This document shows positions 1-64,000 of a stretch of 64,000 nt of DNA, in pieces. Below the pieces are notes generated by a model that saw only the letters and a list, made by a program, of their open reading frames with translations, made no database searches and was not told the DNA's origin. Positions within the stretch are counted from its first letter, which is position 1, and every line of letters starts with the position of its first letter. The position numbers were made by a program, and so were the translations under genes. The stretch is from Rhizobiales bacterium TNE-4 (GTDB lineage: Bacteria > Pseudomonadota > Alphaproteobacteria > Rhizobiales > Beijerinckiaceae), in the NCBI GenBank assembly GCA_019083985.1, contig JAHRCV010000001.1:310001-374000 (forward strand), given 5' to 3'.

Positions 1-62
1 CCCGCGCAAATGGTCTAGAGCAGGCCCGGCCCTCAAAGACCGGTAAAAGCCCGAAATTTGCG

Positions 63-3047
63 ATGAACGACGTCAAGAAAACGACCGAAATCGACTATTC
101 CGAGACCCTCTACCTGCCGCAGACGGAGTTTCCGATGCGCGCGGGTCTGCCCCAGCGCGAGCCCGAGCTCTTAAAACGCTGGGCCGAGACTGGTCTCTAC
201 AAGGCGATGCGCAAGGACGCCGCGGCGCGGCCGAAATTCGTGCTGCATGACGGCCCGCCCTATGCGAATGGCAACATCCATATCGGTCATGCGCTCAACA
301 AGATCCTCAAGGACATGGTGACGCGCAGCCAGCAAATGCTCGGTCACGATTCCAATTACGTGCCGGGCTGGGATTGTCACGGCCTGCCGATCGAATGGAA
401 GATCGAAGAAGAGTATCGCAAGAAGGGTAAGAACAAGGACGAAGTTCCGATCGTCGAATTCCGCAAGGAGTGCCGCGCTTTCGCCGAACATTGGTTGAAT
501 GTGCAGCGCGAAGAATTCAAACGTCTCGGCGTTGAAGGCGATTGGGATCATCCCTATTCGACCATGGCCTATCCGGCCGAAGCGCAGATCGCGCGCGAGA
601 TCATGAAATTCGCCGCGACCGGACAATTGTTCCGCGGCTCAAAACCGGTGATGTGGTCCGTCGTTGAAAAGACGGCGCTCGCCGAAGCCGAAGTCGAGTA
701 TCACGATCACACCTCGCAGACGATCTGGGTGAAATTCCCCGTCGTCGATACGAGCGACATATCGCTCTCTGACGCCTCCGTTGTGATCTGGACGACAACG
801 CCATGGACGATTCCGGCCAACCGCGCCATCGCCTACAATACCGGCATTGAATATGGCCTCTACAAAATCACGGCAGCGCCTGAAGGCAATTGGGCCAAGG
901 TGGATGATCTTCTCATCATCGCCGACAAGCTGGCCGATGACGTGATGAAGGCTGCGAAAGTCGAAAGCTTCACGCGTTTGCGCGGCGTTGACCCGGCTTT
1001 CATCAAGACGACGTCGCATCCGTTCCGTGGCATGGCCGGTGCCGACGGCTATTATGATTTCGATGTGCCGCTCGTGCCCGCCGATTACGTCACCGACGAT
1101 GCCGGTACAGGCTTCGTGCACACTGCGCCCGGCCATGGCGCGGATGACTACATCACCTTCATCAATAATCGTGCAGTGTTTGCTGCGGCAGGAACCCATG
1201 AAGTGCCGCACACGGTGCGCGATGACGGCACTTATTTCCCGCATGTGAAGCTCTTCGAAGGCGCATGCGTATTCGATCACAAGGGCAAGGAAGGCGATGC
1301 CAACAAGCGCGTGATCGAGAAGCTCGCCGAGAGCGGCCAGATCATTGCGCGCGGCCGGCTGCTGCATTCCTATCCCCATTCGTGGCGCTCGAAAGCACCG
1401 CTGATTTTCCGCAATACGCCGCAATGGTTCATTGCGATGGACAAGCCGATTGCCGCGCAGAAGGGTAAGACGCTGCGCGAAATCGCATTGAAATCGATTG
1501 CCGATACACGCTGGGTTCCAGCCGTTGGTGAAAACCGCATCAATGGCATGATTGAGAACCGGCCCGATTGGGTCGTGTCGCGCCAGCGCGCTTGGGGTGT
1601 TCCGATCACCGTCTTCATCAAGGAAGATCAGTCCGGCAATGTGACCGCGATTGCGCCGGGCCCCGATTTTGCCAAGAGCGATGAATTATCCGCCCGCATT
1701 GGTGAAGCCTTTGCCCAAGAAGGGGCCGATGCGTGGTTCTCTCAAGATCCGCGCCGCTTCCTCGATGGTCTCGTCGACAGGCCGCAGGATTGGCGTGCCG
1801 TCACCGACGTGCTCGACGTCTGGTTCGATTCAGGCTCGACGCATGCCTTTGCGCTCGAAGACGCGAAAGAATTTCCGGGCCTTGCCGGCATCAAGCGCAT
1901 CGTCGACGGCGGTCGCGATCAAGTCATGTATCTCGAAGGTTCGGATCAGCATCGCGGCTGGTTCCATTCCTCGCTGCTTGAAAGCTGCGGCACGCGTGGC
2001 CGCGCGCCTTACGATGTCGTTCTCACCCATGGCTTCGTCCTCGACGAAAAGGGTGAGAAAATGTCGAAGTCGAAAGGCAATGTGGTGGCGCCGCAAGACG
2101 TCATTCGCGATTCCGGTGCCGATATTCTTCGCCTCTGGGTGGCAGCATCCGACTATTCGGACGATTTGCGCATCGGCAAGGAAATCCTGAAGACCTTCGT
2201 CGAGACCTATCGCAAACTGCGCAACACCATTCGTTGGATGCTAGGCTCGCTCGCGCATTTCGATGCGCAAGCCAAGGTCACCTTTGAGGACATGCCCGAA
2301 CTTGAACGGCTGATGCTGCATCGTCTGGCCGAAGTCGATCAAGTGGTGCGCGAGGCCTATGCCGATTTCGACTATAAGAAGGTCGTCGCGGCGCTGAATT
2401 CCTTCCTCACGACGGATCTATCGAGCTTCTATTTCGACGTACGCAAGGATGCGCTTTATTGCGATCCGCAATCGAGCGTTCGTCGCCGCGCTGCGCTGAC
2501 TGTCATTGATGCCATCTTCGATCGCGTGACGATATGGCTTGCGCCCATTCTTGCCTTCACGGCGGAAGAGGCGTGGCTCTCGCGCCATCCGTCGGCGGAT
2601 GGTTCGGTGCATCGTCAGCTTTTCCCCGAAACGCCAAGCGCGTGGCGGAATGAGGCGCTGGCCGAAAAATGGCGCAAGATCCGCACGGTGCGCCGTGTCG
2701 TCACCGGTGCTCTTGAAATCGAGCGGGCACAGAAGCGCATTGGCGCCTCGCTTGAAGCGGCTCCCATCGTCCATGTGACGGATCCAGCCTTGGCCGCACT
2801 GTTGGGCACGGTCGATTTCGCCGATGTCTGCATCACCTCTGCAATCGTGGTGACGACGGGCGAGGGGCCGCAGACGGCCTTCCGGCTCGAAGACGTGCCC
2901 GGTGTGGCGGTTGAGCCCGTCCGAGCCGAGGGGAAGAAATGCGCCCGGTCTTGGCGGATTTCGCCGCTCGTGGGTACCGACCCTGATTATCCCGACGTGA
3001 CCCCGCGCGATGCTGAAGCCCTGCGCGAATGGAAGGCCGCGCGCTGA
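63..3047 (+). CDS. ileS: Isoleucyl-tRNA synthetase
   Basis: Charges tRNA-Ile with isoleucine in the cytoplasm and edits mischarged valine. The 994-residue class I synthetase has the HIGH motif at residues 73-76 (GNIHIGHAL) and KMSKS near residue 665 ([10 protein letters not shown]); the CP1 editing insertion lies between them. Length fits bacterial IleS. The C-terminal zinc-ribbon region is degenerate: where many bacterial IleS have two Cys pairs, this one reads KCARSW and later YPDVTPRD, keeping one cysteine of four. I recall this as common in alphaproteobacteria. It starts a plus-strand run with lspA. A hairpin sits over its stop codon. Confidence 0.97.
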
Positions 3048-3055
3048 GCGCGGCC
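3035..3055 (+). terminator. Hairpin over the ileS stop codon
   Basis: GGCCGCGC (3035-3042) and GCGCGGCC (3048-3055) form a perfect 8-bp stem around a 5-base loop made of the last two codon bases and the stop TGA. No T-run follows, so this may slow or partly end transcription, or protect the 3' end, rather than act as a full terminator. Confidence 0.3.
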
Positions 3056-3150
3056 TTGCGCCCCATGGCTGCCCCGGTTGATTTTGGCCGGGTCCGCCGC
3101 ATCTATGGGCCCATGCAACCTGCCCTTACGCGATATCCGATGAGCGCCCG

Positions 3151-3648
3151 ATGAGCCCGGCCCGCCAAGGCACTCTGATCGCGGTTCTGATCCTGCTGGC
3201 CGACCAGATCTCCAAGCTGTGGCTCCTGTTCGGCTATCAGATTGAACTGAATGGCGATTTTCGCCTTGCTCCGTTCGCGACCATCACCCTTGTCTGGAAC
3301 CGGGGCATCTCCTACGGCCTGTTCCAGCAAGAGGCCGATTGGGGCCGCTGGGGGCTCGTGGCCATCTCTTTCGTAGCGGCAGGGGCCTTTAGCATGTGGC
3401 TGAGGAAAAACCCGCCACGGCTCGTGGCGTGGGCGCTCGGCCTCGTCATTGGTGGAGCGATCGGCAATGGCATCGACCGGGCCGCCTATGGCGCGGTGGT
3501 CGACTTCGTCCACCTTCATTGGGGCGGCTTCTCGTGGTATGTGTTTAACGTGGCTGATTGTGCCATTGTCGTTGGGGTCGTGCTGTTGCTGCTCGACGCC
3601 ATCCGTCCCAGTACGGATGGGGCCGACAATGCCGTAAATCGGCCTTGA
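3151..3648 (+). CDS. lspA: Lipoprotein signal peptidase (signal peptidase II)
   Basis: Inner-membrane aspartic protease that cleaves the signal peptide of diacylglyceryl prolipoproteins. The 165-residue protein has four predicted membrane segments. It carries the family boxes DQISK (18-22), NRGISYG (50-56), GNGIDR...VVDF and FNVAD; the likely catalytic dyad is D118 and D136. It lies 103 bases after ileS, a pairing common in proteobacteria. Start is the ATG at 3151, giving the usual length. Confidence 0.95.
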   Translation: MSPARQGTLIAVLILLADQISKLWLLFGYQIELNGDFRLAPFATITLVWNRGISYGLFQQEADWGRWGLVAISFVAAGAFSMWLRKNPPRLVAWALGLVIGGAIGNGIDRAAYGAVVDFVHLHWGGFSWYVFNVADCAIVVGVVLLLLDAIRPSTDGADNAVNRP

Positions 3649-3712
3649 TGTGGGCGGAGAAGACTGTCGGCGTAGCCTGTCTGCGCCACACTGTGAGACG
3701 AGAGGTTTCGTG

Positions 3713-4390
3713 ATGCTCAGCCACCGGATCGCCAGCATGGCCGCTGTCGCGGGTCTTGCCTGTCTTTTTGCTGCGGCACCCCGCCCGGCGGAGGCACAAA
3801 TCATTGATGGTCTTCTGGGCTTTCTCGGCGTCCATGATGAAAAGCCTGAGGTCGAATACCGCGAGCGTGCGCCGCTTGTCGTGCCGCCCAAAACGGCGCT
3901 GCGCCCACCGCAGGAATCGGCAACAGCCAAGCACACCGCATGGCCGAAAGATCCTGACGTCGAGCGCCGCAAGGCCGCCGTCGCCGCTGGCAAGATGCCC
4001 GTGACGGAAACGGAAGAATATAAGCGCGGCCTCAATCCGCATCTCCCGGTTGATCAGATGCGCGCTGGCCGTAAAGCAGGCGCCGGCACCAATGTTCAGC
4101 CGCAGCAGACCTTTGGCGACAACAGCCGCGAAGCGAATTGGGTTCACCCGGATAATCTGCGCGCGCTGAATGCACAGGCCCGTAACGCTGATGGTGGCGG
4201 CGGTGTTGCATGTGATGGCAAGGAAGAGCCGGGACGCCGTTACCTGACTGAACCGCCGACAGGCCTGCGCAAATGTGTGGCTGGCTTCCAAGGCCGCACG
4301 ACGCGTGGCGCGGTTGATGCCGCCGTCAACGATAATGATACGGCGAGCCCCTGGGCTGTGCTTGGCCGGCGGCCTCAGACCGAAGAATAA
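3713..4390 (+). CDS. Secreted/periplasmic protein of unknown function
   Basis: A 225-residue protein with a clear Sec signal peptide: basic start (MLSHR), hydrophobic core (MAAVAGLACLFAAA) and an AEA-Q cleavage site near residue 29. The mature part is hydrophilic and proline-rich, with a charged middle (ERRKAAVAAGKMP). A short C-terminal segment has two cysteines (VACDGKEEPG and GLRKCVAGF), possibly a disulfide. No enzymatic motif was recognised. The ATG at 3713 was chosen because the reading frame could begin at 3650 but the signal peptide starts here. It sits between lspA and the M16 pair and is followed by a strong terminator. Confidence 0.75.
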   Translation: MLSHRIASMAAVAGLACLFAAAPRPAEAQIIDGLLGFLGVHDEKPEVEYRERAPLVVPPKTALRPPQESATAKHTAWPKDPDVERRKAAVAAGKMPVTETEEYKRGLNPHLPVDQMRAGRKAGAGTNVQPQQTFGDNSREANWVHPDNLRALNAQARNADGGGGVACDGKEEPGRRYLTEPPTGLRKCVAGFQGRTTRGAVDAAVNDNDTASPWAVLGRRPQTEE

Positions 4391-4416
4391 GGGCGAGATC
4401 AGCGTCTGATCGATGA

Positions 4417-4440
4417 AGCCGCGGCCCTGCCGCGGCTTTG
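4417..4440 (+). terminator. Rho-independent terminator after the secreted unknown gene
   Basis: AGCCGCGGC (4417-4425), loop CCT and GCCGCGGCT (4429-4437) form a perfect 9-bp GC-rich stem followed by TTTGTCGTTT. It lies 27 bases after the 4390 stop and ends the ileS-lspA run before the M16 genes. Confidence 0.75.
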
Positions 4441-4612
4441 TCGTTTGCGCCCCTGCTTCATTGCACGGTCTTGCTATAGCGGGGGAGCAGGCTCGAGCAG
4501 GGCTTGGGAGAGGCCCCCACCATCCCTATATTGCTTCTATGCTCGGCCGTGGCGTCAGATTCGTCAGGTCGCCTTCGCTATGTCGTTTCCCCTGTCTGAC
4601 CGGGATTTCAGT

Positions 4613-5917
4613 ATGAGCTCGACTGCATCAGTGCCTGACGCGCATCACGGCCCCGCCATCACCGATTTCAAATTGAAGAATGGCATGCAAGTGGTTGTCA
4701 TTCCCGATCGCCGCACGCCCGTCGTCACCCATATGGTTTGGTACAAAAACGGATCGGCTGACGATCCGGTTGGCAAATCCGGTATCGCGCATTTCCTTGA
4801 ACATCTGATGTTCAAAGGCACGACAAAGCATCCCCAAGGTGAATTTTCGAACGTCGTCACCGAATTGGGTGGGCAGGAAAACGCCTTCACCTCGATGGAT
4901 TATACGGCCTATTTCCAGCGTGTCGCGAAAGAGCATCTCGGCACGATGATGGAATTCGAAGCCGACCGCATGACGGGCCTCGTCCTCTCCGACGATGTCG
5001 TCAATCCCGAGCGCGATGTGGTGCTCGAAGAGCGCCGTATGCGCACCGATACGGATCCTTCCGCACAATTGGGGGAGGCGGTCGCAGCATCGCTTTTTGC
5101 GCATCATCCTTATGGCACGCCGATCATCGGCTGGATGCATGAGATCGAAGGCCTCAACCGCGAGGACGCGCTGAATTATTATCGCCGCTTCTACACGCCC
5201 GAAAATGCAATCCTGATTGTCGCGGGCGATGTCGAGCCGGACGAGGTGCGTGCGCTGGCTGAAAAAACCTATGGCGCAATCCCTGCGCGGGGCGAAGCGC
5301 CGCAACGCCAACGTCCGCAAGAGCCACCGATCCGCGCCGCACGCCTTGTCTCGCTGGCCGACCCGAAGGTCGAGCAGCCCACTTTGCAACGTGCATGGCA
5401 CGCGCCGTCTTATACAACAGCAAAACCCGGCGAAGCTGAGGCGCTCGAACTCGGCATGCAAATTCTGGGTGCGCCAAGCACGGGACGATTGCATCGCACC
5501 TTGGTGATGGACAAGCGTGTCGCGGTGGCTGCGGGCGCTTGGTATCAATCAACGGCAGTCGATCGCTCGCGCTTGATGATCTACGCCGTGCCGATGCCGG
5601 GTATCACGCTTGATCAACTCGGGCGCGATGTTGATGCCGTGATCAAGGCGGTTGCGGTGGAAGGTGTCAGCGATGCGGAATTGCGTCGCGCTAAAACGCG
5701 CCTGATTGCCGATGCCGTTTACGCCCAAGATAGCCAATCCATGCTGGCGCGTATGTATGGCTCGGCGCTCGCAACCGGTTCGAGCATCACCGATGTGCAG
5801 GAATGGCCGCACCGCGTCGAAGCGGTCACGGCTGAGCAGGTGCGCGAGGCGATCCGCGATTGGCTCGGCGCACCGGGTGCCGTCACCGGCTATTTGTTGA
5901 AAGAAGAGGCTGCGTGA
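4613..5917 (+). CDS. M16 family zinc peptidase, catalytic subunit
   Basis: Pitrilysin/processing-peptidase-like metallopeptidase of 434 residues. The inverted zinc motif HxxEH is HFLEH at residues 60-64. The distal acidic ligand region follows about 75 residues later (NPERDVVLEERRMR). M16B enzymes act as pairs of about 50-kDa chains on peptides or precursor proteins. ATG 4613 is preferred (ATG 4580 and 4445 are in frame) because the M16 fold begins soon after it. It overlaps the next gene by one base (TGATG), and the next gene encodes the partner lacking HxxEH, so a heterodimer is likely. The substrate is unknown. Confidence 0.9.
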   Translation: MSSTASVPDAHHGPAITDFKLKNGMQVVVIPDRRTPVVTHMVWYKNGSADDPVGKSGIAHFLEHLMFKGTTKHPQGEFSNVVTELGGQENAFTSMDYTAYFQRVAKEHLGTMMEFEADRMTGLVLSDDVVNPERDVVLEERRMRTDTDPSAQLGEAVAASLFAHHPYGTPIIGWMHEIEGLNREDALNYYRRFYTPENAILIVAGDVEPDEVRALAEKTYGAIPARGEAPQRQRPQEPPIRAARLVSLADPKVEQPTLQRAWHAPSYTTAKPGEAEALELGMQILGAPSTGRLHRTLVMDKRVAVAAGAWYQSTAVDRSRLMIYAVPMPGITLDQLGRDVDAVIKAVAVEGVSDAELRRAKTRLIADAVYAQDSQSMLARMYGSALATGSSITDVQEWPHRVEAVTAEQVREAIRDWLGAPGAVTGYLLKEEAA

Positions 5918-7191
5918 TGAACGCACATGTTCCTGTCACGTCCCACGCATCACGCATTCAACGTGTGATCTCACCCGGTGGGATCGAAGCGTGGTTGGTG
6001 GAAGATTATACCGTCCCGCTCATTGCGCTCGAATTCGCGATGGAAGGCGGTGCCTCGCAAGATCCACAAGGTCGTGCGGGCCTCGCCAATATGCTGGCCA
6101 GCGTCATTGATGAAGGCGCGGGACCTTATGATTCCGCCGCTTTTCATGAGCGGCTCGATGAATTTGCGATTGAGCTGCATTTCCGCGCCGATCGCGATCA
6201 ATTCACGGGTCAGCTCAAAACACTCACCAAGCATCGCGCCGAAGCGTTCGACATGCTGCGCCTTGCGATCAATGAGCCACGGTTCGATACCGAACCTGTC
6301 GAACGTGTCCGCGCGCAAATTGTCGCTGGTTTGCGGCAGGAGATGAACGACCCCGATTCCATGGCAGGCCGCGCCTTTTTCGCGACGGCCTTTGCCGGTC
6401 ACCCTTACGCCAATCCGGTTCGCGGCACCCTTGAAACCATGCCAACGATCACCCGCGATGATCTTGTGGCCATGCGGCAGGCCTGCTTTGCGCGCGACCG
6501 TTTGAAGATCGGCGTGGTCGGTGCCATCGATGCGAAGACACTGGGTTTCGCGCTTGATGAAACATTTGGCGCGCTGCCGGCCAACGCCAAGCTCAACGCG
6601 ATCCCGCTGATCGTGCCGCACGGCACGGGCATGCGTGAATTGATTGATCTTGATATTCCGCAATCCTCTGTCCGCTTTGGTGCGCCGGGACTTCTCCGCA
6701 CCGATCCCGATTGGGTGGCCGCGGTCGTCGTCAATCATGTCTTGGGCGGGGGCGTCTTTTCCTCGCGTCTCTTCCGCGAAGTGCGTGAAAAACGGGGGCT
6801 TGCGTATTCCGTTTATTCGCAGCTCGTGCCCTTCAACCATGCGGGGCTTTATATCGGCGGCACTTCGACGAAGAATGAGCGCGTCAAGGAATCGCTCGAC
6901 ATCATTGGCGCCGAGATTGCCTCGCTCGCTAAGGATGGGCCGAACGAGGACGAATTGTCGACCGCGAAGAAATATCTCATCGGCTCCTATGCGCTGCGGT
7001 TCGACACGTCGACCAAGCTCGCTGACCAACTGGTACGCCTGCAGGTCGAAGAGCTCGGCATGGACTATATGGATCGCCGCAATGGGCTTGTCGCCGCAGT
7101 CACGCGTGAGGATGCAACGCGTACGGCCAAGCGCCTGTTCGGTGAAGGCCAATTCCTCGCCACCATTGTTGGCCGTCCTGCCGGTCTCTGA
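5917..7191 (+). CDS. M16 family peptidase-like protein, non-catalytic partner
   Basis: A 424-residue M16 protein. Where the zinc motif should be it reads GLANMLASVIDEGAG, with no histidines, so it cannot bind zinc as its neighbour does. It keeps the second-half motif EVREKRGLAYSVYS, whose Arg and Tyr in processing peptidases and PqqF-like dimers reach into the partner's active site. This division of labour (HxxEH in one chain, R/Y in the other) matches M16B heterodimers. The start ATG overlaps the previous stop, which implies translational coupling and equal expression. Confidence 0.9.
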   Translation: MNAHVPVTSHASRIQRVISPGGIEAWLVEDYTVPLIALEFAMEGGASQDPQGRAGLANMLASVIDEGAGPYDSAAFHERLDEFAIELHFRADRDQFTGQLKTLTKHRAEAFDMLRLAINEPRFDTEPVERVRAQIVAGLRQEMNDPDSMAGRAFFATAFAGHPYANPVRGTLETMPTITRDDLVAMRQACFARDRLKIGVVGAIDAKTLGFALDETFGALPANAKLNAIPLIVPHGTGMRELIDLDIPQSSVRFGAPGLLRTDPDWVAAVVVNHVLGGGVFSSRLFREVREKRGLAYSVYSQLVPFNHAGLYIGGTSTKNERVKESLDIIGAEIASLAKDGPNEDELSTAKKYLIGSYALRFDTSTKLADQLVRLQVEELGMDYMDRRNGLVAAVTREDATRTAKRLFGEGQFLATIVGRPAGL

Positions 7192-7194
7192 GTG

Positions 7195-8979
7195 ATGGCC
7201 GTCCGCAAGCTCGATCCCGTCCTCGTCGACCGCATTGCGGCTGGCGAGGTCGTCGAGCGTCCGGCCTCTGCTGTCAAAGAATTGGTCGAGAACGCGCTTG
7301 ATGCAGGCGCGTCCGACATCGAGATCGTCATCGCCCATGGTGGTCGCACTTTAGTGCGCGTCACCGATGATGGCATGGGCATGTCGGCCGATGATCTTGC
7401 GCTGGCGGTCGAACGCCATGCGACATCGAAAATTCCCGACAATGATTTGTTCGCCATCGCCACGCTCGGCTTTCGTGGCGAGGCCTTGCCATCAATTGGG
7501 GCTGTGGCGCGGCTCTCCATTGCCACGCGCCGCCGCGATGATGACAATGGTTGGACAATCACGGTTGATGCGGGCATCAAGCACAACGTCAAACCGGCAC
7601 CGCTCAATCCCGGTACCCGTGTCGAGATCGCCGATCTTTTCTATGCGACGCCCGCGCGTTTGAAATTTCTGAAATCCGATCGTGCTGAGGCTCTGGCAAT
7701 TGCCGATTTCGTCAGGCGGATCGCGCTTGCTCATCCTCATGTGGGATTTACCCTTGCAGGCGACGGCCCGTCACTCTCATATCCGGCTTCGCGCGCCAGC
7801 GATGAGGGCACGGCACGCAGCGAGCGCATCGCGCAGATCATGGGTGCCGAATTCGCGCAAGAATCCTTGCGGGTAGAAGCAGCGCGCGAGGATGTCGCGC
7901 TTACGGGCTTTGCTGGCTTGCCGACAGATCATCGCGCCACAGCCGCGCATATTCATGCCTATGTGAATGGCCGCCCCGTACGCGACAAATTGATTTTGGG
8001 CGCTGTGAAAGCGGCTTATGCCGATCTCGTGCCCTATGGTCGTCATCCGGCATTGGTGCTCTTCATCACGGTGCCGCCTGCGCGTGTCGATGTGAATGTG
8101 CATCCAGCCAAAAGCGAAGTGCGTTTCCGTGATCCGGGGCTCGTGCGCGGTCTGATTGTCAGTGCTTTGAAAGAGCGACTCGGTGCGGCCTTCCATCGCG
8201 CCACTTTGCAAGGCGGTTTGCGTACGCTTGATGCCTTGCGTCCCGCCTTTGCGCCGCCGCGACCGCAGGCACCGATGGATTATGATTGGCGCGCTTCGCC
8301 ATCGGCTCCCTCATTTCTGAATGAGCAGCCGCAGGCGCGCTTTGATGCGCTACCACCACAATCTGATCTTCGCGTGATCACGCAAGAGCCCGCGTCCGAC
8401 CATCCGCTCGGTGCGGCGCGTGCGCAGGTGCATGATGCGTTCATCATCGCCCAGACTGGTGATGGTATCGTCATCGTCGATCAGCATGCCGCCCATGAGC
8501 GGCTTGTCTATGAACGCTTGAAGCGTGAGCGCGCCGAACGCGGGATCGCACGGCAGATGATGCTGATCCCGGCCATCATCGAACTCGATTCCGTTGAGGT
8601 AGAGAAATTATTGGAGCGAGCTGATCTTCTGGCTTCGCTTGGTTTGGTGATTGAATCGTTTGGTCCTGGCGCGATTGCCGTCACCGAAATGCCGTCGGCC
8701 TTGTCAGGCGGCGACATCACGGCGCTCATTCGTGATCTGATCGACGGATTTGAGGAGTGGGGCGCGGCGTTGACGCTAGAAGCCCGTCTCGACCATGTGC
8801 TGGCGACCTTTGCCTGCCATCATTCGGTGCGTGCGGGTCGCCGTATGAAGCCCGAAGAAATGAATGCGCTGTTGCGCGAGATGGAAGCGACGCCCAATTC
8901 CGGCCAATGCAATCATGGCCGCCCGACCTATGTTGAATTAAAGCTGGCCGATATTGAACGGTTATTCGGGCGGCGATGA
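7195..8979 (+). CDS. mutL: DNA mismatch repair protein MutL, endonuclease type
   Basis: Links MutS mismatch recognition to strand incision. The N-terminal GHKL ATPase boxes are ERPASAVKELVENALDAGA (motif I), DDGMGM and GFRGEAL. The C-terminal domain carries DQHAAHERLVYE, an exact match to the metal-binding nuclease motif DQHA(X)2E(X)4E, with ACHHSVR and CNHGRP as further metal-site elements. It should therefore nick DNA itself, unlike E. coli MutL, which relies on MutH. The middle linker is proline-rich. Start is ATG 7195; an overlapping GTG at 7192 is also possible. It follows the M16 pair by three bases, so it is probably in the same operon. Confidence 0.96.
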   Translation: MAVRKLDPVLVDRIAAGEVVERPASAVKELVENALDAGASDIEIVIAHGGRTLVRVTDDGMGMSADDLALAVERHATSKIPDNDLFAIATLGFRGEALPSIGAVARLSIATRRRDDDNGWTITVDAGIKHNVKPAPLNPGTRVEIADLFYATPARLKFLKSDRAEALAIADFVRRIALAHPHVGFTLAGDGPSLSYPASRASDEGTARSERIAQIMGAEFAQESLRVEAAREDVALTGFAGLPTDHRATAAHIHAYVNGRPVRDKLILGAVKAAYADLVPYGRHPALVLFITVPPARVDVNVHPAKSEVRFRDPGLVRGLIVSALKERLGAAFHRATLQGGLRTLDALRPAFAPPRPQAPMDYDWRASPSAPSFLNEQPQARFDALPPQSDLRVITQEPASDHPLGAARAQVHDAFIIAQTGDGIVIVDQHAAHERLVYERLKRERAERGIARQMMLIPAIIELDSVEVEKLLERADLLASLGLVIESFGPGAIAVTEMPSALSGGDITALIRDLIDGFEEWGAALTLEARLDHVLATFACHHSVRAGRRMKPEEMNALLREMEATPNSGQCNHGRPTYVELKLADIERLFGRR

Positions 8980-9043
8980 GCGGCGCAGAATAAATTTCGT
9001 CATCGTGAGGCGCGAGCGCGGCGGCCTCCTCGCAACGAGAAAA

Positions 9044-9598
9044 TCAGACGGCCCGTCCCATCACGATCTGCGTGTCGCCATAGGTCCGGCGATCGAGCTC
9101 TTCAAAACCGTCCGGCAACTTCACATCCACGTCGGCGGCTTCTTCAAACACGATCAAGGCACCAGGCTCCATCCATCCACCTGCGCGCGCGGAGGCCAAA
9201 GCCTTTTCGCCCAAACCTTTGCGATAGGGCGGATCACAAAACACCAAGGTAAACGGCGCATGCGGATGGCACGGTCCCATCTTGGTCGCGTCGCGACGAA
9301 ACACTTTCGTAATGCCGCCCAAACCCAAGCGCTCGATGTTCTCGCGCAACAAGCCACGGCCTTCGGTGGAATCGTCAACGAACAACGCATGCACCGCGCC
9401 GCGCGACAAGGCTTCGATGCCAAGCGCACCGGTTCCGGCGAAGAGATCAAGCACGCGCGCGCCCTCGATCGCATCGTCATGCGCATGCATCAGAATGTTG
9501 AACATGCTTTCGCGCAGCCGGTCAGATGTGGGGCGCACCGCTTGCGACGATGGTGTCGCCAATGTGCGGCCCTTAAACTGTCCGGCAATGATGCGCAT
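9044..9598 (-). CDS. rsmD: 16S rRNA (guanine(966)-N2)-methyltransferase RsmD
   Basis: SAM-dependent methylase of G966 in 16S rRNA. The 184-residue protein begins MRIIAGQFKGR, has the SAM-binding LDLFAGTGALGIEALSRGA and the catalytic motif CDPPYRKG. It lies three bases after the pseudouridine synthase gene on the same strand, a common alphaproteobacterial pairing of two rRNA modification enzymes. It converges on mutL across a 64-base gap in which I see no clear terminator. Confidence 0.95.
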   Translation of the reverse strand: MRIIAGQFKGRTLATPSSQAVRPTSDRLRESMFNILMHAHDDAIEGARVLDLFAGTGALGIEALSRGAVHALFVDDSTEGRGLLRENIERLGLGGITKVFRRDATKMGPCHPHAPFTLVFCDPPYRKGLGEKALASARAGGWMEPGALIVFEEAADVDVKLPDGFEELDRRTYGDTQIVMGRAV

Positions 9599-9601
9599 GG
9601 C

Positions 9602-11695
9602 TTAGCGACGTCCGCGCGGGGCCCCGCCTGAACGGCCGCCGCCGGGTTTGCCACCCGGACGCCCACCAGAAGGTTTGCCGCTGCGCGGCCCACCTTTGCC
9701 TGCAGGCCCCTTGCCGCTCATGCCCTTACCAGAATAACCGCGCCCACCCGGTTCGGCGCGTGCACCACCACGGCGGGCTGATTTCTCGCCACCCTTGCTG
9801 AAGGATTTGCCGGCCCGTTCGCCACGGCCTTCAGAGGATGAGCCGCGTGGAGCCTTGCCACCAGCGCTCTTGCTGCCGAAGCTCTTGTTGCCGAAGCTTT
9901 TGCCACCAAAACTTTTACCACCACGGCCTTCGCCATCGGCGCGGTCGCGACGGGGGCGTGCTTCGAACTCATCCTCGCGCGGACGGCGTGGGCGTTCGCC
10001 CCGCACCACGCGTTCGACCAAAGCGGACTTGCCTTTGCGCGAGACCACGCGGCCTTCGCGCTTATGCTCCATCGCACCCGTATCGAGCCGATCTTGCTTG
10101 GCATCTGCACCACGGCGCGGCGCACGGCGGCGTTCAGCCGACAGCTCAGGGTCGTCAGAGCGCCAGACGGATGTCTTGACTTCGAGCGGGCTGCGGCGTG
10201 GCGGACGTGGGCGTTCTTCCGCTTCGAATTCTTCATTACGGCGTGCGCGCTTATGCGCCAGCCCGCCGCGCTTATCATCAGGGAATTCGCGCTTGCGCGG
10301 ATGGAAATCATCATCCTCGCCATAGACGAAGACAGGCGCATCGAAATCGCATTGCCCTTCGGCCGCAAGTTCTGGTCCGAGCTGCTCTTGCAGAATGCGG
10401 GTTTTGACTTCCTCAACCGCGCCATCTTCGAGATCGCCCAGTTGGAAGGGGCCGAACGAGATGCGGATCAGGCGGTTCACCTGCAGGCCGAGATGCTCGA
10501 GAACGCGTTTCACTTCGCGGTTCTTGCCTTCGCGCAAACCGATGGTGAGCCAGACATTGTCGCCCTGTTCGCGCTGCAATTCGGCTTCGATCGGGCCATA
10601 GCGCATGCCGTCGATTTCGATACCGTCTCTGAGCGCATCAAGATCGGGCTGGGTGATGTTGCCATAGGCGCGGACGCGATAACGGCGCAGCCAGCCTGTA
10701 TCCGGCAAGGAGATGACGCGGGCGAGCCCACCATCATTGGTCAACAGCAACAGGCCTTCCGTGTTGATGTCGAGACGTCCGATGGTGACAACGCGGGGCA
10801 GACCTTTCGGCAAATTCTGGAACACCGTCGGCCGGCCTTCCGGATCCCACGATGTCGTCACAAGCCCGCGTGGCTTGTGATAGAGGAACAAACGCGTCCG
10901 TTCGCGCGTGGGCAAAGCCTTGCCATCGACAAGGATGGTGTCGCGATCGCTAACGTCACGTGCGGGGCTCGTCAGCACTTCGCCATTCACGCTGACGCGT
11001 CCGGCTTCAATCCATTCCTCGGCCTCGCGACGCGAGCAAAGTCCAGCCCGCGCCATCACTTTCGCGATGCGCTCATGCTGTTCCTTGGCGGGCTTGGGTG
11101 TGTTCGGGTCGAAGTCTGTCTTCGGCTTGAAATCGCGCTTTGGCTTGAAGTCACCCTTGGCAACGCGTTTGGATGGATCGCGCGCGCGGTCATCGCGGCC
11201 GAACGAGCGTGGGCCTGCGCCGGAGCGCTGCGTGTCTTCGCGGCGTTTGCGGAAACCGCCACCATCTTCGCGGCGCTTTTCGCGCGGCGCATCGCCCTGT
11301 TCCCACGGCTTCAGGTCGCCCGTTTCGCGGCCTTCGGAGAAATCGCGGCGCGGTGGACGTTTGCCGAAATCCTTCTTCGGGCCATAGGCGCGGCCCTCGC
11401 CGGTGAAGCGCTTTTCACCGCGCTCATCGTTACGACGGCTGCGGCCTTCGCCGCGCTCCTCACGGCGGGGCGGACGGCTTTCGCCGCGGGTCTCAAACCA
11501 ATCCTTGCGGCCTTCGCCCCCTTCGCTTGCGCGGGTGCGCGGCTTGAAGCCATCGCTACGGCCTTTCGCCGGACCCTTGGCAGGCCCTTTGGCTGGCCCC
11601 TTGCCGCGCGGGGCGCGGCCTTCGGAGCGGGGGCCTCCACGGCCGGGACGGCCGGTGCTGCGGCCTTTGCCGCCATCATTGCTTTTGCGTGTCAT
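9602..11695 (-). CDS. rluB: RluB/RsuA-type rRNA pseudouridine synthase with long low-complexity tails
   Basis: Converts a uridine, probably in 23S rRNA, to pseudouridine. The enzyme core is an S4 RNA-binding domain (about residues 208-255, RIAKVMARAGLCSRREAEEWI) followed by the RsuA-type catalytic domain (about 265-440) with GRLDINTEGLLLLTNDG, catalytic Asp 309. Unusually, the core lies inside a 697-residue protein. About 205 N-terminal and 225 C-terminal residues are disordered, rich in Arg, Lys, Gly, Ser and Glu, with short repeats such as GPAK and GGKSFG. Such tails occur in alphaproteobacterial RluB and probably bind RNA. RluB is the best guess because RsmD follows. Confidence 0.9.
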   Translation of the reverse strand: MTRKSNDGGKGRSTGRPGRGGPRSEGRAPRGKGPAKGPAKGPAKGRSDGFKPRTRASEGGEGRKDWFETRGESRPPRREERGEGRSRRNDERGEKRFTGEGRAYGPKKDFGKRPPRRDFSEGRETGDLKPWEQGDAPREKRREDGGGFRKRREDTQRSGAGPRSFGRDDRARDPSKRVAKGDFKPKRDFKPKTDFDPNTPKPAKEQHERIAKVMARAGLCSRREAEEWIEAGRVSVNGEVLTSPARDVSDRDTILVDGKALPTRERTRLFLYHKPRGLVTTSWDPEGRPTVFQNLPKGLPRVVTIGRLDINTEGLLLLTNDGGLARVISLPDTGWLRRYRVRAYGNITQPDLDALRDGIEIDGMRYGPIEAELQREQGDNVWLTIGLREGKNREVKRVLEHLGLQVNRLIRISFGPFQLGDLEDGAVEEVKTRILQEQLGPELAAEGQCDFDAPVFVYGEDDDFHPRKREFPDDKRGGLAHKRARRNEEFEAEERPRPPRRSPLEVKTSVWRSDDPELSAERRRAPRRGADAKQDRLDTGAMEHKREGRVVSRKGKSALVERVVRGERPRRPREDEFEARPRRDRADGEGRGGKSFGGKSFGNKSFGSKSAGGKAPRGSSSEGRGERAGKSFSKGGEKSARRGGARAEPGGRGYSGKGMSGKGPAGKGGPRSGKPSGGRPGGKPGGGRSGGAPRGRR

Positions 11696-11739
11696 ACCGG
11701 GCCTGTTATCAGTTTCCCGGGTTGAAGGCGAGGGCAGGC

Positions 11740-12192
11740 ATGGTCAAAGCGGCTGAAACGGGCATGGAACGGGCGTTTATGGAAGCCCGGGCCGCCGCTT
11801 TGCGCGGTGAAGTGCCGGTCGGCGCGGCCATCGTGCGGGATGGCACCATCATTGCCGCGGCAGGCAACCGCACGCTCGAATGGAAAGACCCCACGGCCCA
11901 TGCCGAGATCGTCGCGATCCGTGAGGCTGCGCGCTTGCTCGGTTCCGAGCGGCTGATCGGCTGCGATCTCTATGTCACGCTGGAGCCTTGCGCGATGTGC
12001 GCGGGCGCCATCTCATTCGCCCGCATCAGGCGGCTTTATTATGGCGCGGGTGATGAGAAGGGCGGCGCGGTCGATCATGGCACACGGTTTTTTGCGTCCG
12101 CCATTTGTCATCATGCGCCCGAGATTTATGGCGGGCTTGGCGAAAGCGAGGCGGCGGCACTCTTGAAAGGCTTTTTCAGCGCGAAGCGCTGA
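11740..12192 (+). CDS. tadA: tRNA-specific adenosine deaminase
   Basis: Makes inosine at the wobble position of tRNA-Arg(ACG). The 150-residue cytidine-deaminase-fold protein has zinc ligands in HAE (H54, catalytic E56) and PCAMC (C84, C87). ATG 11740 gives the family's usual length and N-terminus; the frame also opens at 11689, but that part overlaps the divergent rluB start. Its last 17 bases overlap the end of the convergent patatin gene. Confidence 0.94.
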   Translation: MVKAAETGMERAFMEARAAALRGEVPVGAAIVRDGTIIAAAGNRTLEWKDPTAHAEIVAIREAARLLGSERLIGCDLYVTLEPCAMCAGAISFARIRRLYYGAGDEKGGAVDHGTRFFASAICHHAPEIYGGLGESEAAALLKGFFSAKR

Positions 12193-12994
12193 GCGCTTTA
12201 TCAAGCCCGCGTTTCAACTCTTCGCCGATGCCAGCTGAGGCATCGAGAATCTCTTTCACGCGAAAGAAGTCGAGTACGGCAAAATCATCGACCGGCGGGA
12301 AGATCAGCACATCGGGCTGCGCGCTTTTCAGCTTTTCACGCACGATGGCGCCCATCATGATTTGCGAGGATCCGAACAGAGCCTCGAATGGTTCCGGCGA
12401 GCCGATCGTGTCTGCACGCGGACCGCCTGTCACTTCAATGCCAATGCGCAGATCAACGCCCTCAAGGCAATCGAACGGCAACGGATTGACGACAGCGCCA
12501 TCGATATAGACCGAACCACTCGCTGCGACCGGCCGCACAAGACCGGGGATCGCCATTGATGCGGCAACCCCTGTCACCAACGCGCCCTCTTGGAAAACAC
12601 GCATCTGGCGCTGGTAAAAATCGGTTGCCACAGCGCGGAACGGTAGAACGAGCTCGTCGAAACGGTCGGGTACTTGATCGGGCCAGAAGAGATCGAGCAC
12701 TTTCTCGCCATCCAGAAGCGCCGGATTGCCGCGCGAGAACAGATCGCTGAATTTGCCCACGCGCGCTTGGAGCAACACCGCCATCACTTTGGCGCGATCG
12801 CGAAAGAGGTCGAGCGCATGGCGGCGAATATCGCGTCCGCTCAAGCCTGCGGCGTAGCACGCACCGATAATCGCGCCCATCGACGTGCCAGTCACAAGTG
12901 ATGGTTTCAGCCCCAATTCATCAAGGGCTTCGAGTGCGATGATATGCGCAAAGCCGCGCGCGCCGCCTGCGCCCAGCGCCAATCCAATCTTCAT
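12176..12994 (-). CDS. Patatin-like phospholipase (RssA type)
   Basis: Predicted cytoplasmic or membrane-associated lipid acyl hydrolase of 272 residues. It has the patatin oxyanion-hole box GGARGF (10-15), the nucleophile elbow GTSMG (36-40, Ser 38) and the dyad aspartate motif DGAVVNP near residue 167. Bacterial RssA/YchK relatives of this size are poorly characterised. Its start overlaps the stop of the upstream kinase-like gene by four bases (ATGA), so it is the last gene of the purD operon. Its 3' end overlaps tadA. Confidence 0.87.
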   Translation of the reverse strand: MKIGLALGAGGARGFAHIIALEALDELGLKPSLVTGTSMGAIIGACYAAGLSGRDIRRHALDLFRDRAKVMAVLLQARVGKFSDLFSRGNPALLDGEKVLDLFWPDQVPDRFDELVLPFRAVATDFYQRQMRVFQEGALVTGVAASMAIPGLVRPVAASGSVYIDGAVVNPLPFDCLEGVDLRIGIEVTGGPRADTIGSPEPFEALFGSSQIMMGAIVREKLKSAQPDVLIFPPVDDFAVLDFFRVKEILDASAGIGEELKRGLDKALSASR

Positions 12995-14070
12995 TTCACA
13001 CGCCTTGCAAAATGCATGGCCGTTGCCGCCAAGGGCGCAACCATCGTGCCCATCAGCGCGCCATGCTCGCTGGTGGCCGTGCCATCGCGCACACGCCCAG
13101 CAATACCTTGCAGGATCGCGGCCATGCGGAAGAGGTTATAGGCCATATATTCATCGAAATAGGGAATGTCCGTGAGGCCCGCACGCTTGGCATAAGCATG
13201 TGCATAATCCTCAAGCGTCGGAATGCCGAGCACGGCGAGATCATGCCCGATCAACGTGCCGGTTCCCGCATTGCTTTCTGACGGCGGCATCACCCATGTC
13301 ATTAAATGATAAACCGCATCGGCCAGCGGATCACCAAGTGTCGCCAATTCCCAATCAAGTACGGCGGCCACACGCGGTGCATCGGGGGCGAGGATCAAAT
13401 TGTCGAGCCGGTAATCTCCATGCACCAGCGCGGCGCGCGGCGCGGGCGGTACATGGTCAGGCAGCCACGCCATCAGCCAATCCATATCCGGGATCGCCTG
13501 CGTCTCGCTCGCTTTGTAGTTTGTGCTCCAGCGTTTGATCTGGCGGGCGACATAGCCATCCGCGCGACCAAAATCCCCAAGCCCGATGGCGGTGGGATCA
13601 AACGCATGAAGCTGCGCGAGTGTCGCGTTCATCGCGTCGAAAATGGCAGCACGCTCGGCCGGGTTGGATTGTGGAATCCACGGCTCCCAAATCACGCGGC
13701 CTTCCACGCAATCCATCACATAAAATTCACTGCCGATCAGCGTGGCATCGGTTTCATAACCGATCGGGCGTGCAACGGGAAAGCCTTCCCGCGACAAGGC
13801 TTCGAGCACGCGGAATTCGCGATCAATGGCATGTGCGGAGGCCAGCAATGGCCCCGGTGGTTTGCGCCGCAGCACGAAATTGCCATGCGCAGTTTCGACG
13901 CGGTAGGTCGGGTTTGATTGGCCGCCCTTGAATTGTGCGACGCTGAGTGCGCCCGGGTCGCCGCCGAGCTTCTCTGTGAGCCAAGAACGCAGAATTGCGG
14001 CATCAAACGCGAGCGCCGCAGGCACGGGCTTTGTGCCGGAAAAACTTTCTTGGCGGTCGATGCTGCTCAT
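12991..14070 (-). CDS. Aminoglycoside-phosphotransferase-fold kinase, ACAD10/11 type
   Basis: A kinase-fold protein of about 359 residues. N-lobe: GGQSNPTYRV and FVLRRKPPG (ATP-binding lysine region). Catalytic loop: VHGDYRLDN (Asp and Asn). Metal site: VLDWELATLGDP. This full-length pattern matches the family of ACAD10/ACAD11 N-terminal kinases and Pseudomonas LvaA, which phosphorylate 4-hydroxyacyl-CoA in hydroxy-acid breakdown. It is not a drug-resistance type. No acyl-CoA dehydrogenase gene is adjacent, so the substrate is inferred only. ATG 14070 was chosen; a GTG at 14076 overlapping the hydrolase stop is an alternative. Confidence 0.85.
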   Translation of the reverse strand: MSSIDRQESFSGTKPVPAALAFDAAILRSWLTEKLGGDPGALSVAQFKGGQSNPTYRVETAHGNFVLRRKPPGPLLASAHAIDREFRVLEALSREGFPVARPIGYETDATLIGSEFYVMDCVEGRVIWEPWIPQSNPAERAAIFDAMNATLAQLHAFDPTAIGLGDFGRADGYVARQIKRWSTNYKASETQAIPDMDWLMAWLPDHVPPAPRAALVHGDYRLDNLILAPDAPRVAAVLDWELATLGDPLADAVYHLMTWVMPPSESNAGTGTLIGHDLAVLGIPTLEDYAHAYAKRAGLTDIPYFDEYMAYNLFRMAAILQGIAGRVRDGTATSEHGALMGTMVAPLAATAMHFARRVK

Positions 14071-14072
14071 CG

Positions 14073-14972
14073 TCACCGCGTCAGAAAGGGCAGGAGGGCG
14101 GCGAGCGTTCCATCAGGATCTTCCTCCGGCGTGAAATGCCCGCAATCAAGCGCGCTGCCTTCCGCTTGCGGCGCAAAGGTTTCGCGCCATTGCTTAAGCG
14201 GCCCGCCCGCGGCTGGGATGCCAGCATTGCCCCACAGAATATAGGTCGGGCATTGGATCGTCTGGCCCGCATCGCGCGCGGCGCGATCATGATCGAGATC
14301 ATGCGTCTGCCCGGCGCGATAATCCTGACACGCCGCATGCGTATAATCGGCACGCAAGAGGTTGGCGCGATAATGATCCATCGCCCGCCCATCATAGGGC
14401 TTGAGCGATCGGCTGCCCGTCCAACTGGCGATCGTATGCTCGACATAGAAGCCTGGATCAGCCGCAATCAATTTCTCTGGAAGCGGGTAGGGCTGCGCCA
14501 GAAACATCCAATGATAGACTTTCATCGCGCTCGTCGCATTCATGCCTTCCCACATGCACAGCGTGGGGGCGATATCGATCAGAGCGATCCGCTGCACGCG
14601 GTTGGGATGATCGAGCGCAAGGCGATAGGTAACGCGCGCACCACGATCATGGCCGACGATGCGAACGGGTTCGCGATAATTGAGTTGATCGAGAAGGGCG
14701 AGAATGTCTGCGCCCATCACGCGCTTCGCATAGAGTTTGGCATCACCTTTCGGTGCCGATGACAATCCATAGCCGCGCAGATCGGGAATGATCAGCGTGA
14801 AATGCTTGGCGAGTGCTGGCGCGATTCTGTGCCATTCGGCTCCCGTCTGCGGAAAGCCATGGATCAGGACGAGCGGTGGGCCATTGCCGCCAATGCGCGC
14901 ATGGATGCGGGCGCCATCGGTTTCGAAAAAGCGTGTCTCAAAGCCGGGGAAGAGCTCGGGCAATGTAGGCAT
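14073..14972 (-). CDS. Alpha/beta hydrolase, fluoroacetate/haloacetate dehalogenase-like
   Basis: A 299-residue alpha/beta hydrolase. The nucleophile is an aspartate (GHDRGAR, D109), not serine, as in dehalogenases and epoxide hydrolases. Aligned by eye to Rhodopseudomonas fluoroacetate dehalogenase, every key residue is present one position lower: D109, R110 and R113 (carboxylate binding), D133, H154 and W155 (KVYHWMFLAQ, halide pocket), Y218 (CQDYRAG) and H279 (GHFTPEE). This supports hydrolysis of haloacetates, possibly including the C-F bond, though activity towards F versus Cl cannot be read from sequence. It lies three bases after purD and before the kinase-like gene in one operon. Confidence 0.88.
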   Translation of the reverse strand: MPTLPELFPGFETRFFETDGARIHARIGGNGPPLVLIHGFPQTGAEWHRIAPALAKHFTLIIPDLRGYGLSSAPKGDAKLYAKRVMGADILALLDQLNYREPVRIVGHDRGARVTYRLALDHPNRVQRIALIDIAPTLCMWEGMNATSAMKVYHWMFLAQPYPLPEKLIAADPGFYVEHTIASWTGSRSLKPYDGRAMDHYRANLLRADYTHAACQDYRAGQTHDLDHDRAARDAGQTIQCPTYILWGNAGIPAAGGPLKQWRETFAPQAEGSALDCGHFTPEEDPDGTLAALLPFLTR

Positions 14973-14975
14973 CGT

Positions 14976-16244
14976 TCACCTTCCGATGGCGCGATGGCCG
15001 ATATCGCGGCGGCAGAAGCCGCCCGGCCAATCGATGGTATCGACGGCATCGTAAGCCCGTTTTTGCGCCTCGGCCACGCTCTTGCCGAGCCCGGTGACCG
15101 CAAGCACGCGGCCGCCATTGGCGACGATGTTTGCGCCATCCTGTTTGGTGCCCGCATGGAAGACGAGGGTGTCGGCTAGGGCTGCAGCCTTCTCCACACC
15201 CTTGATGACCGTGCCGGTCTTCGGCGTGCCGGGGTAATTCTCGGCCGCCATGATGACGGTGAGCGCGGCCTCATCCTTCCAATGGATCGATTGGCCGCCC
15301 AAGCGGCCTTCGACCGCCGCTTCCAAGAGATCGACGAGATCCGTCTCAAGCCGCGGCATCAGCACTTCGCATTCCGGATCGCCGAAGCGCACATTGTACT
15401 CGATCAGTTTCGGCCCGGTATGAGTGATCATCAGGCCTGCAAACAACACACCCTTGAACGGCGTGCCGCGTTTTTTCATCGTCTGGATGGAGGGCAGAAT
15501 GATCTCCTCCATCACGCGCTGTTCCATCGCATGCGTCATCACAGGCGCAGGTGAATAAGCGCCCATCCCGCCAGTGTTCGGGCCCGTATCGCCATCGCCG
15601 ACGCGCTTGTGATCTTGCGCGGAGGCCAGTGGCATCGCGTTTTCACCATCGCACAACACGAAGAACGACACTTCCTCGCCGATGAGGCATTCCTCGATCA
15701 CCACTTCTTCGCCGGCTTTGCCAAGCCCGCCGGAAAACATCATGCGGATCGCATCTTCTGCTTCCGTGAGCGTCATCGCGACGACGACGCCTTTGCCCGC
15801 TGCAAGCCCATCCGCTTTGATGACGATCGGCGCGCCCTGTTTGCGGACATAGGCGAGTGCGGGTTCAGGCGCGGTGAAACGGCCGTAACGTGCGGTCGGC
15901 ACATGCGCTTCATCGCACAAAGCTTTTGTGAACGCTTTCGAGCCCTCGAGTTGCGCGGCTTGTTGTGTGGGGCCGAAGACGCGGATGCCATGGCGGCCGA
16001 GATCATCAGCGAGGCCAGCCACGAGTGGCGCTTCTGGCCCGACGATGACGAGGTCAATCGCATTCTCGATGCAGAAGCGCGCCACGGCCTCGTGATCTGT
16101 CACATTCAGCGCGACATTGGTGCCGCACTGCGCCGTGCCCGGATTGCCTGGCGCGATGAACAGCGCGCTACAGCGCGGGCTCTGGCTCAGCTTCCATGCG
16201 AGTGCATGTTCGCGCCCGCCCGATCCGATCAGAAGAATGTTCAT
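14976..16244 (-). CDS. purD: Phosphoribosylamine-glycine ligase
   Basis: Second step of purine synthesis: ATP-dependent joining of glycine to phosphoribosylamine. The 422-residue ATP-grasp enzyme begins with [19 protein letters not shown]. It contains [11 protein letters not shown], the mixed-loop region [12 protein letters not shown] and [13 protein letters not shown], all standard for PurD, at normal length. It is first in a four-gene minus-strand operon and divergent from xseA across 78 bases. Confidence 0.97.
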
Positions 16245-16322
16245 ATGCGCCCCCTGTGACCGGCAAGGATGTAGCCCGTCCCGCCGCCTCGCGGAACCCC
16301 CGAATCCCCGTTATGCTGGGGT

Positions 16323-17780
16323 ATGGCACGCGCCCCTTCCAACACGCCTGATCTCCTGACCGGCAATGACCCGGAATGGTCCGTCTCCGAACTGTCCGGA
16401 GCGCTCAAGCGCACGCTGGAAGACCGGTTTGGCCATGTTCGCGTGCGCGGCGAATTGGGCGCGGTGAAGGTGCATTCCTCCGGCCATGTCTATCTCGACA
16501 TCAAGGACGATAAGGCCTGTCTCGCCGCCGTGATCTGGAAGGGCACGTTCGGCCGCATGCGCATTCGGCCCGAGATGGGCATGGAAGTCGTCGCCACCGG
16601 CAAGATCACCACCTATGCCGGCTCGTCGAAATATCAGCTCATCATCGAAACGCTGGAGCCAGCCGGTGTTGGCGCGCTCTTGGCGCAGCTCGAAATCCGC
16701 CGCAAGAAGCTTGCCGCCGAAGGCCTGTTCGATGAGGCGCGCAAACAGCTTCTGCCGTTCCTGCCTGAGACAATCGGCGTGATTACGTCCCCAACCGGTG
16801 CCGTGATCCGCGATATTCTCCACCGGCTGGAAGATCGTTTTCCCCGCCGGGTGATCGTGTGGCCGGTGCGCGTGCAAGGCGACACTTGCGCGGCTGAAAT
16901 CACAGCCGCCATCAATGGCTTCAACGCGCTGCCTGATGACGGCCCCGTGCCGAAACCCGATTTGTTGATTGTCGCGCGTGGTGGCGGTTCGCTCGAAGAT
17001 TTGTGGGGCTTCAATGATGAAGCGGTGGTGCGTGCCGCCGCTGATAGTTTCATCCCGCTGATTGCCGCTGTCGGCCATGAAACGGATTGGACGCTAATCG
17101 ATTATGCCGCCGACAAGCGTGCCCCAACGCCGACGGGTGCGGCCGAAATGGCTGTGCCGGTAAGGTCAGAATTGCTCAGTCGCGTCGATGATAATGGCCG
17201 CCGTTTACGCGCGGGTCTGCGCCGTTTTGTTGAAGGTTTGCGAACGGAATTCCGTTCCGCCACGCGCGCTTTGCCAGCAGCGGATGATCTCCTCGCCGAT
17301 CCACGCCGCAGGCTTGATCTCGCAACCACACGGTTGCCGGCAGGGCTCGCACGCAATGCACAACGTCATCGTGCACTGTTGACGGAGAATGCGCGACGCC
17401 TGCAGAAATTTTCACCTGAAGCCCGCCTTGCGGCGTTTGCGGCAAAGCTCGACGGGCTTGGTCGTCGTTTGGCAGCAGCGCGCGATGCCAATCTTCGTGC
17501 TGAAAAGCGCGCGCTCGTTGAACGTGGCAAACGGCTGGCGGAGCTCGATGCACGGCGCCGTACGGCGTTTGCGACGCGTCTCATGCGTCTCAATGACAGG
17601 CTTGGCGCCCTCGGCCAATTATTGACGAGCTATTCCTATCATGGCGTGCTCGAGCGCGGCTTTGCCCTTGTCCGTGATGAAGCCGGGGTGCCGGTGCGCA
17701 GCACCAAAACCTTGGCCAAAGGCGCAGCCATGAGCATCGAATTTGCCGACGGTACGATTGTGGCGCGCCGCGACGCTTGA
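16323..17780 (+). CDS. xseA: Exodeoxyribonuclease VII large subunit
   Basis: Catalytic subunit of the ATP-independent single-strand exonuclease. The 485-residue protein has an N-terminal OB fold (about 20-115, including [14 protein letters not shown]), the catalytic-domain boxes [17 protein letters not shown] and [17 protein letters not shown], and a long coiled coil rich in Arg, Ala and Leu (about 270-420). It ends with the beta motif for the small subunit ([15 protein letters not shown]). xseB is not adjacent. The next gene is a DUF2093 protein. Confidence 0.96.
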
Positions 17781-17832
17781 GAGTTCGCTTGCGCCGCAAA
17801 ATGGGCTAGGTTGCGGGTGAAAGGGCGACCCC

Positions 17833-18054
17833 ATGATGAACCGTTTCGAACGCAAACCCGTGCCGCAGGGCGAGGCGAAGCTCGAATATCTCGATGGCGA
17901 TTATCGCGTCGTCCAACCGGGGGCATTCGTGCGCTGCGCGATAACGGGCGAGCCCATTCCGCTGGAAGAGCTGCGCTATTGGTCAGTCGATTTGCAGGAA
18001 GCCTATTCCTCGACCGATGCCGTGCTCACGCGGCTCAAAAAGGGTCGCCCCTAA
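17833..18054 (+). CDS. DUF2093 family protein
   Basis: A 73-residue protein matching the small alphaproteobacterial family DUF2093: MMNRFERKP, AKLEYLDGDYRVVQPG, then CAITGEPIPLEELRYWSVDLQEAY. No catalytic motif, membrane segment or metal site is evident apart from a single cysteine. It follows xseA by 52 bases and converges on lpxK. Function is unknown. Confidence 0.85.
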   Translation: MMNRFERKPVPQGEAKLEYLDGDYRVVQPGAFVRCAITGEPIPLEELRYWSVDLQEAYSSTDAVLTRLKKGRP

Positions 18055-18141
18055 CGGATTGAGTTGACGTTACGGAACATAGCTGGAACCTTCCCCTCAA
18101 TTCGGGGCTTTGTCCCAGATAATCGAGAACAGACTATCAAC

Positions 18142-19140
18142 TTAAAGGCGGCGATGCGCGAGTCTGTTGACCAGCGCGGCCTTGATGGTGTCCCGATCCG
18201 GACTTTGAAACGTGACCGGCACGACCTGAAGCGACGCTAGTCCGCTCGTTTCTTGGAGAAGTGGGCCAATTCGCACCGCATCCTTTTCAGTCGTTACTGG
18301 AACAAGGCCTTCACGCTGACAATGCTGTGCGATCGCAACCAATGTGTCTTGGTGATAAGGCGCATGATCGGCAAAGGCACGACGCTCGGCGAGAACAAGG
18401 CCTTCGCGTTCGAGCATGGAAAAGAATTTGTCCGGCCGCCCAATTCCAGCGAATGCAAAAAGCCGTCGCCCGCGCAACGCTGTAAGCGCGGCTGCATCGG
18501 GAACAAGCGTGGCGTGCCAGAACGGCCGCGGATTCATCACAGGGGACAGCGCCGCCAGTGGCCCGTCCGCGCCCATCAAAAGCACCGCATCCGTGCGGCG
18601 TTTCTGCGCGACGAGCGGTGCACGCAAAGGCCCAGCCGGAAGGCACAGGCCATTGCCGATGCCGCTTTCGCCATCGACAACGGCAATCGAAAAATCTTTC
18701 TCAAGCGTGGGGTTTTGCAAGCCGTCATCCATCACGATGACAGACCCAATGTCGCTCGCAACACGTGCACCTTGGACGCGATCCGCCGATTTCACGACGG
18801 GCGCAACGCGTGCCAACAGCAAAGCCTCGTCGCCAACGGCTGCCGCATCGTCGCGCGCAGGATCGACCCTGTGCGGCCCCTTGAGAAATCCGCCATAGCC
18901 GCGTGTGAGAAAAACTGGCGTTTCTCCCAATTCTTTTAGGAGAGCGGCAATGGCCATGGCTGTTGGTGTTTTACCGGCGCCGCCTGCGGTGAAATTGCCG
19001 ATGCAGATCACCGGCACGGAGGCCTGAAAACCCGACTGGTTCATGCGGAACGCGGCAATCGCGCCATAGAGCGCCGCGATGGGCCGCAAGAGCGTCGCGC
19101 GCCAATCGCCGGATTTGAACCAGAAGTCCGGCGCGCGCAT
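18142..19140 (-). CDS. lpxK: Tetraacyldisaccharide 4'-kinase
   Basis: Phosphorylates the 4' position of the lipid A disaccharide precursor at the inner membrane. The protein of about 332 residues has a membrane-associated N-terminus, the P-loop GNFTAGGAGKTPT near residue 50, VMDDGLQNP and the C-terminal TTEKDAVRI. ATG 19140 overlaps the waaA stop by one base; a GTG three bases upstream is possible. It belongs to a minus-strand LPS cluster with waaA and the DUF374 acyltransferase. Confidence 0.95.
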   Translation of the reverse strand: MRAPDFWFKSGDWRATLLRPIAALYGAIAAFRMNQSGFQASVPVICIGNFTAGGAGKTPTAMAIAALLKELGETPVFLTRGYGGFLKGPHRVDPARDDAAAVGDEALLLARVAPVVKSADRVQGARVASDIGSVIVMDDGLQNPTLEKDFSIAVVDGESGIGNGLCLPAGPLRAPLVAQKRRTDAVLLMGADGPLAALSPVMNPRPFWHATLVPDAAALTALRGRRLFAFAGIGRPDKFFSMLEREGLVLAERRAFADHAPYHQDTLVAIAQHCQREGLVPVTTEKDAVRIGPLLQETSGLASLQVVPVTFQSPDRDTIKAALVNRLAHRRL

Positions 19141-20432
19141 CACGGCCCTTCGAGATGCATTTGAATGAGATAGGGTTCGAGTTCGACGAGCGTGCGATCC
19201 GCTGCGCCGCCCAGTTTCATCACCGTGTCATGCGCGGTGCGTGCCATCTCGCGCAACCGTGCCGTATCCCACAAAAGATCGGACGCGGTTTGCGCAAGTT
19301 CCTTTGCATCCTCAACTTGCGCCGCGCCGCCGGCCGCATCAAGGGCTGCGAACACATCGGTGAAATTCCACACATGCGGGCCATGCAAGATCGCGGCCCC
19401 GAGTTTGCCGGGCTCGATGGGATTTTGCCCGCCATGCGTCACCAGCGATCCGCCCATAAAGACGAGCGGTGCAACGCGGTAAAACAAACCAAGTTCGCCC
19501 ACCGTGTCGATGATGTAAATATCAGTGGCGCCATCGGGCAGAAGCCCTTGCGAGCGCCGTGCGGTCTGCAAACCATAATTTTGAGCCGTTAGCGCAATCT
19601 CTTCGCCACGATGCGGATGGCGCGGTGCGATCAACGTAACAAGACCGGGGAAATGCGGCGCCAGAACGCGATGAATGGCAAACAGCATGTCCTCTTCACC
19701 CGGATGGGTGGAGGCGGCCATCCAAACCGGCCGATCGCCAATCACGCCGCTGAGGCTCGACACTTTCATCGGATCAGCCGGAGGCGGCAACACGTCGAAT
19801 TTGAGATTGCCGCTGACCGCGACGCGCGGCGCACCAAGAGCCGACAGGCGACGTCCATCATCATCCGATTGCGCGAGGCACAGATCGAAGCGGGACAAAA
19901 TGGCTTCCGCGAAGGGCCGGAATTTCGACCAGCGTGTGAAGCTGCGCTGCGACATGCGGCCATTGACCATCACCATCGGTGTGCCGCGTTCACTCGCCGC
20001 ACTGATCATGTTGGGCCACAATTCGGACTCGGTGATGAGAATGAGATCAGGCTGCCAATGATCGAGAAAGCGCTGCGCAAAAGCCGGTAGATCAAGGGGT
20101 ACGAATTGATGGATCGCGCCTGCGGGTAATCGCTTCTCGAGCACGCGTGCCGATGTCACCGTGCCTGAGGTAACAAGGACAGGAAAGCCGCGCTGCACCA
20201 AGCGTTCAATCAGTGGCAAGAGCGAAACCGTTTCCCCAACGCTTGCGCCATGCATCCAGATAAGCCGCCCTTCGGGGCGCGCTATCGATGCTTCACCGCG
20301 TCTTTCGCCAAGCCGGCCGCGCTCTTCCTTGCCCTTGCCTGCACGCCAGAGCAGGAAGGGCGTCGCCCCTGGTCGCAACAGCGATGAGAGGCTGCGCCAA
20401 GCGCGCAATGAGAAGGGGAGCGGCTTGATCAT
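19140..20432 (-). CDS. waaA: 3-deoxy-D-manno-octulosonic acid (Kdo) transferase
   Basis: Adds Kdo to lipid IVA at the cytoplasmic face of the inner membrane (GT30). The 430-residue protein contains IWMHGASVGET (the family's GASVGE box with catalytic Glu) and ITESELWPN. The C-terminal GT-B nucleotide-binding part contains GELGLFYRVAPLVFMGGSL and GGQNPIEPGKLG. Its start overlaps the stop of the upstream acyltransferase (ATGA), and lpxK follows directly. How many Kdo units it adds cannot be told from sequence. Confidence 0.95.
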   Translation of the reverse strand: MIKPLPFSLRAWRSLSSLLRPGATPFLLWRAGKGKEERGRLGERRGEASIARPEGRLIWMHGASVGETVSLLPLIERLVQRGFPVLVTSGTVTSARVLEKRLPAGAIHQFVPLDLPAFAQRFLDHWQPDLILITESELWPNMISAASERGTPMVMVNGRMSQRSFTRWSKFRPFAEAILSRFDLCLAQSDDDGRRLSALGAPRVAVSGNLKFDVLPPPADPMKVSSLSGVIGDRPVWMAASTHPGEEDMLFAIHRVLAPHFPGLVTLIAPRHPHRGEEIALTAQNYGLQTARRSQGLLPDGATDIYIIDTVGELGLFYRVAPLVFMGGSLVTHGGQNPIEPGKLGAAILHGPHVWNFTDVFAALDAAGGAAQVEDAKELAQTASDLLWDTARLREMARTAHDTVMKLGGAADRTLVELEPYLIQMHLEGP

Positions 20433-21160
20433 GCGGGCAGCCGTCCTGCCGCAAGTGAGAGTTCCGCGCCGGGATCCTGCGAGCCGACCAACGCAAACGC
20501 ATCATGCTGCACCCGGTCGAGCGCGATTTCGAGGGCGCGGCGTGTCTCTTCCATCGCAGCGTCGTCGGCGTCTGCGTCAACGTGGATCGGATCGCCGATG
20601 ACGATGGCACCACGCCCGAAAGGCAGACCGAGACTGGCGCGGTCCCACGAATTGAAATCGATCCGCCGGCTTGTCACGACCGTCGCCGGATAAATCGGTC
20701 GGCCTGACAATTTCGCAAGCGTGATGATGCCGATGCCGGCAACGCGCGCTTTTTTCGGCACATCGGCTGTGAGGGTTACACTCTCGCCGCCCTCAAGCGC
20801 GCGGAGCATTTCACGCAAACCGCGCACGCCGCCTTTGCGATGCATATGATCGGGCTTGCCGCCTGATGCGCGGATCGGACGAATCCCGAAGGCGGCGGCT
20901 GCAGCCGCATTGATCCCGCCATCGCCATGACGCGAGATGAGAACCGCATAACGGTCCTTGTCACGTTTGCCGAGCGGGATCAGGAAATGCTGCCCATGCC
21001 AAAGCGCGATGATGTAAGGCGCATCGCGGTCGAAGGCCTTAAAAAAATCACCTGGCTGAAAAATCCAGCGGTTCGTCGCCTTCACCAGACGCAGATAGGC
21101 TGCGAGCATTTGCCCGAGCAAATTCTGCGTGAAAGGCGCGCGGCCGAGACGTTTCAGCAT
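20429..21160 (-). CDS. DUF374 lysophospholipid acyltransferase-like protein
   Basis: A 243-residue protein with the DUF374/LPLAT pattern: an N-terminal hydrophobic anchor, YIIALWHGQHFLIPLG and ISRHGDGGINAAAAAAFGIRPIRASGG, then VTLTADVPKKARVAG. The family is related to PlsC/LpxL acyltransferases. Its place ahead of waaA and lpxK in a coupled operon suggests a role in lipid A acylation, but the acyl donor and acceptor are unknown. Confidence 0.87.
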   Translation of the reverse strand: MLKRLGRAPFTQNLLGQMLAAYLRLVKATNRWIFQPGDFFKAFDRDAPYIIALWHGQHFLIPLGKRDKDRYAVLISRHGDGGINAAAAAAFGIRPIRASGGKPDHMHRKGGVRGLREMLRALEGGESVTLTADVPKKARVAGIGIITLAKLSGRPIYPATVVTSRRIDFNSWDRASLGLPFGRGAIVIGDPIHVDADADDAAMEETRRALEIALDRVQHDAFALVGSQDPGAELSLAAGRLPA

Positions 21161-21172
21161 CGAATGTCTGAT

Positions 21173-21406
21173 TCAGGAATGATCGGGGTCGAGCAGGCGG
21201 TGCAGGTGCACGATGAAATAGCGCATATGGGCGTTATCGACAGAGGCCTGCGCCTTGGCTTTCCAGACATCGCGAGCGGCCGCGTAATTCGGATAGATGC
21301 CGACAATGTCCAATTTCGAGAGGTCTTTGAACTCGTTACGGTTGAGGTCGACGAGTTCACCTCCGAAAACGAGGTGGGGCAGTTGTTTGGCAGGCGTATC
21401 AGTCAT
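21173..21406 (-). CDS. DUF4170 family protein
   Basis: A 77-residue soluble protein (MTDTPAKQLPHLVFGGELVD...) matching DUF4170, a small alphaproteobacterial family found beside lipid A genes. It contains a compact YPNYAAARDVWKAKAQ helix and ends MRYFIVHLHRLLDP. ATG 21406 is preferred to the in-frame start six codons upstream. No function is known. Confidence 0.82.
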   Translation of the reverse strand: MTDTPAKQLPHLVFGGELVDLNRNEFKDLSKLDIVGIYPNYAAARDVWKAKAQASVDNAHMRYFIVHLHRLLDPDHS

Positions 21407-21450
21407 GATCTTTCCCTTGGTCAATCAAAGAGGCAGCCGGGGGTTCTGCC

Positions 21451-22284
21451 TCAATCGTCCCTGATGCGTCCGGTCGGATTGTCCCCATTCAGAATCGCGG
21501 ACAATCCGGCAACCAGAAGCGGATGCCCTGCTAGCACGGACGGGTGGCGAGTCGAGGCCCGATTATAGTGCAAGTCCGTGCCATCAATCTGTTTCAATGT
21601 GCCGCCAGCCTCGTTGATGACGGCGTGAACGGCCGCGAGGTCCCAATCATGCGGGTTTTTGCTGGAAAGCCCGCCATCGGCGGTGCCATCCGCCACCAGG
21701 GCCAGCCGATAGGCGAGGGAATGGATGCGCGGCAAGCGGGCAATGGTACCTGCCCCTTTCTCGACAGCGTCGAGCATGGCTTGCTGGCCGCTAAGGCGCG
21801 CGCCACGCACCACGGTCTGGCCGGATATGGTGATGGCGGCGCCATTCAAGAACGCACCGCCACCCTGATGGGCCGTGTAGGTTTTGCCCTCGGCGGGCAC
21901 ATGCAGCACGCCCAGAACAGGGCGTCCCGCGGCGAGAAGGCCAATGGCAACCCCCCAATCGGGGCGGCCTTGGGCGAAAGAGCGGGTGCCGTCGATCGGG
22001 TCGACGACCCAGACCAGCGCCTTATCGAGACGGGCGGGATCGTCTTCGGTTTCCTCAGAGAGCCAGCCAATCGCCGGGTCGAATGCGCCAAGGCGGCCTT
22101 TCAGCATCCTGTCCACGGTGAGGTCGGCCTCGGTCACGGGCGAACCACCCTCTTTGAACTGGACATCGGCGGAGGTTTGGGCGCCGGGGCGGAAATAGCC
22201 AAGCGCGATTTCGCCCGCCTCCAGCGCCGCCTGCGTGGCGAGGCGGAGCGCCTCTTGCAGGAAGGCGGCATCGGGACGGTTCAT
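21451..22284 (-). CDS. Inositol-monophosphatase-family phosphatase, CysQ-like
   Basis: Metal-dependent phosphatase of 277 residues. Metal-ligand motifs are EGGSPVTEADLTVD, the acidic WLSEETEDD, DPIDGTRSFAQG and, near the C-terminus, PHDWDLAAVHAVINEAGG. This fits CysQ 3'(2'),5'-bisphosphate nucleotidase, which recycles PAP from sulfate metabolism. Histidinol phosphatase or a generic inositol phosphatase cannot be excluded. It follows ubiA and precedes the DUF4170 and LPS genes, an order I recognise from other Hyphomicrobiales. Confidence 0.85.
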   Translation of the reverse strand: MNRPDAAFLQEALRLATQAALEAGEIALGYFRPGAQTSADVQFKEGGSPVTEADLTVDRMLKGRLGAFDPAIGWLSEETEDDPARLDKALVWVVDPIDGTRSFAQGRPDWGVAIGLLAAGRPVLGVLHVPAEGKTYTAHQGGGAFLNGAAITISGQTVVRGARLSGQQAMLDAVEKGAGTIARLPRIHSLAYRLALVADGTADGGLSSKNPHDWDLAAVHAVINEAGGTLKQIDGTDLHYNRASTRHPSVLAGHPLLVAGLSAILNGDNPTGRIRDD

Positions 22285-22337
22285 ACTTTGGCTCCAGATG
22301 GGATCCGTTTAGCGGCGCTGTCGGAGCGCCGCAAGGC

Positions 22338-23276
22338 TCACAACGGTCGTATTGCTGCGTCAATCGCAAGGCCTGCGAACAGGATCAGCCCGGCGTCGCG
22401 ATTGGAGCGGAAGAGCCTCAGCGCTCCCTGGACGTCACCAGTGTCGATCCGCTTGATCTGCCAGCCGAGATGAAGCGCGAAGCCGACGAGACCGATGAAC
22501 CCTATAGGCCCGCTGCCGGCGAGGATCAGGGCGGGGATCAAGAGCAGCACGGTTCCGCTATAGAGCAAGGCGACGGCGCGGGCGGTGTTTCCGGCGAAGA
22601 GGCGCGCTGTCGAGCGGATTCCGACGATGGAATCGTCTTCTAGATCCTGCACCGCGTAGATCGTGTCATACCCGATGGTCCACAAAATGGCGGCCGCGTA
22701 GCAAAGCCATGCTGCGGGGGCGAGGGACCCTGTTACCGCCGCCCAGCCTTCGAGCCCGCCATAGGCGAAGGCGAGGCCAAGCACCGCCTGCGGCCACGAC
22801 GTGATGCGCTTCATGAACGGATAGATGAACACCGGCAGAAGCGAGAAAAGGCCGAGCACGATGGCGAAGCCATTGAATTGCAGCAGAACGGCCAGCCCGA
22901 TCAGCGCCTGAAAGACAAGGAAAACGGCCGCCTGTTTCGGTGTGACAGCGCCACTTGGCAAAGGCCGGTTTCGCGTGCGTTCAACCCCGGCATCAAGATC
23001 GCGATCAATGATGTCATTGTAGGTCGATCCTGCGCCGCGCATGGCAACAGCGCCGATCAGAAACAAGACCAGCAGTGTGAGGCTAGGAAAACCGGATTGC
23101 AGATGGATGGATGCCAGCGCAACGGACCACCAGCAGGGTAATAAAAGCAACCACCAACCGACGGGACGATCAATGCGCGCTAAGCGCAGATAGGGCCGCC
23201 ATTTGGCCGGCGCGACATGATCGACCAGATTGAAGCGCGCTGCATCCGGCAGCGGCGCGCCGCCGCCTGCCTGCAT
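22338..23276 (-). CDS. ubiA: 4-hydroxybenzoate polyprenyltransferase
   Basis: Integral membrane enzyme that prenylates 4-hydroxybenzoate in ubiquinone synthesis. The 312-residue protein has eight or nine hydrophobic segments and the two magnesium/diphosphate motifs NDIIDRDLDAGVERTRNRPLPSG and DLEDDSIVGIRSTARLF. Length and motifs fit UbiA rather than heme O synthase. Its start overlaps the stop of the upstream secreted-protein gene by one base. Confidence 0.95.
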   Translation of the reverse strand: MQAGGGAPLPDAARFNLVDHVAPAKWRPYLRLARIDRPVGWWLLLLPCWWSVALASIHLQSGFPSLTLLVLFLIGAVAMRGAGSTYNDIIDRDLDAGVERTRNRPLPSGAVTPKQAAVFLVFQALIGLAVLLQFNGFAIVLGLFSLLPVFIYPFMKRITSWPQAVLGLAFAYGGLEGWAAVTGSLAPAAWLCYAAAILWTIGYDTIYAVQDLEDDSIVGIRSTARLFAGNTARAVALLYSGTVLLLIPALILAGSGPIGFIGLVGFALHLGWQIKRIDTGDVQGALRLFRSNRDAGLILFAGLAIDAAIRPL

Positions 23277-23746
23277 TAGAGCGCGCCTTGCGGCACGCGC
23301 ATCGGACCGCCCAGCACATCTCCGCCGCCGAGCAGGCCGGGGCCTTGCTGTTGCTGTTGTTGCTGCTTTTTCATTTGTGCCGCAACGCCACAGGCATTGC
23401 CACGCACTTTGCTGATCTGATCCTGCTGGCCCTTAATGCCGGCGAGAATATTGTCAGGCAAATGGCACCACGCTCCATTTTGCTCGAGCGCGGGAATGAC
23501 GTCCTTGCCAGCGTTGAAAAGGCCCGTGAAAACCGAGCACGCTTCATCGGGCGTCGGCTTCTTTTTCTGAAATCCCTGGGCGCGTTGCATGAGTGCGCCA
23601 TAGGCATTGAGTTTCTTGCCGAGATTGTCGCATTCTGACGATTGCGCGGACACTGGCGACGCGGACCATGAAAGGGCCAAGATCAAGGCGAGGATTGGCA
23701 ATCCTGCGCGGACGAAAGCCGGACGAAATGACGAAACGCGGTGCAT
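23276..23746 (-). CDS. Secreted protein of unknown function with a poly-Gln stretch
   Basis: A 156-residue protein with a signal peptide (basic MHRVSSFRPAFVR, core LPILALILALSW, cleavage near SAQS). The mature part has four cysteines (SECDNLG, EACSV, AWCHLP, NACGV), suggesting two periplasmic disulfides. It ends in a run of seven glutamines followed by a Gly-rich tail. ATG 23746 was chosen as the signal-peptide start. It is coupled to ubiA. I recognise it only as a conserved Hyphomicrobiales hypothetical. Confidence 0.75.
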   Translation of the reverse strand: MHRVSSFRPAFVRAGLPILALILALSWSASPVSAQSSECDNLGKKLNAYGALMQRAQGFQKKKPTPDEACSVFTGLFNAGKDVIPALEQNGAWCHLPDNILAGIKGQQDQISKVRGNACGVAAQMKKQQQQQQQGPGLLGGGDVLGGPMRVPQGAL

Positions 23747-23886
23747 GGTCGTTCTCGCTCCGAGGCAACGGCTCTTCTGACCCACGAGGGTCCGATTGGT
23801 ATTTAGGACTGACCCGATCGTAGAAAAGTGAGGATCACTCCTGATTCGGGCTATTTAAGGGGCTCATGCACAAAGGGGAAGGGGCG

Positions 23887-24630
23887 ATGGCGGATTACGA
23901 CTTCAGAACACCGCGCCTTCATATCGCAGGCCCGCTGGCGGCTGGCACGCGCCTCGAACTCGACCGCGACCAAAGCCATTATCTGACCCATGTGCTGCGG
24001 CTCGCGCCGGGCGACACGATCCTCGCTTTTGACGGTCGCTCGGGCGAATTCCTTGCCACCATCGCCGCCGCAGGCAAGAAAACCGTGCAGCTTGAGCTCA
24101 TCCGCCAAACCCGACCGCAGACGGTGCCCGGCCGGATTGATTACCTGTTTGCGCCGCTCAAGCACGCGCGTCTCGACTATATGGTGCAAAAAGCGGTCGA
24201 AATGGGGGTGGCGCGCCTTCAACCCGTGCGGACCAGTCGCACGCAGACCACGCGGATCAATCTTGACCGGATGCGCGCCAATGCAATCGAGGCTGCCGAG
24301 CAATGCGGTGTCCTCACGATCCCTGACATTGCCGATGAGGTCCGGTTCGACCGGCTGATCGCTGCTTGGGACCCTGAGCGGCCAATCGTCTTCTGCGATG
24401 AGCGGACGGAGACGAAAAACCCGCTCGACGCCTTGGAACAGGCCCGACGTGGCCCTGTCGCAGTGCTGATTGGGCCTGAAGGCGGGTTTTCGGATGAAGA
24501 GCGCGAGCTGCTCTTGCGGATTCCGTCGGTCATCCGCCTGTCGCTTGGGCCCCGCATCCTCCGCGCCGATACGGCCGCGGTGGCAGCGCTTGCGCTTGTG
24601 CAAGCCACCCTTGGCGATTGGGGCACCTGA
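23887..24630 (+). CDS. rsmE: 16S rRNA (uracil(1498)-N3)-methyltransferase RsmE
   Basis: SPOUT-family methylase of U1498 in 16S rRNA. It has an N-terminal PUA-like domain (DQSHYLTHVLRLAPGD) and the knotted SAM site GPEGGFSDEERELL plus LGPRILRADTAAVAALALVQ. At 247 residues the length is normal. ATG 23887 is favoured over 23866 because the family starts close to the RLHI segment. It is followed by a hairpin overlapping a perfect -10 box before gshA. Confidence 0.95.
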   Translation: MADYDFRTPRLHIAGPLAAGTRLELDRDQSHYLTHVLRLAPGDTILAFDGRSGEFLATIAAAGKKTVQLELIRQTRPQTVPGRIDYLFAPLKHARLDYMVQKAVEMGVARLQPVRTSRTQTTRINLDRMRANAIEAAEQCGVLTIPDIADEVRFDRLIAAWDPERPIVFCDERTETKNPLDALEQARRGPVAVLIGPEGGFSDEERELLLRIPSVIRLSLGPRILRADTAAVAALALVQATLGDWGT

Positions 24631-24635
24631 GCCTT

Positions 24636-24664
24636 GGTTGCCCTCACAGGGGGCAACCTATAAT
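24636..24664 (+). promoter_or_regulatory. Hairpin fused to a TATAAT box upstream of gshA
   Basis: GGTTGCCC (24636-24643) and GGGCAACC (24651-24658) form a perfect 8-bp stem six bases after rsmE. It is followed at once by TATAAT (24659-24664), a perfect sigma-70 -10 sequence 38 bases before the gshA ATG. The best -35 candidates (TTGGTT at 24634, TTGCCC at 24638) have spacers of 19 and 15, so the promoter is plausible but not ideal. There is no T-run for a classic terminator. Confidence 0.35.
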
Positions 24665-24702
24665 CAATCGCCTCCCGCACCCTCCGGCGGCAAAGGACCA
24701 TC

Positions 24703-26076
24703 ATGGCACGCGACCAGAACGACCCCACCCCGATTGAAGACCGCAGCGAACTCATCGCGTGGTTCGAGGCCGGTTCCAAGGGGCAGGGCGAATTCCGTGT
24801 CGGCACCGAGCATGAGAAGATTCCGTTCCGCCCCGGAACGCTGACACCCGTCGCCTATGACGGGCCCGATGGCATCGGTGCGCTGCTGAATCAATTGAAG
24901 GCGCGCACGGGTTGGGAACCGATCCTTGATGGCGAGGCCATCATCGGCCTCGTCGATCCGGTTGGCGGTGGCGCGATCTCGCTCGAACCCGGGGGCCAAT
25001 TTGAATTGTCGGGCGCGCCCGTTGCGAACATTCATGAAGCAGCAACCGAATTGCGCACGCATCTAGCGCATTGCCATGAGATTGGCCAAGCGTTGAAGAT
25101 CGGCTTTGCCGGGATCGGCATGAGCCCGCTCTGGTCGCGCGCCGAAACGCCGGTCATGCCGAAAAAGCGTTACCGCATCATGGCGAATTACATGCCCAAG
25201 GTCGGTACCATGGGCCTCGACATGATGTTCCGTACCGCAACGGTGCAGGCCAATCTCGATTACGCGGATGAAGCCGACATGGTGCGCAAAATGCGCGTGT
25301 CGTTGGCCTTGCAGCCGATTGCAACCGCCTTGTTTGCCAATTCGCCTTTCACTGATGGCAAGCCGAATGGCTTTCTCTCGATGCGTTCACAGATCTGGTT
25401 GAACACAGACAATGATCGCACCGGCATGCTCGATTTCGTGTTCGAGCCCGGATTCTCGTTCGCGCATTATGTCGATTGGGCGCTCGACGTGCCGCTTTAT
25501 TTCGTCAAGCGCGGCGACATCTATCACGATGTCAGCGGTTCCTCATTCCGCGATTTGCTGGCTGGCAAATTGGCAGCGCTACCCGGTGAGCGTGCAACCC
25601 TGTCTGATTGGGCCAATCATCTCTCCACGCTCTTCCCCGAGGTGCGGTTGAAGCGCTATCTCGAAATGCGTGGTTCCGATGTCGGAAGCGAGGCCATGAT
25701 CAATGCCTTGCCCGCACTCTGGGTTGGCATTCTCTATGACGATGCAAGCCTGACGGCGGCCGAACGGTTGATTGCCGGGTGGACCGCGGCTGAGCGTCAG
25801 GAATTGCGCCGCGAAGTGCCGCGCACCGGCCTGAAGACAGTGTTCCGCGGCAATCCGCTCAATGATTATGCCCGCGACATGATTGCGATTGCACGGGATG
25901 GCCTACGCCGCCGCGCCCGACGCGATGCGGATGGCCGCGACGAGACGCTCTATCTCGAACCGCTCGAGACGATTGTGCTCGACGGACGGTGCCCGGCCGA
26001 TCATTGGCTTGTCGATTATGCAGGCGGGTGGGATCACTCAGTCCGCCCCGCCTTTGAAGCGACACGGTTGGCGTGA
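24703..26076 (+). CDS. gshA: Glutamate-cysteine ligase, alphaproteobacterial/plant type
   Basis: First step of glutathione synthesis: ATP-dependent formation of gamma-glutamylcysteine. The 457-residue protein has FRVGTEHEKIPFR (acidic ATP/metal motif), SLEPGGQFELSGAP, and FVFEPGFSFAHYVDWALDVPLYF, typical of the class shared by alphaproteobacteria and plants rather than E. coli GshA. EgtA-like ligases are related but this length and context fit GshA. It stands between rsmE and a large MscS channel on the same strand. Confidence 0.92.
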   Translation: MARDQNDPTPIEDRSELIAWFEAGSKGQGEFRVGTEHEKIPFRPGTLTPVAYDGPDGIGALLNQLKARTGWEPILDGEAIIGLVDPVGGGAISLEPGGQFELSGAPVANIHEAATELRTHLAHCHEIGQALKIGFAGIGMSPLWSRAETPVMPKKRYRIMANYMPKVGTMGLDMMFRTATVQANLDYADEADMVRKMRVSLALQPIATALFANSPFTDGKPNGFLSMRSQIWLNTDNDRTGMLDFVFEPGFSFAHYVDWALDVPLYFVKRGDIYHDVSGSSFRDLLAGKLAALPGERATLSDWANHLSTLFPEVRLKRYLEMRGSDVGSEAMINALPALWVGILYDDASLTAAERLIAGWTAAERQELRREVPRTGLKTVFRGNPLNDYARDMIAIARDGLRRRARRDADGRDETLYLEPLETIVLDGRCPADHWLVDYAGGWDHSVRPAFEATRLA

Positions 26077-26114
26077 GGGTGGCGGAGAGCGTCCGTCCAT
26101 GATTGGATAATGCC

Positions 26115-28124
26115 ATGAGCACGGCCGCACCCCTTGCCCAACACGGCGCGTCAGCACCTGCCCCGACGCCGCTCGTTCCTGCACCGGCGTTGAACACATC
26201 GCCGATGGGGATGGGCATGTCGGATGAATGGTGGTCGTCGATTGACGATGCACTCCGCCAGTTCTTGCACGAATTGGCGTTTGTATTATCGGCAGCGCCT
26301 GAAATTCCTTCTCAAGCCGCCAATGCCTTGCACAGCGCATTGATGATGGATGGCGATCCGGTGCGGGCGTTCCTCGCCGCGCTGAGCGCATTGCTGGCTT
26401 CAACGATCATCATCATTGGTTTTCGTTATGCGACTCGTCGCATCCGCATGCGTGGGCTCGACGCCGCCTCCAGTCAGGCGGGTGCCATTCAACTTCTGGC
26501 GTGGGGCATCGTCGACCGCATCGTCTTTATTGCGGCGGTGGTGATGCTCGGGCGCATTGCCATTGAAAATTGGGGCAATGACGCCGGGTTCACAAAAGTC
26601 ATCTTGCGTGGCTTTGTTGTCTGGTACGGATTGATGCTGTTTCCGCGCATCCTGTTCCGGCCTGATTTGCCGCGTTTTCGTATTGTGCCGTTAAGCTCAG
26701 CGGCGGTGCGGCCTGTCTCGCGCCTCTTCGGTCTCGTTTTCGCACTCGGCATGCTTGGGCCAACGCTGCTGCCTTTGATGGTCAAGAACGGCATGCTGGC
26801 GGAAGCCGCGCGTTGCCTCGGCCTGTTCTTTGCGGTTGCCGTCACAGCGGCCGGTCTTGTCGCCGTGCGCACATTGGCGCGCGGATTGATGGAGCCTGTG
26901 AACCAGACGGGACGCGACATCGTCGCAGGCATTGCGTCCTTTGCGGTTATCGCGTTGGGTCTGACATGGGCTTGGTCCATTGTGATGGCCGAGTTCCATA
27001 TTTTCTGGGCGTTGCTGAGCTCGGTTGGCATTCTGTCGACGCTTGTCATCCTCGATGTGTTGCTTGGTCTTGAGACGACCGAAGCGCGTCGTCAGCAAGC
27101 CTGTCTTTTCCGCGGCATCTATCGGTTCGCGGCGGGAATCATAGCAGCCCTGTGGGTCGGCCATATTTGGTTTGCAGCCACGGGCGCCGTGCCATGGGCG
27201 CAATGGCGCTCTGTCAGCCTTGCCATCATGAGCGGCGGCGCAACGCTCTTCATCGGCTATCTGATTTGGCAGGTCACGAATTTCTGGGCTGAAAGCGCGC
27301 TTGGCATGAACCGCATCATCGACCCGACGCAGGCCGATGATGATGAATTGCAGGCACCTGCTTCGCGCCTTGCCACTTTCTTCCCGATGGCGCGCGTGCT
27401 GATCGGCTTCACCATTCTGCTGATCGCAGTGATGGTGGCGCTATCCGATCTCGGTGTGAATGTTGCGCCGCTTCTGGCCGGTGCTGGCGTGTTCGGCCTT
27501 GCGATTTCATTCGGCAGCCAATCGCTCATCAAGGACATTCTGTCTGGTGTCTTCTTTATGGCGGACGATGCGTTTCGCGTCGGCGAATATATCGATACCG
27601 GGCGCTTGAAGGGCACCGTCGAAAGAATTTCTCTTCGTTCGCTTCGGCTGCGCCACCAAAACGGCCAGGTGCACACCATCCCCTATGGCCAGCTGCAATC
27701 GATCACCAATTTCAGCCGCGACTGGGCAACGATGAAATTCACGCTGCGCATCGATCCTTCCTCCGATCTTGAGCTTGTGCGCAAGACGGTGAAGAAGGTC
27801 GGCCTCGCCATGATGGAAGATCCGGAACTGGGCAAGGAATTGCTGCAGCCGGTCAAACTGCAGGGCGTGCAGGAAATTCAGGACAATGCGCTTGTCATCC
27901 GCGTCAAGTTCACGGCGCGGCCTAATAAGCCGACCTGGGTACAACGCGAAGCTTTGAAACGCATCATCTTCGCGTTCCGCGAAAACGGGATCAAATTCGC
28001 CGCCAATGCGGTGACGATCGCCGGTGGCGTGCAAGCGGGCTTCACGCCTGAGATGGCTGCCGCCGCTTCAACGGGCATCACAACCAGCGCAGGCGCGCGT
28101 TTTCCGACGGCAGCGGCTCAGTGA
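26115..28124 (+). CDS. Large MscS-family mechanosensitive ion channel
   Basis: A 669-residue inner-membrane protein with about ten hydrophobic segments. The first is at about 90-105, and the pore-lining helix is around ADDDELQAPASRL...LLAGAGVFGLAISFGSQSLIKDILSG. The MscS beta domain follows (FRVGEYIDTGRLKGTVERISLRSLRLRHQNGQVHTIPYGQ), then a C-terminal alpha/beta part. The N-terminus is Pro/Ala-rich. Members release osmolytes on hypo-osmotic shock. ATG 26115 is used; the TTG at 26103 is less likely. Its last 7 bases overlap the convergent ABC permease gene. Confidence 0.92.
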   Translation: MSTAAPLAQHGASAPAPTPLVPAPALNTSPMGMGMSDEWWSSIDDALRQFLHELAFVLSAAPEIPSQAANALHSALMMDGDPVRAFLAALSALLASTIIIIGFRYATRRIRMRGLDAASSQAGAIQLLAWGIVDRIVFIAAVVMLGRIAIENWGNDAGFTKVILRGFVVWYGLMLFPRILFRPDLPRFRIVPLSSAAVRPVSRLFGLVFALGMLGPTLLPLMVKNGMLAEAARCLGLFFAVAVTAAGLVAVRTLARGLMEPVNQTGRDIVAGIASFAVIALGLTWAWSIVMAEFHIFWALLSSVGILSTLVILDVLLGLETTEARRQQACLFRGIYRFAAGIIAALWVGHIWFAATGAVPWAQWRSVSLAIMSGGATLFIGYLIWQVTNFWAESALGMNRIIDPTQADDDELQAPASRLATFFPMARVLIGFTILLIAVMVALSDLGVNVAPLLAGAGVFGLAISFGSQSLIKDILSGVFFMADDAFRVGEYIDTGRLKGTVERISLRSLRLRHQNGQVHTIPYGQLQSITNFSRDWATMKFTLRIDPSSDLELVRKTVKKVGLAMMEDPELGKELLQPVKLQGVQEIQDNALVIRVKFTARPNKPTWVQREALKRIIFAFRENGIKFAANAVTIAGGVQAGFTPEMAAAASTGITTSAGARFPTAAAQ

Positions 28125-29302
28125 TAGGGGTCGGCGGCGTCGCGTAGGCCGTCACCCATGAAGTTGAACGCCAGCACGACCAGAATAACCGGTAGCATCG
28201 GGAACAACAGCCACGGATAGAGGTTCACGGCGGCGAGATTTTGCGCCTCGTTGAGCAACACGCCCCAGCTTGTCACTGGCGGTCGAAGACCGAGACCGAG
28301 AAACGACAGCGCCGTCTCGCCTAAAATCATCGACGGGATCGAGAGCGTTGCCGATGCGATGAGATGGCTCATAAAATTCGGCACAAGATGGCGGCCGATA
28401 ATGCGCGTGCGCGAAGCGCCCATCAGTTCCGCTGCTTTCACGAAATCCTCTTCACGCAGTGCCAGCAATTTTGAACGGACAGCCCGCGCAAGCCCCGGCC
28501 AATCAAGCAGGCCGAGAATGATGGTGATCGCAAAGAAGACGAGGATTGGGCTCCAATTCACCGGGAGCGCTGCCGACAAAGCAAGCCAGAGCGGCAATTC
28601 TGGCAGGGAGCGCAGAATTTCAATCGAGCGCTGCACAGTGGCGTCGACCCAGCCACCGAGATAGCCAGCCAACCCACCCAGCGTCAGCCCAATCACGAAT
28701 GAGACGGCGATGCCGATCAGGCCGACTGTGAGTGAAATGCGCGCGCCATAAATGATGCGTGAGAGAAGGTCGCGTCCCAGCCGGTCTGTCCCAAGCAGAA
28801 AAGCCGTGCCATTTTCTGGCGGGCACATCAGATGGGCATTCATCTTGCCCATGCCCCAGAAATCATACGCCTCACCGCGGCAGAAAAAGCGCAATTTCTG
28901 CGGCGTGGTGCGATCGACCACATAATCGCGTGTGAATGTCTCAAGGTTGAATTTGAATTTGTAGGGGTAAACGAAGGGGCCTTCGAATTTCCCTTCATGG
29001 AAGAGGTGGATCGGCTGCGGTGGCGCATAGAGATGGTCGGCATGGCGGCTTGTCATGCCATAGGGCGCGATCATCTCGACGAAAGGCAGCGAGATATAAA
29101 GGAGCGCGAGGAAAATCGCTGAAACAAGGGCGACGCGATGCCGCTTGAACTTCCACCAGATGAGCTGCAGGCCCGAAGCGCGATAATAGCGCTCCTCCTC
29201 TGCAGTCATCGGCTTTGTGACATCCGGATTGAACGGCGCAGGATTGACCCAATGCGTCTCACCGAGGGGTGCTGGCATCGTCACGGGAGCTGAACTCATC
29301 AC
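28118..29302 (-). CDS. ABC importer permease, OppC/DppC/YejE type
   Basis: Inner-membrane permease of 394 residues. An N-terminal segment WWKFKRHRVALVSAIFLALLYI is followed by a long periplasmic loop of about 110 residues with two cysteines (FFCRGEAYD, LMCPPENG). Five further helices follow. The EAA coupling motif is EDFVKAAELMGASRTRIIGRHLVPN, and the family signature is ETALSFLGLGLRPPVTSWG. It overlaps the OppB-like gene by ATGA. It is the last gene of the eight-gene operon. The long loop makes it larger than typical DppC. Confidence 0.92.
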   Translation of the reverse strand: MMSSAPVTMPAPLGETHWVNPAPFNPDVTKPMTAEEERYYRASGLQLIWWKFKRHRVALVSAIFLALLYISLPFVEMIAPYGMTSRHADHLYAPPQPIHLFHEGKFEGPFVYPYKFKFNLETFTRDYVVDRTTPQKLRFFCRGEAYDFWGMGKMNAHLMCPPENGTAFLLGTDRLGRDLLSRIIYGARISLTVGLIGIAVSFVIGLTLGGLAGYLGGWVDATVQRSIEILRSLPELPLWLALSAALPVNWSPILVFFAITIILGLLDWPGLARAVRSKLLALREEDFVKAAELMGASRTRIIGRHLVPNFMSHLIASATLSIPSMILGETALSFLGLGLRPPVTSWGVLLNEAQNLAAVNLYPWLLFPMLPVILVVLAFNFMGDGLRDAADPYH

Positions 29303-30318
29303 GCGCCTCCGCCAATACGAATGCGCGGATCAAGCGCGGCCAGCAACAAATCGGAAATCAACATCCCGACTACGGTGAGCACGGCCACGAACATCAGGAT
29401 GAAACCTGCAAGAAACTGATCTTGCATCTTGAGTGCTTGCAGCAGGATTGGCCCGACTGTTGGCAAGGACAGGACGAGCGAGACAAGCACGGAACCTGAG
29501 ACGAGATGCGGCAGAAGATTGCCAATATCGGCAACGAATGGGTTAAGCGCCATGCGGAACGGATATTTGATCAAGGCGCGCATCGGCGGCACGCCCTTGG
29601 CGCGTGCTGTGACTGTATAGGGCTTCTGCAATTCGTCGAGCAGATTGGCGCGCATGCGCCGGATCATCGCAGCCGTACCTGAAAGCCCGATTACGACAAC
29701 CGGGACGATGAGATGCGAGAGGATCGAACTCATCTTGGCCATGCTCATCGGCGCGTCGTTGAAACGTGGATCCATCAATCCACCAATCGAAACGCCAAAC
29801 CAGCGGTTGAGATAATAAAGGAGCACGAGGGCGAGCAGGAAATTAGGCGTCGCAAGCCCGAGATAGCCGAACAAGGTGACAAGCGTATCGCCCAGTGAAT
29901 ATTGCCGTGTTGCCGAATAAAGCGCGATCGGGATCGAAACGATGTGAACGAAGATGACCACGACGATGTTGACGAGGATCGTCAGAGCCAGCGCGCGGTT
30001 GACGACTTCATTCACCGGACGCTGATATTCAAATGACCAACCCCAATCCCCTTGCAGCAAACCTGCCCAGCCATTGGGGCCAGGCATAGCGCCGACCCAG
30101 ACGAGATATTGCTGCCACACAGGCAGGTCGAGGCCATATTGATGACGCAGAAATTCGGCCTTGGCCGCGGCAGCTGCGTCGCCTTGGGCGCGCAATTCCT
30201 CGATCTGGTTGGAAAGATAATCGCCGGGCGGCAATTTGATCACGATGAAGACGAGAGCCGAGATCGCCAGCAGCGTCAGCGCCATGGTGATGAAGCGGCG
30301 AAGCAGAAACAGGATCAT
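29299..30318 (-). CDS. ABC importer permease, OppB/DppB/YejB type
   Basis: A 339-residue inner-membrane permease with six predicted helices. It has the N-terminal family start MILFLLRRFITMALTLLAISALVF and the coupling motif LQKPYTVTARAKGVPPMRALIKYPFRMALNPF. It pairs with the OppC-like permease, whose ATG overlaps its stop, and lies six bases after the binding-protein gene. The whole set forms a peptide/nickel/opine-type importer. Confidence 0.92.
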   Translation of the reverse strand: MILFLLRRFITMALTLLAISALVFIVIKLPPGDYLSNQIEELRAQGDAAAAAKAEFLRHQYGLDLPVWQQYLVWVGAMPGPNGWAGLLQGDWGWSFEYQRPVNEVVNRALALTILVNIVVVIFVHIVSIPIALYSATRQYSLGDTLVTLFGYLGLATPNFLLALVLLYYLNRWFGVSIGGLMDPRFNDAPMSMAKMSSILSHLIVPVVVIGLSGTAAMIRRMRANLLDELQKPYTVTARAKGVPPMRALIKYPFRMALNPFVADIGNLLPHLVSGSVLVSLVLSLPTVGPILLQALKMQDQFLAGFILMFVAVLTVVGMLISDLLLAALDPRIRIGGGA

Positions 30319-30324
30319 CGCAAT

Positions 30325-32226
30325 TCACCGCCCATAATAGAATTGGTCGAGCCGGTAGATCCCCATGAGCGAGGTCGGCTCCCATGAGAAGATCGCCTTT
30401 TCCGGCACGTTCTTCATGGCGCGCGCAATCACGATGGGCTGCAATTGGCCGGTGACAGTGCCAATCGTGAATTGCTGTTCTACATTGATCGAAAGCATGC
30501 GCATCCAGATGCGTTGTTGCTCTTCGCTATCGGCGGTGTTCGTCCAGTCGCGATAGAGTTTCACGAGCTCTAACGCTTCGGGCAGGTCTGGCTTGTCCCC
30601 ATTCTTGCCCTGCGTTTCGACAAACTGGCCCCATTTCGGCCAGGCATAATGATCTTGCCGGATGGGGGCGAGCTCATTGGGCGGCATTTCAGCCGTCGGA
30701 ATCGCATTATCAAGGCCAGCGGCTGCGACCATGACCGTCTGCCCGGCATAAGCCCGCTGACGCAGGATGGTGCGTTCTTGCGGTTTGACGAAAAGCTTGA
30801 TGCCGATGTCGGTCCAAAATTCCGCGATCAATTGGAGCGCGTCCACAATATCGGCCGCTTCGCCATCAACTTCGACAATGATTTCCGCCGTGCGCCCATC
30901 GGGTAGCAACCGGTAACCAAGCGAATCCCGTTTCGTCAGGCCAATTTCATCAAGGAGACGATTGGCTTCAGCCACATCATGCTGGGCGTAAAGCGTACGG
31001 AAACGATCCTGATAGACAGCGCTTTCCGGGAGCACCGTGTTGTTGCTTTCGGTGCCGAGCCCGAACAGGAGAGAGTTATTGACGATGCGGCGGTCGATGC
31101 CGAGCGAGAGTGCGCGACGGAACCGCACATCGCGATTGAGCGTGCGCCATTCGGGATCATTCGTTGTGAGATTGGGGTAAAGCGCATAGGCCGAACCACG
31201 TGCTTCTGGCCACAATAGCGTTTTATAGGCGTGATCCTTTTCGCCCTGCTTCAACACCGGCACATCCGACATGGAGAGGCCGCGCGCAAGAATATCGACA
31301 TCGCCAGCATTGGCTTTGGCGGCAAACAATCCGGCAGCGGAGACATCAATAACGATTTTATCGATGTAAGGCAGTTGCTGGCCGCTCCAATCCACGCGGT
31401 GATAATAGGGATTGCGCTCAAAGATGAAGCGCGTCGCGGGTTGTTCGGTCGTGTTGATCCACGGGCCTAATGCCGGCATGTCGCGATTGCCCTGTTCATA
31501 AGGGTCGTCAAGCCGGTTGTGCAGCGTGGCCCAGGATTTGAGCTTGGCTTTGGCGGCGGCGGCATCAAGCGCCTTGCGGTCCGCATATTTCGCGTGAAAT
31601 TTTTTCAAATAGGCTGACGGCGCATAAATCTGCAGGGGCCGAGGTGCGGCAAGGGCCGGCAAGAACCGTGGATTGGGCTTTTCCCACGAAAAGCGCACGC
31701 GCTTGTCGTCGATGAAAGTGACACGCGGGGGCTTGCCATCGACCATCATGGTATCGGGCGGCCCAGCGGGTGCGAGCTCCTTATTGTTGGCGATGTCTTC
31801 CCACCAATAGCGGAAATCTTCTGTGGTGAAGGGTTCGCCATTCGACCAGCGATGACCGTCCCGCAATGTGAAGGTAAAATTCACGCCATCGGTTTCAAGC
31901 GATTCAACTAGATCAGGGACAAGCTCAAGCTTTTCATTATAGCCAACGAGCCGCGTATATCCGTTGGCTGACAAATAGCGCAAATCACGAGCGCGGACGG
32001 CAAGTGTCCGCATTTCGCCGCCATACGTACCAAGCTCTTTGCCGGGAACCGGGTCAACGATCAGCATCGTTTTAGGAAGGCGCGCATTGAGTGGCGGCAA
32101 TGTGCCTTTGGCGACACGCTCGGTCAGCATGGGCGCTTCGCGCAAACGAAATTCAGCCGCAAAGACTGTCGTTGCCGGAACAGCGGCCATGAGCGATGCG
32201 ATCAGAACGGCGCGACGTGTGATCAT
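30325..32226 (-). CDS. ABC importer substrate-binding protein (family 5)
   Basis: Periplasmic solute-binding protein of 633 residues. The signal peptide MITRRAVLIASLMAAVPATTVFAAE carries a twin-arginine and ends AFA/AAE-like, so Tat export is possible; there is no lipobox. Mature features: VPDLVESLETDGVNFTFTLRDGHRWSNGEPFTTEDFRYWWEDI, the DppA/OppA family core, and FIFERNPYYHRVDW. It is larger than typical DppA (about 530), closer to YejA/AgaA-type proteins that take bulky or glycan-linked ligands. ATG 32226 overlaps the ATPase stop by ATGA. Confidence 0.9.
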   Translation of the reverse strand: MITRRAVLIASLMAAVPATTVFAAEFRLREAPMLTERVAKGTLPPLNARLPKTMLIVDPVPGKELGTYGGEMRTLAVRARDLRYLSANGYTRLVGYNEKLELVPDLVESLETDGVNFTFTLRDGHRWSNGEPFTTEDFRYWWEDIANNKELAPAGPPDTMMVDGKPPRVTFIDDKRVRFSWEKPNPRFLPALAAPRPLQIYAPSAYLKKFHAKYADRKALDAAAAKAKLKSWATLHNRLDDPYEQGNRDMPALGPWINTTEQPATRFIFERNPYYHRVDWSGQQLPYIDKIVIDVSAAGLFAAKANAGDVDILARGLSMSDVPVLKQGEKDHAYKTLLWPEARGSAYALYPNLTTNDPEWRTLNRDVRFRRALSLGIDRRIVNNSLLFGLGTESNNTVLPESAVYQDRFRTLYAQHDVAEANRLLDEIGLTKRDSLGYRLLPDGRTAEIIVEVDGEAADIVDALQLIAEFWTDIGIKLFVKPQERTILRQRAYAGQTVMVAAAGLDNAIPTAEMPPNELAPIRQDHYAWPKWGQFVETQGKNGDKPDLPEALELVKLYRDWTNTADSEEQQRIWMRMLSINVEQQFTIGTVTGQLQPIVIARAMKNVPEKAIFSWEPTSLMGIYRLDQFYYGR

Positions 32227-34112
32227 GCCACGGCCTCCTTGCGCTGCGTTTCGTAAGCTGCGCCGTAACTCACAACGTGGCGTGGCGCGACTTCTTTCAA
32301 GACAGGATGCGGATCGTTGGGGTGGATCGTGTAGGGCTCGGGCCAATGGGCAGGATTGGAGAAGCCGCCACGCACCAGCACCTCGAAATCGAGTGGATGA
32401 TCAAGGTCCGGCGCGGGCACCGCTGCCAGCAACGCTTTGGTGTAGGGGTGAACCGGATTGCGGAACAGCGTATCCCGCGGCGCTTTTTCCACGACAAGGC
32501 CACGACACATCACCGCAATCTCGTCTGCCATGTAATCGACGACAGCAAGATTATGCGACACGAAGATCAGCGATAGGCCGAGTGCCTTCTGCAGATCTTT
32601 CAGAAGATTGAGGATTTGTGCCTGCACGGAGACGTCAAGCGCTGAGGTGGGTTCATCACAGATGATGACGGAGGGCGAGACGGCAAGAGCGCGCGCAAGC
32701 CCGATGCGTTGGCGTTGCCCGCCAGAGAAGGAATGCGGATAGCGCCTTAATGCACGTTGATCGAGCCCGACAAGGCCGAGCAACTCCACGACGCGGTCGA
32801 AGCGCTGTTGGGCCGTGCCGATGCCATGCACGTCGAGCGGCTCGCGCAGAATGTCGAGAATGGTCATGCGCGGATCCAGGCTCGAAAACGGATCCTGAAA
32901 CACGAATTGCACTTTGCGCCGATAAGCCATCAAAGCGGCGCCAGATAGGGTCGCAACATCGGCTGCGCCATGACCATCGTCAAACAGCACTTGGCCGGAA
33001 TCAGCTTTCAGTGCACGCATAATGATTTTCGAAATCGTGGTTTTACCGGAACCCGATTCCCCGACAATGCCAAGGGTGCGCCCCGCTTTCAGATCGAACG
33101 ACACATGGCTCAGGGCCGTGACGCGATCTTTGTTTTTGCCAAAAAGCCCGCCCGAGCGCAGCGTGAACGTTTTTGAGACATCGCGCACCGACAAAACGGT
33201 ACGATCGGGAAGCGCCTGCGGCACCGTTTGCCCCGCCGGCAGCGCGGCAATCTTGATGTCACGGATCGGCTTTAAGCGTTCATGCGCGGCAAGGCCAAAT
33301 TTCGGCACAGCATCCATGAGCGCGCGGAGATAGGGATGTTCGGGGGCACGGAATACCGCTTCGCGCGTGCCACGCTCCATGACTTCGCCGCGATACATGA
33401 CCACCACTTCATCGGCCATATTGGCGACGATACCGAGATCATGCGTGATGAGAAGAACAGCCATGCCTGTTTCGGCTTGGATTTCTTTGATCAAGGAGAG
33501 GATCTGCGCTTGTGTTGTGACGTCGAGCGCGGTTGTCGGCTCATCAGCAATCAACAAGGCCGGTTTACAGACGAGCGCCATCGCGATCATCGCACGTTGG
33601 CGCATACCGCCAGAGAGTTCGAACGGATAGGTCTTCAGCATGCGCGGTGGATCACGAAAACCCACGCGCTCGAACACAGCCATGGCAGCTTTGTTGGCCT
33701 CTTCGCGCGTCACATGACGATGCAGCATCAAGGCTTCCGTCACTTGGTCGCCGACGGTGGTGAGCGGGAAGAGCGACGTCATCGGCTCTTGAAAGATCAT
33801 CGCAATGCGGCCGCCGCGTAGCGCGCGCATCGCGGTGCCATCGGCCTCAAGCGCGGTGATGTCCGTGACGATGCCATCGCGTGGTTCGCGGTAGAGAATG
33901 GAGCCGCGCTCGATATGAGCCCGGCGCGACAGTAGTCGCAAAATGGTGTTCGCGGTGACGGATTTGCCTGAACCCGATTCGCCGACAACGGCGAGCGTGC
34001 GCCCTTGCGGAATATCGAAGGAAACGCCGCGCACGGCTTCCACGCGCCCGGCATCACCGTCGAATGAGACGGCGAGGTCGCGAATCGAAATGAGGGGCGT
34101 GGTGGGTGGCAC
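32223..34112 (-). CDS. ABC importer ATPase, two nucleotide-binding domains fused (DppD-DppF/YejF type)
   Basis: A cytoplasmic ATPase with both halves in one chain. First domain: Walker A GESGSGKSVTA, signature LSGGMRQRAMIAMAL, Walker B LLIADEPTTALDV, then the peptide-importer tail PEHPYLRALMDAVPKFG. Second domain: GESGSGKTTISK, FSGGQRQRIGLARAL, VIICDEPTSALDV, NPVHPYTKALLAAVPAPD. GTG 34112 is preferred because GGAG lies eight bases upstream; TTG 34133 is also in frame. The gap to the fused glycosyltransferase/deacetylase gene is only 23 bases, which joins the importer to the glycan genes. Confidence 0.93.
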   Translation of the reverse strand: MPPTTPLISIRDLAVSFDGDAGRVEAVRGVSFDIPQGRTLAVVGESGSGKSVTANTILRLLSRRAHIERGSILYREPRDGIVTDITALEADGTAMRALRGGRIAMIFQEPMTSLFPLTTVGDQVTEALMLHRHVTREEANKAAMAVFERVGFRDPPRMLKTYPFELSGGMRQRAMIAMALVCKPALLIADEPTTALDVTTQAQILSLIKEIQAETGMAVLLITHDLGIVANMADEVVVMYRGEVMERGTREAVFRAPEHPYLRALMDAVPKFGLAAHERLKPIRDIKIAALPAGQTVPQALPDRTVLSVRDVSKTFTLRSGGLFGKNKDRVTALSHVSFDLKAGRTLGIVGESGSGKTTISKIIMRALKADSGQVLFDDGHGAADVATLSGAALMAYRRKVQFVFQDPFSSLDPRMTILDILREPLDVHGIGTAQQRFDRVVELLGLVGLDQRALRRYPHSFSGGQRQRIGLARALAVSPSVIICDEPTSALDVSVQAQILNLLKDLQKALGLSLIFVSHNLAVVDYMADEIAVMCRGLVVEKAPRDTLFRNPVHPYTKALLAAVPAPDLDHPLDFEVLVRGGFSNPAHWPEPYTIHPNDPHPVLKEVAPRHVVSYGAAYETQRKEAVA

Positions 34113-34135
34113 GACACGAACTCCAGACAACAAGC

Positions 34136-36058
34136 TTACTCCACCATGATCGGCGGCGGAACCATTTGATGCTTGTCAAAGATGATTGTGGCAGGAGTGA
34201 AACGCACGGCCCCGCTCCGGCCAAGCGTCGTGAGAAGGCGCGTGAGGAAGGCCCAAATCGCCTCATCATGCACGAGATGATGGGTGAGAAGGCCAATAGG
34301 TTCACGTGCGTCGGCCGGGTCCAGGACGGTCGCGGCCGTCAGCGCAGTGATTTGGTTGACAAGCTGGGCTTCCGGCCCAAGGCCGCCACCGTGTCGCCAA
34401 TCGATCGGGTCACAATGGGTGTTGATCTGCATCACGCCGCGTGCCGCCATCACAGCAGAACGGCGTTTGTAAGTTGAAAGCCCGCTGATCCCCGCCTCAT
34501 GAAGACGCGCCACCAAGGTCGGGTCGATCCGGTTCCATGGCGGCACCAGCACGGGCAATGCGCGCTGGCCGAACAGCGTGGCGAGCTTGTCCCGGCCATT
34601 GCGGAGGGTGTCCACCATTGTGTCCACCGATTGAAAACCGAGCTCCTGCTTCTTGCGGTCGGCAGGTGCATGGTTCTGGTGCGCAATGCCATGAATGAGA
34701 ATGGCGGCGTCGCCGCTGGCTTCGACAAGATCGGGCGAAACACGCGCCGGGATGACAGCGAGCGCCACCGGTGCGTTCATCTCATGGGAGAGTTGCAAAA
34801 GGCGTGTCAATTGCGGCGTCGGTTTAACCGCATCATCATCACGCCACCAAAAAGAGATACTTTCGTTGCGCGCTTTGAGATGGGCGAGTTGCGCTTCAAG
34901 ACCTTGCCAAGCCTCTTCTATGGCGGCGCGCTCGGATTGGATGGTGGTGAGTGCGGCCATGCTGCCTGCAACGCCATCCAGATTGACGCGCATTGAATGA
35001 GAGCGCGGCAAAGCGAGGGCTTGGGTGACAGCGCGCGCAAGCGTTTCGCCCTTTAATTCAGCTTCGCTGACGAGGGTGGCGAAGCCTGCATCCTGCAAGA
35101 CACGTGCGCGTAACGTCTGTTCCTGCTCCTGCCCGGCCGCAAATGGCACAAGCACCATCGGCGTTTGTGTCGCGAAGAGATCGACAATGGTGTTATAGCC
35201 CGCTTGGCTTACGGATAGCCGTGCTCCAGCAAGCAGCGCACGAAAATCCTTGCGCGCCCGCTCAATGGTCACAGAGGCCGGTGCATCAGCGCACAGCGCA
35301 TTGAAATCGTCCTGCGCGACACCGTGCCCAATCAGGACATGCCATTGTTGTGTGGGAAGAAGCCGTGCAGCGTCGAGCGTTGCGCGATAGAGCGGCAGGG
35401 ATGCGGCGCTGCCGCCACCTGATACGAGGATGGCATCGTGCGATGTGTGGGAAGCCGCAGAGATTTGGGTTTCGTCGATATAGCCTGTCAGGCGCAGAGC
35501 GCGTGTGCCGCAACGCCCAAAAGGCCAGCCCATTTGCGGCGGTACTAGCGCCGCATCGCCATGCACGAGGACGGCGTCGTAATAGCGTGCCACCCATTGC
35601 TCTGCCTCATCGGCCTTTGCGGGCGACGAGGGCGGATTGAGCAGGTCCCGGATCGAGGCCACGATCGCTGGGCGCGGGCGCAGTGAAACGGCACACTCAC
35701 ATAAAGCGAGAAATTCCTGTTTCAGCGCGCGTCGTCCAAACGGGAATGTTTCCGTCACGACGATGTCGGGTCTCAGATGGTTGAGCGTCGTCTTCATCAG
35801 CTCGATGCGCTTCGTGCGCGTCGCATCCGACAGGATGATCCCGTCAGCCTCAAAAAGCGTACTGAAATCCGTTCCGGTGCAATGGATCGGCGGCAATTGT
35901 ACGAGTGTGAATCCTTCGCCATCGAGATGCGGTTGCGGGCGCCCGCCTGAAATCAAAGTGACTTCGTGGCCAGAAGCAACGAGCCCACGCGCTAACACGC
36001 GCATGCGCGCAAAATGTCCGATGCCAAGAAGGTGGGTAACCGCAATCAGAATCTTCAT
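34136..36058 (-). CDS. Glycosyltransferase (GT28/MurG-like) fused to a polysaccharide-deacetylase-like domain
   Basis: A 640-residue two-domain protein. Residues 1 to about 385 form a GT-B glycosyltransferase: start MKILIAVTHLLGIGHFARM, acceptor glycine loop LVSGGGSAASLP, and the MurG-like donor site SQAGYNTIVDLFATQTPMVLVPF. Residues from about 400 on look like a NodB-type deacetylase: WWRDDDAV near 405, HGIAHQNH near 453-460 (H-x3-H), VPPWNRIDP and THHLVHDE near 592. Such a chain could add a sugar and remove an acetyl group from the same glycan. It overlaps the upstream GT4 gene by ATGA. No signal peptide, so both domains appear cytoplasmic. Substrate unknown. Confidence 0.85.
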   Translation of the reverse strand: MKILIAVTHLLGIGHFARMRVLARGLVASGHEVTLISGGRPQPHLDGEGFTLVQLPPIHCTGTDFSTLFEADGIILSDATRTKRIELMKTTLNHLRPDIVVTETFPFGRRALKQEFLALCECAVSLRPRPAIVASIRDLLNPPSSPAKADEAEQWVARYYDAVLVHGDAALVPPQMGWPFGRCGTRALRLTGYIDETQISAASHTSHDAILVSGGGSAASLPLYRATLDAARLLPTQQWHVLIGHGVAQDDFNALCADAPASVTIERARKDFRALLAGARLSVSQAGYNTIVDLFATQTPMVLVPFAAGQEQEQTLRARVLQDAGFATLVSEAELKGETLARAVTQALALPRSHSMRVNLDGVAGSMAALTTIQSERAAIEEAWQGLEAQLAHLKARNESISFWWRDDDAVKPTPQLTRLLQLSHEMNAPVALAVIPARVSPDLVEASGDAAILIHGIAHQNHAPADRKKQELGFQSVDTMVDTLRNGRDKLATLFGQRALPVLVPPWNRIDPTLVARLHEAGISGLSTYKRRSAVMAARGVMQINTHCDPIDWRHGGGLGPEAQLVNQITALTAATVLDPADAREPIGLLTHHLVHDEAIWAFLTRLLTTLGRSGAVRFTPATIIFDKHQMVPPPIMVE

Positions 36059-37137
36059 GAGGCGAAACCGAGTGGCGCCAGCACCTTTTGTAGGCGTGCA
36101 GCAGCAGCATCAAGGGTCGCTTGTTCGGCCATGGCACGTGCGCCATCGCTGAATTGCTGTAGCCGTGCTGGATTGGCCATCATGGCATCCATGGCCGCGG
36201 CCAATGCGTGTGGATCGCGTGGTGCCACAAGCAAACCGGTTTCACCAGAACGCACCATCGTTTTCACATTGCCTTCATCGCCCGCAATCGCGGGGCAGCC
36301 TTGCCGTGCCGCTTCGAGAAATACCATGCCGAGCGCTTCGTTGACGGCAGGCCACACAAGACAATCGGCATCAGCATAGGCGTCTGCGAGCGCAAGGCCT
36401 TCCAGTTGCCCACGCCAGGCTACGCGCGCGCCGAACGGCGTGAAGAGGGACAGGATGGGGTCGCGTGCCGGCCCATCACCAACGAGTGTCAAATGCCAAT
36501 TCTGGCCATTCACCAATGCCAAGGCCTCGGCGAGAAGGCGATAGGAATGCGCCTTGTCGCCATCGCGCATCATCGCAACAGCAAGAAAATGCGTTGATCC
36601 ACGATGCGACCAGCGCGGCATTTCAGGCCAAAGCGTATCATCGATAAAGGGCGGCCAATCGGCAATGCCATCAGCACCACGGCATTGCATTAATCCGGCG
36701 CGATCCTCATCGCCTGTGACAAGAAGAAGCGTGGCGGCACGAATGGCGTGCTCCGCTGCTTCGTGCCATGGCGCCCACGGTCCTTGGGCGCGTTTCTGCG
36801 CATGCGAGGCTTCGGCCACGACATAAGGCACGCCAAAATGCGCAGCCAGACGCGGCCCGATCAAATCGGGCGCTTTGTAATAACAATGATAGGTGAAGAT
36901 GAGATCAGGCTTCGCAACACTCGCGGTCAGCCGATCACATTCGCGGCTTGCATCTTCCGTCAGCGTGGCCATCCGCACGGCATCTGGCGTTGCAAGAAAA
37001 CTCGTCCATTGGCTAGCACGTGTCACCTCAAAGCCAGCACGTCTCAACACATGTTCAGTCGCGCGGGCGATGGTTCTGTCACCGGAGGGCACCGGATCAT
37101 CGGGATGTTTCATCGGCGTGATGAAAAGCGCCCGCAT
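36055..37137 (-). CDS. Glycosyltransferase family 4 protein
   Basis: A 360-residue GT-B fold retaining glycosyltransferase. The N-terminus MRALFITPMKHPDDPVPSGDR has the open-loop start of GT4 enzymes. The C-terminal donor domain has LTLVGDGPARDPILSLF, ADCLVWPAVNEALGMVFLEAARQGCPAIAGDEGNV and the ETGLLVAPRDP tail, corresponding to the family's EX7E motif (E-A-L-G-M-V-F-L-E). One base separates it from the upstream GT4 gene, and it overlaps the GT-deacetylase gene by ATGA. Confidence 0.88.
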   Translation of the reverse strand: MRALFITPMKHPDDPVPSGDRTIARATEHVLRRAGFEVTRASQWTSFLATPDAVRMATLTEDASRECDRLTASVAKPDLIFTYHCYYKAPDLIGPRLAAHFGVPYVVAEASHAQKRAQGPWAPWHEAAEHAIRAATLLLVTGDEDRAGLMQCRGADGIADWPPFIDDTLWPEMPRWSHRGSTHFLAVAMMRDGDKAHSYRLLAEALALVNGQNWHLTLVGDGPARDPILSLFTPFGARVAWRGQLEGLALADAYADADCLVWPAVNEALGMVFLEAARQGCPAIAGDEGNVKTMVRSGETGLLVAPRDPHALAAAMDAMMANPARLQQFSDGARAMAEQATLDAAAARLQKVLAPLGFAS

Positions 37138-37138
37138 T

Positions 37139-38413
37139 TCACGCCACCGGAGCTCGCATTTGGCTTGCCATCAATTTTCTGGCGAGATCGTCAACGCCGG
37201 CATCAAAGGAAAATGCAGTCTTGATGCGCGCATAAGCGGCCTCTCCCAGCCGCTTTCGTAAATCATGATCCCGTGCAAGCCGTGCCAGCTCACCTGCCAA
37301 TGCCGCACTGTCGCCCGGAGCGACAAGTAGGCCAGTCTTATTCGCGATTATGAATTCCGGCACGCCGGCAAAATCGGTCGACAGAATGGGAAGGGCTTGT
37401 GTCGCCGCTTCGAGGATCACATTGGGCAGGCCATCGCGATCACCCTTCGGCCCTTCTTTGCAGGGAAGGACGAAGATATCGGCATCACGCAAGGCGGTGA
37501 TCACCTTGTCTTGCGGGAGCGCGCCGCGCCATTCGATCCTATCGCTCAACCCAAGTTCGGCAGCGCGTGTTTTCAACGCCTCTTTGAGTTCTCCCGATCC
37601 GATATGGACGAACCGCCAATGAAGATCGACAGGAAGTTTCGCAAGCGCGTCGAGTAGATCGTCATATCCCTTTTTCTTTACCGCCCGGCCAACGGAAACG
37701 AAACGCACCGGATCGTCGTTACGCGATCCATCGCGCGGGGTGCGTGCGAGCGGTGTAGGGAAGCGACGCAGATCAAGGCCATGATAGACGAGTTGAACCC
37801 GTTCTTGCGCCGATGGTGGCAATAGACGGCGTAATTCTGCCAAACCGTCGCGTGTGCAAGTCACGCCCCATTGTGCATCGTCGATTTTTTCGCGGCGCTC
37901 CCAATCGGGCGTCGTCCAAATATCTTTTGCATGGGCTGAGAATGAAAAGCCAATGCCGCGCAGCATGGCGGCGTAGCGCACGACTGAGCAAGGCGTATGC
38001 AGATAATGCACATGGATGTGGTTGATGCGCGGGTCCATCTCGCGGGCCAGCACGAAGGCCTGCCCAATGCGGCGCATGCGGTTTGGCGTGGGGTCGCGTT
38101 TCAGGTCAGCCCAAAACGCCCGCATGGTTGCACCGAAATGCTGGGACGACAGGGCGTTGAAAAAGCCCTGCAGCACGCGCAAGGGGCCATGCCACAAATA
38201 TTCGGGAAGGTAGTAAGGCTTCGCCTTGATCTGCTGATGCAGCATATGCACCGCGCCATCAGTCGGATGGCGCAAGGACCAAATGTCGAAATCCAGCCCG
38301 CGCTGTTCCAGCCCGAGCATTTCTTGAGCAATGAAGGTTTCAGAAAGCCGCGGATAGCCTTTGACGACAATCGCGAGACGCGGCGCATCATGCGGCCGCT
38401 GATGCGCATTCAT
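37139..38413 (-). CDS. Glycosyltransferase family 4 protein, exopolysaccharide type
   Basis: A 424-residue GT4 glycosyltransferase. It begins with RLAIVVKGYPRLSETFIAQEML, a start shared by colanic-acid and exopolysaccharide enzymes (WcaL/EpsD-like). The donor part has VSVGRAVKKKGYDDLLDALAKL, HIGSGELKEALKTRAAELG and FVLPCKEGPKGDRDGLPNVILEAATQALPILSTDFAGVPE. It overlaps the COG4671-like gene upstream by ATGA. Product sugar and acceptor are unknown. Confidence 0.88.
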   Translation of the reverse strand: MNAHQRPHDAPRLAIVVKGYPRLSETFIAQEMLGLEQRGLDFDIWSLRHPTDGAVHMLHQQIKAKPYYLPEYLWHGPLRVLQGFFNALSSQHFGATMRAFWADLKRDPTPNRMRRIGQAFVLAREMDPRINHIHVHYLHTPCSVVRYAAMLRGIGFSFSAHAKDIWTTPDWERREKIDDAQWGVTCTRDGLAELRRLLPPSAQERVQLVYHGLDLRRFPTPLARTPRDGSRNDDPVRFVSVGRAVKKKGYDDLLDALAKLPVDLHWRFVHIGSGELKEALKTRAAELGLSDRIEWRGALPQDKVITALRDADIFVLPCKEGPKGDRDGLPNVILEAATQALPILSTDFAGVPEFIIANKTGLLVAPGDSAALAGELARLARDHDLRKRLGEAAYARIKTAFSFDAGVDDLARKLMASQMRAPVA

Positions 38414-39678
38414 TCGGCTGCGACCACGATGCGCCGCATCGGCTCCCCGCGCCGCGCCGCTTCAAGCCAAGGTGCTGCCAGATTTTCAATGCGATCGAGC
38501 CCATCAAGTAGGCCCGGCACAAAGGCTTTGGACGGTGGTTGCTGTGTCGCGAGCGCCCGAATGGCGGCGGCCATGCGCGCTGGATCACGCGCTTCGCCCG
38601 GCGCTGGCGTTTCAAGCTGGCGCAAAAGACCGAGACGCTCCGCGCAAGAGGCGCGGATCGCCTGTTCGAGGCGCGGTGTTTTGCGCGGCACGATGAGGGC
38701 AGGCTTGTCGAGCGAGAGAATTTCGCAAAACGTGTTGTAGCCGCCCATGGCGATCACGGCGGACGCTTTCTTCATCAGATATTCGATTTTGGAATCGAAC
38801 ATGATGGCGTCGACATTCGGCAGTTTCGCGATGCGCTCGAGAAAGCCGCGCCGCGTCGTACGCGGTGTGAACGGCCCGAACACCACAAGCGCCGGGATCG
38901 GCAGTTCGGAATCGGCCTCGTAAGACGAGATCACCCAATCGATGAGTTCGTCACCATCGCCGCCACCACCCGTTGTCACAAGAACGAACGGGCCTTTGGT
39001 GATTTTTGGATGCCGCGTGAGCTGTGGCTCTTGTGGCAATTCGCGGCGCAGATAGCCGGTATAGACAAGCTTTTCGAGAACCGGCTGTGGCAGGCCGAGG
39101 CCCGCGAGCGGTTCGTAGAATTCTCTCAGCCCATAAACCCAGATATCGTCATAATAGCTCAGCGCATCGACTGCGCCTTTACGGCTCCATTCCGCAGCAA
39201 GCAGCGTGGGATCGTCCATCACATCGCGAATGCCGAGCACGAGGCGAGCGCCGCGTTTGCGGCAATCTTCCAGCGTTGGAATGATTTCGCCGCGAAAGCC
39301 TGTCGGCTCCTTGTCGACGATCACAATGTCGGGTTGCAAGGCGGCGGCTGTCGAGCGGATGATCGTTTCGCGCAACGCGACAGCTTCATCGAGGCCGAGA
39401 TTGAGATTGAGGCTGGTGTAATCGCCATTCGGTAATTTGACGACGCCTGGCACGCGCACAAAATCGACGCCATCGCCATATTCGAAACTGCCGATCACCG
39501 GCGATCCGGAGATGATGACGACGGATGCATCCGGATGGCTTCGCACAAGCGCATTCGCAATGGCACGCGAACGGCGCAAATGTCCGAGCCCGAACGTGTC
39601 ATGGCTGTAGATCAGAACACGGGGCGAACGAAGCCCGGATTTCAAATTGGCCATGCGGCCTCTGTGCGAATAAGGCAT
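38410..39678 (-). CDS. COG4671-type predicted glycosyltransferase
   Basis: A 422-residue protein of the MurG-like COG4671 group: VLIYSHDTFGLGHLRRSRAIANAL at the start, VDKEPTGFRGEIIPTLEDCRKRG in the middle, LVTTGGGGDGDELIDWV, and donor-site AMGGYNTFCEILSLDKPALIVPR. ATG 39678 is chosen because GGGAG sits seven bases upstream; ATG 39654 and a longer start at 39738 are in frame. It is the first gene of the eight-gene operon, 204 bases after fkbM. I did not see a convincing promoter there. Confidence 0.87.
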   Translation of the reverse strand: MPYSHRGRMANLKSGLRSPRVLIYSHDTFGLGHLRRSRAIANALVRSHPDASVVIISGSPVIGSFEYGDGVDFVRVPGVVKLPNGDYTSLNLNLGLDEAVALRETIIRSTAAALQPDIVIVDKEPTGFRGEIIPTLEDCRKRGARLVLGIRDVMDDPTLLAAEWSRKGAVDALSYYDDIWVYGLREFYEPLAGLGLPQPVLEKLVYTGYLRRELPQEPQLTRHPKITKGPFVLVTTGGGGDGDELIDWVISSYEADSELPIPALVVFGPFTPRTTRRGFLERIAKLPNVDAIMFDSKIEYLMKKASAVIAMGGYNTFCEILSLDKPALIVPRKTPRLEQAIRASCAERLGLLRQLETPAPGEARDPARMAAAIRALATQQPPSKAFVPGLLDGLDRIENLAAPWLEAARRGEPMRRIVVAAE

Positions 39679-39882
39679 GAGCGGGCTCCCGAGCGCCCTG
39701 GAGGTTTGAACCGGATAAACACGGGCCAACTTCTGCAAGCTGGCGTTCTATGCTGCGGGCGGTCGCGTTGTGCGGCCCTCCGCCGAGGATCCCGTCTCCT
39801 TAAGGCGATCGCGAAACTCCTGCCGGAGTCCCGCTTCCGACGGGATTTTTGGTCAATTTGGGCGTGGATGTCGACTCGATTT

Positions 39883-40623
39883 TCAGCCCCGTACCCGTGA
39901 AAACCGGACGGTGATGGGCGCGCGCAACGCTTCCGTTAGGGGATTGGCTGAGCTTTCGCCCAAAACGCGGGCTTCCATGCCAGCAAACGCCGCAAAAATG
40001 GCTTTCGTGGCGTCTTCCAGCCTCTCAGCGCCGTCTTTATACGCCGAAAGCATGAGAGCGGGATGAAATCCGATCAGCACGACCGCCGGTTGCAAGGCCG
40101 CAAGCGTCTGCAGGGTTGAACCGAGAAGATATTCGCCCCCCTCAATGTCGATCTTGATGGTGAGTGGCCGGGCCTGGGGGAGGCGGGCCACAAGTGCCTC
40201 GGGGGAGATGCCGTCGGCTTGCCATTGGCTTGCCCCTTGGTCAGCCAGAAGCAGACTTCCCATCGAATCCCCTGGCTTTCGCGGGGAGCCGAAAGCACCA
40301 CCCGCGCCATCGGCTGTCAGCGCCGCCTCGATCAGGGTCATCCGCGCGGCAAGCGCAGGATTGGCCGCGCAATTGGCCCGAAATTGTCGCGCCGCCGCAG
40401 GATCAGGCTCAAGCGCCACCACGGTCGCCCCGCAAGCGGCGGCATAAAGGCTTGTTGGGCCAACCCATCCGCCAATGTCGAGAAAGAGAGAGCCCGGTTC
40501 AGCGAAGCGTGCGATTTCGGCCAGAAGCGCGGGCTCCCATAGCCCAGCTTCGGCCTTGTCCCAGAAACTGGGTTTGTCGTCGGCCACGGCAAAGCGCTGC
40601 CCGGCCACGTTCACCTGTCGCAT
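39883..40623 (-). CDS. FkbM family methyltransferase
   Basis: SAM-dependent O-methyltransferase of about 246 residues. SAM site: FLDIGGWVGPTSLYAAACGATVVALEPDP. The FkbM mark LTIKIDIEGGEYLLGSTLQTLAALQP follows. Family members often methylate sugars or lipid-linked glycans, which fits the glycosyltransferase operon just downstream on the same strand, though 204 bases separate them. ATG 40623 (G-rich tract upstream) was chosen; a GTG at 40716 would add 31 residues of no recognisable fold. Confidence 0.85.
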   Translation of the reverse strand: MRQVNVAGQRFAVADDKPSFWDKAEAGLWEPALLAEIARFAEPGSLFLDIGGWVGPTSLYAAACGATVVALEPDPAAARQFRANCAANPALAARMTLIEAALTADGAGGAFGSPRKPGDSMGSLLLADQGASQWQADGISPEALVARLPQARPLTIKIDIEGGEYLLGSTLQTLAALQPAVVLIGFHPALMLSAYKDGAERLEDATKAIFAAFAGMEARVLGESSANPLTEALRAPITVRFSRVRG

Positions 40624-40753
40624 GCGTCCGTCCCCCGCCGCCGTTCTGGCACGCAAGAGGGCGGTGCCGCAAATCTCCCCCGCTTGCCATGCAACAACGC
40701 CCTGCAAGGACGGCACTGGTCAGGGTTCGGCCTGCGCTTTAGCCCTGTAGAGG

Positions 40754-41683
40754 ATGATGCAATCCCCCGCCCCAGCCAAACCTTGGCTCACCCCACTTGA
40801 TGGTGGGCTTTATGCGCTGGTGCTCGCGCTTTGGAGCACGAGCTGGATTGCCATTCATTATCAACTCGGCGTTGTCGATCCGGTCGTCTCGGTGCTGTGG
40901 CGTTTTATGACGGGCGCCGCCGTGATGTGGATCTGGGTTTGGGTGCGCGGTGATCGTTTGCGTTTCCCGCTTGCCGATCATTTGCGTTTCCTAGCGCTCG
41001 GCCTGTGCCTGTTCTCCACTAATTTTGTCCTGTTTTATGAGGCGGGGCTGCACATCGCGTCAGGTCTGATGTCGGTGATCTTTTCGATTGCCTCCGTCAT
41101 CAATGGTTTTCTCGGCTTCATTGTGTTTCGCCAGCGCATTGAAATGCGAGTGCTCGCCGGAGGCCTTACAGGCGCGCTGGGTGTCGGGCTGATGTTTTGG
41201 CCGGAGTTTTCAGGGGGGCACATGGGGGCGAGCGCGGCCAAGGGTCTCCTGCTTTGTCTTCTTGGCACATTGTGTTTTTGCACTGGCAATCTCGTCGCCA
41301 CATCGATCCAACGGCGTGGCATCGGCGTTCACGCCGCCAATGCCTACGCGATGACCTATGCCTTGCCGTATCTTGCCGCCATCTGTCTGGCGTTGGGTTT
41401 GCCTTTCAAGATTGATTGGTCGCCGATCTATCTGACATCGCTCTTATGGACCGGGCTCGTCGCCACGACGATTTCCTTTGTGGCGTATATCACCTTGCTC
41501 AACCGCATCGGTGCGGCGCGTGCCGCTTACGTCACCGTGCTGTCGCCCGCCGTGGCTCTGTTGATTTCAACTTGGCTTGAGAATTATCAATGGTCATGGC
41601 CGGCGGGTCTAGGGCTCGCCGCCGTTATGGCAGGCAATGTCCTTGTGTTGCGCGCGCCACGCCGCGCTAAAAACGCCGAATAA
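40754..41683 (+). CDS. EamA/DMT-family transporter
   Basis: Inner-membrane permease of 309 residues with ten hydrophobic segments in two EamA repeats (about 17-145 and 160-300). The repeat 1 end is FGIVFRQRIEMRVLAGGLTGALGVGLM-like; the repeat 2 end is LSPAVALLISTWLENYQWSWPAGLGLAAVMAGNVLVL. Substrates in this family are mostly amino acids or metabolites; none can be assigned here. It is divergent from fkbM. Confidence 0.9.
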   Translation: MMQSPAPAKPWLTPLDGGLYALVLALWSTSWIAIHYQLGVVDPVVSVLWRFMTGAAVMWIWVWVRGDRLRFPLADHLRFLALGLCLFSTNFVLFYEAGLHIASGLMSVIFSIASVINGFLGFIVFRQRIEMRVLAGGLTGALGVGLMFWPEFSGGHMGASAAKGLLLCLLGTLCFCTGNLVATSIQRRGIGVHAANAYAMTYALPYLAAICLALGLPFKIDWSPIYLTSLLWTGLVATTISFVAYITLLNRIGAARAAYVTVLSPAVALLISTWLENYQWSWPAGLGLAAVMAGNVLVLRAPRRAKNAE

Positions 41684-41713
41684 GGTTGATGGCGTGTTCA
41701 CCATAGGCCTGCG

Positions 41714-41962
41714 ATGGCTGTGGATTTAAGGATTCCGTTAACGGACGCGGCCGCACTGTCGGCGCGCCTTCAAGGGGCGAGTCATAGCGTTGCAGGTGCT
41801 GGAATGGGGCGTACGATCAAGCGGCTGAGCCGGGAAGAGCGGTCAGAAAGCGTCATTCAATATGCGATGCTCGCCGTCTTTCTGACCGGTATGATTGGTG
41901 TGACGCTCTACAGCATGTCCGGCGCGCTATGGAATTTTATCACGGTCGCCGGGCTTGAATAA
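41714..41962 (+). CDS. Small single-pass membrane protein resembling Flp/Fap pilin
   Basis: An 82-residue protein. The last 52 residues, from an internal ATG at 41804 preceded by AGGTG, look like a Flp-type pilin: basic start MGRTIKRLSREERSE, then SVIQYAMLAVFLTGMIGVTLYSMSG. Typical Flp reads (A)TAIEYxLI; here Q replaces the conserved E before Y, and the prepilin cleavage Gly is not evident. No tad/cpa pilus genes lie nearby. It could be an orphan pilin-like protein or chance similarity. It ends one base before the convergent DUF937 gene. Confidence 0.55.
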   Translation: MAVDLRIPLTDAAALSARLQGASHSVAGAGMGRTIKRLSREERSESVIQYAMLAVFLTGMIGVTLYSMSGALWNFITVAGLE

Positions 41963-42760
41963 TCAGCGCCGTTTCATTTTCTCGAAAATGCCCTGCATCG
42001 TCTTGAAATGATCATCCTGCAGCGCCTTGCCGGTCGCTGCCATTTCCTTCATCGCATCGAGCCCCTGTTCACTGGCTGTCTGCGGCTTTTCATCCTGCGG
42101 CTGCGGGAAGGCTGAGCCCATCGCGTCAAACCACGGCTTCATCATTGCGTTCATAAAGTCGGCGGGATTGGCTGTAGCCGGTTTTTCGGGCTCGGGTGCG
42201 GGTTCCTCTGCTTTCGGCGCTTCTTCTTTCTGCGTGAAGAAATTGAGGAATTGCCCCATCAATCCGCCTTGATCACCGCTCGTCATCAGGGCCATGAAGC
42301 TTGCCATCATGCTCGTCGCGATGGCGGGAATCATCTGTTGCACGATCGTGGCATTCACGCCCGACCATTGCGCGGCTTGCTCGGCAACCGCGCGGCGCAC
42401 ATCGGCCCCACCAAACAGCATGTTGGTGAAATCCTCGCTCGACGGTGTTGCAAAACCGGAGCCGAAACCCGAACCAAAGCCTGAGCCAAAACCCGAGGGC
42501 ATGAAGGGATTGGTGAAGCCGCCCATGCTGCCCATGCCGCCCATTCCCATGCCGCCAAACGGCATGGATTGCCCGGTCATCCCGCTGAAGAAGCGCATGA
42601 GATTGTCGGGCCGCGCCGCCTGCTGCTGCATCGCGATCCAGAATGCAGGCATCAAGGCTTCCATCGCCTTGCGCGTCTGGTCGGATGACAAACCGAATTG
42701 CTTGGCAAGGCCCTCCGCGAAGGCCTGACCCTTCGGCATGAAATCGAACATGGTGGCCAT
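41963..42760 (-). CDS. DUF937-like protein with Gly/Met-rich middle
   Basis: A 265-residue protein. The N-terminal helical part (FGLSSDQTRKAMEALMPAFWIAMQQQ) and a second similar unit (VRRAVAEQAAQWSGVNATIVQQMIPAIATSMMASFMALM) resemble DUF937 repeats. Between them is a Gly/Met/Phe-rich linker with four GFGSG-type units (about 84-108). After them comes a Pro/Glu/Ala-rich stretch (KAEEPAPEPEKPA) and a short C-terminal helix. ATG 42760 is the start after an unlikely N-terminal extension. No enzymatic motif was seen. Function unknown. Confidence 0.75.
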   Translation of the reverse strand: MATMFDFMPKGQAFAEGLAKQFGLSSDQTRKAMEALMPAFWIAMQQQAARPDNLMRFFSGMTGQSMPFGGMGMGGMGSMGGFTNPFMPSGFGSGFGSGFGSGFATPSSEDFTNMLFGGADVRRAVAEQAAQWSGVNATIVQQMIPAIATSMMASFMALMTSGDQGGLMGQFLNFFTQKEEAPKAEEPAPEPEKPATANPADFMNAMMKPWFDAMGSAFPQPQDEKPQTASEQGLDAMKEMAATGKALQDDHFKTMQGIFEKMKRR

Positions 42761-42838
42761 GGGATACTCTCCGCCGGATTCGGACTGACTGCCCCGGATA
42801 AAGGCATGACAGGCCCGCCGGGGCAATCCGTCCTGCGG

Positions 42839-44650
42839 TTAAGGTCGATCGGCCAACGCTTGCTCGGCTTCCGGGTTGAGCGGCTCTGCCACTGAGCGCG
42901 GCGGGGAGAGCGGTTCAGGCACAGGGGTCGTACGCAGCAATTCGCGCCCAGCCATCATGCCTGCCTCTTTCTGCGCAAGGAGCCGCTGATGGTCACGCTC
43001 GCGCACATCTTGTGTGATGAAGGCGGCCGTCTCCTCATCGCTGCCGAGCGCAAGCAAGGTTTCACGCCCAAGCTCCAAGGCGGAAAGGGTGGTCTCGCGC
43101 ATGACGACGTCGACCTCGCGGTTCATCAATTCAAGCGCGTGCACACGGTCATAGGCGCGGGCATGAAGCCGCACGAGCGGGAATTCGGCGCGTATGAGAT
43201 CGGCCATCGCCAGCGCCGCGGGCCGATCATCGACGCAGAGCACGATGACCCGCGCGCTGCCCGCACCGGCGGCGCGCAACACATCAAGCCGCGTACCATC
43301 GCCATAAAAAATCTTGAAGCCGAACCGCGCAGCATTGCGGACCGCGTCAACATTCTTGTCGATCACGGTGACGGCGCAACCGCGCGACAACAAAACTTGC
43401 GTCACGATTTGCCCGAAGCGGCCGAACCCAACGATGAGAACTGTGCCTTGCGCCGCAGCCAAAGCGGCGAGGTCGGCTTCCGGCAGCACGACGCGGCGGC
43501 GTTTCAAATAATAATCGACGAGCTTGATCGCAAAGGGTCCGGCCACCATCGAAAGTGCGGCAAGCGCCATCGCGAAATGGGCGGCATTGATGCTGGCCAA
43601 GCCGGTCGCGGCGATCAAGGGAATGAGCACGAAGGCGAATTCACCCACAGGCGCGAGCAGCGTGCCTGCCTTGAGCGCATCCGGCTTGAGTGATCCGGTA
43701 AACGCCATCAGCCCGCCTGCAACAAGGATTTTCACGAGGAACAAGGCAGGCAGTGCAAGCGCCAAGGCCCACCACCATCCTCGCAGCAAGGCGAAATCGA
43801 TCCCCATGCCGACGCTCATGAAAAAGAGCCCCAACAAAAGGCCGCGGAACGGTTCGATATCGGCTTCAAGCTCATGCCGGAAAGAGGATTCCGCCAGCAA
43901 CACGCCGGCGAGAAACGCGCCGAGCGCCATTGAGAGGCCAACGGCGTGCATCAAAAATGCGGCGCCCAAAACGACAAGCAGGGCCGCTGCAGTCATCACC
44001 TCGCGGGCACCTGATTGCGCAAGCAGGCGGAACAGCGGATTGAGCAGATAGCGCCCACTCAGAATGACAATGGCGAGCGCCCCAAAAGCGAGCAAAGTCG
44101 GGATCAGGACATCACCGCCTGGCCGCGCGCCGAACAGCGGCACCAGTGCGAGGATCGGCACGATGGCCATGTCCTGGAACAGGAGGATCGCAAATGTGCG
44201 CCGCCCGAAATTCTCTTGCAGCGCGCCGCGCTCCTCCAGCATTTGGAGCGCGATCGACGTAGCCGACAGGGCGAGGCCAAGCCCAATCAGAAGCGCTCCT
44301 TCCCAGCGTTGCCCCGTGAGCAGGATTACGCCGGCAATCAGCGCCGCCGTGACCAAGAGTTGCGCCGCACCGAGGCCGAATATGTCGGCCCGCATCGTCC
44401 AAAGTTTCGACAATTTCAGCTCGAGCCCGACGATGAAGAGCAGGAGCACGACGCCGAGTTCAGCCACGCCTGAGATCGTGGCGGGCTCATTGACGAAGCC
44501 GAGGCCGAACGGGCCCATCATGGCACCGGCCACCAGATAGCCGATGACGGCGGATAAGCCGGCCCGGCGTGCCAGTGGCACGGCTAAGACGGCCGCCGTG
44601 CAGAAGACCAAGACGGGGGTCAAAAAGTCGGGAGAAGGGGCGGCGGCCAT
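42839..44650 (-). CDS. CPA2 cation:proton antiporter, KefB/KefC type
   Basis: A 603-residue inner-membrane protein. The N-terminal exchanger (about 1-385) has 12-13 helices, including GVVLLLFIVGLELKLSKLW and ALGAFLAGVLLAESSFRHELEADIEPFRGLLLGLFFMSVGMGID. A cytosolic RCK/TrkA-N domain (about 405-520) binds nucleotide: VLIVGFGRFGQIVTQVLLSRG then VIDKN. Kef systems export K+ in response to glutathione adducts; gshA in the window is not linked. No KefF/KefG ancillary gene is adjacent, so K+ specificity is inferred. Confidence 0.9.
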   Translation of the reverse strand: MAAAPSPDFLTPVLVFCTAAVLAVPLARRAGLSAVIGYLVAGAMMGPFGLGFVNEPATISGVAELGVVLLLFIVGLELKLSKLWTMRADIFGLGAAQLLVTAALIAGVILLTGQRWEGALLIGLGLALSATSIALQMLEERGALQENFGRRTFAILLFQDMAIVPILALVPLFGARPGGDVLIPTLLAFGALAIVILSGRYLLNPLFRLLAQSGAREVMTAAALLVVLGAAFLMHAVGLSMALGAFLAGVLLAESSFRHELEADIEPFRGLLLGLFFMSVGMGIDFALLRGWWWALALALPALFLVKILVAGGLMAFTGSLKPDALKAGTLLAPVGEFAFVLIPLIAATGLASINAAHFAMALAALSMVAGPFAIKLVDYYLKRRRVVLPEADLAALAAAQGTVLIVGFGRFGQIVTQVLLSRGCAVTVIDKNVDAVRNAARFGFKIFYGDGTRLDVLRAAGAGSARVIVLCVDDRPAALAMADLIRAEFPLVRLHARAYDRVHALELMNREVDVVMRETTLSALELGRETLLALGSDEETAAFITQDVRERDHQRLLAQKEAGMMAGRELLRTTPVPEPLSPPRSVAEPLNPEAEQALADRP

Positions 44651-44830
44651 CGGGTGTCCTGCCTTTACGGAAAGGGGCTTGCTCTCACTTAAGCTGTGGC
44701 CCGCCGCAAGGCGAGGTCCAGCATGCCCAGCACCGCTTGCGCTGACGCAAGAAGGGCGCCGCCGCGCGCACCCTTGACCTAGCCGCCCGGCGCGACCAGA
44801 ACAGGCGCGCTTTCAACGCGCTGGACCGCC

Positions 44831-45793
44831 ATGTCGAAACCGCCGCTCCTCATCCGCCTCTGCGCGCCGCGCGGTTTCTGCGCTGGCGTCGTGCGTGCGA
44901 TCGATGCGGTGGAAGAAGCCCTCAAACGCTATGGCGCGCCGGTCTATGTCCGGCATGAGATCGTCCATAATCGCTATGTTGTTGATGGGCTCAAGGCCAA
45001 GGGTGCGATCTTCGTCGACGAACTCGACGAAATCCCGCAAGGCTCGACAGCGCCGGTGATCTTCTCGGCCCATGGCGTGCCGAAATCCGTGCCGGAAGCT
45101 GCCAAGGCCCGCAATCTTTTCGCACTCGATGCGACCTGCCCACTGGTCACGAAAGTCCATCGCGAGGCGGAATTGCACCACAAGCGTGGTCGCACGGTCA
45201 TTTTCATCGGCCATCGCCATCATCCCGAAGTCGTCGGTACGATGGGGCAATTGCCAGAAGGCGCGGTTGTGCTGGTCGAAACGGTCGAGGATGTTGCGGC
45301 CCTTTCTGCCCTCGATGCCGACCGCCTCGCTTACGCGACGCAGACAACTTTGTCCGTCGATGACACGCGCGAGATCGTCTCAGCGCTCGAGGCGCGGTTT
45401 CCGGGCATTCACGGCCCGCATAAGGAAGACATTTGCTACGCCACCACCAACCGACAAGATGCGGTCAAACATGTGGCGCCGACCGTCGATGCGATGATTG
45501 TGGTGGGTTCGCCCAATTCGTCGAATTCACAGCGTCTCAAGGAAACCGCTGAACGTGCAGGCTGCCGCATTGCGCGCCTCATTCTGCGCGCTGAAGATAT
45601 TGACTGGTCGCTTTATGGTGGGATTGCCTCGCTTGGTATCACTGCGGGCGCATCTGCACCGGAAATCCTCGTCGAGGAAATCATCGACGCTTTTGCCGCG
45701 CGCTATGATGTCCGCGTCGAGACCGTATCGACGGCTGATGAAAGCGTATTCTTTCCTTTGCCGCGCGCGCTGCGCGAAGCCGCAGCGGAGTAA
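44831..45793 (+). CDS. ispH: 4-hydroxy-3-methylbut-2-enyl diphosphate reductase
   Basis: Last enzyme of the MEP isoprenoid pathway, a 4Fe-4S reductase yielding IPP and DMAPP. The 320-residue protein has the three cluster cysteines in [11 protein letters not shown] (C17), [11 protein letters not shown] and [12 protein letters not shown]. Substrate motifs [17 protein letters not shown] and [11 protein letters not shown] are present. It leads the plus-strand trio ispH-thrB-rnhA; thrB starts three bases after its stop. Confidence 0.96.
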
Positions 45794-45796
45794 GCG

Positions 45797-46762
45797 ATGG
45801 CCGTCTATACCGAAATCGCCGATGATGAGCTTGAGGCCTTCATCGCGACTTACGATCTCGGCTCTGTCTTATCGGCCAAGGGGATTGCCGAGGGCGTTGA
45901 GAATTCGAACTATTTGCTGCGCACCGAAAAAGGCCAGTTCATCCTCACGCTCTATGAAAAGCGAGTGAAGGAAGAGGACCTGCCTTTCTTCATCGAATTG
46001 ATGAAGCATCTCGCCGCCCATGGCCTGAATTGTCCGCAGCCTGTGCTCAACAAAAACGGAGCGGCGTTGGGCCGTTTAGCCGGTCGTCCCGCCTGCATCG
46101 TCACGTTTCTGGATGGCATGGGTGTGAAGCGGCCTGGCGTTGCCCATTGCGCGGCTGTGGGTGCAGCACTTGCCGATTTACAGCGCGCAGCCTCCGGCTT
46201 CACGATGCAACGCACGAATGCGTTGTCGGTGCAGGGATGGCGGCCCTTGTTCGAAGCGGCCGAAGCGCGAGCCGATACGCTCATGCCGGGCCTGCGCGAA
46301 GCCACCGAAGCGGCTTTGATTGAACTCGAAGCGCATTGGCCGGATGATCTGCCAAAGGGCGTCATCCACGCCGATCTCTTCCCAGACAATGTGTTCTTCC
46401 TCGGATCGCGCCTGTCGGGTCTGATCGATTTCTATTTCGCCTGCACCGATACGGTGGTCTACGATCTCGCGATCTGCCTCAATGCGTGGTGTTTCGAGCA
46501 GGATGGCTCTTATAACATCACCAAGGGCCGCGCGATGATCGAGGCCTATCGCAAAGTGCGTCCACTCTCATCGGCTGAAATCGAAGCGCTGCCGATTTTG
46601 TGTCGCGGTGCGGCGCTGCGTTTCATGCTGACCCGCCTTGTCGATTGGCTCAACGTGCCACCCGGTGCGCTGGTGAAGCCGAAGGATCCGCTCGAATATT
46701 TCCGTAAGCTGCGGTTTCATTTGCATTGCACGGCGGCCTCCGATTACGGCCTCGCGGAATGA
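45797..46762 (+). CDS. thrB: Homoserine kinase, APH-fold type
   Basis: Phosphorylates homoserine for threonine synthesis. The 321-residue protein is the alphaproteobacterial/Pseudomonas ThrB class with the aminoglycoside-phosphotransferase fold rather than the GHMP fold. It has [23 protein letters not shown] (ATP lysine region), [14 protein letters not shown] (catalytic loop) and [24 protein letters not shown] (metal site). It overlaps rnhA by ATGA. Confidence 0.94.
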
Positions 46763-47214
46763 AACAACGCGTGACGATCTATACGGATGGCGCGTGCTCG
46801 GGAAATCCGGGTCCAGGCGGCTGGGGTGCCATGCTCGTCTATGGCGACACGGTGCGCGAAATGAAGGGCGGCGAGCCGGAGACGACGAATAATCGCATGG
46901 AAATGATGGCCGCGATTTCCGCACTCGAAGCGTTGAAGCGTCCATGCATCGTCGATCTTTACACCGACAGCCAATATTTGCGCGAAGGCCTGACCAATTG
47001 GATCTATGGTTGGAAATCACGCGGCTGGAAAACGGCGGACAAAAAGCCGGTCAAGAATGTCGATCTCTGGCAGCGGCTTGATGAATTGCGCGCCCATCAC
47101 GACGTGACGCTGCATTGGGTGAAGGGCCATGCCGGCCATCCCGAAAATGAACGCTGTGATGAATTGGCCCGCGAAGCGATTGCCGAGATGCGGGCGGAGA
47201 AGACTTCAGAATAA
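46759..47214 (+). CDS. rnhA: Ribonuclease HI
   Basis: Degrades the RNA strand of RNA-DNA hybrids, including R-loops. The 151-residue protein has the four carboxylates of the family: [16 protein letters not shown] (Asp), [13 protein letters not shown] (Glu), [11 protein letters not shown] (Asp) and [11 protein letters not shown] (Asp), plus the catalytic His in [15 protein letters not shown] 46759 overlaps the thrB stop. It is followed by the repeat island. Confidence 0.96.
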
Positions 47215-47218
47215 ACCC

Positions 47219-47258
47219 CGTCATTGCGAGGAGGGTTTGAGCCGAACGCAGCAATCCA
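47219..47258 (+). repeat. Interspersed repeat of the CGTCATTGCGAGGAG...GCAATCCA type
   Basis: CGTCATTGCGAGGAG at 47219-47233 and GCAATCCA at 47251-47258, five bases after rnhA, match a short repeat I recognise from intergenic regions of many Hyphomicrobiales. Only this copy was found in the window. No coding potential. Confidence 0.5.
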
Positions 47259-47341
47259 TAAATCAGCAAGTATCCCGTCGCCTCGCGTCTCTTGATGACG
47301 TGCGGTAACGTCTCACAAAATTGCATCATACGCCTCAAGCT

Positions 47342-47387
47342 CTCATCCTGAGGAGCGCGACAACGCGCGCGTCTCGAAGGACGAGGG
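47342..47387 (+). repeat. Palindromic repeat copy A
   Basis: 46 bases, from CTCATCCTGAGGAGCG to CGTCTCGAAGGACGAGGG. It is a near-identical direct copy of repeat C (47813-47861) and an inverted copy of repeat B (47412-47460). Copies A and B, 24 bases apart, could fold together into a long stem whose outer 18 and inner 16 bases pair perfectly. Confidence 0.85.
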
Positions 47388-47411
47388 CGTGGTTCAAGCG
47401 CAAGCTGGTCT

Positions 47412-47460
47412 CCCTCGTCCTTCGAGACGCGACGCTATGCATCGCTCCTCAGGATGAGGG
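47412..47460 (-). repeat. Palindromic repeat copy B, inverted
   Basis: 49 bases; read on the minus strand it starts CCCTCATCCTGAGGAGCG and ends CGTCTCGAAGGACGAGGG, as does copy C. It covers the last 12 bases of the GIY-YIG gene and supplies its stop codon (the TGA of CCTGAGG). Confidence 0.87.
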
Positions 47461-47763
47461 GTGTGGGTTTCGCTTAAGAATTTTTCGTTTTGCTAACATT
47501 TGTAAACCGGAAAAGTCTTCTCGCATGAAGGCCTCTTTCTTGGCACGGCTCCAGCCTTTGAGTTGGCGCTCAAGCGAGATCGCATCAATGATCTCGTCAA
47601 AATATTCTGCGTATATCAGCGCAACCGGACGGCGCGAATAGGTATAGGCTTTTACGTCTAGACCCGCATTGTGTTCGCTTAACCGCGTTTCTGGTTCATT
47701 ATGGGTTGAGCCAACATAATAGGATTTATCGGAACAAAGAAGAATATAGACCCATTTGCCCAT
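47449..47763 (-). CDS. GIY-YIG domain nuclease, repeat-bounded
   Basis: A 104-residue single-domain GIY-YIG protein (UPF0213-like). Family residues: VYILL (5-9, Tyr 6), YYVGST (15-20), Arg 27 in ETRLSEHN with His 31, and Glu 65 in SLERQLKGWSRAKKEA, the metal-binding glutamate. ATG 47763 is used because AAGGAG lies seven bases upstream. The last three codons (PSS) and the stop are inside repeat copy B, and copy C lies 50 bases before the start, so the gene is enclosed by inverted repeats. Cell role is unknown; homologous small proteins are often annotated only as GIY-YIG or UvrC-like. Confidence 0.88.
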   Translation of the reverse strand: MGKWVYILLCSDKSYYVGSTHNEPETRLSEHNAGLDVKAYTYSRRPVALIYAEYFDEIIDAISLERQLKGWSRAKKEAFMREDFSGLQMLAKRKILKRNPHPSS

Positions 47764-47812
47764 CGCGCTCTCCTTAAAGTGAACGCAATACAAAATGAGG
47801 CTCATCTCAATA

Positions 47813-47861
47813 CCCTCATCCTGAGGAGCGCGACAACGTCGCGCGTCTCGAAGGACGAGGG
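47813..47861 (+). repeat. Palindromic repeat copy C
   Basis: 49 bases, CCCTCATCCTGAGGAGCG to CGTCTCGAAGGACGAGGG. The centre GCGCGAC-AAC-GTCGCGC is a perfect 7-bp hairpin, and the outer arms also pair imperfectly, so the whole repeat folds back on itself. It lies 50 bases before the GIY-YIG start and 84 bases past the glyS stop. Confidence 0.87.
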
Positions 47862-47944
47862 AAATCCGTTGGCGCCATCAGACGCCCTGGTTCCGTCGCT
47901 GCGCATTGTTCAAGCAACGCACTTCAGGACGAGGGCTTGAGGCT

Positions 47945-50038
47945 TTACCCCGCAATCGCGCCGAAATCGGCAACCGAACGCGTCGCGCGGCGTAGGCCGC
48001 TGAGTAATTTCAGGCGATTGAGGCGCAACGCCGGATCGGCATCGTTCACCGTCACCTTGTCAAAGAACGCATCGACCGCTGGCCGCAAGGCTGCGAGCGC
48101 TTTCATGGCGCCAGCGAAATCTTCTTGGTTGATCGCAGACTGCGCTTGCGCCGAGGCGGTCTCAAGCAACGCGGCCAACGCCTTTTCTTCCGGCAGGCCC
48201 TTCGCTTCAATGAGTGCGGCATCGACCGCGCCATCGAAAGCGCCAGCGCCGTCCTTCTTCTCTTCGGCCTTGAGAATATTGGCAGCACGGCGGAAACCGG
48301 CGAGCAGGTTTTTGCCGTCTTCCGTTGCCAGAAAATCACCGAGCGCTTCGACGCGGCGCACCACCATCAAGAGATCATCTTGATCGCCTGCGCCATAAAC
48401 GGCATCGATCAAATCATGCCGCGCGCCCTTGTCGCGCAGATAGACTTTGAGACGGTCGGCGAAGAAAGCTTTCAGATCAGGATCATAACCGGCAAGCGAG
48501 AGGCGCAGATTGTTTTCGATCACGATGCGGATCACGCCTAAGGCCGCGCGGCGCAGCGCGTAAGGATCTTTAGAACCAGTCGGCTTTTCGTCGATGCTCC
48601 AGAAACCTGTCAGCGTGTCGAGCTTGTCAGCAAGTGCGACGGCGATGGCGACCGGATCGGTCGGGACGCGATCGGATGGACCTTGCGGCTTGTAATGGTC
48701 TTCGAGTGCGGCGGCGACAGACGCATCTTCGCCCTGCAATTCGGCATAGCGACGGCCCATGAGGCCCTGCACTTCCGGAAATTCGCCGACCATTTCGGTC
48801 ACAAGATCAGCCTTGGCCAGCGCAGCGGCGCGTTTTGCTCTCGCGCTGTCCGCACCGACGGTCGGTGCGAGCTGGTCAGCCAGCGCGATGATGCGGTCGA
48901 TCCGGGCGCCTTGTGTGCCGAGTTTTTCATGGAACACAATGTCGAGCGCGCGCAGCTTGGCGAGGCGCTGGTCGAGCGGCTTGCCCTTGTCGGCGAAATC
49001 AGGAAGGGCCTTCTGGTCGATTTCCCAGAAATGCCGCGCGTCCGAGAGGCGTGCGCGTACGACGCGTTGGTTGCCCGCAACAATCGCCTGCCCGCCGTCG
49101 CTCGCTTCGATATTCGAGACGAGAATGAATTTGTTCGAGAGCTTGCCCGTCTTCGGATTACGCAGCACAAAGCATTTCTGGTTCGCGCGAATGGTGGCGC
49201 GCACCACCTCATCCGGAATGACGAGAAACGCGGGGTCGAATTCGCCCATCAGCACGACCGGCCATTCGACAAGCCCTGCGACTTCTTCAAGCAGACCTTC
49301 ATCTTCGACGAGATCGAGACCGCGTGCAAAGGCCGCGTTCTTTGCCTCGTGCAAAATGATGTCCTTGCGGCGGTCGGCATCGAGAACGACTTTGGCGGCG
49401 AACAATTTCTGCTCGTAATCCTCGAAGCGGCGGACGGTGATCTGTCCCGGGGCAAGAAAGCGGTGGCCCTGTGTTGTATCGCCCGCTGTCGTGTCGCCAA
49501 TCGAGAAGGCGATAATCTCTGGCGTTTCGGTTTCGGGGCCGAACGTGCACAGGATCGATTGTAGCGGACGCACCCAGCGCAACGCTCCGGCTTCGGCTGA
49601 AGCTTTGCCCCAGCGCATCGATTTCGGCCATGGGAAAGTGCGCACGATCTCGGGCAGGATCTCTTTCAAGATCGCGTCGGTCGGCTGCCCCTTCTTCTCG
49701 ACGATGGCGACGTAGAATTCGCCCTTCTTCGGGTCGCTTTCGATTTTCGCCTGATCGAGCGAGGAGAGACCCGCGCTTTTGAGGAAGCCCTGAATGGCGG
49801 CATCCGGCGCACCAACGCGCGGGCCCTTCTTTTCTTCGCGCTGGTCAGGTGCGCGGGCAGGCAGCCCGGCAATGTGGAGCGTTAGGCGGCGTGGGGTTGA
49901 GAAGGCCTTCGCCCCTTCATAGACGCAACCGCGATCGACGAGCGCATTGGTCACCAGCGTTTTGAGATCCTCCGCCGCTTTCCGCTGCATGCGGGCGGGG
50001 ATTTCCTCGCTGAAGAGTTCAAGCAGAAGATCGGGCAT
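47945..50038 (-). CDS. glyS: Glycyl-tRNA synthetase beta subunit
   Basis: Beta chain of the alpha2-beta2 class II glycyl-tRNA synthetase. The 697-residue protein begins [21 protein letters not shown], has [36 protein letters not shown] and [24 protein letters not shown] (HD-like region), and ends in an anticodon-binding part ([20 protein letters not shown]). glyQ is not adjacent: the upstream gene is divergent, so the alpha-subunit gene lies outside the window or elsewhere. Confidence 0.96.
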
Positions 50039-50176
50039 GGTCCAGGTCCGGGCGTCAAAGCGAAGCGAGCCCGGTCCTACCGGCGGGGGCGGCTCCTGTC
50101 CACCTCTCGCCTCACTTTGCGTCTGGCGGGTACTTTGCGCGTTGGATTACATAGGCGCACCAATCGGGATCACGCC

Positions 50177-51058
50177 ATGCGCATCGACGACCTCCGCACC
50201 TCTGACAATGTTGAAGACCGGCGTGGCAGTGGCCCGTCCTTCCCGGGGGGTGGGGGCGGCCTCGGGCTTGGCACCGTCGTGGTGCTGGGCCTTTTGGGCT
50301 GGGCGCTGGGGATTGATCCGCGCTTGCTGATTGGTGGGGCCGAAATGGTGTCGCAGATGCGGCCGCAACAGCAGCACAGCCAGCCTGCGGGTAAGACCGG
50401 CGCACCCACGGACGATATCGGCCAGTTCGTCGCCAAAATCCTTGGCGAGACGGAAGATGTCTGGGGCAAAGTGCTGAAACAGGAGATGGGCCGCGATTAT
50501 GTCCGGCCGAAGCTGGTGCTGTTCTCAGGCGCGACCAATTCCGCCTGCGGCTTTGCCCAAGCCGCAATGGGGCCGTTTTACTGCCCCACCGATCAACGCG
50601 TTTATCTTGATACGTCCTTCTTCCGCGATATGCAGCGCAAGCTCGGCGGCGGTGGGGATTTCGCCTATGCCTATGTGATCGCCCATGAGGTCGGCCACCA
50701 TGTCGAGAATGTGCTCGGCATTTTGCCACGCGTGCAGCAGGCGCAGCGTCGCGCCTCATCGCAGGCCGAGGCGAACGCGCTGTCCGTGCGTGTTGAGTTG
50801 ATGGCCGATTGCTTGGCAGGTGTCTGGGCCAAGGCGATGAATGAGCGCCATCGCAACATCACCGAGCAAGATGTCAGGCAGGCTTTGAATACGGCCGCAG
50901 CGATTGGCGATGACCGTTTGCAGAAAGAGGCGCAGGGTTATGCCGTGCCCGACAGCTTCACCCATGGCTCATCCGAGCAGCGCATGCGTTGGTTCATGAC
51001 CGGGATGAAGGGCGGCTCCGTCCGCGGCTGCAATACGTTCAACCAGCAGCGGGTCTGA
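50177..51058 (+). CDS. ypfJ: Neutral zinc metallopeptidase-like protein (YpfJ family)
   Basis: A 293-residue membrane-anchored protein. The N-terminus is Gly/Pro-rich, followed by one helix (GLGLGTVVVLGLLGWALGI). The zinc motif is YVIAHEVGHHVENVLG (HExxH) with downstream ligand region RVELMADCLAGVWAKAM. It also carries the family marks FCP-like GPFYCPTDQRVYLDTSFF and GSSEQRMRWFMTGMK. ATG 50177 is preferred to 50117 because the MRIDDLR start is typical. Its last 20 bases overlap the convergent GT2-like gene. Protease activity is predicted only. Confidence 0.9.
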   Translation: MRIDDLRTSDNVEDRRGSGPSFPGGGGGLGLGTVVVLGLLGWALGIDPRLLIGGAEMVSQMRPQQQHSQPAGKTGAPTDDIGQFVAKILGETEDVWGKVLKQEMGRDYVRPKLVLFSGATNSACGFAQAAMGPFYCPTDQRVYLDTSFFRDMQRKLGGGGDFAYAYVIAHEVGHHVENVLGILPRVQQAQRRASSQAEANALSVRVELMADCLAGVWAKAMNERHRNITEQDVRQALNTAAAIGDDRLQKEAQGYAVPDSFTHGSSEQRMRWFMTGMKGGSVRGCNTFNQQRV

Positions 51059-51551
51059 GCCCGCGCTTGCGTCGATCGGCCAGCATCGCGTCGATCTTCG
51101 CGTAATTGAGCCGTTCTCCATTGCTGAGCGCCGTGGCGCTCGCAATAAGTCCGAGGCGCTCATCAGCCTGACCAGACAATTGCGCGATCCATGTGAGCCA
51201 TGGCGCGCCTTGGACCGGGAGAAGCCCGGCCTTCCGACCCTCGATGGCAGCGAGCGCATCGCTCAGCGTCGCAATCCAATCGCCGAGCGGCACCATGCCG
51301 GGCGCGAGCACCAACACATGGGGGCATTTGATCTGCGCCGCCGCTATCCGGATGAGCGTTGATCGCTCGCCGGGCACGATGATGAGCCCGCTACCGCCGG
51401 CTTCCGTCACTGCGCTGAGAAAGGGCGTCTCGGCTTGGGCCACGATCACCACGTCGCGGATCAGCCCCTCGGCGACGGCCGGAACGAGCGCCGTCAGCGT
51501 GTCCACAAGGGCGGGCACCGGGTGAAGGGCAGGGATCACGGCCGAGATCAT
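51039..51551 (-). CDS. GT2-like glycosyltransferase-related protein, short
   Basis: A 170-residue protein that begins like a family 2 glycosyltransferase (MISAVIPALHPVPALVDTLTAL) and has a nucleotide-sugar-fold middle (RIAAAQIKCPHVLVLAPGMVPLGDW). It is much shorter than active GT2 enzymes and lacks a clear DxD. It may be a minimal or degenerate family member; an unrelated Rossmann-like role is possible. It overlaps the ypfJ end by 20 bases and is divergent from the radical SAM gene. Confidence 0.6.
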   Translation of the reverse strand: MISAVIPALHPVPALVDTLTALVPAVAEGLIRDVVIVAQAETPFLSAVTEAGGSGLIIVPGERSTLIRIAAAQIKCPHVLVLAPGMVPLGDWIATLSDALAAIEGRKAGLLPVQGAPWLTWIAQLSGQADERLGLIASATALSNGERLNYAKIDAMLADRRKRGLRPAAG

Positions 51552-51621
51552 TAACCCTGACTAGCATGAGGCGCGGGAGAGGCCAGCGTCTCCGCTTGCA
51601 TTCATCCGGATTCTGTTATTT

Positions 51622-51636
51622 GTTCTCTTTATGTTC
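51622..51636 (+). promoter_or_regulatory. Putative LexA box (GTTC-N7-GTTC)
   Basis: GTTCTCTTTATGTTC is an exact match to the direct-repeat SOS box described for alphaproteobacterial LexA. It lies 19 bases before the proposed ATG at 51656, where a bound repressor would block promoter escape. No other copy was noticed in the intergenic stretches I examined. Confidence 0.6.
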
Positions 51637-51655
51637 TCTTTTTCAGGAGATGGCC

Positions 51656-52789
51656 ATGTCTTTCGCTTTTGATGGGTTTAAGACCGGTTTGCCGCTCGCT
51701 TCGCCAAATTCCGGCGTCGACAGGGTCGACCCGACGCTCCGTAGGGGTCGTGCGGCCACGCTTAACCGCTCTGGCCGCTATGAAGCCGAGATCCGCGAGC
51801 AGATCCATGATGGCTGGGACCGGGACGAGGATCTTCCGCCACTCAAGACCGAGGTCGCGGTCGAAAAGCCGAAAACGGTGATCACGCGTAATGATTCGCC
51901 TGACATTGCCTTTGACCGTTCGATCAATCCCTATCGCGGCTGCGAGCATGGCTGCGTCTATTGCTTCGCCCGGCCGACCCACGCCTATATGGGTCTATCG
52001 CCGGGGCTCGATTTCGAGACCAAACTCTTTGCCAAGCAAGGCGCGGCCGAACTCCTCGAACAGGAATTGGCCAACCCCAATTACAAGCCGCAGACGATCG
52101 CGATCGGCACCAACACCGACCCCTATCAGCCGATCGAACGGACGCGCCGGGTGATGCGCTCAGTGCTTGAGGTCCTCCATCGCACCTCTCATCCGGTCGC
52201 CATCGTGACGAAATCGAACCTCGTCACGCGCGATATCGATCTCTTGGCACCCATGGCGGCCGAAGGGCTCGCCAAGGTCGCGATCTCGATCACGACGCTC
52301 GATCCTGTGCTCGCCCGCAAGATGGAGCCGCGCGCGCCAACACCGGCCAAAAGGCTGGAGGCGATCCGCCAATTGAGCGCCGCTGGCATCCCGGTCGCGG
52401 TGATGGTCGCTCCCATCCTGCCCGGCCTAACCGATCATGAGATCGAGAAGATCCTTGCAGCGGCATGGGAAGCAGGCGCGCGTGAAGCGGGCTATGTGCT
52501 TCTGCGCCTGCCGCTCGAAGTGAAGGATCTCGTCCGGGGCTGGCTTGAAGAGAATTATCCCGACAAAGCCAAGCATGTGCTCTCGCTCGTCCGTTCCACT
52601 CGCGGTGGCAAGGATTACGACCCGACCTTCGGCCAGCGTCAGACAGGCACGGGTCCCTATGCTTGGACGATTGGCCGTCGCTTCGAAATGGCAGCCCGCT
52701 GCCTTGGCTTCAACGAGCGCAAATTGACGATGCGGACTGACCTGTTCGATCCGCCGGTCCTGCAAGGCGGGCAATACGCGTTGCTGTGA
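51656..52789 (+). CDS. PA0069-family radical SAM protein (SplB-related)
   Basis: A 377-residue radical SAM enzyme. The 4Fe-4S motif is CEHGCVYC (CxxxCxxC) in NPYRGCEHGCVYCFARPTH. Further marks are GTNTDPYQPIERTRRVMRSVLEVL and ITTLDPVLARKMEPRAPTPAKRLEAI. It belongs to the Rv2578c/PA0069 group, related to spore photoproduct lyase, with no established reaction. ATG 51656 is chosen since AGGAG (51645-51649) is six bases away; the ATG at 51650 touches it. A putative LexA box precedes it, suggesting DNA-damage induction. Confidence 0.9.
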   Translation: MSFAFDGFKTGLPLASPNSGVDRVDPTLRRGRAATLNRSGRYEAEIREQIHDGWDRDEDLPPLKTEVAVEKPKTVITRNDSPDIAFDRSINPYRGCEHGCVYCFARPTHAYMGLSPGLDFETKLFAKQGAAELLEQELANPNYKPQTIAIGTNTDPYQPIERTRRVMRSVLEVLHRTSHPVAIVTKSNLVTRDIDLLAPMAAEGLAKVAISITTLDPVLARKMEPRAPTPAKRLEAIRQLSAAGIPVAVMVAPILPGLTDHEIEKILAAAWEAGAREAGYVLLRLPLEVKDLVRGWLEENYPDKAKHVLSLVRSTRGGKDYDPTFGQRQTGTGPYAWTIGRRFEMAARCLGFNERKLTMRTDLFDPPVLQGGQYALL

Positions 52790-52832
52790 CGGGCGGCTTG
52801 CTCCGGCTCTGTCCCCGGTCTAGTCGGAGGTC

Positions 52833-53513
52833 ATGAAGCGCGCCGCCCCGAAAGCGTCCAAAGCGAGTGCTCGCACCGCCAAAGACCTCCTGCCACTCGA
52901 CCTGCCGAGCGGGCCGGATTTCGCGCGCGAAAAAAAGATCATGCGCCGCGGCGTGACGCCGGTGGCCGGATGCGATGAGGCCGGGCGCGGCCCGCTCGCC
53001 GGGCCAGTGGTGGCGGCCGCTGTCATTTTGGATCCGAAGAAGATTCCCGCAGGCCTCAACGATTCCAAACAGCTCAGTAAACACGCGCGTGAAGCGTTGT
53101 TCGAAGAGATCTGTGCCACAGCGCATATTTCCGTCTCGTCGATCTCCGCACGATTCATTGATCAGAGCGATATTCGCAAAGCCTCGCTCGAAGCGATGCG
53201 CCGCGCTGTGCTCGGTCTTTCCATCGCGCCGCGCCATGTTTTGGTCGATGGCCGCGATTTGCCCGCTCTGCCGTGCGATGGCGATGCCGTGATTGGTGGG
53301 GATGGTTTGTCGGTGTCGATTGCGGCAGCCTCCATCATCGCCAAAGTCACGCGCGACCGGATGATGGAACGCGTCGGCATCGCTTTGCCTGCCTATGGTT
53401 TTGAAGCGCATATGGGCTATGGAACGAAACAACATCGCGATGCGATTGCAGCGCACGGCCCCTGCGCCTATCACCGCCTGAGCTTTTCGCCATTCACCAT
53501 TGATTTACCATAA
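52833..53513 (+). CDS. rnhB: Ribonuclease HII
   Basis: Removes single ribonucleotides and RNA primers from DNA. The 226-residue protein has [21 protein letters not shown] (DEAGR, two catalytic acids), [11 protein letters not shown] (third Asp) and [13 protein letters not shown]. The C-terminus is [28 protein letters not shown] basic 40-residue N-terminal extension precedes the core. It lies 43 bases after the radical SAM gene and before ccrM, a common alphaproteobacterial neighbour pair. Confidence 0.95.
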
Positions 53514-54803
<1,290 letters not shown>

Positions 54804-54904
54804 GCGCAGAAAATTTGTGCGATCTGCCGCAAGTTGGCCATGGTTGGGGCGTCAAATCCCATCTCGACGGTGTAGTTTGAACCCGTCGATTGGGAGATTC
54901 TCAC

Positions 54905-55432
54905 ATGCACGCGAAATGGCTTGCCCTCGGAACGGCTGTTGTCCTCACGCTGTCGGAGGCCGCTATGGCCCAGCAGACGCCGCCACCTGCGGCCCCGACG
55001 CCGGCGCCGGGTATGGGTCAAGGTCAAGGCATGATGCGCGGCGGCGATGAGCGCCATCATGGCATGATGCGCGGGCACGGCATGGAAATGGGCGGCATGA
55101 TGATGGGCCGCCGTTTCTGCGATAGCAAAGAAGCCATGGCCCCGCGCATGTTGGGCCGTCTCGAAAGCACGATCAAACCGACCGACGCACAAAAGCCGGA
55201 AATGGAAGCGTTACGCGCAGCCGCCACAAAAGCGGAAAGTATCATGCGTGCCGCGTGCCCTGCAGCGGGTGACGATGATCGCTCGCCGCCCGCCCGTCTC
55301 GCGCAAATGGAAAAGAGCGCCAGCGCCATGGCGGAAGCGATCAAGACCGTGCGCCCGGCTTTCGACGCGCTTTATGCGAAACTCGACGACAAGCAGCGCG
55401 ACCGCATACGCTGGTCACGCGGCCATCATTGA
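54905..55432 (+). CDS. Periplasmic LTXXQ (Spy/CpxP-like) protein
   Basis: A 175-residue secreted protein: signal peptide MHAKWLALGTAVVLTLSEAAMAQ, then a Pro/Ala stretch and a Gly/Met/His-rich segment (GQGMMRGGDERHHGMMRGHGMEMGGMMMG). The helical LTXXQ-like core includes IKPTDAQKPEMEALRAAATKAESIM. The Met/His cluster could bind copper or another metal. Family members (Spy, CpxP) act as envelope chaperones or stress sensors. ATG 54905 is the signal-peptide start. It overlaps the convergent mutY end by 7 bases. Confidence 0.8.
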   Translation: MHAKWLALGTAVVLTLSEAAMAQQTPPPAAPTPAPGMGQGQGMMRGGDERHHGMMRGHGMEMGGMMMGRRFCDSKEAMAPRMLGRLESTIKPTDAQKPEMEALRAAATKAESIMRAACPAAGDDDRSPPARLAQMEKSASAMAEAIKTVRPAFDALYAKLDDKQRDRIRWSRGHH

Positions 55433-56529
55433 GGGAAGTTTTCGAGCGCGAAGGTAATCGCCTTCTTCATCACGCTCGGCAGCGCTTCCTGATCAAGCGC
55501 ATCAAGTGAGACGAAGCGCGCCCCTTGCGGCGCGCTTTTTCTTTTGCTGCAGCGTGCGGCATAGATAGTCAGCTCAAGCGGAAAATGCGTGAAGACATGG
55601 CGCACATGGCCGCGCAGTTTGGTCCATTCTGCCTCGATTGGCGCGAGCGTTGTCACGTCTTTCGCTTTAAAACTGGCCGACCATTCGGTCCCGGGCACTT
55701 CTGTCATGCCGCCGAGCAAACCCTTGTCCGGTCGCGTCCGCACGAGGATTGCGCCATCCTCGCGTAACAGCACGAAAGCCGCACCGCGCCGGAGCTGGCC
55801 TTCTTTCTTCGGCGTCTTACGCGGAAAAATTTCGGCATCGCCACGCTTTTGCGCCGCACATGATCCGCTGAAGGGGCACAGGATGCACGATGGCGATTTG
55901 GGCGAGCATAAGGTCGCGCCAAGGTCCATCATCGCTTGCGCAAAATCGCCGGGCCGATCCTCTGGAACAAGGGCGGTTGTGAGCGCCTTGATCTGCGGCT
56001 TCGATCCCGGCAGCGGTTCCTCAATCGCGTAAAGCCGCGAGATCACACGCTCCACATTGCCATCGACGACAGTGGCCACGCGATTGAACGCAATCGAGGC
56101 AATCGCCGCGGACGTATATTCGCCAATGCCTGGCAAAGCCCGTAGCGCATCCGGTGTCTCGGGGAAGATGCCCCCATGAACTTCGACGATCGCTTTCGCG
56201 CATGCATGGAGGTTGCGCGCGCGCGAATAATAGCCAAGCCCCGCCCACGCGCTCATCACCGCTTCGGTTGGCGCAGCCGCGAGCGCGAATACATCCGGAA
56301 ACAGCGTCAGGAATTTTTCGAAATAGGGTTTGACCGCCGTGACCGTCGTCTGTTGCAGCATGATCTCCGACAACCAGACGCGATAAGGATCAGGGATGTC
56401 GCCCGGCTTCGCCCGCCACGGCAGCGTGCGGCGGTGGCGGTCATACCAAGCCAGCAAAGCGCGTGCAGTGGGCCCATCCGTCAACGGGCCAGCTTTTGAA
56501 TCGACGGGGGAGGGGCGGCGCTTTACCAT
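55426..56529 (-). CDS. mutY: A/G-specific adenine glycosylase
   Basis: Removes adenine mispaired with 8-oxoguanine. The 367-residue protein has SEIMLQQTTVTAVKPYFEKFL, the helix-hairpin-helix LRALPGIGEYTSAAIASIAF and catalytic Asp in TVVDGNVERVISRL. The 4Fe-4S loop cysteines are spaced C-x6-C-x2-C-x5-C (LCSPKSPSCILCPFSGSC). The C-terminal NUDIX-like domain (about 235-360) recognises 8-oxoG. ATG 56529 was chosen; longer in-frame starts reach into the divergent DUF721 gene. Confidence 0.96.
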   Translation of the reverse strand: MVKRRPSPVDSKAGPLTDGPTARALLAWYDRHRRTLPWRAKPGDIPDPYRVWLSEIMLQQTTVTAVKPYFEKFLTLFPDVFALAAAPTEAVMSAWAGLGYYSRARNLHACAKAIVEVHGGIFPETPDALRALPGIGEYTSAAIASIAFNRVATVVDGNVERVISRLYAIEEPLPGSKPQIKALTTALVPEDRPGDFAQAMMDLGATLCSPKSPSCILCPFSGSCAAQKRGDAEIFPRKTPKKEGQLRRGAAFVLLREDGAILVRTRPDKGLLGGMTEVPGTEWSASFKAKDVTTLAPIEAEWTKLRGHVRHVFTHFPLELTIYAARCSKRKSAPQGARFVSLDALDQEALPSVMKKAITFALENFPQ

Positions 56530-56584
56530 GCGGTTTGTTGATAGCGTCCCTATGGCGCTGTGCAAGGTGCCCTCATCGCGTCGC

Positions 56585-57103
56585 ATGTCTGATCCCAAAC
56601 CTGATCAAAAGCCATTCAAACGCATGACCCGCCCGTTGGCCGAGCTGGTCGATGCCTGCATCGCGCCGGTGCTGGCAGCGCAGGGCTTTGCCGCGTCCGA
56701 TATTGTCGTGGGTTGGCCGGAGATCGTCGGCGAACGGCTCGCGCCCTATTGTGAGCCGGTGAAGGTCCAATGGCCGCGTCGTCCCGGCGGGCCCGATATG
56801 CCGGCTGAGCCTGCTACGTTGATCGTGCGGGTTGAGAGCGCTTTCGCCCTTGAGGTGCAGCACCTTGCCCCCATCATCATTGAGCGGGTCAATGCCCGCT
56901 ATGGGTGGCGCTGCATTGGGCGGCTCAGCTTCCGGCAGGGGCCGGTTGGCCGCGAGCGCGCCCACAAGGAAGGGCGCCACCAGCCTTCGCCTGAAAAAGT
57001 GGCGGAGACGGCAGCCCGGCTGGGCGATTTCGAGAATGAGGGGCTTCGTAAGGCCTTGGCCGAACTTGGGGCCGCCATGGCCGAACGCAGCGCCAAACCC
57101 TGA
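56585..57103 (+). CDS. DUF721 (DciA-like) protein
   Basis: A 172-residue protein with the DUF721 core RPLAELVDACIAPVLAAQGF...IVVGWPEIVGERLAPYCEPVKVQWP and a LIVRVESAFALEVQHLAPIIIERVNARYG KH-like segment. DciA proteins load or recruit the DnaB helicase in bacteria lacking DnaC/DnaI; alphaproteobacteria belong to that group. The C-terminal tail (about 115-172) is charged and probably disordered. ATG 56585 is used, 55 bases from the divergent mutY start. Confidence 0.85.
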   Translation: MSDPKPDQKPFKRMTRPLAELVDACIAPVLAAQGFAASDIVVGWPEIVGERLAPYCEPVKVQWPRRPGGPDMPAEPATLIVRVESAFALEVQHLAPIIIERVNARYGWRCIGRLSFRQGPVGRERAHKEGRHQPSPEKVAETAARLGDFENEGLRKALAELGAAMAERSAKP

Positions 57104-57271
57104 TTCGGACCGGATAGGTTCAATCGCCGGGGGAAAAGCCCTTTTGGCCAAGCCTCCGCTCTTGCCACAAATTGACCGGTATTGAATGGTCCACAAGGCT
57201 CCGAATGAAGGGGCGGATGCGGCGTGCCTCAAAGTGCGCCTGAGGCCGCCTCCCTTGCAGGGACAGGTTTG

Positions 57272-57904
57272 ATGGTGATCCGCCGTACTCTTTTAGCTGG
57301 CCTGGCGGCCGTTGTGATGGGCTTTGCCGGTGCCGTAGGCGCCTCCGCGCAAACGGTTTCTGCGGATGAGGTGGCCGTTCCGGGTCCGCTTGGTGATATC
57401 GAGCTCGGCAATAAGAACGCCAAGGTCACGATCATCGAATACGCCTCGTTGACCTGCAGCCATTGCGCCACCTTTCATGAAAAGACGTGGCCTATTCTGA
57501 AGCAGAAATGGATCGATACCGGCAAGGTCCGCTTCATCCTGCGTGAATTCCCGCTCGATCCGCTTGCAACCGCCGGCTTCATGCTCGCGCGTTGCGCCGG
57601 AAACGACAAATATTATCCGATTGTCGATCTCCTGTTTTCTCAACAGAAAAATTGGGCCTTCTCAAACAAGCCTGTGGAAGCCCTGCTTTCTCTGGTGAAA
57701 CAGGCAGGGTTTTCACAGGAAAGTTTCGAGGCCTGCTTGAAAAACCAGCAGATCTATGACGCCGTGAATGCGGTGCGAGACAGGGCGGCGCAGAAACTCG
57801 GAGTGAGTTCGACGCCGACCTTCTTCATCAATGGTCAGGTCCAGCGGGGCGCGATGACGGTCGAGGAACTCGACAAGATTCTCACGCCGCTTGTCGGCAA
57901 CTGA
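57272..57904 (+). CDS. DsbA-family periplasmic thiol:disulfide oxidoreductase
   Basis: A 210-residue exported thioredoxin-fold protein. Signal peptide MVIRRTLLAGLAAVVMGFAG...GASAQ, then VTIIEYASLTCSHCATFHEKTWP, with active-site C62-S-H-C65, and the cis-Pro loop STPTFFINGQV. It resembles the DsbA/BdbD-like (DSBA oxidoreductase) proteins seen before smc in alphaproteobacteria. ATG 57272 gives the signal peptide. smc starts 50 bases downstream. Confidence 0.9.
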   Translation: MVIRRTLLAGLAAVVMGFAGAVGASAQTVSADEVAVPGPLGDIELGNKNAKVTIIEYASLTCSHCATFHEKTWPILKQKWIDTGKVRFILREFPLDPLATAGFMLARCAGNDKYYPIVDLLFSQQKNWAFSNKPVEALLSLVKQAGFSQESFEACLKNQQIYDAVNAVRDRAAQKLGVSSTPTFFINGQVQRGAMTVEELDKILTPLVGN

Positions 57905-57954
57905 TCGAAGCGGGAACTGTTCGGGACCCGCTGGTTTAAGCAAGGGTCCTCCTG

Positions 57955-60900
57955 ATGATTCTGACGCGACTGCGTATTGCGGGCTTCAAATCCTTCGTTG
58001 ATCCGACGGAGTTTCTGATTGAGCCCGGCCTCACCGGCGTCGTCGGGCCCAATGGTTGCGGCAAGTCGAACCTCGTCGAAGCGTTGCGCTGGTGCATGGG
58101 CGAGAGCTCGTTCAAGAGCCTGCGCGCCTCGGGCATGGATGATGTGATTTTTGCCGGCTCGGGCAATCGCCCGGCGCGCAACACCGCTGAAGTCGCTCTT
58201 CTCATCGATAATCGCCTGCGCACAGCGCCGGCTGCGTTCAACGACGCCGAAGAACTCGACGTGTCGCGCAAGATCGAGCGCGAATCGGGCTCCACCTATC
58301 GCATCAATGGCCGCGAAGTACGCGCGCGCGACGTTCAGCTTCTGTTTGCCGACGCTTCGACGGGCGCACGTTCGCCCGCCATGGTGCGTCAGGGCCAGAT
58401 CGGCGAAATCATTTCCGCGAAGCCGCAAGCGCGCCGTCGCATTCTTGAAGATGCCGCCGGTGTGGCAGGCCTCCATACCCGCCGTCACGAGGCGGAACTC
58501 CGCCTCAAAGCGGCAGAAGACAATGTGCAGCGTCTGGAAGACGTGCTGCAGCAGATTGATTCGCAGGCCGAAGGGCTGAAGCGGCAGGCGAAGCAGGCGT
58601 CGCGCTATCGCACGCTTGCTGCCGATATCCGCAAATATGAATCGGTTCTGCTCTACGTCTCGCTGCAGGAAGCGCGTCAGCACGTGCTTGAAGCGGAAGC
58701 GAAGGTGGAGGCTGATTTGCTGGCCGTCGCCGAACGCGCCAAGATTCAGGGTGAGGCCGCCACTGCGCAAGCCATCGCTGCGCATCAATTGCCCTCGTTG
58801 CGCGAAGCGGAAATCGAAGCCGCTGCCGCTTTGCAGCGCCTGCGCCTTGCTCGCGACCAGCTCGATCAGGAAGAAGCGCGGGCGCGGCAGCGCGCCGTGG
58901 AACTCGAGCGCCGTGCGGAAGAATTCACCCGCGATCTCGAGCGCGAAAAGCTCGCCGTCTCGGACTCTGAAGCTGCTTTGGCGCGCTTGCTCGCCGAAGC
59001 CGAAACGCTGATTGCCGCCTCCGACACTGATGAAGCCGCCGAAATCGCGCGTGAAAAACTCGCCGTTCTGGAAGACGAACTCGCTGCTGCCGAACAGGCG
59101 CTTGGCGAAGCACAGAGTGCGGTCTCTGATATCAACGCGCAGCGTGCTGCGGCCGAACGCGCCCTGCGTGAAGAAAAAGACCGCGTGGTCCGCTTCCGTG
59201 CCGAGCAGGAAAAGCTGCAGCACGACCTCGCGCTGATCGAAGAAACGCATGGCAATGCCGCTGATCTGATGGCGATGGCCGAAGAAATCGAAGCGCTCGA
59301 AATGGCGTCGATGGAAGCGGATGATCGCGCACAGGCTGCGCGCGCCGCCCATGCCGAAGCCCGCGAACGTGAAGCGGCTTTGCGGGGTCCGCTCGCCGAA
59401 GCCGACCGCGCCGCCCAGCGTCTTGAAACCGAAGTGCGCACGCTGGCGAAGCTTGTCTCCGCTGGCGGTGGCGATCTTTTCCCGGCCGTGCTCGATCTCA
59501 TCAAGGTCGAAAAGGGTTTTGAAACCGCGCTCGGTGCCGCGCTTGGCGATGACCTCGACGCATCGATCGATACAGCCGCTCCGGCGCATTGGTCGGTTGC
59601 GGGCGATGGTGCGGACGATCCGGCTTTGCTCGCGGGCGTGCGTTCGCTCGCCGATTGCGTTGATGCCCCGCCCGAACTCGCGCGCCGTCTGCGCCAGATC
59701 GGCATCGTCACAAAAGAAGAAGGCCGCGCACTCGCAAAAAGCCTGAAGGCTGGTCAACGCCTCGTCACGCCGGAAGGCGATTTGTGGCGTTGGGATGGCT
59801 TCACGACGGCCGCTGATGCACCGACACCTGCGGCCCGTCGCCTCGCTGAAAAGAACCGTCTTGGCGATCTCGAAATCGAAGCGGCTGCAGCGCGCGCGAC
59901 CGTCGAGCAGCTTCGTCTTGAAGCTGAAAACGCGCAGGGCGCCATTCGTATGGCTGCGCAGAGCGAAACCGAAACGCTCGAAGCGGCACGCATCGCGCGC
60001 CGCGCGCTTGATGATGGTCGTGAACGTCGCGCCATTGCAGAACGTAAGCAATCTGAAGTTGCTGCCAAGCATTCGGCACTCACCGAAGCCTTGAGCCGTG
60101 TTGCCGAAAGCCTGACCGAAGCAGAAGCGAAGGTCGAAGCGGCTGACGCGCAGATGTTGGGTCTCGGCGATGCGCGAGAGCTCGAACAGAAGCTCGCACA
60201 AGCGCGCTTCCATGCCGAAGGGCGCCGCGCTGCCGCTGCCGAAGCGCGTGCGGTTGTTGCCGGTCTCGCCCGCGAAGCTGAAATGCGCCAGCGTCGCCTC
60301 ACCGCCATTCGCGATGAGAGCGAATCCTGGGAAGCCCGCAAGCGCCGCTCGTCGGGTCAGATCGAAGAAATCGAACGCCGTATTGCCACTGTGCAGGAAG
60401 AGCGCATCGCGCTTGCCGAAGCGCCCGATAGTTTCGAATTGCAGCGTCGCGATCTCGCCGCTGCGGTCGACGAAGCGGAACTGAAGCGGAAAGAGGCCGC
60501 GGACCGTCTTGCCGAGGCTGAGACGACAGCGAACGCGGCTGACAAATTCTCGCAGCAGGCACTGGCTGATCTGGCGACCGCGCGCGAAGAGAAGGTCCGT
60601 TCCGAAGGCCGCCTTGAAGCGGCGCGGGAGCGTCTCGAAGCCTGCACTCGTGCTGTTCCCGAACGGCTCGAAATGTCGATTGAGGAATTGGCGGAAGCCG
60701 TCGTGCAATATGGCGACCTGCCGGAAGTGCGCGAGTGCGAAAAGCAGCTCGAAACGCTCAAGGCCGACCGCGAAAAGCTCGGTGCCGTCAATTTGCGCGC
60801 TGAAGAAGAGCTGGTTGAGCTTGAAGAGAAGCAGGGTGCGCTTGTCACCGAGCGCGACGACCTGACCGAAGCAATCAAGCGCTTGCGGGTTGCCATTGCG

Positions 60901-61404
60901 GAACTCAACAAGGAAGGCCGCGAGCGTCTTCTGGTGGCGTTTACGACCGTTCAGGGCCATTTCGAGCGCTTGTTCACCTCGCTGTTCGGCGGCGGCACGG
61001 CGCAACTCCAGCTCATCGAATCGGATGATCCGCTCGAAGCCGGTCTCGAAATCGTTGCCCGCCCGCCTGGCAAGAAGCCCCAGACCATGACGCTTCTATC
61101 GGGTGGCGAGCAGGCTCTGACCGCGATTGCCCTCATTTTCGCGGTGTTCTTGACCAATCCCTCGCCCATCTGCGTGCTGGACGAAGTGGACGCCCCGCTC
61201 GATGACGCAAACGTCGAGCGTTATTGCGACCTTCTCCACAACATGGCGAACGAGACCTCGACCCGATTCGTTGTCATCACCCATAACCCGATCACAATGG
61301 CCCGGATGGACCGTTTGTTCGGGGTAACGATGGCCGAACGCGGCGTCAGCCAGCTCGTTTCGGTCGATCTGGGCGAGGCCGAACGCTTCCTCGAAGCCTC
61401 GTAA
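57955..61404 (+). CDS. smc: Chromosome segregation protein SMC
   Basis: Condensin ATPase that organises and separates chromosomes. The 1149-residue protein has Walker A GPNGCGKS (31-38), a long Ala/Glu/Arg coiled coil (about 170-495), and a hinge (about 500-640, including GGGDLFPAVLDLIKVEKGFETALGAALGDDLDA). A second coiled coil (about 650-1000) is followed by the head signature LLSGGEQALTAIALIFAVF near 1046 and Walker B ICVLDEVDAPLDD near 1073. Length fits bacterial SMC. scpA/scpB are not in the window. A long antisense open frame over this gene is a codon-bias shadow. Confidence 0.97.
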   Translation: MILTRLRIAGFKSFVDPTEFLIEPGLTGVVGPNGCGKSNLVEALRWCMGESSFKSLRASGMDDVIFAGSGNRPARNTAEVALLIDNRLRTAPAAFNDAEELDVSRKIERESGSTYRINGREVRARDVQLLFADASTGARSPAMVRQGQIGEIISAKPQARRRILEDAAGVAGLHTRRHEAELRLKAAEDNVQRLEDVLQQIDSQAEGLKRQAKQASRYRTLAADIRKYESVLLYVSLQEARQHVLEAEAKVEADLLAVAERAKIQGEAATAQAIAAHQLPSLREAEIEAAAALQRLRLARDQLDQEEARARQRAVELERRAEEFTRDLEREKLAVSDSEAALARLLAEAETLIAASDTDEAAEIAREKLAVLEDELAAAEQALGEAQSAVSDINAQRAAAERALREEKDRVVRFRAEQEKLQHDLALIEETHGNAADLMAMAEEIEALEMASMEADDRAQAARAAHAEAREREAALRGPLAEADRAAQRLETEVRTLAKLVSAGGGDLFPAVLDLIKVEKGFETALGAALGDDLDASIDTAAPAHWSVAGDGADDPALLAGVRSLADCVDAPPELARRLRQIGIVTKEEGRALAKSLKAGQRLVTPEGDLWRWDGFTTAADAPTPAARRLAEKNRLGDLEIEAAAARATVEQLRLEAENAQGAIRMAAQSETETLEAARIARRALDDGRERRAIAERKQSEVAAKHSALTEALSRVAESLTEAEAKVEAADAQMLGLGDARELEQKLAQARFHAEGRRAAAAEARAVVAGLAREAEMRQRRLTAIRDESESWEARKRRSSGQIEEIERRIATVQEERIALAEAPDSFELQRRDLAAAVDEAELKRKEAADRLAEAETTANAADKFSQQALADLATAREEKVRSEGRLEAARERLEACTRAVPERLEMSIEELAEAVVQYGDLPEVRECEKQLETLKADREKLGAVNLRAEEELVELEEKQGALVTERDDLTEAIKRLRVAIAELNKEGRERLLVAFTTVQGHFERLFTSLFGGGTAQLQLIESDDPLEAGLEIVARPPGKKPQTMTLLSGGEQALTAIALIFAVFLTNPSPICVLDEVDAPLDDANVERYCDLLHNMANETSTRFVVITHNPITMARMDRLFGVTMAERGVSQLVSVDLGEAERFLEAS

Positions 61405-61433
61405 TCGGTCCGCGTCGCCACGTCGCGGGGATT

Positions 61434-61461
61434 CGCGCCGGTTTTTGCCGGCGCGCTTTCT
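61434..61461 (+). terminator. First terminator-like hairpin after smc
   Basis: CGCGCCGG (61434-61441), loop TTTTTG, CCGGCGCG (61448-61455), then CTTTCT. A perfect 8-bp stem 30 bases past the smc stop. Its right arm shares three bases with the left arm of the next hairpin, so the two cannot fold fully together. Confidence 0.5.
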
Positions 61462-61488
61462 CCGTACTTCGTCGAAAGCGCTGTTTTT
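61453..61488 (+). terminator. Second terminator hairpin after smc, with T-run
   Basis: GCGCTTTC (61453-61460) and GAAAGCGC (61474-61481) form a perfect 8-bp stem with a 13-base loop, followed by TGTTTTT. This is the better intrinsic terminator of the two and should separate smc from the atp operon. Confidence 0.6.
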
Positions 61489-61526
61489 CCTTGTAAAACA
61501 AACGCTTAATTGGGGTTGCCGTGTCC

Positions 61527-61555
61527 TTGACAGGGGTAGGGTCAAAAACTATGGT
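61527..61555 (+). promoter_or_regulatory. Sigma-70-type promoter of the atp operon
   Basis: A consensus -35 TTGACA (61527-61532), a 17-base spacer and -10 TATGGT (61550-61555, four of six consensus bases), 62 bases before the atpI ATG and after the smc terminators. This is the clearest promoter in the window and fits strong constitutive expression of ATP synthase. Confidence 0.7.
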
Positions 61556-61617
61556 GCGCGCGACTTTGAGGGGGCGGTCAGGCGTTTTTCCCAGCGGTCG
61601 GGTGACAGGTTTTCATC

Positions 61618-61974
61618 ATGAATGAGAAGCCGAAGCCCGAAAATCAGGGGGGAGCGCCCAAAGCACCCGGCGATTCCGAACTGTCGGCGCGTCTCGAGAA
61701 ATTGGGACAGCGTCTGGATCAGGTGCGAGGGCCTTCCGGCTCGGCGCAACCCGAGCACCGGACGAGGGCGGACAATTCGGGGCTGGCCAAGGCCTTCCGC
61801 CTCTCGGCGGAATTCGTCTCGGGCCCGATTGCCGGCGGTCTCATCGGCTGGGGAGCGGACAAGCTCCTGAATACCAAGCCATGGGGTCTGATGAGTTTCC
61901 TCATGCTCGGCTTTCTGGCCGGCATTTATAACGTAATGCGCACGTCGGGCTTTTTGAAAAAGCCAGAGGCGTAA
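61618..61974 (+). CDS. atpI: ATP synthase protein I (AtpI)
   Basis: Small membrane protein that helps assemble the c-ring. The 118-residue protein has a Lys/Pro-rich start (MNEKPKPENQGG), a short helical segment, and two membrane helices (SGPIAGGLIGWGADKLL and LMSFLMLGFLAGIYNVMRT), typical of alphaproteobacterial AtpI. First gene of the F0 operon; the next gene starts 62 bases downstream. Confidence 0.9.
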   Translation: MNEKPKPENQGGAPKAPGDSELSARLEKLGQRLDQVRGPSGSAQPEHRTRADNSGLAKAFRLSAEFVSGPIAGGLIGWGADKLLNTKPWGLMSFLMLGFLAGIYNVMRTSGFLKKPEA

Positions 61975-62036
61975 AAGGCGCGAAGGCCCGCAAGGGTTGA
62001 GCGCGGTGAGCTGAAGAAAGAAGGGGCCGACCGGCC

Positions 62037-62783
62037 ATGGCCGATCCGATCCATCAATTCGAACTGAAGACGATCGCGACTGTTGGCCATATCGGCAACA
62101 TGCCGCTCGTGCTGACACAGTCGTCGGTCTACATGATCGGCGCCGTGATCGCGATCACGCTGTTCGTGCTGCTGGGCACCAGCGGCCGCCGTCTGGTTCC
62201 GACGCGCCTGCAATCGATGGTCGAGCTCTCTTATGAGTTCGTGGCAGGAACGGTCCGAAGTTCGGCAGGGACAGAGGGGATGAAGTTCTTCCCGCTCGTC
62301 TTCTCGCTCTTCATGTTCATCCTGATCCTCAATCTCGTTGGGATGGTGCCTTACTCGTTCACGGTGACGAGCCACATCATCATCACTTTCGCGCTTGCCG
62401 CGATCGTGATCCTCACCGTCATCATCTATGGCTTCATGGCGCATGGCACCCACTTCCTCGGCCTCTTCGTGCCGTCGGGCGTGCCGGCCTGGTTGCTGCC
62501 GCTGATGGTCGCCATCGAAGTGATCTCCTTCGTCTCGCGCCCAATCAGCCTTTCGGTTCGTTTGTTCGCCAACATGTTGGCGGGTCATATCGCGCTGAAA
62601 ATCTTCGCAGGCTTCGTGCCGGCTCTCCTCGCCGCTGGTGCGTGGGGATTGCTCGCGCCGTTGCCGCTTGCTCTGACGATCGCGCTCACCGCGCTTGAGA
62701 TGCTCGTTGCTGTTCTGCAGGCCTATGTGTTTGCGACACTGACTTCGATCTATCTCAACGACGCTCTCCATCCCGGTCACTGA
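62037..62783 (+). CDS. atpB: ATP synthase F0 subunit a
   Basis: Stator proton channel of ATP synthase. The 248-residue protein has five or six membrane helices and the essential arginine in [20 protein letters not shown]. Also present are [23 protein letters not shown] and the C-terminal [29 protein letters not shown]. Normal length for alphaproteobacteria. atpE follows after 50 bases. Confidence 0.97.
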
Positions 62784-62833
62784 GTTCCTCAGGAACCGAA
62801 ACCTTCTCACGATCCTACTTCAAGGAGACTTCC

Positions 62834-63061
62834 ATGGATCCCGTCGCAGCCAAATACATCGGTGCTGGTCTTGCTTGCCTTGGTATGGCGGGCGCAGGCA
62901 TCGGCCTCGGTCATCTGTTCGGCCAGTTCCTCTCGGGTGCACTGCGCAACCCGTCGGCGGCTGAAGGCCAGCGTGGCACGCTTCTCCTCGGCTTCGCGCT
63001 GACGGAAGCTCTGGGCATCTTCTCGCTGCTCATCGCGCTCCTCCTCCTGTTCGCCGTCTGA
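62834..63061 (+). CDS. atpE: ATP synthase F0 subunit c
   Basis: Forms the proton-driven c-ring. The 75-residue hairpin of two helices has the Gly-rich first helix ([11 protein letters not shown]), the polar loop [10 protein letters not shown] and the proton-carrying glutamate in [20 protein letters not shown]. No sodium-binding pattern is evident, so proton coupling is expected. A strong Shine-Dalgarno AAGGAGA lies seven bases before the ATG, as expected for the most abundant subunit. Confidence 0.97.
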
Positions 63062-63120
63062 TCCTTCTCTGTCCGACCGGGAGGGACGGCTAATCCGTCC
63101 ATCCCGGCAAGAGGTCCATC

Positions 63121-63660
63121 ATGGCTCAGCCCGTGCAAACCTCGACCGGCGCCCCCGCCCCGGGTGGCCACGGTGGAGGATTCCCGCCATTCGACTCGCA
63201 TTCCTTTGGCTCGCAGCTTGTCTTTTTCGCGATCGCCTTTGGCCTGCTTTATGTGTTGATGTCCCGTGTCGCGCTGCCGCGCGTCGCCGGTATCCTCGAA
63301 GCGCGCCACAAGACGGTTGAGAACGACATCGAAGCCGCCGCGAAAATGAAGGCGGAAACGGATGCCGCCATCGCCGCCTATGAAAAGGCGCTGATGGAAG
63401 CCAAGGGTCGCGCCCAGACCATCGCTGGTGAGACGCGTGATCGTCTCGCCGCCGAGACGGACGCCAAGCGCAAAGCGCTGGAAGCCGATCTCGCCGCCAA
63501 GCTCACCGAAGCCGAGAAGACCATTGCTGCGTCGAAAGCCGCTGCCATGGCCAATGTCTCGCAGATTGCGGGCGACGCGGCTGAGGCGATCATCAAGCAA
63601 GTCGCCGGTGAGAGCGTGCCGCGTGCGTCGATTGACGCCGCTGTCGCCAAAGCCGTCTGA
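63121..63660 (+). CDS. atpG: ATP synthase F0 subunit b' (b2)
   Basis: Peripheral stalk subunit. A 179-residue protein: a Pro/Gly-rich N-terminus, one membrane helix (SQLVFFAIAFGLLYVLMSRVALPRV), then a long charged Ala/Glu/Lys coiled coil (about 60-165). The separate b and b' genes are typical of alphaproteobacteria and photosynthetic organisms. It is followed after 14 bases by the b gene. The symbol atpF2 or atpX is also used. Confidence 0.93.
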   Translation: MAQPVQTSTGAPAPGGHGGGFPPFDSHSFGSQLVFFAIAFGLLYVLMSRVALPRVAGILEARHKTVENDIEAAAKMKAETDAAIAAYEKALMEAKGRAQTIAGETRDRLAAETDAKRKALEADLAAKLTEAEKTIAASKAAAMANVSQIAGDAAEAIIKQVAGESVPRASIDAAVAKAV

Positions 63661-63674
63661 CGGGAGCCCGATCC

Positions 63675-64000
63675 ATGTTCATGACACCGGAATTCTGGGT
63701 TGCCGTCGCCTTCGTCGTCTTCATGGGCGTGGTCGTGAAGACCGGCGCTTTTGCAGGCATCGCGAAGTCGCTCGACGATCGCGCCAAGCGCATCCAGCAG
63801 GAACTCGACGACGCGCAGGCGTTGCACGAGGAAGCCAAGCGCGTGCTTGCTGATTATCAGAAGCGTCGCGTTGAAGCTGAGCAGGAAGCCGCGGCGATTG
63901 TTCAGGCTGCGAAGGAAGAAGCTGAGCGCTTTGCGGCTGAAAGCGAAGCCAAGCTGAAGGACTTCGTTGCTCGCCGCACGGCGCTTGCCGAGCAGCGTAT
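63675..64000 (+). CDS. atpF: ATP synthase F0 subunit b, 3' end outside the window
   Basis: The first 108 codons of subunit b; the window ends inside the gene. It starts MFMTPEFWVAVAFVVFMGVVV, a single membrane helix, then KSLDDRAKRIQQELDDAQ and the charged coiled coil ARRTALAEQR at the edge. ATG 63675 is used; ATG 63681 is also in frame. Pairs with b' to form the stator stalk. Confidence 0.93.
   Translation, partial: MFMTPEFWVAVAFVVFMGVVVKTGAFAGIAKSLDDRAKRIQQELDDAQALHEEAKRVLADYQKRRVEAEQEAAAIVQAAKEEAERFAAESEAKLKDFVARRTALAEQR

Follow-up and report, generated by a model that had tools for sequence, protein, structure and literature searches.

The locus between rnhA and glyS

The window, a stretch of 64,000 nucleotides from the genome of Rhizobiales bacterium TNE-4, carries between rnhA and glyS a small GIY-YIG nuclease gene that is enclosed by copies of a palindromic repeat. 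The features of this region are as follows.

47218..47259, plus strand: CGTC-type REP (CGTCATTGCGAGGAG...CGCAGCAATCCA, compared with the description in PMC3733652), a different repeat family that adjoins the insert
47242..47932, no strand: 691 bases that are extra relative to the sister species G053, missing at its rnhA-glyS junction
47341..47459, no strand: composite of copy A, a 24-nt spacer and copy B; one long, REPIN-like hairpin, an arrangement that recurs at dispersed loci
47342..47387, plus strand: palindromic repeat copy A, on the downstream side of the nuclease gene
47412..47459, minus strand: palindromic repeat copy B, on the downstream side of the nuclease gene, containing its stop
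47449..47763, minus strand: GIY-YIG nuclease gene, 104 aa (PF01541, E 9e-18; catalytic residues kept in 26 homologues; AF2 pLDDT 87)
47814..47862, plus strand: palindromic repeat copy C, on the upstream side of the nuclease gene (fold z -4.2)
47919..47934, minus strand: degenerate arm beyond C, with 3 mismatches to the repeat arm; it belongs to a probable fourth copy D that makes an inverted pair with C

The palindromes A, B and C are 45-49 nt long. A search of the window with their arms (CCTCATCCTGAGGAGC and CGTCTCGAAGGACGAGG), allowing at most 3 mismatches, gives 5 and 3 hits, where shuffled sequences lead one to expect 0.6 and 0.2. The layout is that described in the initial annotation: B and C are mutually inverted and enclose the one gene, A lies 24 nt outside B, and B supplies the last codons and the stop of the protein (CCC TCA TCC TGA, stop at 47449-47451). 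Each copy also folds as a hairpin, as was stated there, and this single-copy folding is modest (z -2.2, -3.1 and -4.2 for A, B and C). The listed open reading frame starts at 47805; an ATG at 47763 is preceded by a Shine-Dalgarno-like AGGAG and is for that reason probably the true start, giving a protein of 104 aa.

The nuclease appears to be intact. Its PF01541 domain carries the catalytic Tyr, Arg and Glu by which members of the GIY-YIG superfamily are recognised, and the residues that are invariant in 26 homologues include G18, R27, H31 and E65, consistent with the known catalytic set of the fold. The best structural matches of the AF2 model are UPF0213 proteins, followed by Slx1, a nuclease that cuts branched DNA. 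GIY-YIG matches in the TNE-4 genome comprise this one standalone gene and one 680-aa frame, which by its size is UvrC. Viral contigs yielded no relatives, and PADLOC, PHROGs and NCBIfam gave no match. The homing of group I intron-type elements, to which the initial annotation had appealed, finds no sign here, since the gene lies between other genes, no intron was found and Rfam has no match in the rnhA-glyS region.

Copies and structure of the repeat

The 15-nt arm has 39 exact and 97 near matches in the TNE-4 genome, counts that rest on sequence searches together with extracted stretches. Since there is one standalone gene to 39 exact arm copies, most copies lie far from the gene, as they do in RAYT systems. 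Inverted pairs about 100-120 bp apart are common among these copies. A and B form one such pair, and when folded together as DNA they yield a single long hairpin (-51.8 kcal/mol, z -11), a composite that is found again at dispersed loci elsewhere in the genome.

The consensus drawn from the genome's own copies is CTCAT-NN-TGAGGAG-(variable stem-loop)-GTCTCGAA-N'N'-ACGAG, in which the two dinucleotides covary, CC occurring with GG 25 times and GG with CC 12 times. Among 17 distinct 45-nt copies, 98.7% of the stem cells are paired and 7 of the 14 stem pairs have changed on both sides, a result matched by none of 500 shuffles (0/500), and the internal loop of GAGGA opposite GTCTCGA is invariant across copies. 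Covarying stems around a fixed internal loop are what would be expected if the folded strand were the object recognised, and the TnpA-REP of E. coli likewise needs an imperfect palindrome with a bulge (PMC8266576). Judged by this covariation, the hairpin structure of the repeat is under constraint. The variable dinucleotide within a constant hairpin also constitutes a natural specificity series for what may be a single-strand nuclease.

Repeats at the sides of homologous genes

The association between gene and repeat was followed through the 30 best same-family homologues and 80 named loci, together 104 distinct proteins. The named loci are mostly from Alphaproteobacteria, including Bradyrhizobium, Methylobacterium, Methylocystis, Caulobacter, Bosea, Reyranella and others. 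The motif CAT-NN-TGAG, in which T may be C, was found within 250 bp on at least one side in 100 of the 104 distinct homologues and on both sides in 78 of 104, against a background of 0.05 per 250 bp (about 5% per side) in the more distant parts of these loci. A motif-free test, in which the 5' flank is aligned to the reverse complement of the 3' flank and the threshold is the largest shuffle, as fixed on the 30 best homologues, was passed by 24 of those 30 and by 64 of the 80 named loci. The controls gave no signal: 0/30 for rnhA, 0/6 for YhbQ-like genes and 0/4 for other GIY-YIG genes (0/10 for the last two groups together). As in a REPtron, then, the enzyme gene is flanked by repeats of which dispersed copies exist elsewhere.

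These controls bear on the notion that selection maintains the palindromes to terminate transcription or to stabilise mRNA 3' ends, their adjacency to the gene being incidental. Such a function would suit the overlap of copy B with the stop codon and the frequent position of REPs just 3' of genes (PMC3733652); however, copies occur upstream as well as downstream, Rfam recognises nothing in the region, the presence of the nuclease is tracked by repeat number (see below), and the gene-class specificity of the flank signal contradicts it. Terminator or stabiliser function is thus extremely improbable as an explanation of the association.

Window-class repeats are of three types (i, TGAGGAG; ii, TGAGG[TC]GC; iii, TGAGC..G), and the upstream and downstream repeats are of identical type in 71 of 72 loci, where 24.8 were expected and the largest shuffle gave 38. 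On the protein tree, repeat type changes 11 times, compared with a shuffled mean of 41.7 and a minimum of 36. Nine instead of eight residues separate the YxG strand from the conserved Arg in 31 of 34 proteins with type ii repeats and in 3 of 41 with type i; the raw link is strong, and coevolution of loop length with repeat type was set aside because there were not enough independent pairs to exclude common descent.

Instability of the gene-repeat unit is visible at several sites. In G113 (L087) two tandem 0.7-kb nuclease-repeat units of about 91% identity lie some 0.7 kb apart at a site that holds one unit in G017. G040 (L055) and G076 (L058) carry the nuclease-repeat segment in opposite orientations at one chromosomal site, where the flanks are 94% and 88% identical and the gene segment only 79%. 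Interrupted copies of the gene are present in other genomes.

Three homologues are in metagenome bins assigned to other phyla, namely Candidatus Cloacimonadota MAGs (L279, L295) and a Chloroflexi MAG (L300), reflecting either horizontal transfer or binning error. On a plasmid of Sphingomonas parapaucimobilis (L335, 1340-1510 and 2540-2720), nrdR and a gene for an RNA methyltransferase have a homologue of the window class between them, and the palindrome near this homologue is of another type (GGGCTTCGACTTCGCTCAGCCTGAACG).

Nuclease presence, repeat number and empty sites

The number of arm matches per genome has a median of 73 in 30 genomes with the nuclease versus 5.5 in 30 without it (Mann-Whitney p 1.5e-10, uncorrected for phylogeny). 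Both the nuclease and the repeats are missing from two further species in the genus of TNE-4. Exceptions to this coupling are G049 and G007, which have repeats and only a second-class GIY-YIG gene (described below), that of G049 being interrupted by a stop; several dRS3-rich genomes, moreover, have only UvrC-sized GIY-YIG matches.

The empty-site comparison at rnhA-glyS that the initial annotation proposed revealed an empty junction. In G053, one of the two sister species that lack nuclease and repeats, whose RnhA is 97% identical, the rnhA-glyS gap is about 45 bp long and holds neither gene nor repeat. At eight other syntenic gaps that bear a repeat in TNE-4, the repeat is missing in G053, except for a related fragment at L020. 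The gene and repeats behave as lineage-specific insertions, and it is possible that loss in the sisters, instead of gain here, accounts for the pattern. No safe target-site duplication was found at the 691-base insert. One candidate, GGGYTTGAG, lies on both sides of the insert and has a single occurrence in G053; it was not accepted because it is also part of the end of the repeat itself (elsewhere ATGAGGGCTTGAG) and of the loop of the neighbouring CGTC REP.

A second GIY-YIG class with its own repeats

A second class of standalone GIY-YIG proteins, with the signature VYILASxxNGTLYxGVT, has classical CGTC-tagged REPs or dRS3-type repeats at its sides (L063-L082, L134, L135, L138, L140, L144, L160, L308, L309). 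It passes the motif-free flank test in 17 of 20 loci and in 6 of 6 loci from distant Pseudomonadota (23/26 in total), the six having been drawn from genomes picked for dRS3 richness, so that they illustrate rather than test the association. This class had been intended as a negative control; as it proved to have CGTC REPs at its sides, the YhbQ-like, other GIY-YIG and rnhA genes were used instead. TNE-4 has no second-class gene despite its CGTC-type REPs, which are also present at other repeat sites and in G053.

Dispersed palindromic repeats abound in the genomes of Alphaproteobacteria, and according to the survey of Di Nocera et al. (2013) CGTC REPs have no dedicated enzyme or transposase (PMC3733652). 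A CGTC-tagged REP is recognised by an unpaired CGTC, TGTC or CCTC tag at one end and a short tail that is likewise unpaired. In many of those repeats the CGTC tag is changed to CCTC (PMC3733652); the window repeat has CCTC before AT, yet its opposite GAGG end pairs with the CCTC. The existence of two standalone GIY-YIG classes, each between its own repeat type, makes it directly testable what produces and what uses these repeats.

A further explanation would have a HUH/RAYT (TnpA-REP) transposase spreading these repeats as ordinary REPs, the nuclease gene having merely landed in a repeat-rich gap. The architecture is indeed REP-like, and RAYT systems look alike (PMC8266576, PMC3733652). However, a match to Y1_Tnp (PF01797) is absent from the TNE-4 genome, which thus has no sign of the enzyme of a RAYT-type REPtron, and from 20 of 30 nuclease-bearing genomes; in addition, a flank signal limited to two GIY-YIG classes, with none at rnhA or YhbQ-like genes, contradicts a chance landing. 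Mobilisation by a RAYT is accordingly very unlikely.

Interpretation

Flanking by repeats, matched subtypes, coupling across lineages, hairpin covariation and an empty site together establish a conserved and specific partnership between this gene and this repeat. The locus is probably an enzyme-target pair, REPtron-like in organisation, in which a GIY-YIG nuclease is matched with a repeat family recognised as folded single-stranded DNA; the components are most likely a nuclease specific for single strands and the hairpins cognate to it. The nuclease would nick the hairpin on single-stranded DNA, either on the lagging strand or on DNA entering the cell. The nick would fall within or close to the invariant GAGGA / GTCTCGA internal loop, and repair or capture at such nicks could spread the repeats and sometimes also the gene that they flank. 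Cutting may instead, or also, control the uptake or recombination of single-stranded DNA, as is said of Ssn in Neisseria.

Two versions of the enzyme-target pairing differ in what the nuclease does for its repeats. It may, tentatively, itself copy the palindromes to new places in the genome, and at times its own repeat-flanked gene with them; if true, this would amount to a REP-mobilising system built on a nuclease unrelated to HUH transposases, and this nuclease would be the missing dedicated partner of alphaproteobacterial REPs. The initial annotation had proposed such a GIY-YIG counterpart of the REP-RAYT pair. The association on which it was built is strongly supported by flanking, subtypes, repeat number and the empty site, and neither of the patterns named there as refuting it was seen, the homologues being nearly always repeat-flanked and the rnhA and YhbQ-like genes without signal. 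Action of the nuclease on the palindromes and transposition of the gene-repeat unit are the conjectural parts of the proposal, and no safe target-site duplication was found. Alternatively, nuclease and repeats may only regulate single-stranded-DNA uptake or recombination, in natural transformation or conjugation, with the repeats spreading otherwise. This is the function reportedly served by the Neisseria Ssn with its dRS3-like repeats, and dRS3-type repeats do flank second-class GIY-YIG genes in distant genomes; a purely regulatory role is nevertheless rather unlikely, as it leaves the lineage-specific insertion of gene and repeats unexplained.

Comparison with known systems

The REP-RAYT (TnpA-REP) REPtrons share with this locus a gene flanked by inverted copies, dispersed non-autonomous copies and matched subtypes. 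They differ in that the window enzyme is GIY-YIG and not HUH (Y1), the GTAG tag is lacking and no HUH gene was found in the genome. The CGTC-tagged REPs are likewise alphaproteobacterial palindromes with head-to-head dimers and no known transposase (PMC3733652), whereas the window repeat starts with CCTCAT and its GAGG end is paired in place of a free CCA tail; moreover, no partner gene was reported for them in 2013 (PMC3733652), while here the repeats flank GIY-YIG genes. The window protein resembles UPF0213 proteins and Slx1 in fold; unlike Slx1, it is bacterial, repeat-associated and without an Slx4 partner.

Nothing in the literature searched linked GIY-YIG proteins to REPs. The closest known kind is the Ssn family, said to be the subject of a paper in Nature Communications in 2025. 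Ssn of Neisseria is reportedly a GIY-YIG nuclease specific for single-stranded DNA that acts at a highly repeated sequence (in N. meningitidis the NTS, dRS3-like) and is said to control the uptake or recombination of such DNA; many homologues reportedly have other targets, each its own sequence. The likeness lies in a small standalone GIY-YIG protein paired with a palindrome repeated many times in the same genome, here with the 39 exact and 97 near arm matches. The second class described here, with dRS3 or CGTC repeats at its sides, fits this description of Ssn; the window protein is of a different GIY-YIG class. The target also differs in architecture, having two arms plus an internal loop and commonly occurring as inverted pairs. 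Thus, the window class stands nearest to Ssn while probably differing from it in protein class and target architecture, and the Ssn paper may already include it.
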